Shown: positions 1 through 40,192 of the stretch, piece by piece
Position numbering within the stretch: position 1 is the stretch's first letter
How the letters are laid out: each line of letters starts with the position of its first letter
Source of the DNA: Bacillota bacterium
Lineage (GTDB): Bacteria; Bacillota; Limnochordia; DTU080
Assembly (NCBI GenBank): GCA_012840225.1
Contig: DULU01000022.1
Span: 1-40,192, forward strand
DNA: 40,192 bases
Direction: 5' to 3'
Translations under genes and position numbers: made by a program
Notes under the pieces: model-generated
Databases searched by the model: none
Told to the model about the DNA's origin: nothing
Seen by the model: only the letters and a program-made list of their open reading frames with translations

Positions 1-50
1 GGGAGGATTCGGAAGCTCCTCCCGCCTTTGGTAAAAAAGGAGTGCTCGGT

Positions 51-722
51 TTGGGTTTGGATAATGTGGCTGATATCATCGGGATGATACCGGTGTCCCT
101 GCGGGAGGCGGCGCTGACCCATAGCTCATATGCCGGCGAGCACCCCGGTACGGAGGACAACCAGCGTCTGGAATTCCTCGGCGACGCGGTGATCGGTTTG
201 ATCTGCGCTTCATATCTCTATCGGAAATTCCCGGACTATCCGGAAGGGAAGCTTTCCGTCATCAAGTCGGTGCTGATCAGCACCGCGGTGCTGGCGCAGA
301 AGGCGAGGAATCTGGCGCTGGACAGCCAAATACGTTTAGGACTGGGAGAGGAGAAAAACGGGGGGCGCAATAAGGACTCCATATTGGCCGATACCTATGA
401 AGCGCTGGTGGGCGCGGCATATCTTTCCCGCCCGTGGGCGGAGGTGGAAAGGCTGGTGATGGTAGATATTGCCTCGTTTTTGCCCACGGTGACGAAAGAT
501 GCCAAGTCTCAGCTACAGGAGGTGTGGCAAGCTCGGACAGGGCGCTATCCGCATTATAAGGTGATATCCTCCTATGGGCCCGATCACGAGAAGACATTCA
601 TCGTGGAAGTGAGTCACGCCGGGCGCGTTCTGGGTCGGGGTTGCGGCGGCTCCAAGAAGGAAGCCGAGCAGAAGGCGGCGGCGGAAGCCCTGAAAAACTT
701 GCAACTGCCCAATACCACATGA
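51..722 (+). CDS. rnc: Ribonuclease III
   Basis: Endoribonuclease that cleaves double-stranded RNA in rRNA precursors, structured mRNAs and antisense duplexes. The nuclease signature NQRLEFLGDAV lies at residues 37-47, with metal-binding E41 and D45; the second acidic pair is D114 and E117 in DSILADTYEALVG. A double-stranded RNA-binding domain fills about residues 150-220 and ends in a lysine/alanine-rich helix. I chose TTG at 51 because AGGAG at 38-42 sits 8 bases upstream. The GTG at 42 overlaps that ribosome binding site and would add three residues. The frame is open to the window edge, so a longer form cannot be excluded. With this start the catalytic residues carry the same numbers as in E. 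coli RNase III. In Bacillus rnc is followed directly by smc; here three genes intervene. Confidence 0.95.
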   Translation: MGLDNVADIIGMIPVSLREAALTHSSYAGEHPGTEDNQRLEFLGDAVIGLICASYLYRKFPDYPEGKLSVIKSVLISTAVLAQKARNLALDSQIRLGLGEEKNGGRNKDSILADTYEALVGAAYLSRPWAEVERLVMVDIASFLPTVTKDAKSQLQEVWQARTGRYPHYKVISSYGPDHEKTFIVEVSHAGRVLGRGCGGSKKEAEQKAAAEALKNLQLPNTT

Positions 723-738
723 GGTGGGAGGGAATCTC

Positions 739-1380
739 ATGTCGACGGACGTCGAAAACAGCAAAGCGGTGAAGGCCGCGGAATATGAGCGCATTATCCA
801 GATGATCCCGGAAGTGATCGCCGTCCGCGTGGTGCTGGACGGGGAGATGATCAGGGAAATCCATGTTCTGGCCGACAACACCAAACATCCCACGCAGTTG
901 GTGAAAGACATCGAAAGCTGCCTATCGGCATACGGTAAAGTACATATCGACCGCAGGTATATCAGTGTGGCGCAGATAGAGACCGACCTGCCTGACGCCG
1001 CCCGCTTTATTTTGCGGGAAATTAGCCTCTCGATCACCGGCAATGAAGCGGAAGTGCGGGCCGAGTTAGCCAAAAAACAGCAAAAGTTGACCGGGGTGGC
1101 GACCGGTGCCGCCACCAGCCGCGGCCGTCTGGTCCTGGCGGCCCTGGCCGTGCTGAATGCCGCCGGAGAACTGCTGCCGCCGGGCATAGGCTTATTTTTG
1201 GAGAATATAGATTGGGTGAGCGCCGGCGGCGAACGGGCGGTGATAGCCATCGTCTCCCTAGTCAATGGGCCGCAGGTGGAACACCTGGCCGGGGTGGCCT
1301 ATGTGCGCCGCGACGACACCGAAGCTGCCGGTATGGCCGTCCTGGCCGCCATCAACCGGCGCATCAACCTTTTCATATGA
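739..1380 (+). CDS. Conserved-looking protein of unknown function, two-part
   Basis: I do not recognise this 213-residue protein. It is soluble, with no signal peptide or membrane segment. Residues about 18-75 form a mixed alpha/beta unit (start EYERIIQMIPEVIAVRV, then HVLADNTKHPTQLVKDIES, then a strand ending in ISVAQI). After a charged linker with GNEAEVRAELAKKQQK, residues about 125-213 form a second alpha/beta unit ending in AAGMAVLAAINRRINLFI. The start is ATG 739, placed 6-7 bases after GGGAGG at 726-732; the GTG at 724 has no ribosome binding site. It lies 16 bases after rnc and is probably cotranscribed with it. The HPTQLVKDIES segment looks like a conserved regulatory or dimerisation module, but that is an impression, not an identification. 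Confidence 0.75.
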   Translation: MSTDVENSKAVKAAEYERIIQMIPEVIAVRVVLDGEMIREIHVLADNTKHPTQLVKDIESCLSAYGKVHIDRRYISVAQIETDLPDAARFILREISLSITGNEAEVRAELAKKQQKLTGVATGAATSRGRLVLAALAVLNAAGELLPPGIGLFLENIDWVSAGGERAVIAIVSLVNGPQVEHLAGVAYVRRDDTEAAGMAVLAAINRRINLFI

Positions 1381-1397
1381 TTTTTATCAGGCAATTT

Positions 1398-1426
1398 ACA
1401 GGATAATGGCGCCGCCGGATGAATGT
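1398..1426 (+). promoter_or_regulatory. Sigma-H-like promoter of spoVS
   Basis: ACAGGATAA at 1398-1406 fits the sigma-H -35 consensus RNAGGAWWW at every position. After an 11-base spacer, GATGAATGT at 1418-1426 fits the -10 consensus RNNGAATWW except for one W position. The match lies about 67 bases before the spoVS start. In Bacillus subtilis spoVS is a sigma-H-controlled gene, and a SigH-like factor is encoded just downstream here. No sigma-A-like pair is visible in the same gap. Confidence 0.6.
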
Positions 1427-1492
1427 ATTTCCCACTCAATGTGCCGCCAATCGGAGGCCGTTGAGAGGTAAATGCGCTGCCGGGGGTGTACT

Positions 1493-1753
1493 ATGGAAGT
1501 ATTGAAAGTATCGGCCGCATCAAATCCCAAGGCTGTGGCCGGCGCCTTGGCCGCCGTGGTGAGAGAGCAAGGCGCCGTCGAGCTGAACGCCATCGGAGCC
1601 GGAGCCGTAAATCAAGCCGTCAAAGCCATTGCCATCGCCCGGGGTTTCATCGCTCCCAACGGTATCGACTTGATCTGTATCCCGGCCTTTTCCGAAGTGG
1701 TGATTGACGGTCAGGGCCGCACGGCTATCAAACTAATTGTGGAAGCACGCTGA
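1493..1753 (+). CDS. spoVS: Stage V sporulation protein S
   Basis: Small 86-residue protein of the SpoVS family, an Alba-like fold whose loss in Bacillus affects septation and stage V of sporulation. The whole length matches: it opens MEVLKVSA, has AIGAGAVNQAVKAIAIARG in the middle, then LICIPAFSEV, and ends AIKLIVEAR. I chose ATG 1493 because it gives the canonical start and 86-residue length; GGGGGTG at 1482-1488 serves as a ribosome binding site. A codon at 1472 would add seven residues with no family support. A sigma-H-like promoter precedes it. After the gene, GC-rich repeats (around 1755-1771) lack a T-run, so no clear terminator is seen before the sigma factor. Confidence 0.95.
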   Translation: MEVLKVSAASNPKAVAGALAAVVREQGAVELNAIGAGAVNQAVKAIAIARGFIAPNGIDLICIPAFSEVVIDGQGRTAIKLIVEAR

Positions 1754-1929
1754 AGGCGGCGGCGCCACCGCCGAGCCAGTGGCACTCTTGCCATAATATT
1801 ACCAAGTATTAGGACATTGCACCGCAGCCAAGCCTTGTCCGGTATAAGATAGGATCGCCCGGCATACCCATGATTATGGACAAGTAAGCAGAGCAGAGGA
1901 AGGCCAGCAGGATCCGGGAGGAAGCTCTT

Positions 1930-2622
1930 TTGGTCGAACAAAGCCAGGAAAGAGACATGATCCTGATCGAGCACATCCGCCAGGGAAACACCGGCGCCAA
2001 AGAGGAGTTGGTGTGCAAGTACCTACCCATGGTGAAGCATATCGTCCGCCGGCATTATGCGCCGTTCCTGGAATTCGACGATCTGGTGCAGGAAGGGTTC
2101 ATCGGCTTGTTGGCGGCCATCAATGAATACCGGCCGGAAGCTTATAACATCAAATTTAGTTCCTTTGCTTATATATGCATCATCCGCAAAGTATACAATG
2201 CCATCAAGCAATGCACCGGAAACAAGCACCGGGTGCTGAATGAGGCCGTTTCTCTGCACAGCTTCGTCAACGGCGACGAGAACCGCACCATTTTCGATTT
2301 TCTCCCCAGCAACGACAACGAGCTGGACCCGGTGGAAGTGTTTGAAAGTAAAATGATCGAAAAAAGGGTGTCGGAAGTTTTGCATCACCACCTTTCTTTG
2401 CTGGAAAAGACGGTGGTAGCCTTCCTGATACAAGGATATACCTGCAGCGAAATTGAGGAGAAAACCGGGGTGAAAGCCAAAGCAGTGGATAACGCCCGCA
2501 CGCGGGTGAAACTCAAACTGCGGCGGCTGATGAAAGCTTATGGTTCACTGCTTAACCCGCAGTTGTCCCTGAAAACCCGTCAACGCCGCGATCTCTATAT
2601 GCGCGTGCCGAAAAGCGGTTGA
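1930..2622 (+). CDS. SigH-like sigma-70 family factor
   Basis: RNA polymerase sigma factor of 230 residues. Region 2 spans about 10-100, with the core-binding segment FDDLVQEGFIGLLAAI and the -10 recognition part FSSFAYICIIRKVYNAIK. The following KHRVLNEAVSL and a DENRTIFDFLPS stretch resemble the KHIPLN and DRTLLD motifs of Bacillus SigH (Spo0H). Region 4 spans about 155-205: LSLLEKTVVAFLIQGYT, then a helix-turn-helix in CSEIEEKTGVKAKAVDNA. The start is TTG 1930, 8 bases after GGAGG in GGGAGGAAG (1916-1924). Its position behind spoVS, itself under a sigma-H-like promoter, suggests a role in early sporulation. In most Firmicutes sigH lies near secE-nusG, so this may be a second SigH paralogue or a relocated one. 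Confidence 0.85.
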   Translation: MVEQSQERDMILIEHIRQGNTGAKEELVCKYLPMVKHIVRRHYAPFLEFDDLVQEGFIGLLAAINEYRPEAYNIKFSSFAYICIIRKVYNAIKQCTGNKHRVLNEAVSLHSFVNGDENRTIFDFLPSNDNELDPVEVFESKMIEKRVSEVLHHHLSLLEKTVVAFLIQGYTCSEIEEKTGVKAKAVDNARTRVKLKLRRLMKAYGSLLNPQLSLKTRQRRDLYMRVPKSG

Positions 2623-2736
2623 GCAGGCCGGAAGATAAAGCGGTCGGGCGGCAGGACGGCGTGATGCGGTGGCGAAAGTGAATTATTTGGTTTATCTTTG
2701 CCTTTTGCGGCCGCCGGCATCGCGGGGAGGTTCCAA

Positions 2737-5700
2737 TTGCATCTTAAGCAGTTGACCATACAAGGCTTTAAATCGTTTGCCGGGCGGGTGGATATTAAAT
2801 TCTACCCGGCTATCACCGCCATCGTCGGGCCCAACGGCAGCGGTAAAAGCAATATCGTCGATGCCGTCCGCTGGGTGCTCGGGGAGCAGAATCCGCGCAC
2901 CCTGCGGGGGACGCACTTGCCCGACGTCATCTTCGCCGGGAGCGACAAAACGCGCCCGTTGGGCATGGCGGCGGTGGAGCTGACGCTGGACAACAGCGAC
3001 GGTCACCTGCCTCTGGAATATAGTGAAGTGACCATCACCCGGCAGGTTTTCCGCTCCGGGGAGAGCCGTTTTTTTATCAATCGCCATCCTTGTCGCCTGA
3101 AAGACATTCAGGACCTGTTTCTGGACACCGGGCTGGGAAGAAATTCGTTTTTCTTCATCGGGCAGGGCGAGGTAGCCGCCGTTTTGACGGCGACGCCGGT
3201 GGAGCGCCGCCTGTTTCTGGAGGATGCCGCCGGGATCGCCCGCTACCGGGCCCACAAGACGGAGGCCCAGGAAAAGCTGGCGGATACGGCTGAAAATCTG
3301 GTCAGGGTGAAAGATATCATCGCCGAGGTGGAGGACAGGCTGGGGCCGCTGCGCCAGGCGGCGGCGCTCGCCCGGAAGCACCGGGAACTCTCGGCCGAAC
3401 TGGCCAGCCTGGAGCAGCAGTTGCTCAGCCATGAATGGCATCAGCTGCAAAAGCAGCTGGCCAGGGAGACCGCCCGCGATGCGGAATTGTCCGCCGAGCT
3501 GAATAAAATAACGTCCGGGCTGGCGCAGTGCGAGAGCCGGTTGCAGACAGAGCAAAAAGCCTTGCAGGAGAGCTTGGCCTGCTTTGAAGAGGTGCAGGCC
3601 CAATGGCATGAAAAACGCCGGGAAGAGCAGGAGATTCGCCATCAGGCCGAGATGCTGCGGGAGCGGGAGAGCCGGCTCGTCATGGACGTAGAGCGGCAAC
3701 AGCGGCTGGCGACGGCCGCCGGCCAACAAAAAGCCCAACTCCAGGCGGCTTTGCAGGCGGTTGAGGATAGATGGCAAAATCTCGCCCGGCGGCTAAGTGC
3801 AGTGACGGAAGTGCATGCCCGGCTCACCGGGGAGAAGGCCGGGCTGGCGGAAAAGGTGGCCGCAGCCGGTGCCGGGTGGCAGAAGGCCAGGGCCCGGCTA
3901 TCGACGGCGGAGACGGCGGCGGCCAGGTGGGGAGGAGAGCTGGCCGGCCACCTGAAAGATGATCCGGCCGGTGAGGCGCGTCGTCGGCAAAACCTGGCGC
4001 GGGAGAAAGAAGAGGTGCAAAAGCATCTGGAAGCGGCCGAGCTCGAGCGGGGAGAGCTCGGGCAGCAGAAGGAGGCTCTGGAGCGAAGTCTGGCCGCAGA
4101 GCGGTCTGTAATTGCCGGCGAAACCCTCCAACTGGCCGAAATAGCCAAAGCCAGAAAGGAAGCCGGGCAGAAGCTTTCCCGACATCAATCCCGCTGTCAG
4201 GAAGTCAAAGCACGCCTTCATCTCTTGCGGGAGCTGAGCCGCTCCTATGAAGGATATAACCGCGGCGTGAAGACCATCATGGCGGCCGGTAAACGCTTCG
4301 CGGGATTGATCGGCGCCATCGGCGAGATGATAGAGGTGTCTCCCGGCTATGAGGCCGCCATCGAAGCGGCCTTGGGACCGCTGCTCCATGCGGTGCTGAT
4401 GGCCGGCATGGAGGAAGTCTTAGAGGCTGCTTCTTATCTGCGGGAGAAAAAGGGCGGCAGAACGGCTTTCCTGCCTCTGGCCGCTCTTTCGGGCTCGGCA
4501 GAAGAATATCTCCTGGCGGAGGAGGCCAAGGCCCGCCTGGCGGAGATCCCCGGCTTTGTCGGCTTGGCTTATGATCTGGTACAGTGCCGGGAAGAGGCCT
4601 GCCCGGCGACGGCTTTGCTTTTGGGGAAAGTAGCCGTCTGTCGGGATATCAAATCTGCCTGGGCTGCCGTGCGGGCGGTGCCGTTCCCGGGAGGATGCCG
4701 GCTGGCGGTCACCTGCGAGGGCGAGTTGGTGACCCCTGAGGGGGTGATCACCGCCGGCGAGAGCAGGGAGGACACTGCCGACAGTTTACTTGTCCGCCAA
4801 CGCACTATCCAGGAGCTGACCCGTGAACTGGAACAACTGGTCGCCGGGCAAAAAGAGCTGGAAGCAGAGGCGACAATGCTCAACCGCCGATTCGGTGAGC
4901 TTACCTCTTCATATGAAGCCCGGCAGAAAAGAATAAAACAACTGGAGATGGATCTTTCCGCCGTGGAGCGGAAGTTGAAGACGGTGGCTTTGGAAATCCA
5001 AAACTGGCAGCGGCGCCGGAATAGGCTGCATGAGGAAGAGAAGGCTTTCGACCAGGCAGTGCAGGAGAAAAGTGAACGCTTGAAGTTGGTGCAAGCCGAA
5101 CTCCAGGCCGCTCAGGAGGAGCAGGCGGCGGCAGCGATGCAGCTGGAGGCGGCAGAAAAGGAAAAAGCCGCTATAGAAGGCAGCTTTAAGGAGCTTGAGG
5201 AGCGGCTGGCGGCGGTGACGGTAGAGCTGGCGGAGCTCAGGCAGAGAGTGCAGGCGGAAGAAAGAGAGAAAAACCGCATCAGATCTTCCTTGAAAGACGC
5301 CGAGCAGAGGGAGGTAGCCGCCGGCCGCGGCGCCGCACAGGCCCTTGCCGACAGAAAAGCACTGGCGGCAGAGTTCGCTCGGAAGGAAGAGGGACTGAAG
5401 CGCTGCCGGACGGAGATAGCCGCCTTGAACGAGCAGAAAGCCGCCTTGCAAGCCCAGTTGGCAGAGCGGCGGCAGCTGATCGCCGGGCAACTGGAGACCG
5501 AGAAGACGCTCCGCCGACAAAAGGAAGAACTGATGGAGCGGGCCCAACAATGCCGCATCAATCAGGAGCGGATCAAAGCGGCACTTCTGGCGGTAGATGA
5601 AAAGGCGGCGGAAAAAGGGCTGGAAATCATCGTTCCGGACACCTCCTTTTCTCCGGCAGCCGCCAGGAAGCAGGTGAAAGCCCTCAGCCGGGAATTGGTC

Positions 5701-6324
5701 GAACTGGGTCCGGTGAATCACGGGGCCATCGCCGAGCTGGAGGCGGTGGAGACACGCTATAATTACTTGAGAAAGCAGTGTGAGGATTTACAGACGGCCA
5801 GCAAAAGGCTGGAGGAGACCATTCGGGAGATCGACCAGACCACGAGGAAGAAGCTGCTGGACACCTTCGCGGCGGTGAATGCGGCATTCGGTCGCCTTTT
5901 CTCCACTCTCTTCGGCGGCGGCCGGGCTGAATGCCAGTGGCTGGACGAAGCCGATCCCCTGGAATCGGGCATCACCATCACCGCCGCGCCGCCCGGGAAA
6001 AAGCCGCAGTCTCTATTGGCTTTGTCCGGCGGGGAGAGAGCGCTCACGGCGGTGGCCTTCCTCTTTGCCGTGCTCAGCGTCCGGCCCAGTCCTTTTTGCA
6101 TCCTGGATGAAATCGATGCTTCGCTCGATGAAGCGAACATCGCCAAATTTGCCCGGTTGCTCGTGGAGTTTTCCAAGAACACCCAGTTTATTGTGATCAC
6201 GCATCGCCGGCAGACCATGGAAACAGCGGATACCCTATATGGAGTGGTGATGAACGAAAAAGCCTTATCCCAGCTGATCTCCCTGCGTCTGGCCGAAGAA
6301 TATGCCCTGGTAGGAGGAGAATAA
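2737..6324 (+). CDS. smc: Chromosome segregation protein SMC
   Basis: Condensin ATPase that organises and segregates the chromosome with ScpA and ScpB. At 1195 residues it has the usual length. The N-terminal head carries Walker A GPNGSGKSN at 31-39. Two long coiled-coil arms, rich in Glu, Gln, Ala and Lys, flank a hinge at about 500-650 that begins near YEGYNRGVKTIM. The C-terminal head holds the ABC signature LSGGERAL from 1096 and Walker B FCILDEID at 1120-1127. I chose TTG 2737, six bases after GGAGG (2726-2730), because the protein then starts MHLKQLTIQGFKSFAG like other SMCs. An upstream TTG at 2698 would add 13 residues with no ribosome binding site. The gap 2623-2736 before it shows no convincing promoter. 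ftsY follows without a gap. Confidence 0.97.
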   Translation: MHLKQLTIQGFKSFAGRVDIKFYPAITAIVGPNGSGKSNIVDAVRWVLGEQNPRTLRGTHLPDVIFAGSDKTRPLGMAAVELTLDNSDGHLPLEYSEVTITRQVFRSGESRFFINRHPCRLKDIQDLFLDTGLGRNSFFFIGQGEVAAVLTATPVERRLFLEDAAGIARYRAHKTEAQEKLADTAENLVRVKDIIAEVEDRLGPLRQAAALARKHRELSAELASLEQQLLSHEWHQLQKQLARETARDAELSAELNKITSGLAQCESRLQTEQKALQESLACFEEVQAQWHEKRREEQEIRHQAEMLRERESRLVMDVERQQRLATAAGQQKAQLQAALQAVEDRWQNLARRLSAVTEVHARLTGEKAGLAEKVAAAGAGWQKARARLSTAETAAARWGGELAGHLKDDPAGEARRRQNLAREKEEVQKHLEAAELERGELGQQKEALERSLAAERSVIAGETLQLAEIAKARKEAGQKLSRHQSRCQEVKARLHLLRELSRSYEGYNRGVKTIMAAGKRFAGLIGAIGEMIEVSPGYEAAIEAALGPLLHAVLMAGMEEVLEAASYLREKKGGRTAFLPLAALSGSAEEYLLAEEAKARLAEIPGFVGLAYDLVQCREEACPATALLLGKVAVCRDIKSAWAAVRAVPFPGGCRLAVTCEGELVTPEGVITAGESREDTADSLLVRQRTIQELTRELEQLVAGQKELEAEATMLNRRFGELTSSYEARQKRIKQLEMDLSAVERKLKTVALEIQNWQRRRNRLHEEEKAFDQAVQEKSERLKLVQAELQAAQEEQAAAAMQLEAAEKEKAAIEGSFKELEERLAAVTVELAELRQRVQAEEREKNRIRSSLKDAEQREVAAGRGAAQALADRKALAAEFARKEEGLKRCRTEIAALNEQKAALQAQLAERRQLIAGQLETEKTLRRQKEELMERAQQCRINQERIKAALLAVDEKAAEKGLEIIVPDTSFSPAAARKQVKALSRELVELGPVNHGAIAELEAVETRYNYLRKQCEDLQTASKRLEETIREIDQTTRKKLLDTFAAVNAAFGRLFSTLFGGGRAECQWLDEADPLESGITITAAPPGKKPQSLLALSGGERALTAVAFLFAVLSVRPSPFCILDEIDASLDEANIAKFARLLVEFSKNTQFIVITHRRQTMETADTLYGVVMNEKALSQLISLRLAEEYALVGGE

Positions 6325-7365
6325 TTGCGTTTGTTTCCCAGAATTGCCAAATCTCAACCGGAATCCCAAGACAAAGCGGCGGGTGCCGCGCCGACCGCTC
6401 ACCTTCCCGACAAGCCGGCAACAGCCGCCTCTCCGGAGCCGGATAAACGCCGGGGTCTCTTTGCCCATCTGGTCCGCGGTCTGGCCAAGACCAGGGAAAA
6501 TTTCGAAAAGCACCTTAAGCAATTCGTCGGCCGCAGCCATGTCGACGAGAAATGCTTTGAGGAATTGGAGATGGCTCTTCTTGAGGCTGATGCCGGAGTG
6601 ACCGTCACGGAACAGCTTCTCGACAGGCTGCAGCAACAGGTGCGGGAGAAAAAGCTGGGCCCGGAGCAATTGCTGCCGGCATTGAGCGCCGAGGTATTGC
6701 AGCTTCTTTCGGCGGCGGCGGCTCCATTTGCTTATCCTGAGAAAGGGAGCCTGCGTGTCTACCTGGTCACTGGGGTGAACGGTTCGGGCAAAACCACCAC
6801 CATCGGCAAACTGGCTCATCTGTATCGCCGGGAAGGGCGCCAAGTGATACTGGCGGCCTGCGACACCTTCCGCGCCGCTGCCGTTGACCAACTCGCCACC
6901 TGGGCCGAGCGCACCGGAGCGCAGATCATCAGCCAGAAAGCAGGGAGCGATCCGGCGGCCGTTGCCTTTGATGCCCTGCAGGCGGCCCGGGCCCGACAGG
7001 CGGAAGCTTTGATCATCGATACCGCCGGTCGGCTGCAGACCAAGGTGCCGCTGATGCAGGAGTTGGCGAAAATCAACCGGGTGGTGACGAGAGAACTGGG
7101 GCGCTCGCCCGATGAAGTGCTGTTGGTGCTGGATGCCTTGACCGGGCAGAATGCTTTGTCGCAGGCCCGTCTGTTTAAAGAAGCGGTGCCGCTGACCGGC
7201 ATTGTGCTGACCAAGCTGGACAGCACGGCCAAGGGCGGCATTGTGCTGGCCATCGCCTCGGAATTAGGGATCCCTGTCAAGCTGGTGGGTGTCGGCGAAA
7301 AAGCCGAGGACCTGGTGGAATTCGATGCGGAAGCCTTTACCCACGCTCTTTTCCATTATTCTTGA
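6325..7365 (+). CDS. ftsY: Signal recognition particle receptor FtsY
   Basis: SRP GTPase that receives Ffh-ribosome complexes at the membrane. Residues 1-45 are a variable linker rich in Ala and Pro, shorter than the acidic A domain of E. coli. The N domain follows (about 45-130). The G domain has P-loop GVNGSGKTTT (150-159), CDTFRAAAVDQL, DTAGR (232-236) and TKLDSTAKGG (from 296). The start is TTG 6325, directly after the smc stop, with AGGAGG at 6312-6318 inside the smc end. Its stop codon lies inside a TTGACA promoter element for the next transcript, so ftsY closes the smc-ftsY unit while ylxM-ffh can also be transcribed separately. Confidence 0.96.
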   Translation: MRLFPRIAKSQPESQDKAAGAAPTAHLPDKPATAASPEPDKRRGLFAHLVRGLAKTRENFEKHLKQFVGRSHVDEKCFEELEMALLEADAGVTVTEQLLDRLQQQVREKKLGPEQLLPALSAEVLQLLSAAAAPFAYPEKGSLRVYLVTGVNGSGKTTTIGKLAHLYRREGRQVILAACDTFRAAAVDQLATWAERTGAQIISQKAGSDPAAVAFDALQAARARQAEALIIDTAGRLQTKVPLMQELAKINRVVTRELGRSPDEVLLVLDALTGQNALSQARLFKEAVPLTGIVLTKLDSTAKGGIVLAIASELGIPVKLVGVGEKAEDLVEFDAEAFTHALFHYS

Positions 7366-7390
7366 CAGGCCCGGAAGCTTTCTGTATACT
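7362..7390 (+). promoter_or_regulatory. Sigma-A-like promoter before ylxM-ffh
   Basis: A perfect TTGACA at 7362-7367 is followed after 17 bases by TATACT at 7385-7390. The -35 box overlaps the TGA stop of ftsY. Transcription would start near 7397 and run through a 110-base leader to ylxM. Confidence 0.8.
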
Positions 7391-7404
7391 AACCCCTGTG
7401 AGAT

Positions 7405-7479
7405 ATGGGTGTAAAGTATAACTCCTTGACACAGTGGTCGACATGTGGAGGAAACATACCGGTCGACCTGCGGGTGTAA
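7405..7479 (+). other. Possible 24-codon leader reading frame before ylxM
   Basis: ATG 7405 opens 24 codons (start MGVKYNSLTQW, end PVDLRV) closed by TAA 7477-7479, in the same frame as ylxM. It would begin only about 8 bases after the predicted transcription start and has no clear ribosome binding site. The repeat GGGTGTAAA occurs at its start (7407-7415) and end (7472-7480). Within it, GGTCGACATGT (7437-7447) can pair in part with ACAT (7454-7457) and GTCGACC (7462-7468), leaving GGAGGAA in the loop. It may be a leader peptide, a structured untranslated leader, or chance. Confidence 0.25.
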
Positions 7480-7509
7480 ACCTGGCCCATGCCTTCGGGA
7501 GGCGCCGGA

Positions 7510-7893
7510 GTGCTTGACGAAACATGGTGGCTGACTTTGCTCTTTGATACTTATGGAGCCATGCTGTCGGAGAAGCAGCGCCAGTTTTTCACTTTATATC
7601 ATGAAGAGGATTGGTCGTTTGGCGAGATAGCCGTCCAATACGGCATATCGCGGCAGGCGGTATATGACATCGTCAAGCGGGCGGAAAAAACCTTGTATGA
7701 ACTGGAAGCCGCTCTCGGCGTGGCCGCCAGGGAAGTGAAGTGGCGCCGGCGGGCGGAAAAAGTGGCCTCCGGCCTGGCCGAAGTGAAAAATATATGCCGC
7801 GGGCTGCCCGGAGAGGCCGCCGCTCTCGCTTTGTCCCAACTGGACCGGGTGGAAGCGGAACTCTCCCTTTGGCTGGCGGAGGAAGGCAGTTGA
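7510..7893 (+). CDS. ylxM: YlxM-type helix-turn-helix SRP-associated protein
   Basis: Small all-helical protein of the YlxM/p13 family, found next to ffh in Firmicutes and thought to modulate the signal recognition particle. Residues about 10-70 hold the sigma-region-4-like fold: LLFDTYGAMLSEKQRQFF, then EDWSFGEIAVQYGISRQAV and YDIVKRAEKTLYELE. The C-terminal third is Ala-rich helix. I chose GTG 7510, seven bases after GGGAGG near 7497-7502; the ATG at 7489 has no ribosome binding site and would add seven residues. At 127 residues it is slightly longer than the usual ~110. The stop lies 11 bases before ffh, so the two are translated from one transcript. Confidence 0.9.
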   Translation: MLDETWWLTLLFDTYGAMLSEKQRQFFTLYHEEDWSFGEIAVQYGISRQAVYDIVKRAEKTLYELEAALGVAAREVKWRRRAEKVASGLAEVKNICRGLPGEAAALALSQLDRVEAELSLWLAEEGS

Positions 7894-7904
7894 GGTGACG
7901 ACCG

Positions 7905-9242
7905 GTGTTCGAAAATCTCACCCAAAGGTTGCAAGCGGCCTTTGCTAATTTGCGGGGGAAAGGTAAGCTCACCGAACAAGATGTGGATAGCGCTCTGCGT
8001 CTGGTGCGCATGGCTCTCCTGGAGGCCGATGTCAACTATAAAGTGGTTAAAGATTTCATCGCCTCGGTGAGAGTCAGAGCTGTCGGTCAGGAAGTGATGA
8101 CCAGCCTGAAGCCGGCTCACCAGGTGATCAAAATCGTCAGGGAAGAGTTGACCTCTCTCATGGGCGGAAGCCGCGCCCATCTGTCTCTGGGCGGGCAGAT
8201 GCCGGCGGCGGTGTTGATGGTGGGGCTGCAAGGGTCAGGTAAAACCACTTCCGCCGCCAAACTGGCTCGGCATCTGGTATCCACCGGGCGCAGTCCCCTG
8301 TTGGTGGCGGCCGACATTTATCGCCCTGCCGCCATCGAACAGCTGAAAGTGCTGGGCGAGCAGATCAAAGTACCGGTGTTTACCATGGGCGACAAAACCG
8401 ATCCGGTGGTTATCGCCAAAGCCGCCTTGGAGCAGGCCCGACGGCAAGGCCGCGACATCGTGCTGATAGACACGGCCGGCCGGCTGCAGATCGATGAAGC
8501 CATGATGCAGGAGCTGGAACGGATCAAAGCCGAGGTCAAGCCGGCGGAGATATTGCTGGTGGTCGATGCCATGACCGGGCAGGAAGCCGTGAATATCGCC
8601 GCCCAGTTCCACGAGCGCCTGCAGATTACGGGCGTTATCATGACCAAACTGGACGGCGACGCCCGGGGCGGAGCGGCTTTGTCCGTGCGGGCGGTCACCG
8701 GGCAGCCGATCAAATATATCGCCACCGGGGAGAAGCTCGACGCCCTGGAACCTTTTCATCCGGAACGCATGGCCACCCGCCTTCTGGGGATGGGCGACAT
8801 TTTGACGCTAATCGAGAAGGCCGAATCCCAGTTTGACAAAGAACAGGCGGAGAAGCTGGCCGGCAAATTGCTCACCAATCAGTTCACTCTGGAAGATTTC
8901 CTGCAGCAGCTGAGGCAGCTGCGCAAGATGGGACCGCTGGATCAATTGCTGGGGATGATACCCGGGATGGCCAAAATGGCCGACCTCGGGCAGATGACTC
9001 CGGATGAAAAGGAGCTCGGCAAAATTGAAGCCATCATCTGCTCGATGACGCGGGCCGAGCGCCAGGATCCGGCGATCATCGATGCCGGGAGAAGGCGGCG
9101 CATCGCTGCCGGCAGCGGCACCACGGTGCAGGATGTCAACCGGTTGCTGAAACAATTCAACGAAGCCAAAGCCATGATGAAAAGATTCGGAAACCTGCAG
9201 AAGGACAGCAGGCGCCGCCTGTCGGGCAGGTTGTTTCGCTGA
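7905..9242 (+). CDS. ffh: Signal recognition particle protein Ffh
   Basis: SRP GTPase that binds signal sequences on nascent chains and the SRP RNA. The N domain is residues 1-90. The G domain has P-loop GLQGSGKTT (107-115), DIYRPAAIEQL, DTAGR (189-193) and TKLDGDARGG (from 247). The methionine-rich M domain (about 310-435) includes GPLDQLLGMIPGM and the RNA-binding helix region ending FGNLQKDSRRR. The 445-residue length is typical. GTG 7905 is preceded by GAGGTGA at 7892-7898, which overlaps the ylxM stop. No SRP RNA gene was seen nearby. Confidence 0.97.
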   Translation: MFENLTQRLQAAFANLRGKGKLTEQDVDSALRLVRMALLEADVNYKVVKDFIASVRVRAVGQEVMTSLKPAHQVIKIVREELTSLMGGSRAHLSLGGQMPAAVLMVGLQGSGKTTSAAKLARHLVSTGRSPLLVAADIYRPAAIEQLKVLGEQIKVPVFTMGDKTDPVVIAKAALEQARRQGRDIVLIDTAGRLQIDEAMMQELERIKAEVKPAEILLVVDAMTGQEAVNIAAQFHERLQITGVIMTKLDGDARGGAALSVRAVTGQPIKYIATGEKLDALEPFHPERMATRLLGMGDILTLIEKAESQFDKEQAEKLAGKLLTNQFTLEDFLQQLRQLRKMGPLDQLLGMIPGMAKMADLGQMTPDEKELGKIEAIICSMTRAERQDPAIIDAGRRRRIAAGSGTTVQDVNRLLKQFNEAKAMMKRFGNLQKDSRRRLSGRLFR

Positions 9243-9288
9243 ATGATCATCGAGGGGCTGGCGGACATCAGGAAAGGGGATGGATATT

Positions 9289-9627
9289 TTGGCAGTCAGG
9301 ATACGTTTGCGGAGAATGGGTGCGAAAAAAAGACCTTACTATCGTCTGGTGGTGGCCGATTCCCGCGTCCCGCGGGATGGCTCCTACATCGAAGCGATAG
9401 GTAGCTATGATCCCATGACCGAACCGGCGGTGATCAAAGTGGATGTGGAGAAGGCTCTGCTTTGGCTTTCCCGGGGAGCTCAGCCTTCCGACAGCGCCAG
9501 GCAGGTCCTGGAGAAAGCCGGCGTACTGGAGAAGTATAAGTCCGGCACCGCTGCCGGGTCGGGCGAAGAGGGAGAGCAAAACGGCGCCCTGGCCGGGGCC
9601 GGCGCACAGGACGGCGGCACCAACTAA
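9289..9627 (+). CDS. rpsP: 30S ribosomal protein S16
   Basis: Small-subunit protein S16. The core matches along residues 1-80: [20 protein letters not shown], then [16 protein letters not shown], and [11 protein letters not shown] chose TTG 9289 because it gives the canonical start and lies 9 bases after GGGG at 9276-9279; ATG 9280 would add three residues and abuts that site. The last 25 or so residues form a Gly/Ala/Glu-rich low-complexity tail (from about 9541) beyond the usual end. The gene begins the ribosome-maturation group with khpA, rimM and trmD. Confidence 0.95.
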
Positions 9628-9663
9628 CCCGGCGCACTGTAGCGTAAAGGGAGGATGGCCATC

Positions 9664-9894
9664 GTGCACGATTTGGTAGAATATATCGCCAAAGCGTTAG
9701 TCGATCAGCCCGAAGCGGTAGAGGTGCGCACCGTGGAGGGTGACCGGTCCATTTTGTGCGAGCTGAAGGTCAGCCCCGATGATATCGGCAAAGTGATCGG
9801 CCGGCAGGGGAGAATTGCCCGGGCCATAAGGACTATAGCCAAAACGGCCGGGAGCCGCACCGGCAAGCTGATCCATGTGGAAATCATCGAATAG
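9664..9894 (+). CDS. khpA: KH-domain RNA-binding protein KhpA
   Basis: Single KH-domain protein of 76 residues (YlqC/KhpA) that binds RNA and in Gram-positives pairs with KhpB. It opens MHDLVEYIAKALVD and has the KH loop VIGRQGRIARAIRT at about 44-57. I chose GTG 9664, 9 bases after GGGAGG at 9649-9654, since it gives the family's usual start; ATG 9655 touches that site. The position between rpsP and rimM is conserved in Firmicutes. Confidence 0.93.
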   Translation: MHDLVEYIAKALVDQPEAVEVRTVEGDRSILCELKVSPDDIGKVIGRQGRIARAIRTIAKTAGSRTGKLIHVEIIE

Positions 9895-9904
9895 GCCGCA
9901 TCCG

Positions 9905-9976
9905 GATAAAGCGGTGGGGCAGGATAAAGCCGCAGGGCTGAATAAAGCCGCAGGGCTGAATAAAGCCGCTGAGCCG
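9905..9976 (+). repeat. Four 18-bp tandem repeats before rimM
   Basis: Four imperfect units begin at 9905, 9923, 9941 and 9959. Their core is GATAAAGCCGCAGGGCTG; units 2 and 3 differ by one base. In the rimM frame they encode the hexapeptide D/N-K-A-A/V-G-L/Q. The array lies between the khpA stop and the conserved RimM start and contains no stop in that frame, so it could encode an N-terminal extension of RimM from GTG 9875 or 9914, though neither has a good ribosome binding site. Confidence 0.8.
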
Positions 9977-9985
9977 GAGGAATTG

Positions 9986-10489
9986 GTGGTCATAGGAGAG
10001 ATCACGGCGCCGCACGGCATCAGGGGCGAGGTGCGGGTGCGGTCGTGGTCCGATTCACCGGACCGTTTCCGGCACCTGACCGACTGCCGCCTGATATATG
10101 CCGACGGGCGGGAGGAAGCCTGCCGGATCAGCGGCGCAAAAAGAAGCCGAAATTTCTGGGTGCTTAAGCTGGCTGGGGTAGATAACCGGAACGATGCCGA
10201 AGAGCGGCGCGGCGCCACCTTGGCGGTGCCGCGTTCCCGGGTGGGACCCCTGCCGCCCGGCCACTTTTATGTTTTCCAGGTGGTAGGACTAAGGGTGGTC
10301 AGCGAAGAGGGAGAGGTCATCGGCCGGGTGAAGGAAGTCTTGTCGCTTCCGGCCCATGATGTCTATGTGGTCGACGGGGGAGCCGGCCGGGAAATATTAA
10401 TACCTGCCGTCAAAGCGGTGGTGACGAAGATCGCTCCTGAAGAAGGTGTGCTGATCGTGAAGTCCCTGCCCGGCCTTTGGTCGGATTGA
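9986..10489 (+). CDS. rimM: Ribosome maturation factor RimM
   Basis: Factor for assembly of the 30S head, binding S19. The N-terminal barrel has VVIGEITAPHGIRGEVRV, followed by a loop region and KRSRNFWVLKLAGVDNR; the C-terminal PRC-barrel has FYVFQVVGLRVV and HDVYVVDGG, then EILIPAVKAVV. GTG 9986 is five bases after GGAGG (9976-9980), and TTG 9983 is an alternative. This start gives 167 residues and begins right at the conserved core. The frame stays open upstream through the 18-bp repeats to GTG 9875, so a 204-residue form with a Lys/Ala-rich repeat extension is possible. ylqD, which sits between khpA and rimM in Bacillus, is absent. Confidence 0.92.
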   Translation: MVIGEITAPHGIRGEVRVRSWSDSPDRFRHLTDCRLIYADGREEACRISGAKRSRNFWVLKLAGVDNRNDAEERRGATLAVPRSRVGPLPPGHFYVFQVVGLRVVSEEGEVIGRVKEVLSLPAHDVYVVDGGAGREILIPAVKAVVTKIAPEEGVLIVKSLPGLWSD

Positions 10490-10508
10490 AGGCGGATAGC
10501 TTGTTGTT

Positions 10509-10536
10509 TTGACCGGCTCCGCCATGAAGGTATAAA
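10509..10536 (+). promoter_or_regulatory. Sigma-A-like promoter before trmD-rplS
   Basis: TTGACC at 10509-10514 and TATAAA at 10531-10536 are separated by 16 bases, in the 71-base rimM-trmD gap. It would let trmD, rplS and lepB be expressed apart from rpsP-rimM. The T-rich stretch just before it (TTGTTGTTTT) stands out from the GC-rich surroundings. Confidence 0.6.
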
Positions 10537-10560
10537 TATAGTCAAGGCAGGCTGAAGAGC

Positions 10561-11286
10561 GTGAGAATAGATATCCTAACCTTGTTTCCGGACATGTTCG
10601 AAAGCGCCTTCAGCGCTTCCATCATCGGCCGGGCCAGGCAAAATGGTCTCTTGGATATCAGGCTTTGGGATATCCGCCTCTTTGCCACCGACCGGCATAA
10701 AACGGCGGACGACAAACCTTATGGAGGCGGGCCCGGCATGGTGATGAAGATTGAGCCTTTGGCGGCCTGTCTGGATGCGGTGTTGAGCGAAGAGCCCCCT
10801 CTGGCCCTGCCGGTGATCGTCACCTCACCTCAGGGGCGGCTGTTGCATGATGCCCTGGTAAGGGAATGGGCCGGCTATGAGCGACTGGTGCTGGTCTGCG
10901 GCCACTATGAAGGTATAGACGAGCGCCTGCATCAGCTGTATAACACCATGGAAATTTCTATCGGCGATTATGTGTTGACGGGCGGTGAGCTGCCGGCCAT
11001 GGTGATAGTCGATGCCGTCAGCCGCTTTTTGCCCGGAGTGCTGGGCGGGGAGGAATCGGCGTTGGGGGATTGCTTTAGCGACGGTTTGCTGAAACATCCT
11101 CAATATAGCCGGCCGCCGCTCTTCCGCGGTTTGGCGGTTCCCTCGGTGTTGCTCTCCGGGCATCACGAGGAGATCCGCCTCTGGCGGCGGCGTCAGGCCC
11201 TGCTGCGCACCAGGGAGAGACGCCCGGATCTCTTGGCCAAAGCGGCGTTGACCGAGGAGGATCTGAGGTTATTGGCCGGTCTATAA
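10561..11286 (+). CDS. trmD: tRNA (guanine-37-N1)-methyltransferase
   Basis: Methylates G37 next to the anticodon, using S-adenosylmethionine, to prevent frameshifting. The 241-residue protein opens [13 protein letters not shown]. It has [10 protein letters not shown], then the trefoil-knot cofactor site [10 protein letters not shown] and [15 protein letters not shown], followed by [13 protein letters not shown]. The C-terminal helical part holds [15 protein letters not shown] 10561 is preceded by a weak site (GAAGAG). rplS follows closely, as in most Firmicutes. Confidence 0.97.
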
Positions 11287-11332
11287 GGCAGTGAAAAATG
11301 ACAGTTCGATTGGGTTAAGGAGGAAAATGGCA

Positions 11333-11686
11333 ATGGATATCATAAAACAACTTGAACAGGAACAAATAAGACAGGATCTCCCGGATTTCGGCCCGGGCGA
11401 CACCGTGCGCGTCCACGTGAAAGTGGTGGAGGGTGAAAGAGAGCGCATTCAGGTGTTTGAAGGCACCGTCATCAAGCGGAGCGGCGAAGGCCTGCGGGCC
11501 TCTTTCACCGTGCGGAAAATCTCCCAGGGGATAGGCGTGGAACGCACCTTTCCCTTGCACTCGCCCAGAGTGGCAGCCATTGAGGTGGTGCGCAAAGGCC
11601 GGGTACGCCGGGCTCGCCTCTATTACCTGCGCAAGAGAACAGGTAAAGCCGCTCATGTGAGGGAGAAACGCCGCCAGCAGCTTTAA
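11333..11686 (+). CDS. rplS: 50S ribosomal protein L19
   Basis: Large-subunit protein L19, at the interface with the 30S subunit. The 117 residues start [13 protein letters not shown], then [27 protein letters not shown], and [11 protein letters not shown], and end in the basic tail [11 protein letters not shown]. Of three possible starts I chose ATG 11333, nine bases after AAGGAGG at 11317-11323, which gives the canonical beginning. ATG 11327 is only three bases from that site, and GTG 11291 has none. No L19 autoregulatory leader is visible in the short trmD-rplS gap. Confidence 0.96.
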
Positions 11687-11810
11687 GAGCCGCCGGGTTG
11701 AAAGCGGAATTGAGAGTGAAGCGATAGTTGGGGCAAGGCTCTGATCGGTGTCGGCTTTGTTCCTGAATACCGGCACTGGAGGCAGGCCGGGTCGTTTGGG
11801 GGTAGTGCCA

Positions 11811-12356
11811 GTGGCAGACGTCAAATCCGAGTTGCGCGAGTATCTGGAAGCGTTCGGCATTGCGGTGGTGATGGCCTTTATCATCATCACCTTCATTGCC
11901 CAGTCGTTTTATGTGCAGGGAGCTTCGATGGAGCCGGCGCTTTATAATGGCGAGCGCTTGCTGGTAGACAAGGTGACCTATCGTTTCAGGGCGCCGCGCC
12001 GGGGAGAGATAGTTATTTTTCGCTATCCGTCGGATACCCGCCGCAAATTTATCAAAAGAGTGATCGGACTGCCCGGCGACCGCATTGAGATCAGCCGTCA
12101 CAAGCTCTATATCAACGGCGAGCCGCTGGACGAGCCATATATCAAAGGTCCCACTTACGGCGATTTCGGGCCTATTGTGGTCCCCGAGGGCACTATCTTC
12201 GTTTTGGGCGACAATCGCAACAACAGCGACGACAGCCGCTTCAGCGACGTGGGACCGGTGCCGCTCAAGCTGATTGTAGGCCGGGCGCTGGTCCGTTACT
12301 GGCCGCTGAACAAGATCGGTACCGTAAAAGTGCCGGAAGAGCTGAGCGCCCTTTAA
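11811..12356 (+). CDS. lepB: Signal peptidase I
   Basis: Membrane serine protease that removes signal peptides on the outer face. One membrane segment spans about residues 15-33. The catalytic Ser39 is in GASMEPAL and the general-base Lys82 in KFIKRVIGLPGD. Box E follows as FVLGDNRNNSDDSR. At 181 residues it is the single-anchor Gram-positive form. I chose GTG 11811, about eight bases after a TTGGGGGT stretch at 11796-11803; GTG 11805 is too close to it, and GTG 11748 would add 21 residues of Gly/Arg-rich sequence. The rplS-lepB-rbgA order is common in Clostridia. The gap 11687-11810 shows no clear promoter. Confidence 0.94.
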   Translation: MADVKSELREYLEAFGIAVVMAFIIITFIAQSFYVQGASMEPALYNGERLLVDKVTYRFRAPRRGEIVIFRYPSDTRRKFIKRVIGLPGDRIEISRHKLYINGEPLDEPYIKGPTYGDFGPIVVPEGTIFVLGDNRNNSDDSRFSDVGPVPLKLIVGRALVRYWPLNKIGTVKVPEELSAL

Positions 12357-12395
12357 CCTGCGACCCGGCGGAGGGGATAGGGAGGTTTGGTACCG

Positions 12396-13331
12396 GTGCC
12401 CGAAGCCGGAAAAACTCTGCTGGAAGAATTGACTGCCTGTGTGCCCGGGTTGATTCATTGGTATCCCGGGCACATGGCTAAGGCGCAAAAAGAGCTGCAA
12501 AAAAAGATATCCCAGGTAGACATTGTTTTGGAGATAGTGGATGCCAGGGTGCCCTATAATGGCCGCCATCTCGATCTGGAAAAGCTGGCCGGGCGGAAAG
12601 ATCGGGTTTTGGTGTTGACCAAAGCGGATCTGGCCGAAGCGGAGGCCGGCGAGGCCTGGCGGCAATATTATCTGCGCACGGGCCGCCAGGCCTTTTTGGT
12701 CGATGCCGTGTCCGGGACCGGTATCGGCAGGCTCGGGCGCTATTTGCGCCGCCCGGGCCTCCCGGCCCGCATCTTGGTGGTCGGCATGCCCAACACCGGC
12801 AAATCCACTCTGATCAATAGACTGACCGGGCAAAGGCGAGCGCGCACCGGCGCCGCCCCCGGTATCACCCGCGGCCTGCAATGGCTCCAGGCGGAGCGGC
12901 TTAACGCTTTGCTTTATGATACTCCCGGAGTGCTGCAGCCCAAGTTCCTGGATGTGCTGCAGGGACTAAAACTGGTGTGGGTCGGCAGCATCGGGCCAAA
13001 CGCCTATGATCCGGCAGCTGCCGGTATGGCCTTGGCCTGGTATTTAAAACATACGAAGCCGGAGTTGCTTTCCGCCCGCTATGGCGGAGCGGCTCTGGCA
13101 GAAGGCGACACGCCGGCCGGGCTCTTGACCGCCATAGGCCGGCGGCGCGGCTTTTTGGCGGCGGGTGGCCAGATCGATCTGGAGCTGACCGGCACCGCCA
13201 TTTTAAAGGATTTTCGCCGCGGTAGTTTGGGGCGGGTGACGCTGGACAATCTGGCGGAGCTCCAGCCGCAGCTTCAGGCGGAAGAAGCTGGAGAGAAAAG
13301 GGATAACGGTGAAGGAGCCGGACGGCTGTGA
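12396..13331 (+). CDS. rbgA: Ribosome assembly GTPase RbgA (YlqF)
   Basis: Circularly permuted GTPase needed for late 50S assembly, including entry of L16. After the leading IHWYPGHMAKAQKEL, the motifs occur in permuted order: G4 TKAD, then G1 GMPNTGKST, then G3 DTPG. The C-terminal domain has the family's helical part. GTG 12396 lies 10 bases from GGGAGG at 12380-12385; TTG 12387 is only one base from it. The stop overlaps the rnhB start. Confidence 0.94.
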   Translation: MPEAGKTLLEELTACVPGLIHWYPGHMAKAQKELQKKISQVDIVLEIVDARVPYNGRHLDLEKLAGRKDRVLVLTKADLAEAEAGEAWRQYYLRTGRQAFLVDAVSGTGIGRLGRYLRRPGLPARILVVGMPNTGKSTLINRLTGQRRARTGAAPGITRGLQWLQAERLNALLYDTPGVLQPKFLDVLQGLKLVWVGSIGPNAYDPAAAGMALAWYLKHTKPELLSARYGGAALAEGDTPAGLLTAIGRRRGFLAAGGQIDLELTGTAILKDFRRGSLGRVTLDNLAELQPQLQAEEAGEKRDNGEGAGRL

Positions 13332-14107
13332 ATCAGGAACCAAGCTCCGCCAAGGGCAGGACCAAAAAGGCTGAGGAGCGGGCCTTTCTTCTTATGCACT
13401 ACGACGCCGGGTGGCGTGCCGCCAAGGGCATCACCTGCCTGGCGGGGGTGGACGAGGTGGGCAGGGGAGCGCTCGCCGGGCCGCTCGTGGCGGCGGCGGT
13501 GATCCTGCCGGAAAACACTTTCCTGCCCGGGCTGGATGATTCCAAGCGCCTCTTGCCGGCGGAACGCTTGGCTGTGGCTAAAAAGGTGGCGGCGCTGGCC
13601 TGGTGCTGGAGCGTGGCCTTTGTTCCGGCCGGTTTCATCGATGCCCATGGATTGACGGCGGCAAATGCCGCCGCCATGCGCACGGCGGTCTCCGCCTTGC
13701 CGCTCCTTCCCGAACTCGTGCTTTCCGACGGCTACCCCATAGGCGACTGCCCATGGCCCAATGTGGCCGTCGTGCATGGCGATGGTCTGTCGCAAAGCAT
13801 TGCCGCCGCCTCCTGCCTCGCCAAAGTGGTGCGGGATGCCTGGATGAAGCATCTAGGCGAGGAATTATATCCTGGCTACGGTCTGGAGCGCAATGCCGGA
13901 TATGCCACTGCCGAACACCGCCGGGCGGTGGCGGCGCTGGGCATCACTGCCGAGCACCGGCTTTTGTTCCTCTCAGGTGGTGAGAAGCCCAAAAAGCAGG
14001 TGACCGCCGCAGGCGTTCTTTTCGCCTCAAGGGGCGAGGAAGAGGCGGTGCAGATGGCCCTATTTACCGGTGGGGAAGGCAAGGGAGCGAAGCAATATGC
14101 CGGGTAG
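13328..14107 (+). CDS. rnhB: Ribonuclease HII
   Basis: Removes ribonucleotides from RNA-DNA hybrids. The acidic active site is visible as D42 and E43 in GVDEVGRGALAGP, D134 in LSDG, and D170 in the segment SIAAASCLAKVVRD. LDDSKRL is also conserved. An N-terminal stretch of about 35 residues precedes the catalytic core, and a tail of about 40 residues follows it. The GTG start overlaps the rbgA stop (GTGA), and AAGGAG lies 10 bases upstream within rbgA. The tail overlaps the start of yraN by 11 bases. Confidence 0.95.
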   Translation: MNQEPSSAKGRTKKAEERAFLLMHYDAGWRAAKGITCLAGVDEVGRGALAGPLVAAAVILPENTFLPGLDDSKRLLPAERLAVAKKVAALAWCWSVAFVPAGFIDAHGLTAANAAAMRTAVSALPLLPELVLSDGYPIGDCPWPNVAVVHGDGLSQSIAAASCLAKVVRDAWMKHLGEELYPGYGLERNAGYATAEHRRAVAALGITAEHRLLFLSGGEKPKKQVTAAGVLFASRGEEEAVQMALFTGGEGKGAKQYAG

Positions 14108-14543
14108 ATCCCGTCAAACCGGGGCGGGCGGCCGCGCGGCCGGGGAGGCCGGGCGCTCAGCTGAAGAGGCGGCCGCTCTGTATTTGCGCCGCCTTGGCTA
14201 CCGCATCGTGAGCCGCAATTATCGCTGCCGCCAGGGAGAGATAGATATCATCGCCTGGGACGGCCCGAACCTGGTCTTTGTGGAAGTGCGGCAGCGCACG
14301 GACGGCGGTCTGGCTGCCGAGAGCATCGATAGCCGCAAGCGGAGAAAAATCGTGGCTGCCGCCAGGCATTATCTATATCGCCTGGCCGGTCAGGCTGCCG
14401 AGTTGCCACCTTGCCGCTTCGATGCCGTGTGCCTGGCTCTGCCGCCGGCCGGGCAGGCAGAGGCCGGGGCGGGAGAGGCCGGAGCCGGAGAGACTGCCAT
14501 CACTTTGCTTAAAAATGCCTTTGACCTATCCGATCTATATTAA
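14097..14543 (+). CDS. yraN: YraN family nuclease-like protein (UPF0102)
   Basis: Small protein with a restriction-endonuclease-like fold, of uncertain role. The motif set is RLGYRIVSRNYRCRQGEIDI, then FVEVRQR, and the helix SRKRRKIVAAARHYL. The acidic residues in GEIDII and FVEVR correspond to the PD-(D/E)XK active site. ATG 14097 lies about nine bases after AAGGGAG. A 20-residue Gly/Ala/Glu insertion (around nucleotides 14441-14500) interrupts the last strand region, an addition the family does not usually have. It often neighbours rnhB and comM, as here. Confidence 0.9.
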   Translation: MPGRSRQTGAGGRAAGEAGRSAEEAAALYLRRLGYRIVSRNYRCRQGEIDIIAWDGPNLVFVEVRQRTDGGLAAESIDSRKRRKIVAAARHYLYRLAGQAAELPPCRFDAVCLALPPAGQAEAGAGEAGAGETAITLLKNAFDLSDLY

Positions 14544-14636
14544 AATTTAAGGCGAAGGTTTTTCCTCGTTCATCCCGAATCATTTCCTTTGTCCGGACAC
14601 AGCCCCGCCCGTGGGGGAACCAAAGGAGGCAGGCAT

Positions 14637-16229
14637 TTGGTTCTGGCGCGGGTGGGAACTCTCGGATTGCAAGGTTATGAAGTGCATGCGGTTTATGTGG
14701 AGGTGGACTTGGCGCGAGGTCTGCCTCTTTTTGAAATAGTCGGTCTGCCCGACACCAGCGTCCGGGAGAGCAGGAACAGGGTGCGCACCGGCTTGCGCAA
14801 CAGCGGATTTGAGATTCCGACTATGCGCATCACGGTTAATCTGGCCCCGGGGCGTTTCAAGAAAGTCGGCTCTTCGTTCGATCTGCCCATCGCCATCGGT
14901 ATTTTGGCGGCGGCCGGTCTGATCCCCAGCCAGCGCCTGGAGAACAATTTTTTCTGCGGCGAGCTGGCCCTCGACGGTTCCCTCAGGGGAGTGGAAAGCG
15001 CCCTGTGTCTGGCGGCGGGAGCTCCTCCGGTAGGCTCCGTTCCTCCGGCAGTGATCATTCCGGCGGAAAACGGGCCGGAGATGAGCTTGCTGCCTGCCGA
15101 GCGCCCGGTATACCTCGCTTCCCATTTGCGTCAGGTGGTGGATTGGCTGCGCTTGGCCGGCCGCCTGGAGATGCCGCTGCGGACGAGCGGCCATTATATC
15201 CCGCCGGCGCCGACCTTGTCCGATGTGCGGGGACAAGCCGGAGCCAAGCGGGCTTTGGAGATCGCCGCCGCCGGGCGGCATAACCTGCTTTTAACCGGTC
15301 CGCCCGGGGTCGGCAAAACCATGCTGGCGACGCGCCTCGCCTCTCTCCTGCCGCCGCTTACCCCGGAGGAAGCCCTGGAGACTGCCCGCCTGCGCAGCCT
15401 GGCCGGATTACCTGTGGAAGACGGGAGAACCGGAGCGCTGAACCGGCCATGGCGGGCGCCGCACCATACCATCAACCTGCGCGGCATGGTAGGGTATGCC
15501 GGTGGTCAAACTCCTATCCCCGGAGAATTGTCGCTGGCCCATCTGGGGGTCCTCTTCCTGGATGAATTTCCGGAATTCAGCCTGGAAGTGCTGGCCGCCT
15601 TGCGCCAGCCGCTTGAGGCGCACAGCATTGAGATTCCGGGGCGCGCCGGCTGGCGCCTGCCGGCCGATGTGCAGCTGGTGGCCACGGCCAATCCCTGCCC
15701 CTGCGGCTTTGCCGGGGATCTGGAACGCAGCTGTACCTGTGCCGAAGGACAGCTGCAGCGCTACCGGCGGCGCATGAGCGGTCCGGTCCTCGATCGCATT
15801 GACCTTTTTGCCGCCATGCATGCGGAACGCCAGGCCGCCGCCCATCCCGCGGCGGCCCTGACGGCCGCTCCGGACGGTGATGCCGGGCGCGGCCAGGCCG
15901 GCGCCGGTCATGGCCAGGCCGGTACCGGCCTGGAGCGAGAGCGCATTCTGGCTGCCTGGGAGCGGCAAAGGCGCCGTTTCCCGCCGCACTGGAAACCGGC
16001 CTATTGTGCCAACAGCCGCCTCTCCGGCCCCTTTCTCGCCAGGTTTTGCCGCCTGGATGCCGAAGGGGCGGCGCTTCTCCGTCATGGGCAGAAAAATTTG
16101 GCCTTGACGGAGAGAGGGGTGGACCGGGTGCTGAAGGTGTCCCGCACCATAGCCGATCTGGCCGGGCGGGAGAAAATCATGGCCGCCGATGTCTGCGAAG
16201 CGCTGAGCTACAGGCAGATGATAAAATGA
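14637..16229 (+). CDS. comM: ComM/YifB family Mg-chelatase-like AAA+ ATPase
   Basis: Hexameric AAA+ helicase-like protein; the ComM homologue of Gram-negatives promotes branch migration during natural transformation. The N-terminal domain (1-175) has EIVGLPDTSVRESRNRV and ITVNLAPGRFKKVGSSFDLP. The ATPase core has Walker A GPPGVGKTM, Walker B LFLDEFPEF, and a cysteine segment NPCPCGFAGD. The C-terminal part ends in SRTIADLAGRE. I chose TTG 14637, seven bases after AAAGGAGG (14622-14629); TTG 14589 would add 16 residues. Near residues 400-435 an extra Ala/Gly-rich insertion includes two 21-bp repeats. The gap 14544-14636 shows no clear signal. dprA, another DNA-uptake gene, lies 2 kb downstream. 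Confidence 0.93.
   Translation: MVLARVGTLGLQGYEVHAVYVEVDLARGLPLFEIVGLPDTSVRESRNRVRTGLRNSGFEIPTMRITVNLAPGRFKKVGSSFDLPIAIGILAAAGLIPSQRLENNFFCGELALDGSLRGVESALCLAAGAPPVGSVPPAVIIPAENGPEMSLLPAERPVYLASHLRQVVDWLRLAGRLEMPLRTSGHYIPPAPTLSDVRGQAGAKRALEIAAAGRHNLLLTGPPGVGKTMLATRLASLLPPLTPEEALETARLRSLAGLPVEDGRTGALNRPWRAPHHTINLRGMVGYAGGQTPIPGELSLAHLGVLFLDEFPEFSLEVLAALRQPLEAHSIEIPGRAGWRLPADVQLVATANPCPCGFAGDLERSCTCAEGQLQRYRRRMSGPVLDRIDLFAAMHAERQAAAHPAAALTAAPDGDAGRGQAGAGHGQAGTGLERERILAAWERQRRRFPPHWKPAYCANSRLSGPFLARFCRLDAEGAALLRHGQKNLALTERGVDRVLKVSRTIADLAGREKIMAADVCEALSYRQMIK
15891..15932 (+). repeat. Two 21-bp in-frame repeats inside comM
   Basis: Two 21-base units, starting GGCCAGGCCGG at 15891 and 15912, encode GQAGAGH and GQAGTGL. 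The unit length is seven codons, so the frame is kept. The DNA is GC-rich and partly palindromic. It lies in a Gly/Ala-rich insertion of ComM. Confidence 0.8.
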
Positions 16230-16268
16230 TAAAATAATAGGTATGCATACATGAGGGGAGTTTCTGTT

Positions 16269-17153
16269 TTGCCGCTACCCGATCTGACCCCCGCCATCGT
16301 GGAATTGATCAGGCGCACCTCCAGTTCCCTGCCGCCGGATGTCAAAAAAGCTTTGCAGGAAGCCAAAGCTGCCGAAGCCGAAGGTTCGACGGCGCAGTCG
16401 CTGTTGCAGATCATGCTGGAGAACGCCGCTTTGGCGGAGACCCAATCCACCCCCCTGTGCCAGGATACGGGCATCCCGTTTTTCGCCGTGGATCTGATGC
16501 CGGAGTGGTCCAAGGAGGCATTGCGTCGGCAGATCGCCGCCGCACTGGTGGTCGCCACCGAAAAATCGTACCTGCGTCCCAATGCTGTGGACAGCCTCAC
16601 GGCAGCGAATCCGGGCACAAATTTGGGCTCCGGTCTCCCGGATATCGACTTTGCGGAATGGCCCCGGGCTGAACTTCGCATCAGGCTGCTGCTGAAAGGG
16701 GGCGGCAGCGAAAATGTCGGCAGTCAATATGCTTTGCCCGACAGGGAATTGCTGGCCGGCCGCGATCTGGAAGGGGTGCGGCGGGCGGTGCTGCATGCCG
16801 TGTACAAAGCCCAGGGGCAAGGCTGCCCGCCGGGCATCTTGGGGGTGTGTATCGGCGGTGATCGGGCCCGCGGTTATCTGGCGGCCAAGAAACAGCTTTT
16901 CCGGCCGCTGGATGAGGAAAACCCGGATCCGGTGCTGGCGGCGCTGGAAAGGCGGATCCTTGAGGAAGCCAACACGCTCGACATAGGCCCGATGGGATTG
17001 GGGGGAAAGAGCACATTGCTTGGAGTGAAGATCGGCACCCTCGCCCGTCACCCGGCTTCATATTTTGTCTCCGTCGCTTATATGTGCTGGGAATGCCGCC
17101 GGGGCGTGCTTACTTTTAACGAGGCGGAAGGAGTGCGTTACACATATGCCTGA
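16269..17153 (+). CDS. Class I fumarate hydratase, alpha subunit
   Basis: Iron-sulfur subunit of the two-subunit, oxygen-sensitive fumarase that interconverts fumarate and malate. The family motifs are PLCQDTGIPFF (C64), GGGSENVGS, GCPPGILGVCIGGDR (C186), GPMGLGGKST and AYMCWECRRG (C273). C64, C186 and C273 are the likely [4Fe-4S] ligands. I chose TTG 16269, eight bases after GAGGGGAG at 16253-16260; ATG 16251 is an alternative with no good site and six more residues. L-tartrate dehydratase subunits share this fold, so the substrate is an inference. The short A/T-rich gap before it has TGATAAAAT repeats but no -35 match. It overlaps its partner gene by eight bases. Confidence 0.88.
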   Translation: MPLPDLTPAIVELIRRTSSSLPPDVKKALQEAKAAEAEGSTAQSLLQIMLENAALAETQSTPLCQDTGIPFFAVDLMPEWSKEALRRQIAAALVVATEKSYLRPNAVDSLTAANPGTNLGSGLPDIDFAEWPRAELRIRLLLKGGGSENVGSQYALPDRELLAGRDLEGVRRAVLHAVYKAQGQGCPPGILGVCIGGDRARGYLAAKKQLFRPLDEENPDPVLAALERRILEEANTLDIGPMGLGGKSTLLGVKIGTLARHPASYFVSVAYMCWECRRGVLTFNEAEGVRYTYA

Positions 17154-17829
17154 GCAAATGGTCCTCTGCTCGCCGCTCAGCCTGGAAGAGGTGAAATCCC
17201 TGCGGGTGGGCGATCTGGTTTTGCTGAACGGCCTTATCTTGACGGCCCGGGATGCCGCCCACAAATACCTGGCCTGCGACCTCGTTGATGGCGGAAAAAC
17301 GGTGGAAGATCGCCGCCTTTGGGAACGCCTGAGGTGCATTCTGGATGGCGGGGTGATCTATCATTGCGGGCCAGTGGCCATGCCGGTGCCCGGGGCGCCG
17401 GAGCCGGGGGCGCAAGAGCCTGATGCGACAGGTCACGGCGGTGACCCTGGAAAAAGCAGCTGGCGGCTCACCGCCGCCGGGCCCACCACCAGCATGCGCG
17501 AGGAAATGTATGAAGGAGAAATCATCCGGCGTTATGGGGTGAGAGCCGTGATCGGCAAGGGCGGCATGGGTCGGGGGACGCTGGCGGCCTGTCAAAAATA
17601 TGGTGCGGTTTACCTGCATACCGTGGGCGGGGCGGCCGCCGTGCTGAGCCGGCATATCAGGGAGGTGAAAGAGGTATTTAAGCCGGAGTTTGGCTGGCCT
17701 GAGGCCATGTGGCTTTTGGAGGTGGAGGCTTTTCCGGCTGTGGTCACCATGGACGCCTATGGGAGGAGCCGTCATGAAGAAGTGGCTGTCCGCTCAGCCG
17801 CCCGCCTGCAAAAACTTATGGAAACTTGA
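17146..17829 (+). CDS. Class I fumarate hydratase, beta subunit
   Basis: Partner subunit of the class I fumarase. The conserved segments are LTARDAAHKYL, IYHCGP, AAGPTTSMREEM, IGKGGMG, and HTVGGAAAVL, followed by WLLEVEAFPAVVTMDAYG. The ATG overlaps the end of the alpha gene by eight bases, with AAGGAG at about 17128-17133. At 227 residues it is about 30-40 residues longer than the usual ~190. The excess is a Pro/Gly-rich stretch at residues 79-105 (VPGAPEPGAQEP and following), placed between the GP motif and AAGPTTS. The gene ends in front of a strong terminator, closing the unit. Confidence 0.87.
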   Translation: MPEQMVLCSPLSLEEVKSLRVGDLVLLNGLILTARDAAHKYLACDLVDGGKTVEDRRLWERLRCILDGGVIYHCGPVAMPVPGAPEPGAQEPDATGHGGDPGKSSWRLTAAGPTTSMREEMYEGEIIRRYGVRAVIGKGGMGRGTLAACQKYGAVYLHTVGGAAAVLSRHIREVKEVFKPEFGWPEAMWLLEVEAFPAVVTMDAYGRSRHEEVAVRSAARLQKLMET

Positions 17830-17858
17830 GCCGGGCGGTGGTATCATAACGTCAGAAA

Positions 17859-17901
17859 CCGCCATGCACCGCGGGGAGCCGCGCGGCCCGGCGGTTTTTT
17901 T
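17859..17901 (+). terminator. Rho-independent terminator after the fumarase genes
   Basis: CCGCC (17859-17863) pairs with GGCGG (17890-17894), and inside it CCGCG pairs with CGCGG. Seven T follow at 17895-17901. A competing pairing, GGCGGT at 17834-17839 with ACCGCC at 17858-17863, would disrupt the 5' arm. Confidence 0.75.
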
Positions 17902-18035
17902 CTGCTTATTTAAGCATTTCCGGGCTAGACGTTACCGGGTGACCCTGTTTCCGCTGCGCATATTTTTACCGGCCATAGGCTTCATCACGGCAAGGAATGT
18001 TAATAATAAAGCTGGAGGAAAAGGAGGAGCGACCG

Positions 18036-18266
18036 TTGACCGAGGATGTGATGCCGGGCACCGGTGTGCTGGCTTTTTACTGTCCGGTGTGTCGCATGGA
18101 GACCATGCATAACGTCGCCGGGCAAAAAGGCCAGGTATATGCCTTGGCGTGCACCGTGTGCCGCAATGGTTCCCTGATCTCGGCCGAACAGATGCGCCGG
18201 TGCCGGGAGCGTTGGGAGGAGGAGCTGAAGGAGATCATCGCTCACCTGGATTCTCCCGGAAATTAG
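18036..18266 (+). CDS. Small CxxC zinc-ribbon protein, function unknown
   Basis: A 76-residue protein with two knuckles, FYCPVCRMETMH (C16, C19) and LACTVCRNGSLIS (C39, C42), which probably bind one zinc ion. The C-terminal 25 residues form a charged helix (RRCRERWEEELKEII). I chose TTG 18036, eight bases after AAGGAGG at 18021-18027; a start at 17997 would add 13 residues without a good site. It is alone between the fumarase terminator and dprA, and no promoter is convincing in the 17902-18035 gap. The fold suggests nucleic-acid or protein binding; I cannot name a function. Confidence 0.8.
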   Translation: MTEDVMPGTGVLAFYCPVCRMETMHNVAGQKGQVYALACTVCRNGSLISAEQMRRCRERWEEELKEIIAHLDSPGN

Positions 18267-18333
18267 CCGGCTCTTTTGGCGCCGGGCGGAAGCGGAAGCA
18301 TGTCACACGGCAAAAACAAAAGGAGCGCCGTCC

Positions 18334-19497
18334 ATGAAACATGCCGATGATCTTTCTGCCCGTCGTTTAGCGTGGATTGGACTGAATTTTCTGCCTGGTT
18401 GGGGTCCGGTACGCATCTGGGAAGCAGTGGGCAAAGATAAAGATCCCTTGCCCGTCTGGCGCCGTTTCCGTTCACTCTGGCCCGATGATACCGGGCAACA
18501 GATCATCCGCCAAGCCCAGATGCATGGGGTGCAGATCGTCACGTATGATGATGCCGCCTATCCCCGGAACCTGAAGATGATGGACTACCCGCCGCCCGTG
18601 CTATTCATGCAGGGGGAAATATATGCTCTCGACGCCGCGGCTGTGGCCATAGTCGGTTCCCGCCGGGCCTCGGCCCAGGGGATCAAGCTGGCCTATACCC
18701 TGGCCGAAGGTCTGGCCAATAACGGTATCACCATCGTCAGCGGGCTGGCGGCCGGCATTGATGCCGCCGCCCATCGCGGCGCCCTGGCGGCGGGAGGAAG
18801 GACCATCGCCGTTTTGGGCAACGGTCTGGATATCATCTATCCGGCCTGCAACCGGGACCTGGCCAAATGCATCCTGGCCCACAAAGATAACGGGGCTATC
18901 GTCAGCCAGTTTCCCTGCGGGACCCCGCCAAAACCGGGGCATTTTCCCCTGCGCAACCAGATCATTGCCGGTCTGTCTTTGGGGACCCTGGTAGTTGAGG
19001 CCAGAGAAAACAGCGGCGCCATCATCACCGCCCGCCAGGCCGACGCCCTGAGCCGCACGGTGATGGTCTGCCCGGGCGATCCACTGCGGCAGCACACTCT
19101 GGGCTCCAACCGTTTTCTGCAGGAAGCCTACCGTCCCAAAGCCGCAGGGAAAGAAACCCGCGTCGAAATGGTGCTCTGCGTGGAGGATATCCTCAACTGC
19201 CTGGAAGAACAGCTGGTGGCAGTAACAGGCTATTCCCGCCTGGTCGGGGCGGCGGCCCTCCCCGGGGTGGTAGACAGCAGCGCATTCGAGACGGCGGTCC
19301 CGGACGGGCAAAAGAAGTTGGCCAGAAACATATGGTGTGTTCTATCTGAAGGACCGGCGGGCATAGACATTATCGCCTTGCGTTCCGGGAATAACGTTTC
19401 CGAGGTGAGGGCTTGCCTGGGTTGGCTGGAAGTGGCCGGCAAGGTGGAGCGCCACCACGGGGAAATCTATTCTCTCTGCTCGCTTGCGCCGTTTTGA
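18334..19497 (+). CDS. dprA: DNA processing protein DprA
   Basis: Loads RecA onto incoming single-stranded DNA during transformation; also widespread in non-competent species. Residues 1-60 are helical. The Rossmann core has AIVGSRRASAQGIKLA, SGLAAGIDAAAHRGAL, VLGNGLDIIYP and ARENSGAIITARQAD. The C-terminal winged helix (about 325-387) matches the DprA DML1-like domain. At 387 residues it is a full-length form. ATG 18334 follows AAAGGAG by about eight bases. topA follows, as in many Firmicutes. Confidence 0.95.
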   Translation: MKHADDLSARRLAWIGLNFLPGWGPVRIWEAVGKDKDPLPVWRRFRSLWPDDTGQQIIRQAQMHGVQIVTYDDAAYPRNLKMMDYPPPVLFMQGEIYALDAAAVAIVGSRRASAQGIKLAYTLAEGLANNGITIVSGLAAGIDAAAHRGALAAGGRTIAVLGNGLDIIYPACNRDLAKCILAHKDNGAIVSQFPCGTPPKPGHFPLRNQIIAGLSLGTLVVEARENSGAIITARQADALSRTVMVCPGDPLRQHTLGSNRFLQEAYRPKAAGKETRVEMVLCVEDILNCLEEQLVAVTGYSRLVGAAALPGVVDSSAFETAVPDGQKKLARNIWCVLSEGPAGIDIIALRSGNNVSEVRACLGWLEVAGKVERHHGEIYSLCSLAPF

Positions 19498-19558
19498 GAC
19501 AATATGGTAACATGACTCATGGTCTATAGGCAGTGCATCTTTAGGAGGCAACCCGGTT

Positions 19559-21691
19559 TTGAGCACGCTCGTCATAGTTGAATCACCGGCCAAAGCTCGC
19601 ACCATAAGCAAATTCCTGGGGCGGCGATATGCGGTCAAAGCTTCCATGGGCCATGTGCGCGATTTGCCCAAAAGCCAGTTTGGGGTGGATGTGAATAATA
19701 ATTTCGCCCCGCGGTATATTACCGTGCGCGGGCAGGGAGAGGTCCTGCGGGAGCTGAAAGCTTTGGCGGAGAAGTCCGGTAAAGTGCTTCTGGCCACAGA
19801 CCCGGACAGGGAAGGCGAGGCTATTTCCTGGCACCTCTCCGAAGTGTTGAAACTGGACCCCTCGCAGCCCATCCGCATCGTATTTCACGAGATTACCAAG
19901 GAAGCCATTCAGAAAGCCGTCGGCAATCCGCAGCCTATCGACATGCGCCTGGTCGACGCTCAGCAGGCCCGGCGGGTGCTGGACCGGGTGGTCGGCTATA
20001 AACTGAGCCCGTTTCTCTGGGAAAAGATCAAACCGGGATTGTCGGCCGGCCGGGTCCAGTCCCCGGCTTTGAGGCTGATCTGTGATCGGGAAAAAGAGAT
20101 CGAGGAATTTGTAAAAGAGGAATACTGGACGATCGATGCCTATTTGGTCAAAGGAGAGAGCGGGCGGGAATTCCAGGCCCGCCTGCACCAGGCCGACGGG
20201 CAGAAGATCGCCATCAAATCGGAAGCAGAGGCGTCTGCTCTCACCTCCGAGCTGAAGCGCGCCGTCTTCACCGTCGAAAACGTGCAGCGCAGTGAGCGGC
20301 GTCGTAAACCCCCGCCGCCCTTTACCACCAGCACTCTGCAGCAGGAGGCGGCTCGCCGGCTCTCCTTTACAGCGCGCCGCACCATGACTGTGGCGCAGCA
20401 GTTATATGAAGGCCTGGATATCGGCGCCGCCGGCCCGGTCGGCTTGATCACATATCTGCGCACCGACTCGACCAACATCGCCGAGGTGGCGCAAAAGGAA
20501 GCGCGCGCCTTTATCGAACAGAACCTGGGTCCGGAATACCGGCCCGCCAAACCGCCGCAATACAAGACCCCGGCAGGAGCCCAGGCGGCCCATGAGGCGA
20601 TCCGGCCCACCTCGGTGGAGCGCCGGCCCGAAACGCTCAAAGAATACTTAACCAGGGATCAATATCTGTTGTACAACCTGATCTGGCAGAGATTCCTGGC
20701 CAGCCAGATGACTCCGGCGGTCTATGATACCGTCAACGTCGACATAAAAGCCGTCGCTGCCGGGGAAAGCGGCACCCCGCGCCGTTTCCTGCTGAAAGCC
20801 GGCGGCTCCACCCTGAAATTCCCCGGCTACCTTTCCATCTATAAGGAGCAGGCCGAGGAGGATAAAAGCCAGGATGCCGACCAGGAAGGGGCCAACAATG
20901 CACTGCTCCCTGATTTACAGCCGGATGAGGTGCTCTCCTGCCGCCGGGTAGAGCCGGCGCAGCATTTTACCCAACCACCGCCGCGGTATACGGAAGCCAC
21001 CTTGGTGAAAACCCTGGAGGAGCTGGGGCTGGGCCGGCCGAGCACCTATGTCACCATCATCGATACCTTGCTGCGCCGGGGCTATGTCACCAGGGAGGAC
21101 AGGCGCTTCGTCCCCACCGAGCTGGGGAAAATCACCGTCGCCCTGCTGAAGAAGCACTTCCCCGACGTGGTGGATGTGGAATTCACCGCCCAGATGGAAA
21201 AGGCTCTCGACGCCATAGAAGAAGGCAACAGAGAATGGACTTCGGTGATGAGAGCCTTCTATGATCCCTTCATGAAGACGCTGGAGCAAGCCCATGTGGA
21301 AGCGGAAGAGGTGCAGATCAGCGAAGAGGTAACCGAGGAGAAATGCCCCAGCTGCGGGCGCAACATGGTGATCAAGTGGGGCCGTTTCGGCAAATTCATG
21401 GCCTGTCCGGGCTATCCCGCCTGCCGGAACACCAAGCCGCTCAGCGAGGATATCGGAGTGCCTTGTCCCAAATGCGGGCAGCCGCTGGTAGCCAGGCATA
21501 CCAAGCGCGGCCGCACTTTTTATGGTTGCAAAGGGTACCCGCAGTGCCGGTTTACCAGTTGGCAGAAGCCGGTACCGCAAGCCTGTCCGCAGTGCGGCGG
21601 GCTGATGGTGGAGCAGCGCCGGCGCGGCAAAGAAGCGGAATGGGTGTGTGCCGACAAAGCCTGCGGTTTCAGGAAGCAGGCCGGGCAATGA
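19559..21691 (+). CDS. topA: DNA topoisomerase I
   Basis: Type IA topoisomerase that relaxes negative supercoils. The Toprim domain has IVESPAKARTI (E8) and ATDPDREGEAI (D81, D83). The catalytic tyrosine is Y299 in GLITYLRTDST. The C-terminal tail has three cysteine-rich zinc ribbons: CPSCGRNMV, CPKCGQPLV and CPQCGGLMV, each with a second cysteine pair. At 710 residues the length is usual. TTG 19559 is 10 bases after AGGAGG (19543-19548). The gap upstream shows only weak promoter-like words. In Bacillus trmFO and a xerC-type recombinase gene lie between topA and hslV; here they are missing. Confidence 0.96.
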   Translation: MSTLVIVESPAKARTISKFLGRRYAVKASMGHVRDLPKSQFGVDVNNNFAPRYITVRGQGEVLRELKALAEKSGKVLLATDPDREGEAISWHLSEVLKLDPSQPIRIVFHEITKEAIQKAVGNPQPIDMRLVDAQQARRVLDRVVGYKLSPFLWEKIKPGLSAGRVQSPALRLICDREKEIEEFVKEEYWTIDAYLVKGESGREFQARLHQADGQKIAIKSEAEASALTSELKRAVFTVENVQRSERRRKPPPPFTTSTLQQEAARRLSFTARRTMTVAQQLYEGLDIGAAGPVGLITYLRTDSTNIAEVAQKEARAFIEQNLGPEYRPAKPPQYKTPAGAQAAHEAIRPTSVERRPETLKEYLTRDQYLLYNLIWQRFLASQMTPAVYDTVNVDIKAVAAGESGTPRRFLLKAGGSTLKFPGYLSIYKEQAEEDKSQDADQEGANNALLPDLQPDEVLSCRRVEPAQHFTQPPPRYTEATLVKTLEELGLGRPSTYVTIIDTLLRRGYVTREDRRFVPTELGKITVALLKKHFPDVVDVEFTAQMEKALDAIEEGNREWTSVMRAFYDPFMKTLEQAHVEAEEVQISEEVTEEKCPSCGRNMVIKWGRFGKFMACPGYPACRNTKPLSEDIGVPCPKCGQPLVARHTKRGRTFYGCKGYPQCRFTSWQKPVPQACPQCGGLMVEQRRRGKEAEWVCADKACGFRKQAGQ

Positions 21692-21724
21692 TACTTTGGC
21701 CTCGGGCCATAGGAGTGCGGAATA

Positions 21725-22264
21725 ATGATAGAAACATTCCGGGCGACGACCATAGTGGCGGTGAAAAAAGGTGAAGCAGGGGCTATGGCCGGCGACGGTC
21801 AGGTCACCATGGGTGAGCATACCATTGTAAAAAACAGCGCCAAAAAGGTCAGGCGCTTGAGCGACTATGATGTGCTGGCCGGATTTGCCGGGGCGGCGGC
21901 CGACGCCCTGGCCCTCTTCGACAAATTTGAGGCTAGGCTGGCTCAGCATCAAGGCCATCTCCTGCGGGCGGCGGTGGATTTGGCCAAGGAATGGCGGACC
22001 GACCGAGTGCTGCGTCAGCTGCAGGCTTTGCTGGTGGTGATGGATCGCCATAGCTTGCTCGTGATCTCTGGCACCGGGGAAATTATCGAACCGGACGACG
22101 GTATTGCCGCCATCGGTTCGGGAGGGGCCTATGCCCTGGCAGCTGCCCGGGCGCTGGCCCGCTACACGGAGATGACTCCTCGGGAAATTGCCCGGACGGC
22201 TTTGGAAATAACCTCACAGATCTGTATCTACACCAACGATCGCCTCACAGTGGAAGAATTGTGA
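21725..22264 (+). CDS. hslV: ATP-dependent protease subunit HslV
   Basis: Proteolytic subunit of the HslVU complex, a proteasome-like threonine protease. The short N-terminal propeptide is MIETFRA, followed by the catalytic TTIVAV; the N-terminal nucleophile would be Thr8. [14 protein letters not shown] and [13 protein letters not shown] are all conserved. At 179 residues it is full length. ATG 21725 follows AGGAG at 21711-21715. hslU begins 22 bases later. Confidence 0.95.
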
Positions 22265-22286
22265 CGGGAAAAGGGAGTGTGGGGCT

Positions 22287-23690
22287 ATGGACAATAATCT
22301 CACGCCGAGAGAGATTGTGGCGCAGTTGGATCAGTATATCATCGGTCAGGAGCAAGCCAAAAAGGCGGTGGCCATAGCGCTGCGCAACCGTTACCGCCGG
22401 CAACTCCTGCCGCCGGAGCTGCAGGAAGAGGTGGCGCCGAAGAATATACTGATGATCGGGCCCACTGGGGTGGGCAAGACGGAGATCGCCAGGCGTCTGG
22501 CCCGCCTGGCCGATGCCCCTTTCATCAAGGTGGAAGCCACCAAGTTCACCGAAGTGGGATATGTGGGGCGCGATGTGGAGTCCATTATCCGGGACCTGGT
22601 GGAGATCTCCCTGCACCAGGTAAAGCAGGCCCGCATGGAGGAAGTGCGTGAAAAAGCCGCCGAGCAGGTGGAAGAGCGGCTGCTGGCGGCGTTGTGTCCT
22701 GAGCCTAAGGGAGAGAGTTCTCCCTCTCCCCTCGTCATGTTGTTCGGCCGGCAAGGCGGTAAGGAAGAAGAAGAGACTACTCCGGCCGCTCCGAAAAAAG
22801 AGGAGCGCTTCAGCCACGTCAAGGAGCGCCTGCTGGCGCAGCTGCGGGCCGGTCAGCTGGAAGAGCGCGTCGTGGAGATCGAAGTGGAAGACAATAGCCA
22901 AAAGACGCTGGAGCTCTTCACCGGGTTCGGCATGGAGGAGATGGGCTTCAACCTGCAGGACATCTTCGGCCAGATGTGGCCCAAGCGCCGGCGGCGGCGC
23001 AAGCTCACCGTGGCGGCGGCGCGCAAGATCTTGCAGCAGGAGGAAGCGCAAAAGCTGATCGACATGGAGGAGGCTACCGCCGCCGCCATCCGCCGGGTCG
23101 AACAAAACGGCATCGTCTTCATCGATGAGATAGACAAGATCGCCGGTCCGGAAAAGAGCGTCGGGCCCGATGTCTCCAGAGAAGGCGTGCAGCGGGACAT
23201 CTTGCCAATCGTCGAAGGATGCACGGTAAATACCAAGTACGGTCCGGTGAAGACCGATCATATTCTCTTCATCGCTGCCGGGGCATTCCACTCCGCCAAA
23301 CCCTCCGATCTCATACCCGAGCTGCAAGGGCGCTTTCCCATAAGGGTGGAGCTGAAAAGCCTCACCAAAGAGGATTTCCGGCGCATCCTGGTGGAGCCTC
23401 AGAATGCTTTGGTAAAGCAGTATGTCGCTTTGCTGAAAACGGAGGGAATAAAGCTCACTTTCACCGCTGAGGCTCTGGAGGAGATCGCCGCCGTTGCCGA
23501 GCTTGTGAACAGCCGGACGGAGAACATCGGGGCGAGAAGGCTGCACACCATCATGGAGAAATTGTTGGAAGAGCTCTCCTTTTCGGCGCCGGAAAGAGGG
23601 GAGAGCGAAGTGAGCATCGATGCCGCCTATGTCAGGGAAAAACTGACCTCCCTGGCCGGGAATGAAGATCTCAGCCGGTATATTCTGTAA
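22287..23690 (+). CDS. hslU: ATP-dependent protease ATPase subunit HslU
   Basis: AAA+ unfoldase that feeds substrates to HslV. It opens [19 protein letters not shown], with Walker [10 protein letters not shown] (58-66) and Walker [10 protein letters not shown] (about 277-285). The I domain is inserted between them (about 110-240). [15 protein letters not shown] is the sensor region. The C-terminal LSRYIL is the tail that docks into HslV. At 467 residues the length is usual. A GC-rich repeat after the stop (near 23705-23723) has no T-run. Confidence 0.96.
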
Positions 23691-23779
23691 TGATCCGTTA
23701 TGAGATCCGGGGCGGCTCCGGACCAAAATAAAGGAATCGGCACCGGGGGTGAGAATGTAGCCCGCGGGGTGATGGGCTG

Positions 23780-24748
23780 ATGTCTCATCTTTTATCGCCT
23801 GAGGAATTGGCTGTGTTGCTCGGTAAGTCTCCCGGTCCGTCTTCTGCGGCAGAAAAAAGTATCACCGCGCCGTCTGCCTCCTGGCCCCCGGAAGCGGAGG
23901 TGGCCCGGGCGGCGGAGAAGGCTGGGGCGGCGCTGAACGGTATCTTGACCGGGGCCCTGGTAGTGGAGGCCGTAAAACTCTTGGCATGGGCCGATTTCTG
24001 CAGGAGGCTGCCGGTAAAAGGTCTGCTCCAAGCCTCTTTTCCTTTACCCGGCCGGGGTGTTGTCTATGCTTTTGCCGATCTGGCTCTGGCGTGGCCGCTC
24101 GATGAAAAAGGCGGGCCTTTTCTGCCTTCTGGGGAAGATGCCTCTCTTTTTTCGGGTTTCAGCCGTCTCACGGCTTTTCTTATCGGCCGCCTTCTGGATC
24201 ACTTCCGCCCTTTGGATAACGGCGGAGAACCGGCGGTAGAGGTGGCTCCCGCCGCCTGGCGGCGGTGGCCGGCGGAGAAGGTCAGCCTTACCCCGGAACT
24301 GGATAACGACCTCTCATATGTGATCGAATGGCGCCGGCCTGCACCCGAACGGTCTGAGGGCCGCCTCTTTCTCCTTTTCTCCCCAAAGACACTGACCGCC
24401 CGGGAAAGCGTCGAGAGCGGCTTGGCCGGAGAAAAACATGCTGCCGGAGAGCAGGTGCCGAGCCTTCCCGCCGCCGTCGGCGGTGCCCAGGCGACCGGCG
24501 ATCGGCCGGAGTTGGCTGCCGTGGCGGAGATACCGCTTCCCATCACTCTCTGCTTCCCGGCCGGCTCGGTGTCCGTGGTCGCCGCTGCCGCCTGGCAAAA
24601 AGGCTCTCTGCTTCATTTCAAGCTCCCGGCCTCAGCCGCCATTGCGGTGCAAGCCAACGGCTTCACCTTCGCTTACGGCGAGCTGGTGGGCAAAGAGGTT
24701 CTCGACCTGGTGCTGAAAATCACCGCCCTGAGGGGCCCGACGCCATGA
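23780..24748 (+). CDS. Divergent FliM-like motor-switch protein (SpoA domain)
   Basis: The 322-residue protein shows the three-part plan of flagellar FliM. It opens MSHLLSPEELAVLLG, like the CheY-binding LSQEEIDALL of FliM. The middle (about 40-215) includes AGAALNGILTG, FCRRLPVKGLL, which matches the FliM FIRSLPNPTLL region, a KGGPF site in place of GGPG, and LFLLFSPKTL near its end. The C-terminal 246-322 fits a SpoA (FliN/FliM) domain: IPLPITLCFPAGSVSVVAAA, then VQANGFTFAYGELVGKEVL. About 40 residues between them are Ala/Gly-rich. It may be a diverged motor-switch protein or a non-flagellar SpoA protein. In Bacillus codY and the flagellar operon follow hslU, so the place fits. ATG 23780 has a GGGGTGA site eight bases upstream. 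Confidence 0.65.
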   Translation: MSHLLSPEELAVLLGKSPGPSSAAEKSITAPSASWPPEAEVARAAEKAGAALNGILTGALVVEAVKLLAWADFCRRLPVKGLLQASFPLPGRGVVYAFADLALAWPLDEKGGPFLPSGEDASLFSGFSRLTAFLIGRLLDHFRPLDNGGEPAVEVAPAAWRRWPAEKVSLTPELDNDLSYVIEWRRPAPERSEGRLFLLFSPKTLTARESVESGLAGEKHAAGEQVPSLPAAVGGAQATGDRPELAAVAEIPLPITLCFPAGSVSVVAAAAWQKGSLLHFKLPASAAIAVQANGFTFAYGELVGKEVLDLVLKITALRGPTP

Positions 24749-24755
24749 TTTTGAG

Positions 24756-24784
24756 TTGATAGGCTTATCCATCCGTGGTATACT
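24756..24784 (+). promoter_or_regulatory. Sigma-A-like promoter of the rpsB-tsf operon
   Basis: TTGATA at 24756-24761 and TATACT at 24779-24784 are separated by 17 bases. Transcription would start near 24791. The TTGATA box lies eight bases after the stop of the FliM-like gene. Confidence 0.8.
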
Positions 24785-24799
24785 ACCCGATGGCTGATT

Positions 24800-24885
24800 A
24801 CACACGGGAGCCGGACCGCCTCGCCCGGGTGCCTTTCTTTCCTGTGGGAGAAAGGTGGGCAGGCGGGTAACACGGTCCCGGAGGA
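24800..24885 (+). promoter_or_regulatory. Structured rpsB leader, possible regulatory RNA
   Basis: The leader can fold as one long arm. The outer stem is CGGGA (24805-24809) with TCCCG (24876-24880). The middle stem is CCGCC-TC-GCCC (24816-24826) with GGGC-A-GGCGG (24857-24866). The inner stem is CCTTTCT (24832-24838) with AGAAAGG (24849-24855), closing a 10-base loop. No terminator T-run follows; the rpsB start site is just downstream. It may be an autoregulatory leader bound by S2. It does not match a riboswitch I can name. Confidence 0.45.
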
Positions 24886-24908
24886 ATAACCGAAAGGAAT
24901 GAGCAAAA

Positions 24909-25721
24909 ATGCCCGTATCAATGAAACAGCTGCTGGAGGCCGGCGTCCATTTCGGCCACCAGACCCGCCGCTGGAACCCCAAGATGGCGCCCTATATCTT
25001 CCATGAACGCAACGGAGTCTACATCATCGACCTGCAGAAGACGGTCAGGAAGGTGCAGGAAGCCGAAAATTTCGTCAGGAATCTGGCGGCCGAAGGCGGT
25101 ATCCTGCTTTTTGTGGGTACCAAAAAACAGGCCCAGGAAACGATCAAGCAGGAAGCGGAACGCTGCGGTATGCCCTATGTCAATTGCCGCTGGCTGGGCG
25201 GCATGCTGACCAACTTCCGCACCATCCGCAGCCGTATCCAGCGCCTGCAACAGTTGGAGACCATGGAAACCGACGGCTCCTTCCAGTCCCTGCCGAAGAA
25301 GGAAGTTTTAAACCTCTTAAAGGAGAAAAGCCGGCTGGAGCGGTTCCTGGGCGGCATCCGGACTATGAACCGGTTGCCTAACGCCGTCTTCGTGGTGGAT
25401 CCGCGCAAAGAGCGCAATACCGTGCTGGAGGCTCACAAACTGGGCATTCCCATCATTGCCATCGTGGATACCAACTGCGATCCCGATCAGGTGGACTATG
25501 TCATTCCCGGAAACGACGACGCCATCCGCGCCGTGAAACTGTTGACCAGCAAGATTGCCGATGCGGTCATCGAAGGTCGGGAAGGCTACGAAGCATCCGC
25601 TCCGGAGCAAGAGGAACAGGATGAGGTCGACCTGCAGGCAGAGAGCTATCAGGCTGCCGAAGACGGGAAATATGATCTCGGCGATCAGGACGACACGGAT
25701 AACCAAAGCGAACAGGAGTGA
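24909..25721 (+). CDS. rpsB: 30S ribosomal protein S2
   Basis: Small-subunit protein S2. The body (1-225) is typical: [20 protein letters not shown], then [25 protein letters not shown], and [12 protein letters not shown], ending [21 protein letters not shown] strongly acidic tail of about 40 residues (from about residue 228) follows, rich in Glu, Asp and Gln. ATG 24909 is 10 bases after AAGGA at 24894-24898. tsf follows after six bases. Confidence 0.97.
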
Positions 25722-25727
25722 ATTTAC

Positions 25728-26333
25728 ATGGCTCAAATCACACCGGAAATGGTGAAAACGTTGAGGGAGCGCACCCAATCCGGAGTTCTCGACTGTAAAA
25801 AGGCGCTTGAGGCCACCGGCGGTGACATGGAGAAAGCCGTCATTTACCTGCGGGAGAAAGGTCTGGCCTCTGCTGCCAAGAAGGCCGGTCGTCAGGCGAA
25901 GGAAGGTATCGTCGACGCCTATATTCATATGGGCGGGAAAATCGGTGTTTTGATCGAACTGAACTGCGAGACCGACTTCGTGGCCAAAACGGATGAGTTT
26001 AAAAGTCTGGCGCGGGACCTGGCCATGCAGGTGACTGCCGCTCGGCCGTTATATATAAGCAGAGAGGATGTCCCCGAGGAGGTTATCAACCGGGAGAAGA
26101 CCGTGTTTGAAGCCCAGGCGAAAAATGAGGGCAAGCCGGCTCAGGTAGTGGAAAAGATCGTCGCCGGTCGGCTGGAGAAATACTTCAAAGAGATTTGCCT
26201 CCTGGAGCAGCCCTTCATCAAGGATACGAACCGCACGGTGCAGCAGTTGATCAACGAGAAAATCGCTGCCCTGGGAGAAAACATCACTGTGGGGCGTTTT
26301 GCCAGGTTCGAGAAGGGTGAATCCGTAGAGTAA
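25728..26333 (+). CDS. tsf: Elongation factor Ts, short form
   Basis: Nucleotide exchange factor for EF-Tu. The N-terminal UBA-like part opens [19 protein letters not shown], then the core [10 protein letters not shown]. At 201 residues it lacks much of the second half of the dimerisation region found in the ~290-residue Bacillus protein. Such short forms are usual in Thermus and many Clostridia. AGGAG at 25714-25718, overlapping the rpsB stop, is its ribosome binding site. Confidence 0.96.
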
Positions 26334-26377
26334 GGCCGGCGCTTGAAGGCCAAATCCAATACACTGGGGAGAATAAT

Positions 26378-27124
26378 GTGGAAACGGCAAACGAAGCTAC
26401 GCAGACGGGCAGCGGCCCTGTTTATCGGCGCGTTGTGATCAAGCTGAGCGGTGAGGCGTTGGCCGGAAGCAAGGGCTTCGGCCTGGACTGGCAGGTCGTG
26501 ATGCGCATCGCCTCGGAGATCAAAGAGGTGGTGGATCTGGGCATTCAGGTCTGTGTGGTCACCGGTGCCGGGAATATCTGGCGGGGCGCGCAAGGCAGCG
26601 AGATGGGCATGGAGCGCGCCACCGCCGATAATATGGGCATGCTGGGCACGGTGATCAATGCCTTGGCCCTGCAGGCGGCCATGGAGAAGATCGGCCTGGA
26701 TACCAGGGTACAGACGGCCATCGAAATGCGGGAAGTAGCCGAACCTTTCATCCGGCGCCGGGCCATCCGCCACCTGGAGAAAGGGCGGGTGGTCATCTTT
26801 GCCGCCGGGACGGGAAGCCCCTATTTCACCACCGACACCGCCGCGGCGCTGCGCACCCTGGAAGTGGAGGCCGATGTGCTCCTGATGGCCAAAAGAGGGG
26901 TGGACGGGGTTTATGATGCCGACCCCAGAACCACGCCGGGGGCCCGCAAATTCGATCAGCTAAAATACCGGCAGGTGCTGGAGAAAAATCTCGGAGTGAT
27001 GGACTCTACCGCCACCTCACTTTGCATGGACAACGGCATTCCCATCATCGTCTTCGATTTTGATGAACCGGGAAACATCCTGAAAGCAGTCAAAGGCGAA
27101 AAGGTAGGCACCAAAGTGGAGTGA
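26378..27124 (+). CDS. pyrH: Uridylate kinase
   Basis: Hexameric UMP kinase of the amino-acid-kinase fold, making UDP. Key segments are [43 protein letters not shown] and [16 protein letters not shown], then [14 protein letters not shown]. At 248 residues it carries a short N-terminal extension of about 15 residues. GTG 26378 is about seven bases after GGGGAG. The order rpsB-tsf-pyrH-frr is conserved in Firmicutes. Confidence 0.96.
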
Positions 27125-27161
27125 TAAACCGCCGCAGCCGAGAGGAGGCTATAGTAATAAC

Positions 27162-27719
27162 ATGGTTAAGGAAGTTATCAAGCAAGCCGAAGAGAAGATG
27201 AAGGGCGTCATTGCCGCCACCAAACGGGAGTTTGCCGCCGTCCGCACCGGTCGGGCCAATCCGGCTATCCTGGATCGCGTCACCGTGAACTATTACGGTA
27301 CCGCCACCCCCCTGTCCCAACTGGCAAATATAGCTACACCGGAGCCACGTCTTATTACTATCCAGCCTTGGGACCGGACGGCCGTCAAAGAGATCGAAAA
27401 AGCCATTCTGCAATCGGACCTGGGGTTGACGCCCAACAGCGACGGCCAGATCATCCGCCTGGCCATTCCCCCGCTCACTGGGGAGCGGCGCAAAGAGCTG
27501 GTGCGCCTGGTGCGCAAGCAAGCGGAAGAGATGCGGGTGGTGATCCGGGGCATCAGGCGGGAAGTCAACGATGCCATTAAAGGCTTGGAAAAGGACGGCA
27601 ACCTGCCTCAGGACGAAGCGCGGCGGCAGGAAAAAGTGGTGCAGGAGATGACCGATCGCTACATTCAGGAGGTCGACCAGCTCCTCGCCCAGAAAGAGCA
27701 GGAGATCATGGAGGTGTGA
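27162..27719 (+). CDS. frr: Ribosome recycling factor
   Basis: Splits ribosomes after termination together with EF-G. The 185 residues are full length: FAAVRTGRANPAILDRV, then YYGTATPLSQLANI, IQPWDRTAVKEIEKAI, SDGQIIRLAIPPLTGERR, and the C-terminal helix ending in QEIMEV. ATG 27162 lies after GAGAGGAGG in the gap. The next reading frame follows within 10 bases or overlaps the stop. Confidence 0.97.
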   Translation: MVKEVIKQAEEKMKGVIAATKREFAAVRTGRANPAILDRVTVNYYGTATPLSQLANIATPEPRLITIQPWDRTAVKEIEKAILQSDLGLTPNSDGQIIRLAIPPLTGERRKELVRLVRKQAEEMRVVIRGIRREVNDAIKGLEKDGNLPQDEARRQEKVVQEMTDRYIQEVDQLLAQKEQEIMEV

Positions 27720-27727
27720 CGCCGCGG

Positions 27728-27997
27728 ATGGAACTGCCGGATGTCCTGGGATGGGAGCTGGCGGCGGCCTGGGAAGAGTGCGGCGGTCGCCGGGGGAAGG
27801 TCTGCCTGGAAACCGTCCTTGATCCGCTCGACGCCCGGGTCGACGGCAGTGAACTCGTCGAGGTCCTGAGCAAAGAGGAAGAGCTGCCGGATTCATGGCG
27901 GGTGGTGCAGGTGAAACCTGCGGAGGGAGAGCGGGTCACCCTGGTGGTGTGCCGGGAAGAATGGCAACCGTTGAAATTCAGGCGCAGCCGGGGATAA
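27728..27997 (+). CDS. Small PASTA-like protein, function unknown
   Basis: An 89-residue protein between frr and uppS. It opens MELPDVLGWELAAAWEECGG, which resembles the start of a PASTA repeat, and later has VVQVKPAEGERVTLVVC, which resembles its closing hairpin. A longer loop separates the two. PASTA domains bind peptidoglycan fragments in Ser/Thr kinases and penicillin-binding proteins, but this one has no signal peptide or membrane anchor, so it would be cytosolic. ATG 27728 follows GAGGTG by about 11 bases; GTG 27716 overlaps the frr stop and is an alternative with four more residues. The fold call is an inference. Confidence 0.6.
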   Translation: MELPDVLGWELAAAWEECGGRRGKVCLETVLDPLDARVDGSELVEVLSKEEELPDSWRVVQVKPAEGERVTLVVCREEWQPLKFRRSRG

Positions 27998-28024
27998 CCC
28001 CGGGAGCAAGCGGAGGGTGGAGCT

Positions 28025-28780
28025 TTGCAGCAGATAACCGGGAGTCCCGACGCGGGGACACTGGCCCGGATGATCGATAAAAAGCGTTTGCCGGTGCATA
28101 TCGCCATCATCATGGATGGTAACGGCCGGTGGGCCAAGCTGCGCGGTCTGCCGCGGGAAGCCGGTTATGAAGCCGGTGTGGAGACTTTACATAAGATAGT
28201 GGAAAGCTGTGTCAAGTTTGATATCAAAATTTTGACGGTTTATGCTTTTTCCACCGAAAACTGGAACCGTCCCCGCGATGTAGTCGGTTTTCTTTTGCAA
28301 TTATTGGAAGATACCTTTTCCCGGGAAGTCCAACAGTTGCATGAAGCGGGGGTCCGAGTGAAGATCCTGGGCCGGCGCGCCGGCCTGCCAGCCAGCACCA
28401 GGGAGCATATCGAGAAAGCGGAAGCATTGACGGCAGAAAACCGGCGGCTGTTGTTGAACATCGGGTTTAATTACGGCGGCCGGAGCGAAATAGTGGACGC
28501 CTGCCGGGAGCTGGCAGGCAAGTGTGTGAGGGGTGAGCTTGCCCCTGAGGACATCGATGAATCCTTGTTGGCCGCTCACCTGACGACCGGCGGTTGTCCC
28601 GATCCCGATTTGCTTATCAGAACAGGCGGCGATTTCCGGATCAGCAATTTCCTCTTGTGGCAAATAGCATATGCCGAATTGCACATCACACCCACCTACT
28701 GGCCAGATTTTTCCGAAGAAGATTTATTGCGAGCTATTGTTGATTATCAAAACAGGGACCGCCGTTTCGGAAAGGTGTGA
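28025..28780 (+). CDS. uppS: Undecaprenyl diphosphate synthase
   Basis: Makes undecaprenyl diphosphate, the carrier lipid for peptidoglycan. The catalytic D31 is in IAIIMDGNGRWAK, with YAFSTENWNRP, GFNYGGRSEI and RTGGDFRISNFLLWQ following. The 251-residue length is normal, with an N-terminal extension of about 20 residues. The start is TTG 28025, after GGTGGAG. cdsA follows after four bases, so the two lipid genes are tightly linked. Confidence 0.96.
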   Translation: MQQITGSPDAGTLARMIDKKRLPVHIAIIMDGNGRWAKLRGLPREAGYEAGVETLHKIVESCVKFDIKILTVYAFSTENWNRPRDVVGFLLQLLEDTFSREVQQLHEAGVRVKILGRRAGLPASTREHIEKAEALTAENRRLLLNIGFNYGGRSEIVDACRELAGKCVRGELAPEDIDESLLAAHLTTGGCPDPDLLIRTGGDFRISNFLLWQIAYAELHITPTYWPDFSEEDLLRAIVDYQNRDRRFGKV

Positions 28781-28784
28781 GTAG

Positions 28785-29573
28785 GTGGCTCTGCGTGTAT
28801 TAACCTCCATCGTCGGCATCCCTATTTTTCTTTTTGCCATCATAAAGGGAGGATTGGCGCTGTTGGCGGTGAGTGGCATCCTGATCGTCGTGGGAGCGAC
28901 GGAGCTGGATAATCTCTACCGCCGCCTGGGCCACCACGGGCTTTTCCCCTTGATCGCCGCCGGAGGGCTGTTGCTATTAGTTTCCGCATATATATCAAAC
29001 GGAGACGGCCTGCTTTCCTGGTTCACTCCCGATATGGCTCTGGTCTCGATACTTTTTGCAATTTTGCTGCGGGAGCTGTGGCAGAAGCAAAAACGGCCTT
29101 TGCAGAGAGCGGCGGCTGCCGGCCTGGGCGCTTTGTATTTAGGCTTGTTTGCCTACCTGGTCTGGCTGCGCCACCTGGGCCCGGTGCCGGTGCTTACCGC
29201 CGTGCTGTGCACCTGGTGTACCGACACGGCCGCCTATCTGACCGGCATGCGGTTCGGCCGCACCCCAATGGCCCCCGCCATCAGCCCGGCCAAGACCAGG
29301 GAAGGAGCCCTCGGCGGGCTGCTCGGCGGCTTGTTGGCCGGCGTGCTCATTGCCTGCGGCGCCGGAGGAGATCTCCGGCAGGGAGCACTTCTTGGCCTGG
29401 TGGCGGCTTTCGCTGCCGAAGTGGGTGATCTGGTCGAATCGGCCATGAAGAGAGAGGCCGGGGTGAAAGATGCGGGCAACTTTTTCCCCGGTCACGGCGG
29501 AGTGTTGGATCGTTTCGACAGCCTTCTTTTTGCCGGGGCGGCCGTCTACTACCTGTGGTTATTCCTGGAGTGA
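28785..29573 (+). CDS. cdsA: Phosphatidate cytidylyltransferase
   Basis: Makes CDP-diacylglycerol for phospholipid synthesis. It is a polytopic membrane protein of 262 residues with about seven to eight hydrophobic segments. The signature is spread over CTDTAAYLTG, the segment SPAKTREGALGG, then GDLVESAMKREAGVKDAG and FPGHGGVLDRFDS. GTG 28785 is used. An AI-2E/YtvI-type permease gene follows after seven bases. Confidence 0.95.
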   Translation: MALRVLTSIVGIPIFLFAIIKGGLALLAVSGILIVVGATELDNLYRRLGHHGLFPLIAAGGLLLLVSAYISNGDGLLSWFTPDMALVSILFAILLRELWQKQKRPLQRAAAAGLGALYLGLFAYLVWLRHLGPVPVLTAVLCTWCTDTAAYLTGMRFGRTPMAPAISPAKTREGALGGLLGGLLAGVLIACGAGGDLRQGALLGLVAAFAAEVGDLVESAMKREAGVKDAGNFFPGHGGVLDRFDSLLFAGAAVYYLWLFLE

Positions 29574-29580
29574 TAGCCAG

Positions 29581-30675
29581 GTGCGAGCCCCCCCGCGCTC
29601 CGGCCTGCCTCCTGTCGACAGCCGTCCGGTGGTATTACACCTAACCAAACCACTGCTCACCGCTTCCGTCCTGATCGCCGGTCTTCTGGTGGTGCGCTTC
29701 TTCCTGCCTTATATGGGCCCTTTCCTCCTGGCTTTGGTGCTGGCGGCTTTAGTCGACGCCCCCGTCAACCGGCTCGAAAAAAAGGGTCTCACCCGCGGCT
29801 TGGCTGTTTTGTTGGTGCTGGCAGGCCTGGTGCTCATTTTGGGAGCGATCACCGTGTTGGTGGCCGCCAGGATCTGGACGGATCTCAATCATCTGGCGGT
29901 GGAACTGCCGGCTTGGAGCAACGCTTTAGAAAAACAACTCGCCGCCTGGGCGGCGAGGCTGGAAGGGATCAGCGCCGGCCTGCCGCATCAGGCCGGCGCC
30001 ATGTTAAGCCGCCTCAGCGCCGCGGTGGAAGCCGCCATTGAGAGCACTTTGCGCCAGGCCCTCACTGCCGTGGCCGCCGTCCCGGGGGCGTTGGCCTGGT
30101 TCATGGTGGCGCTGCTCGCCGCCTTTTTTCTCTCCCGCGATGGCCGTCGCCTGTCATATTCCCTCCTGGCCTGCCTGCCGGAGGCCTGGAGCGGAAAAAT
30201 CCGCCGCCTGAACAGGGAAGTATTTTTCGGCCTGACGGGCTTTGTGCGCGCTCAGCTCCTGTTGATGGCTTTGACCGCTGCCTTGGCCACCTTGGCGTTT
30301 CTCCTTTTCAGGCTGCCCTATGCCTGGCTATTGGGGCTTTTAGCCGGGGTGCTGGATATCATTCCTTTCGTCGGACCGAGCGGGGTCTTTCTGCCGCTCG
30401 CCTTTGGATTGGCCGCTCGCGGCTATACGGCGGCGGCCGCCGGCTTGGTGGCTTCCCTGGCCATCATCCTGATCATCAGGCAACTGGCGGAGCCGCTGAT
30501 CATCAGCGCCAAGGTGGGCCTGCATCCCCTGACCAGCCTGGCGGCGGTATATATCGGTATAAAAGTGAGCGGATTTACCGGGTTGTTCGCCGGACCTTTG
30601 GCTGCTCTGGCCCTCAAGGCACTGTGGTTGGGGGTGATTCGCCCTCTCTTCCTCCTCCCTCCGCCGGACGGTTGA
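29581..30675 (+). CDS. AI-2E/YtvI-type membrane permease
   Basis: A 364-residue membrane protein of the UPF0118/AI-2E transporter family, similar to YtvI, which is a sporulation membrane protein in Bacillus. The segments are: two N-terminal helices (about 22-60), a third at about 75-100, a cytoplasmic or extracytoplasmic amphipathic stretch (LAAWAARLEG), then several more membrane helices. The family motif DIIPFVGPSGVFLPLAFG is at about 255-273. I chose GTG 29581 because the upstream part overlaps cdsA. Its substrate is unknown; ion or small-molecule efflux is possible. It sits between cdsA and dxr. Confidence 0.82.
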   Translation: MRAPPRSGLPPVDSRPVVLHLTKPLLTASVLIAGLLVVRFFLPYMGPFLLALVLAALVDAPVNRLEKKGLTRGLAVLLVLAGLVLILGAITVLVAARIWTDLNHLAVELPAWSNALEKQLAAWAARLEGISAGLPHQAGAMLSRLSAAVEAAIESTLRQALTAVAAVPGALAWFMVALLAAFFLSRDGRRLSYSLLACLPEAWSGKIRRLNREVFFGLTGFVRAQLLLMALTAALATLAFLLFRLPYAWLLGLLAGVLDIIPFVGPSGVFLPLAFGLAARGYTAAAAGLVASLAIILIIRQLAEPLIISAKVGLHPLTSLAAVYIGIKVSGFTGLFAGPLAALALKALWLGVIRPLFLLPPPDG

Positions 30676-30705
30676 TTTTCTCGGCATGGGGCTTTGGGGT
30701 TCCTG

Positions 30706-30714
30706 TGGTATAAT
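30706..30714 (+). promoter_or_regulatory. Extended -10 promoter before dxr
   Basis: TGGTATAAT at 30706-30714 is a perfect extended -10 element (TGN-TATAAT). No -35 match stands 16-18 bases upstream, which extended -10 promoters can do without. The predicted start is near 30721, and dxr begins at 30781. Confidence 0.65.
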
Positions 30715-30718
30715 GAGA

Positions 30719-30740
30719 GGTGCCGGCATGGCCCGGCGCC
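30719..30740 (+). other. Hairpin at the 5' end of the dxr transcript
   Basis: GGTGCCGG (30719-30726) pairs with CCGGCGCC (30733-30740), eight pairs with one G-T, closing a loop of CATGGC. It begins about where transcription should start, so the RNA would carry a 5'-terminal stem. It is followed by an A-rich stretch, not a T-run, so it is not a terminator. Confidence 0.5.
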
Positions 30741-30780
30741 AAAAATAAGGCTGATAAACTATAAGATAAGGCGGTTTGTC

Positions 30781-31950
30781 ATGCAGCGGGTGAGTGTACT
30801 TGGTTCCACCGGATCCATCGGCACGGCAGCATTGGACGTGATAGCTCACCACCCCGGGGAACTCACTGTGGCGGCTTTGGCCGCTGCCCGGAATGTGGAG
30901 TTGCTCGCCCGCCAGGCCAACCGGTTTAAACCCGAAGTGCTGGCCCTCCTGGATGGGGATAAGGTGGACGAACTGCGCCGGCAGCTCGATTACCCAACGG
31001 AAATCTGGGTGGGTCCGGAAGGAGTGGCGGCAGCGGCCGCCATGCCGGAGGCCGATACTGTTTTGGTGGCTATAGTGGGAGCGGCCGGATTGCCGGCCAC
31101 CTGTGCCGCGGCGCAAGCCGGCAAGCGCATCTGTCTGGCCAATAAAGAAGCGCTGGTGATTGGCGGCCATCTGGTTACGAGACTGGTCGCTTCCGGCGGA
31201 GCGGAGCTCCTTCCGGTGGACAGCGAACACTCAGCCATTTTTCAATGCTTGTGGCAGGGCGGCAGGGAGGAAGTCTTCGGCATTTACCTCACGGCCTCGG
31301 GCGGACCGTTCCGGCAATTCACCCGGGAGCAGCTGGCCCAAGTGACACCGGAGATGGCGCTGCAGCATCCCACCTGGACCATGGGGCGGAAAATCACCAT
31401 CGATAGCGCCACCCTGATGAACAAAGGGCTGGAAGTGATTGAGGCGCACTGGCTTTTCTCCCTGGACTGGGCTCAGATCAAGGTGCTGGTGCACCCCCAG
31501 TCGATTATTCATTCCATGGTAGAGTTTACCGACGGCAGCATCTTGGCGCAACTCGGCACCCCCGACATGCGCTTGCCGATCCAGGCGGCGCTGCTTTATC
31601 CCCAGCGCCGGCCTGCCCCGGTCAGGCGCCTGGATTTCTCTACCTTGTCGGCTTTGACTTTTGAGTTACCCGATCTCGAGCGGTTCCCCTGCCTCTCGCT
31701 GGCCTATCGGGCGGGAATGACAGGCGGTACGGCGCCGGCGGTGCTCAATGCGGCTAATGAAGTGGCGGTGGAGCTCTTCCTCAAGGGGGAATTGCCGTTC
31801 ATGGCCATACCGAGGGTGGTGGAAGAAAGCCTCGCCGGGCAGCCTTTCGGCCGGGCCGAAACCCTGGAAGAGATTCTCGCCGTGGATGGGGAAGCCAGGA
31901 GGGAGGCCGCCCGCGTCGCCGGGAAGCTGAAGAGCAAAAAAACAATATAA
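30781..31950 (+). CDS. dxr: 1-deoxy-D-xylulose 5-phosphate reductoisomerase
   Basis: Second step of the methylerythritol phosphate pathway to isoprenoids, which feeds uppS. The NADPH site is VLGSTGSIGT (7-16). The active site includes LANKEALVIGG, PVDSEHSAIFQ, ASGGPFR and IDSATLMNKGLEVIEA. At 389 residues the length is normal. I chose ATG 30781; an in-frame ATG at 30694 would start upstream of the promoter. rseP follows after 20 bases. Confidence 0.96.
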   Translation: MQRVSVLGSTGSIGTAALDVIAHHPGELTVAALAAARNVELLARQANRFKPEVLALLDGDKVDELRRQLDYPTEIWVGPEGVAAAAAMPEADTVLVAIVGAAGLPATCAAAQAGKRICLANKEALVIGGHLVTRLVASGGAELLPVDSEHSAIFQCLWQGGREEVFGIYLTASGGPFRQFTREQLAQVTPEMALQHPTWTMGRKITIDSATLMNKGLEVIEAHWLFSLDWAQIKVLVHPQSIIHSMVEFTDGSILAQLGTPDMRLPIQAALLYPQRRPAPVRRLDFSTLSALTFELPDLERFPCLSLAYRAGMTGGTAPAVLNAANEVAVELFLKGELPFMAIPRVVEESLAGQPFGRAETLEEILAVDGEARREAARVAGKLKSKKTI

Positions 31951-31970
31951 AAATAAAGGGGATATCGATA

Positions 31971-33041
31971 TTGAATACAGGCGTATTTTGGCAGGAGGCA
32001 TTATCGGCGTCGTCTACCGTGTTGAGCGTGATCGTGGTCTTTGGGGCCCTGATCTTCCTTCACGAGCTCGGCCATTTTGCCGCCGCCAAACTGTCCGGGG
32101 TGAGAGTGTTCGATTTTGCCCTGGGCTATGGGCCGATTTTATGGCAGAAGTTCTGGCGGGGCACCCGCTATTCCATCCGTTATTTCCCGCTGGGCGGTTT
32201 TGTGCGCATGGCCGGCATGGACGACACTCCTGCCGATGTGGAAGTGATCCCGGCACCGGAGGAAAGGTTCGATCACAAGCCGCTGTGGCAGCGCATCCTC
32301 ATCATCTTTTCCGGGCCGGCCATGAATCTCTTCACCGCTTTTTTGCTGATCGCCATATATCTCATGACCATTTCCATCCCGCCGACCGTCTTCAATGTGG
32401 CTCCCGACAGCCCGGCGGCCGAGGGCGGGCTCATGCCCGGGGACAGCTTTCTCAGCATAGAAGGTCAACCGGTAAAGTCGCTGGACGAGGTGTTGTCGTT
32501 CATCAGGACCCATGACGGGCAAGCTCTGGACATGGTGGTGAAAAGGGGCGATGAGGAGATCGGCCTGGTAGTGACGCCGCGCTATAACGCCGAATATGAG
32601 AGCGTCATGATAGGGGCCGAGTTGCATGAACAGCGGGCTCTGGCGCCACCGACAGCCATAAAGGCGGCTATACAGGAGACTTGGCGCTGGTCGGTCCTCA
32701 TCCTGGATTACCTGGGGCAGATGATCACCGGCAAGGTGCAGCCGGAAGTATCCGGTCCGGTGGGCATTGTGGTGATGACCGGAGCGGCAGCCCAGGAAGG
32801 GTTGGCTGCCTTAATCCGCTGGGCGGTGCTCCTGAATATCAACCTGGGCTTGTTCAATCTTTTTCCGATACCGCTGTTGGACGGTTTCTGGATCATCCTG
32901 ATGATCTTCGAGGCGGTGCGCCGTAAACCGCTGGCTCCCGAGCAGCGGGGCATGGCGCAATTCGTCGGCCTGGCGCTGTTGATGCTCCTGATGGTATTCG
33001 CTACCTACCAGGATCTTTTGCGCTTTATCCCGGGACTTTGA
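31971..33041 (+). CDS. rseP: RseP/RasP site-2 zinc metalloprotease
   Basis: Intramembrane protease that cuts anti-sigma factors and remnant signal peptides. The zinc site HELGH is at residues 31-35 in the first helix; the second motif is NLFPIPLLDGFW, where the Asp is the third ligand. A PDZ domain (about 125-215) includes VAPDSPAAEGGLMPGD. At 356 residues it is the Gram-positive length. TTG 31971 follows AAAGGGGA. In many genomes ispG or proS lies next; here polC follows directly. Confidence 0.95.
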   Translation: MNTGVFWQEALSASSTVLSVIVVFGALIFLHELGHFAAAKLSGVRVFDFALGYGPILWQKFWRGTRYSIRYFPLGGFVRMAGMDDTPADVEVIPAPEERFDHKPLWQRILIIFSGPAMNLFTAFLLIAIYLMTISIPPTVFNVAPDSPAAEGGLMPGDSFLSIEGQPVKSLDEVLSFIRTHDGQALDMVVKRGDEEIGLVVTPRYNAEYESVMIGAELHEQRALAPPTAIKAAIQETWRWSVLILDYLGQMITGKVQPEVSGPVGIVVMTGAAAQEGLAALIRWAVLLNINLGLFNLFPIPLLDGFWIILMIFEAVRRKPLAPEQRGMAQFVGLALLMLLMVFATYQDLLRFIPGL

Positions 33042-33116
33042 GGGTTAGGACCTCGGTGAGGCTACTTGGCCGCGACGAGGCTGCCTGCCGCCTGCCGTTT
33101 TTGGAGGTAGTTTGTT

Positions 33117-36100
33117 TTGAGCTTGATTTGCACCGTCACCCCTGCGCCGGAAGAAGCCGGATTAGCCCAATTGTGCCGGAAGTTGGGCATTAAAGAGATG
33201 GTTCCGCCGGAAACTGTGATCAATAAAGTGATCGTCTACCCCGGGCGGAATTCCTGGTCTTTGGAGGTGACCGGCGGCGCCCCCATTTATGCCGCCTGGC
33301 GCCTTAGCTTGGAAAAGAGCCTGGCTGCGGCGCTGGGTCTCACCAAAGTGGAGATCGTGCCGGAGGCCGCTCCGGAAGAGAACCCGGAGAAGGCGGCTGC
33401 CGAAGTGCCGGAGATGGGGAACGAGACGGAGACCAGCACCGCTGCGGGCGACGACATCAGCGAAGAAGAATATATGGCGCAGCTGGAGAAGCTGCGCCAG
33501 GAGCGCGAGAATCAACTGGCTGCAGAAGCTTTGGCCGCCAGGGAGACTAAGGTGATCATGGGACAGGCCGTGAAAGAGGAGCCTGTGTCGCTGGAGCAGA
33601 TTGCCGATGAAGAGCGCAGCGTGGTGGTGACCGGGCGCGTCTTTAACCTGAACCGGCGGGAGATGAGATCGGGCCGCACCCTGCTCACCTTTGATATCAC
33701 CGACCACACCGATTCCCTGAGCGTGAAGCTGTTCCTGGAAAAAGAGGATGAAGAGAAGGCCTCGGCCATCAAGGAAGGCACTTGGCTCATGCTGCGCGGA
33801 GCTGTGCAGCATGACAATTTCACTCAGGAATTGTGCCTTATGCCCCGCGACATCATGCTTTCCCCGCCCAGAGGGGTGCGCCTGGACAATGCGGCGCAAA
33901 AGCGGGTGGAGTTGCACCTCCACACCAAGATGAGCGCCCTGGACGGGGTTTCCGACGTGGCGGCCGTCTTCGCCCAGGCCGCAGCCTGGAAGCATGAGGC
34001 TGTGGCCATTACCGATCACGGTGTGGTCCAGGCCTTTCCTTCCGCCTACAAAGCCGCCAAAAAGCATGGCGTGAAATGCATTTTCGGAGTGGAAGGCTAC
34101 CTGGTGGACCAGGCGGACGAAAAAGCGGAGAGTCATCACATCATCATCCTGGCGGCCGACCAGACCGGCCTGCGCCACCTCTATGAGCTGATCTCCCTTT
34201 CCCACCTGCGATATTTTTACCGCAAGCCGCGCCTCCCCCGGGCCGAGCTGACCCGGCTGCGTCAGGGCTTGGTGTTGGGTTCCGCCTGTGAAGCCGGGGA
34301 GATATATAAAGCCGTGCTGGCCGGGCGTTCCGACGCCGAGGTGGAGGCTTTGGCTGCTTTTTACGATTACCTGGAAATCCAGCCGTTGTCCAACAACAGT
34401 TTCCTCCTCGAACAGGGCCGGGTAGCCTCTCTCGATGATCTGCGCCGGCTGAACCGGCGCATCGTGGAGATCGGCCGGCGGTTGGGAAAGCCGGTGGTGG
34501 CCACCTCGGATGCGCACTATCTCCACCCGGAGGATGAGATTTTCCGCCGCATTCTCCTCGCCGGGCAGGGATATGCCGAAGTGGAGAATCCGGCGCCTCT
34601 CTATTACAAAACCACCGAGGAGATGCTGGCGGAATTCAGTTATCTGGGGGAGGAGGAAGCCTGGCGGGTGGTGGTGGAGGACAGCCGGCGGGTGGCCGCC
34701 ATGATCGCCGATGATCTGATGCCCGTACCTAAAGGCTTTTACCCGCCCGAGCTCCCCGATGCCGACAAAATTATCTCCGCCATGGTGCATAAGCGGGCGA
34801 GGGAGATCTACGGCGATCCGCTGCCGCAGCTCGTGGCCGAGCGGATAGATAAGGAGCTGGCGGCCATCATCGGCCACGGGTTCGCCTCACTTTACCTGAT
34901 CGCCCACAAGCTGGTGAAGCAGTCGGTGGACGACGGCTATGCCGTGGGCTCCCGCGGTTCGGTGGGATCGACGATCGTGGCTTTTCTCTGCGGCATTTCG
35001 GAAGTGAATCCGCTCGCCCCTCACTACATTTGCCTCCGCTGCCACAAGTTTGAAGCCATCACCGACGGTTCGGTGGGCGTCGGGCCCGATCTGCCGCGCC
35101 GTGACTGTCCCAATTGCGGTACGCCCATGAAACGGGACGGCTTCGATATTCCTTTTGAAACCTTTCTCGGCTTTGCCGGCGACAAAGTGCCGGATATCGA
35201 CCTGAATTTCTCGGAGGAATACCAACTCCGGGCCCACAAGAACACCGAAGAATTATTCGGGGCGGAAAATGTGTTCAGAGCCGGCACCATAGGCACGCTG
35301 GCCGAGAAGACGGCCTATGGTTATGTCCGCAAATACCTGGATGAGAAGGGGCTCCACCGGCGCTCGGCCGAGATCAATCGCCTGGTGGCCGGCTTGACCG
35401 GTGTGCGCAAGACCACCGGCCAGCACCCCGGAGGTTTGATCATCCTGCCCAAAGGGCGGGAGATTTATGAGTTTACGCCCATACAGTATCCGGCCAACGA
35501 CCGGGAGAGCAACATCATCACCACCCATTTTTCCTTCGACGATATTCATGAACAGCTGCTCAAACTGGATATCCTAGGCCAGTCCGGGCCGACCATGCAA
35601 AAGATGCTGGAAGATCTGACCGGAATCACCGTGGACCAGATACCGCTGGATGATCCGGACACCATGGCCATCTTCCGGGGTCTGGAGAGCCTCGGTATTG
35701 CTCCTGAGGATGCCGGCGGCCCCATCGGCACCTTGGGTATTCCGGAGTATAATACCAGGTACGTCAGGCAAATGCTGGAGGAGACCAGACCGAAAAATTT
35801 TGCCGAATTGATAGGCATCATGGGGTTGTCGCACGGCAAAGGCTTGTGGCTGGACAATGCCCAGGAACTGGTGCGCCAGGGTATCGTGCCGCTGGAAAAA
35901 ACCATCCTCTGCCGCGACGACATCATGCTGTTTCTCATCCGCCAGGGCATGCCGGCGAAAGATGCCTTCCGCATCACGGAGTTGGTGCGCAAAACCGGCT
36001 CCACCATCTCGGCCGCCGATGAAGAGCTGATGCTGCAATATCAGGTGCCGCGCTGGTATATCGAATCCTGCAAAAAGATCACTTACATGTTCCCCAAGGC

Positions 36101-36614
36101 GCATGCCGCCGCCTACGCGCTGAACGCTTACTGGCAGGCATATGCCAAGGTGCATTACCCACTCTTCTTTTATGCCGCCTATTTCAGCATTCACGCCGAG
36201 GAATTCGATGCTTCCTGGGCTACCATGAGCAAACAGGAACTGCATGCCAAGCTCAGAGCCCTCAATGAGAAAGGGAACGCCGCCACCGGTAAAGAGCAGG
36301 GCATAGCCGCCACCCTGGAAGTGGTGATCGAAGCGCTGGCCCGCGGCATCCGCTTCCTCCCGGTGGATCTGTATAAATCCCAGGTGCGCCGCTTTGTCCC
36401 CGAAGACGGGAAACTGCGGCTGCCGCTCATCAGTGTGCAGGGGGTCGGCCTGAAAGCGGCGGAAGCCATTGAGCAGAGCCGAGAGGAGCGTCCTTTCACC
36501 TCGGTGGAGGATATCAAGAAGCGCTGCGGCTTGTCCAAGACGGTTATTGAGGTGCTGGCGGCCTACGGCTGCCTGGAGCATCTGCCGGAAACCAACCAGC
36601 TGACCCTGTTTTAG
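33117..36614 (+). CDS. polC: DNA polymerase III PolC-type alpha subunit, no exonuclease
   Basis: Replicative DNA polymerase of Gram-positives. At 1165 residues it is about 270 shorter than the usual ~1430. The order is: N-terminal domain (1-80), an acidic linker (about 80-150), the OB fold (about 168-250), the PHP domain (262-480), then the polymerase. The DnaQ-like 3'-5' exonuclease that normally splits the PHP domain is absent: CIFGVEGYLVD (321-331) runs straight into SHHIIILA (from 339), and no DxETTG motif occurs. All nine usual PHP metal ligands appear present (H267, H269, D300, H301, E326, H340 or H341, C391, D465, H467). PolC zinc cysteines are C639, C642, C664 and C667; catalytic D693 and D695 lie in PDIDLNFS. 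The C-terminal QLTLF is the sliding-clamp motif. TTG 33117 is nine bases after GGAGG. Confidence 0.95.
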   Translation: MSLICTVTPAPEEAGLAQLCRKLGIKEMVPPETVINKVIVYPGRNSWSLEVTGGAPIYAAWRLSLEKSLAAALGLTKVEIVPEAAPEENPEKAAAEVPEMGNETETSTAAGDDISEEEYMAQLEKLRQERENQLAAEALAARETKVIMGQAVKEEPVSLEQIADEERSVVVTGRVFNLNRREMRSGRTLLTFDITDHTDSLSVKLFLEKEDEEKASAIKEGTWLMLRGAVQHDNFTQELCLMPRDIMLSPPRGVRLDNAAQKRVELHLHTKMSALDGVSDVAAVFAQAAAWKHEAVAITDHGVVQAFPSAYKAAKKHGVKCIFGVEGYLVDQADEKAESHHIIILAADQTGLRHLYELISLSHLRYFYRKPRLPRAELTRLRQGLVLGSACEAGEIYKAVLAGRSDAEVEALAAFYDYLEIQPLSNNSFLLEQGRVASLDDLRRLNRRIVEIGRRLGKPVVATSDAHYLHPEDEIFRRILLAGQGYAEVENPAPLYYKTTEEMLAEFSYLGEEEAWRVVVEDSRRVAAMIADDLMPVPKGFYPPELPDADKIISAMVHKRAREIYGDPLPQLVAERIDKELAAIIGHGFASLYLIAHKLVKQSVDDGYAVGSRGSVGSTIVAFLCGISEVNPLAPHYICLRCHKFEAITDGSVGVGPDLPRRDCPNCGTPMKRDGFDIPFETFLGFAGDKVPDIDLNFSEEYQLRAHKNTEELFGAENVFRAGTIGTLAEKTAYGYVRKYLDEKGLHRRSAEINRLVAGLTGVRKTTGQHPGGLIILPKGREIYEFTPIQYPANDRESNIITTHFSFDDIHEQLLKLDILGQSGPTMQKMLEDLTGITVDQIPLDDPDTMAIFRGLESLGIAPEDAGGPIGTLGIPEYNTRYVRQMLEETRPKNFAELIGIMGLSHGKGLWLDNAQELVRQGIVPLEKTILCRDDIMLFLIRQGMPAKDAFRITELVRKTGSTISAADEELMLQYQVPRWYIESCKKITYMFPKAHAAAYALNAYWQAYAKVHYPLFFYAAYFSIHAEEFDASWATMSKQELHAKLRALNEKGNAATGKEQGIAATLEVVIEALARGIRFLPVDLYKSQVRRFVPEDGKLRLPLISVQGVGLKAAEAIEQSREERPFTSVEDIKKRCGLSKTVIEVLAAYGCLEHLPETNQLTLF

Positions 36615-36630
36615 ATCTTCAGGTCTTTTT
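36613..36630 (+). terminator. Weak terminator-like hairpin after polC
   Basis: AGATC (36613-36617) pairs with GGTCT (36622-36626) around a TTCA loop, followed by TTTT. The stem is only five pairs with a G-T, so it would be weak. Confidence 0.4.
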
Positions 36631-36685
36631 CCGGGTAAATTTTCCTATTTTGGCGAGAATGGCAGAAAACCCGCTCGCGTCCCTG

Positions 36686-36714
36686 TTGTCAATTGCTCTG
36701 CTAGGTGATATACT
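36686..36714 (+). promoter_or_regulatory. Sigma-A-like promoter of the rimP-nusA operon
   Basis: TTGTCA at 36686-36691 and TATACT at 36709-36714 are separated by 17 bases. Transcription would start near 36721, about 98 bases before rimP. The start region is T-rich. Confidence 0.8.
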
Positions 36715-36750
36715 ACTGGCGTGGTTTTTTGTGTGTTTTTGCCGTTTGTC

Positions 36751-36781
36751 GCGAAAGAGTGGGTAGCCCCCACTCTTTCGC
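36751..36781 (+). promoter_or_regulatory. Leader hairpin before rimP-nusA
   Basis: GCGAAAGAGTGGG (36751-36763) pairs perfectly with CCCACTCTTTCGC (36769-36781), a 13-pair stem closing a five-base loop. It is followed by a weak T-tract (ACTGTTTGG). It lies between the operon promoter and the rimP start. In Bacillus the same operon leader carries a NusA-dependent terminator through which NusA limits its own synthesis. This hairpin may do the same. Confidence 0.7.
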
Positions 36782-36818
36782 ACTGTTTGGCGGAATGTAT
36801 GATGACGGGAGTGGAGCA

Positions 36819-37283
36819 ATGGCGCCATCTGTTGTAGCCCAGGTGACGGCCATGGCGGCGGAACCTTGCCGGGAACTCGGCCTGGAACTGGTGGACGTGG
36901 TTTATGCCAAAGAGCATGGCCGTTATATTCTGCGCATTTTCATAGATAAACCGGGCGGTGTAACTATAGACGACTGCGAAGCGTTCAGCAACAGCATCGG
37001 CCGGCTCCTCGATGAGGCCGATCCGATTCCCAACCAATATTACCTGGAGGTTTCCTCCCCCGGTATCGATCGGCCGCTCAAGAAAGTCGAGGATTTCGAC
37101 CGCTTTAGCGGCAGCAAAGCGGCGATCAAGCTCTACGCCCCACTTGAGGGGCGGCGCTCCTGGCAGGGCATCCTCCGGGGTGTGAGAGAAGGCCAGGTGG
37201 TGCTGCAGGTGGAGGAGAACGAAGTGCTGCTGCCCTTGTCCCAAATTGCCAAAGCCAATCTGCTTGGCGATATTGATATATAA
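36819..37283 (+). CDS. rimP: Ribosome maturation factor RimP
   Basis: Assists assembly of the 30S subunit. The 154 residues open MAPSVVAQVTAMA, then GLELVDVVYAKEHGRYILRI and FIDKPGGVTIDDC; the second half has YYLEVSSPGIDRPLKK. I chose ATG 36819, seven bases after GGGAG (36807-36811). The frame is open upstream across the leader hairpin, but no start there has a ribosome binding site. nusA follows after 47 bases. Confidence 0.94.
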   Translation: MAPSVVAQVTAMAAEPCRELGLELVDVVYAKEHGRYILRIFIDKPGGVTIDDCEAFSNSIGRLLDEADPIPNQYYLEVSSPGIDRPLKKVEDFDRFSGSKAAIKLYAPLEGRRSWQGILRGVREGQVVLQVEENEVLLPLSQIAKANLLGDIDI

Positions 37284-37330
37284 GTTTGGATAAGTTGAGG
37301 ATCACCACAAATTAGGAGGCCGGAGTGAAA

Positions 37331-38809
37331 ATGAATCTGGAGTTGGTAGGAGCTCTGACCGAACTGGAAAAGGAGCGGGGAATCTCCAAAGACATAATAT
37401 ATGAAGCCATTGAAGCGGCTATCGTTTCGGCATATAAGCGCAACTATGGATCCGCCCAGAATATACGCGTGCAACTGACGGACAAGGGCGAGATCAAAGT
37501 TTTTGCCCGCAAGGATGTTGTGGAGGAAGTTATGGATGAAGCCAACGAAATCTCCCTGGAAGATGCCAGGGCCATTGATCCCAATTACCAGTTGGACGAT
37601 GTGGTAGAGTTGGAAGTGACTCCAAGGGATTTCGGCCGCATAGCTGCCCAGACAGCCAAGCAAGTGGTGATCCAGCGTATTCGCGAAGCAGAGAGAGAGA
37701 TGATCTACGAGGAATTCCAGAACCGGGAGGGCGACATCGTCACCGGCATCGTGCAGAGAACCGAGCATCGCCACGTCCTGGTCGATCTGGGCAAGGTGGA
37801 AGCCGTGCTGCCTCCGAGCGAGCAGGTGCCGCGGGAGAATTACACGCACGGCATGCGCATGAAAGTCTATGTCACCGAAGTGCGCAAAACCACCAAGGGG
37901 CCGCAGGTGATCGTCTCCCGCACTCACCCCAACCTCCTGAAGCGGCTTTTCGAACTGGAAGTGCCGGAAATCCAGGACGGCATTGTGGAGATCAAAGCGG
38001 TGGCCAGGGAAGCCGGGAACCGCTCCAAAATCGCCGTGCACAGCGTGGATCCCAATGTCGATCCCGTAGGGGCCTGCGTCGGACCCAGGGGGATGAGGGT
38101 ACAGGCGGTGGTGCAGGAACTAAAGGGAGAAAAAGTGGACATCATCATGTGGCATCCAAACCCTGAACAATTCATAGCCAACTCTCTCAGCCCGTCGCGG
38201 GTGCTGCGGGTGCAGATCCTGGAAGGCGACAAAATGGCCCGCACCGTGGTGCCGGATCACCAGTTATCCCTGGCCATCGGCAAAGAAGGGCAAAATGCCC
38301 GCCTGGCGGCCAGAGTCACCGGCTGGAAGATCGACATCAAAAGCGAAAGCCAGATGCAGGAGTTGCTGGCGCTGGAAGCCAAGCGGATGTTTGCCATTCC
38401 GGAAAGCAGCACTCCGGAAGCTCCGGAGGAAAAAGAGCGGGGTGAGGGTGAGCCGGCTATCCGGCAGGTCAAAGAGAGGGAGATCGATTTCGACCAGCTT
38501 TTACCAGTGCCGGAAAAGCACGGTCTGAATGCCGAGGATCTGTTTAAAATCCCGCATGCCGGTGATGAGAAGGAAGAGGCCGGGAAGGCGAACTCTCCCT
38601 CTGCCGATCAATCCGGTGAGCGCCGTACCCTGCGGGCGGAAGCCGCTTTCTATGAGGCCACTATAGCCGAGGGAGCCGATAAACCCGGGAAAAAAGCGAA
38701 AAAGAGCAAAGGCAAAGATAAAGATGATGAAGGTAAACCCAGGGAAGTGATCCGTGACCTGTCGGAGCTCGCCAAATTGATGGACGTGATCAAGGATGAC
38801 GGGGAGTAG
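37331..38809 (+). CDS. nusA: Transcription factor NusA with C-terminal extension
   Basis: Binds RNA polymerase and RNA, affecting pausing, termination and antitermination. The N-terminal domain opens [19 protein letters not shown] and has [11 protein letters not shown]. The S1 domain (about 130-200) has [20 protein letters not shown]. Two KH domains (about 205-345) include [14 protein letters not shown] and [14 protein letters not shown]. After them comes a tail of about 135 residues, rich in Glu and Lys, with [16 protein letters not shown] and a final helix [16 protein letters not shown]. Bacillus NusA stops near residue 371. ATG 37331 gives the canonical start, with AGGAGG at 37314-37319; GTG 37325 is an alternative. 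Confidence 0.95.
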
Positions 38810-38820
38810 GTGACGCCCAG

Positions 38821-39108
38821 GTGAAAAAGAAGAAATTGCCGGAGCGTACCTGCGTCGGCTGCAGGCAGGTGAAAGCGAAAAAAGAATTGCTGAGAGTGGT
38901 CCGTGATCCTCTGGGCGTGATCAGCATCGATCCGACCGGTAAGCGGGCGGGTCGGGGGGCCTATATTTGCCCGTCGCCGGCTTGCCTGGAGAAAGCTATC
39001 GCCGGCAAGCGCCTGGAGCGGGCGCTGGAGCGCCCTATCGACGCCGCATTGTTAGAAACTTTGAAAGAGCAGCTTGCAGTGGAGCCCTCGGGAAGGGATA
39101 ATGTTTGA
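38821..39108 (+). CDS. rnpM: YlxR/RnpM RNase P modulator
   Basis: Small protein of 95 residues between nusA and infB; the family was named RnpM after binding and modulating RNase P RNA. It has PERTCVGCRQVKAKKELLRV, then DPTGKRAGRGAYICPSPAC and a Lys/Arg-rich C-terminal helix. The four cysteines (CVGC and CPSPAC) may bind a metal. GTG 38821 is 11 bases after the nusA stop. The L7Ae-like ylxQ gene that normally follows is missing; infB starts 10 bases on. Confidence 0.93.
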   Translation: MKKKKLPERTCVGCRQVKAKKELLRVVRDPLGVISIDPTGKRAGRGAYICPSPACLEKAIAGKRLERALERPIDAALLETLKEQLAVEPSGRDNV

Positions 39109-39118
39109 GGTGATGTCA

Positions 39119-40192
39119 ATGCCGAAAATACGCGTGAGCGAACTCGCCAAGGAAATCAATATAGATGTTAAAGAACTGCTGGAATACCTGGCGGGTCTCG
39201 ACGCGAATACCAAGAATCACATGAGTTTTGTCGACGAAGCCCTGGCTGTGCAGGCCCGGCGCCGTTTCTCCAAGACGGGAGCGCTGGATATTCAGGTAAA
39301 GCCGGTGCAACCCCGCCCGGTTGGTATGCCGCCGCGGGCGCGCGGTCCGATCCGGCGCGGTCGCCCGATCGGTGCCGCCTCTAAGCCCGGCGACCTGGGA
39401 CAAGCTCCGGCACCGGGAGAAAAGGCTGAAGGAAAGCCGGGTGGCGCGGCAGTGCCCCAGGCTCCTGCCATAACTCCGGCTGCCTCTGCTGCCGCAACTG
39501 CTCAGGCGGCTAAAACGCCTTCTGCGGAGAATGCGGCGGCAGCTGCGTCAGCGGCCACGGCAACACCGGCGGCAACGACTACACCTCCGGCAGCGGCCAA
39601 AACCGCCGCGCCGGCTGCTCCCACTGCACAGGTTGCTCCTGCCAAACCGGCCCCTGTCGACAAGCCGGCAGCCTCCGCCAAACCGGTAGCTGCTGCCAAA
39701 GCGGCGGCTCCCGCAAAAGCGGAGATTCCCGTCAAACAAGCGGCTCCTCCGGCTCCCCCGGCCACGGCAGCTTCGGCGGCTCCTCAGGCCACAGAAGAGC
39801 GGTCTGCCCGACGTCAGGGTGAGATGAAAAAAGCTGAAGCTCCAGCTGCTGCCTCACCCGCCGCCCAAGCGGCCGGAGCGCCGGAACCGGTTGAGGGGAA
39901 AGACTCCGTACCTGCAGCCAAACCGGTGGCGGAGACTAAAGAGGCGGTTGTGGCACCGGCCGCACCGAAGCCGGCTGCACCGCGAAAGCCGGCTGCGCCA
40001 ACGCCGGTAGGGAAGACGCCGGCCGCTCCACAGGAGACGGCACCGCCTGCTGCGCCTGCTAAAGCACCGGCTCCGCTGGCGGCTCAAACCAGGACCTCGG
40101 TACCGGAAGCCGGACCTGCGACCAAAAAGGAAGAAAGAGAAGCCAAAGCGCCGGCTGCCGGTTTCAGGACCCCGGATACCAGAAGAGAGCCC
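39119..40192 (+). CDS. infB: Translation initiation factor IF-2, 5' part
   Basis: The first 358 codons of IF-2, the GTPase that places initiator tRNA; the gene runs off the window. The IF2-N domain is clear: MPKIRVSELAKEINIDVKEL, then AVQARRRF at about residues 44-51. From about residue 95 to the window end the protein is a low-complexity linker of Ala, Pro, Lys and Gly, broken by short charged stretches. The GTPase domain has not yet begun. ATG 39119 follows GAGGTGA (39107-39113) by about five bases; ATG 39113 in the same frame is a poorer choice. Confidence 0.95.
   Translation, partial: MPKIRVSELAKEINIDVKELLEYLAGLDANTKNHMSFVDEALAVQARRRFSKTGALDIQVKPVQPRPVGMPPRARGPIRRGRPIGAASKPGDLGQAPAPGEKAEGKPGGAAVPQAPAITPAASAAATAQAAKTPSAENAAAAASAATATPAATTTPPAAAKTAAPAAPTAQVAPAKPAPVDKPAASAKPVAAAKAAAPAKAEIPVKQAAPPAPPATAASAAPQATEERSARRQGEMKKAEAPAAASPAAQAAGAPEPVEGKDSVPAAKPVAETKEAVVAPAAPKPAAPRKPAAPTPVGKTPAAPQETAPPAAPAKAPAPLAAQTRTSVPEAGPATKKEEREAKAPAAGFRTPDTRREP

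Follow-up and report, generated by a model that had tools for sequence, protein, structure and literature searches.

The polC gene in the window (the whole 40,192-nucleotide stretch of DNA analysed) encodes a chromosomal replicative PolC of the known exonuclease-less (exo-less) architecture, N-OB-PHP-Pol-HhH. Its host is a Bacillota bacterium of a little-studied class, probably Limnochordia. Its PHP domain retains a complete metal site and probably serves as the proofreader of the enzyme, with D465 as the catalytic aspartate, a role that would entail metal binding, nuclease activity and proofreading in the cell. The architecture itself is not new. It was described in 2013, when 6% of PolCs were found to be without the Exo insertion, all from Clostridia and Negativicutes except one Thermotogae copy, the share rising to 16% among the PolCs of genomes with PolC and DnaE1 (Timinskas 2013, PMC3919608). 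The rarity implied by the first-pass annotation does not hold, the form being both previously reported and common. What is added here is its breadth, the one-sided conservation of the PHP site, a decay series of the exonuclease, an extra phylum and a missing DnaE1. The gene, its neighbours and the encoded domains are as follows.

30694..31950, + strand: dxr (DXP reductoisomerase), upstream of polC, beyond the rseP-type gene
31971..33041, + strand: rseP-type M50 protease with PDZ, directly upstream of polC
33117..36614, + strand: polC ORF, 1165 aa; both family models over cut-off (NF001688, 1420 vs 873 bits; TIGR01405, 1310 vs 1043)
33612..33866, + strand: OB domain, residues about 166-250 (PF01336 at 169-236; model strands 166-249)
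33900..34100, + strand: first part of PHP, residues 262-328, with ligands H267, H269, D276, H301 and E326 (Pfam, alignment)
34101..34136, + strand: PHP junction loop, residues 329-340; 13 residues vs 190-217 in exo-bearing PolCs, a DnaE1-like loop length
34137..34616, + strand: second part of PHP, residues 341-500, with ligands H341, C391, D465 and H467 (alignment, AlphaFold2 model)
34509..34517, + strand: D465 and H467, PHP ligands 8 and 9 (alignment; PMC5636811; PMC3666897)
34773..35579, + strand: polymerase core DNA_pol3_alpha (PF07733), with the PDIDLNF aspartates 693 and 695 in invariant columns
35604..36026, + strand: fingers domain (PF17657)
36345..36590, + strand: tandem helix-hairpin-helix (PF14579)
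36597..36611, + strand: C-terminal sliding-clamp motif QLTLF, residues 1161-1165 (sequence)
36705..37283, + strand: rimP, directly downstream of polC
37325..38809, + strand: nusA, 3' of rimP

The reading frame starts with TTG and has GGAGG upstream. Pfam matches the OB, PHP, DNA_pol3_alpha, fingers and HhH domains, and a search of the entire protein gives no RNase_T match anywhere, so the in-frame exonuclease elsewhere in polC that the first-pass annotation had considered is not there by Pfam. The TIGR01405 alignment falls into two segments (2-174 and 376-1211) and skips the exonuclease stretch. The AlphaFold2 model, built on an alignment of 44 exo-less PolCs, has a mean pLDDT of 88.8 and a continuous PHP domain, with block values mostly 90–98 and about 90 at the junction. 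Both the absence of the exonuclease domain and the direct joining of the PHP halves at residues 331-340 (nucleotides 34107-34136), as originally annotated, are thereby borne out. The best PDB match to the model is Geobacillus PolC (TM 0.96 by target, 51% identity), followed by Enterococcus PolC and then DnaE polymerases. The Bacillus, Geobacillus and Enterococcus enzymes (3f2b, 9qpc) share the NTD-OB-PHP-Pol-HhH order and the C-terminal clamp motif with the window PolC, but have their PHP loop occupied by a DnaQ domain (about 210 residues in Bacillus) that the latter lacks; in Geobacillus PolC this domain interrupts the loop that borders the PHP groove (PMC5636811). With an uninterrupted PHP domain and an otherwise PolC-like remainder, the protein belongs to the exo-less subgroup, and resembles the PolCs of Clostridia and Negativicutes that have no Exo insertion in PHP (PMC3919608). 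The clamp motif positions Q1161, L1164 and F1165 are nearly invariant among the aligned exo-less PolCs.

That the junction is an assembly artefact or a gene fusion might be suspected of a 154-contig assembly, but is improbable in the extreme. The short loop recurs at the same length in some 50 PolCs from the window's class, which disposes of an assembly error, and dozens of other lineages have it too.

An even sample of 149 genomes from the window's phylum was surveyed by profile search, and 113 of them gave a strong PolC match. Of these matches 41 span the exonuclease region, one (G182) partly enters it and five are cut by contig ends; the remaining 66 begin at model position 369–381, and so are without the exonuclease. 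All intact PolCs of the window's own class are exo-less. A collection of 137 PolCs, drawn from this survey and other loci, contains 98 without the exonuclease and 39 with an insertion of 190–217 residues. The exo-less form, a minority in the 2013 data (PMC3919608), is thus the majority in the present broad sample, which also extends to a further phylum. In Goldbacteria/FCPU426, which is not part of Bacillota, PolC occurs in about 28 of 40 sampled genomes, usually beside a DnaE, and all PolCs fetched (L010, L012, L014 and the 20 others, L168–L187) are exo-less. This phylum lies outside the PolC phyla of 2013 (Firmicutes, Fusobacteria, Tenericutes and Thermotogae). In three of its draft genomes (G205, G206 and G232, with PolCs L010, L012 and L168) the exo-less PolC is the sole C-family polymerase found, and no RNase_T protein was found. 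Replication by PolC only was considered for these and rejected: a member of the same family (G208) has a DnaE that shares 56% identity with other DnaE proteins of the phylum, and the missing DnaE may therefore reflect draft gaps. Five other genomes of the phylum carry a DnaQ of 180–200 aa about 9–12 kb from dnaE (G215 C10, G225 C23, G241 C193, G221 C30 and G233 C24), a possible candidate for an epsilon subunit of DnaE. Within the window's class, family f6 (G008, G025, G037 and G046) shows no proper PolC, its scores staying at the DnaE level.

Good conservation of the PHP site is a general trait of PolC (PMC3919608), and a 2026 survey from the same group, which reports three proofreaders in most Clostridia, gives HHDHEH[C/H]DH as the motif of an active PHP site (PMC12926913). 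All nine ligands claimed for the window PolC are present (9/9). The motif HHDHEHCDH occurs in 98/98 exo-less and in 33/39 exo-bearing PolCs (Fisher p 4e-4, kinship not corrected); a kinship-aware, tree-based pair test of exonuclease loss against PHP state has four usable pairs only, and hence no power. The alignment of 44 exo-less PolCs has 35 invariant columns in the PHP domain, and every one of the nine ligands occupies such a column (hypergeometric p 8e-9). The six exceptions among the 39 exo-bearing PolCs read HHDSEQGDH (twice), HHDHEHCNH (twice), NHELQQNDY and KHSENDGNY, and across the 137 PolCs a broken PHP site is found only with another exonuclease in the same chain. DEDDh is intact in 37 of the 39 exo-bearing proteins. 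The PolCs of Helcococcus (L018) and of L019, L020 and L022, which bear the exonuclease and have degraded PHP ligands, form a mirror image of the window case.

D465 stands at position 8 of the site and is equivalent to D226 of Mycobacterium tuberculosis (Mtb) DnaE1, whose PHP domain is a trinuclear zinc exonuclease; D226 is needed for this activity and has been proposed as the water-activating residue (Banos-Mateos et al., PMC5636811). In Geobacillus PolC, by contrast, the eighth of the nine listed ligands is an asparagine, N743, and the PHP domain binds three metals but exonuclease activity was not detected (Barros et al., PMC3666897). The first-pass annotation had placed an Asn here in Bacillus PolC, and for PolC of the Bacillus type rightly so, since it is found in the Geobacillus enzyme and in two exo-bearing PolCs. 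The Mtb and Thermus DnaE1 proteins (PMC5636811) and the window PolC have in common a nine-ligand PHP domain with Asp at position 8 and no DnaQ interruption. They differ in that DnaE1 is DnaE-type, with the OB domain on the C-terminal side and a tau-binding CTD, whereas the window protein is PolC-type by the family models; it may therefore function like the DnaE1 group without being a member of it. The PHP exonuclease is experimentally established in the DnaE1 proteins, and predicted from sequence in the window PolC.

By analogy with the mechanism proposed for Mtb DnaE1, the nine ligands would assemble a trinuclear metal centre, and a mismatched 3' end would enter along the groove that the short loop (residues 329-340) borders. 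D465 would then activate a water molecule, and the terminal nucleotide would be removed before synthesis resumes. PHP proofreading has been shown for a few DnaE polymerases; the PolC that was tested, that of Geobacillus, is altered at the site, and activity was not detected in it. Where an exo-less PolC has an invariant site and its genome is free of DnaQ-family proteins, PHP proofreading in PolC becomes directly testable. The question bears on how one proofreading domain comes to replace another in replicases. For antibiotics directed at PolC it matters too, as many bacteria carry the exo-less form.

Whether another exonuclease could take over was examined with an RNase_T screen, which is sensitive, as it detects a protein in 26 of 27 exo-bearing genomes, the sole miss being G182, in which the exonuclease is dead. 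Among 40 exo-less genomes, 27 have an RNase_T match at 1e-12, many of these being of DinG type and about 880 aa or longer, and 12 have none even at E<=0.001, including three single-contig assemblies (G075, G179 and G152). In genus g120 (G182 and G154) RNase_T is found nowhere in the genomes, and the PHP site is intact. Free-standing DnaQ proteins (<320 aa) occur in 19 of 40 exo-less and 12 of 27 exo-bearing genomes (p 1.0), and compensation by free DnaQ was accordingly rejected. As a separate observation, in the PolC of G122 (L118) the place of the exonuclease is taken by a low-complexity linker of 83 residues, the exonuclease itself being absent, and the genome is without an RNase_T match.

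A separate DnaQ, for which the first-pass annotation had proposed a search, does exist in the window's genome. Two free-standing DnaQ-type proteins are present, one of which (on C17, 298 aa) has a BRCT-like tail matching DNA ligase models. The other, on C150, has 220 aa and an intact DEDDh set, reaches 152 bits with a profile built from PolC exonuclease domains and exceeds the cut-off of TIGR00573, the epsilon family. It could on these grounds be an epsilon-like subunit that serves the window PolC in trans, leaving the PHP domain a mainly structural part. This seems unlikely, however, as the C150 protein matches DinG and other DEDDh families about as well, stays below the equivalog cut-offs, has no recognisable QxxLF clamp motif in its sequence and is flanked by genes unrelated to replication; nothing was found that links it to the replisome. 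Free DnaQ is moreover not enriched in exo-less genomes, and a purely structural PHP domain does not predict invariant ligands. A similarly low probability attaches to a window PolC with little or no proofreading, where fidelity would depend on mismatch repair and on base selection, with the PHP domain acting as a pyrophosphatase or serving stability or metal-dependent folding. PHP integrity does affect the stability of E. coli Pol III (PMC3666897), and the site is mostly intact in exo-bearing PolCs too; given the full motif in most of these, an intact site alone is no proof that the exonuclease role was handed over. Against this stand the nine ligands, including the proposed catalytic Asp, which are without exception in a group that has no other exonuclease in its chain, and the exonuclease activity of DnaE relatives with the full ligand set (PMC5636811, PMC3666897). 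Proofreading by the PHP domain is the likeliest mechanism, supported by this conservation and by the absence of alternatives in many relatives. The original suggestion that PHP itself proofreads, and that D465 is telling, is supported by the ligand invariance and by the many exo-less genomes without a DnaQ-type protein.

The first-pass annotation left it undecided whether the short loop is ancestral or the result of loss. Loss is seen directly in another family, f33, where G118 (L093) and G077 (L094) have intact exonuclease domains, while the 197-residue domain of G182 (L145) has VVxDxETTG changed to VVLALATTG and no DEDDh residue left, and G154 (L143), of the same genus, keeps only a 38-residue linker between the same flanks. 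PHP is intact in all four. Together with a second dead exonuclease, in L023, these intact, dead and deleted states indicate that secondary loss in PolC is real and that PHP is retained. A single clade of exo-bearing PolCs is rejected (AU p 4e-5). Recurrent domain swapping, as a source of the patchy pattern, is disfavoured by the correlation of exonuclease and core identities across PolCs (Mantel r 0.55, 0/2000 permutations), which makes one old acquisition with many losses, under old vertical descent, the likelier course.

For the window's own lineage the alternative trees give opposite answers. On the free IQ-TREE tree the window's class does not descend from the common ancestor of the exo-bearing PolCs, and the exo-less root has a slight advantage (-34.8 vs -36.8, or 2 log units). 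When the Goldbacteria-type PolCs are set at the base, the likelihood rises by 29 units; the window PolC then falls within the exo-bearing radiation, and the advantage passes to an exo-bearing root (-31.5 vs -36.8, or 5 log units). By the AU test (p 0.86) neither tree is preferred. The answer on gain or loss depends on the position of the root. It is conceivable, though somewhat doubtful, that the short loop came first in PolC and that the window's lineage branched off before the DnaQ insertion. The outgroup DnaE proteins, with no insertion and a similar loop length, agree with this, as does the free tree, but the outgroup branch is very long and the tree of higher likelihood points the other way.

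The partner polymerase also departs from the published pattern, in which exo-less PolC is paired with DnaE1 (PMC3919608), whereas the window's genome (G000) and three relatives (G001–G003) have only a short, clamp-less DnaE. The one DnaE found in the window's genome (C109, 1102 aa) comes closest to the model for error-prone DnaE2, although below the cut-offs of the DnaE2 and equivalog models, and is without a clamp motif or C-terminal domain. Ligand 8 of its PHP site is Asn, as in G001 and G002; in G003 it is Asp. A clamp-binding DnaE1 was not found in these four genomes, which are 91–97% complete, so that its absence is unlikely to be due to chance; in G000, PolC is consequently the one C-family polymerase found to carry a clamp motif. 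Each of the eight other class members searched has a second DnaE of greater length, and seven of these longer proteins carry a clamp-like motif. The four genomes, from the window's family and its sister family, may tentatively be assigned a replicase set in which an exo-less PolC, with PHP as the only replicative proofreader, works beside a short DnaE that is DnaE2-like and clamp-less, DnaE1 being absent, a combination not listed in the published table of PolC + DnaE1 and PolC + DnaE3 sets. Short DnaE2-like proteins with no clamp motif and mostly Asn at ligand 8 (L196–L205) are found in most class members searched. The short DnaE gene of the window's genome adjoins an SRAP/HMCES-like ORF (L153).
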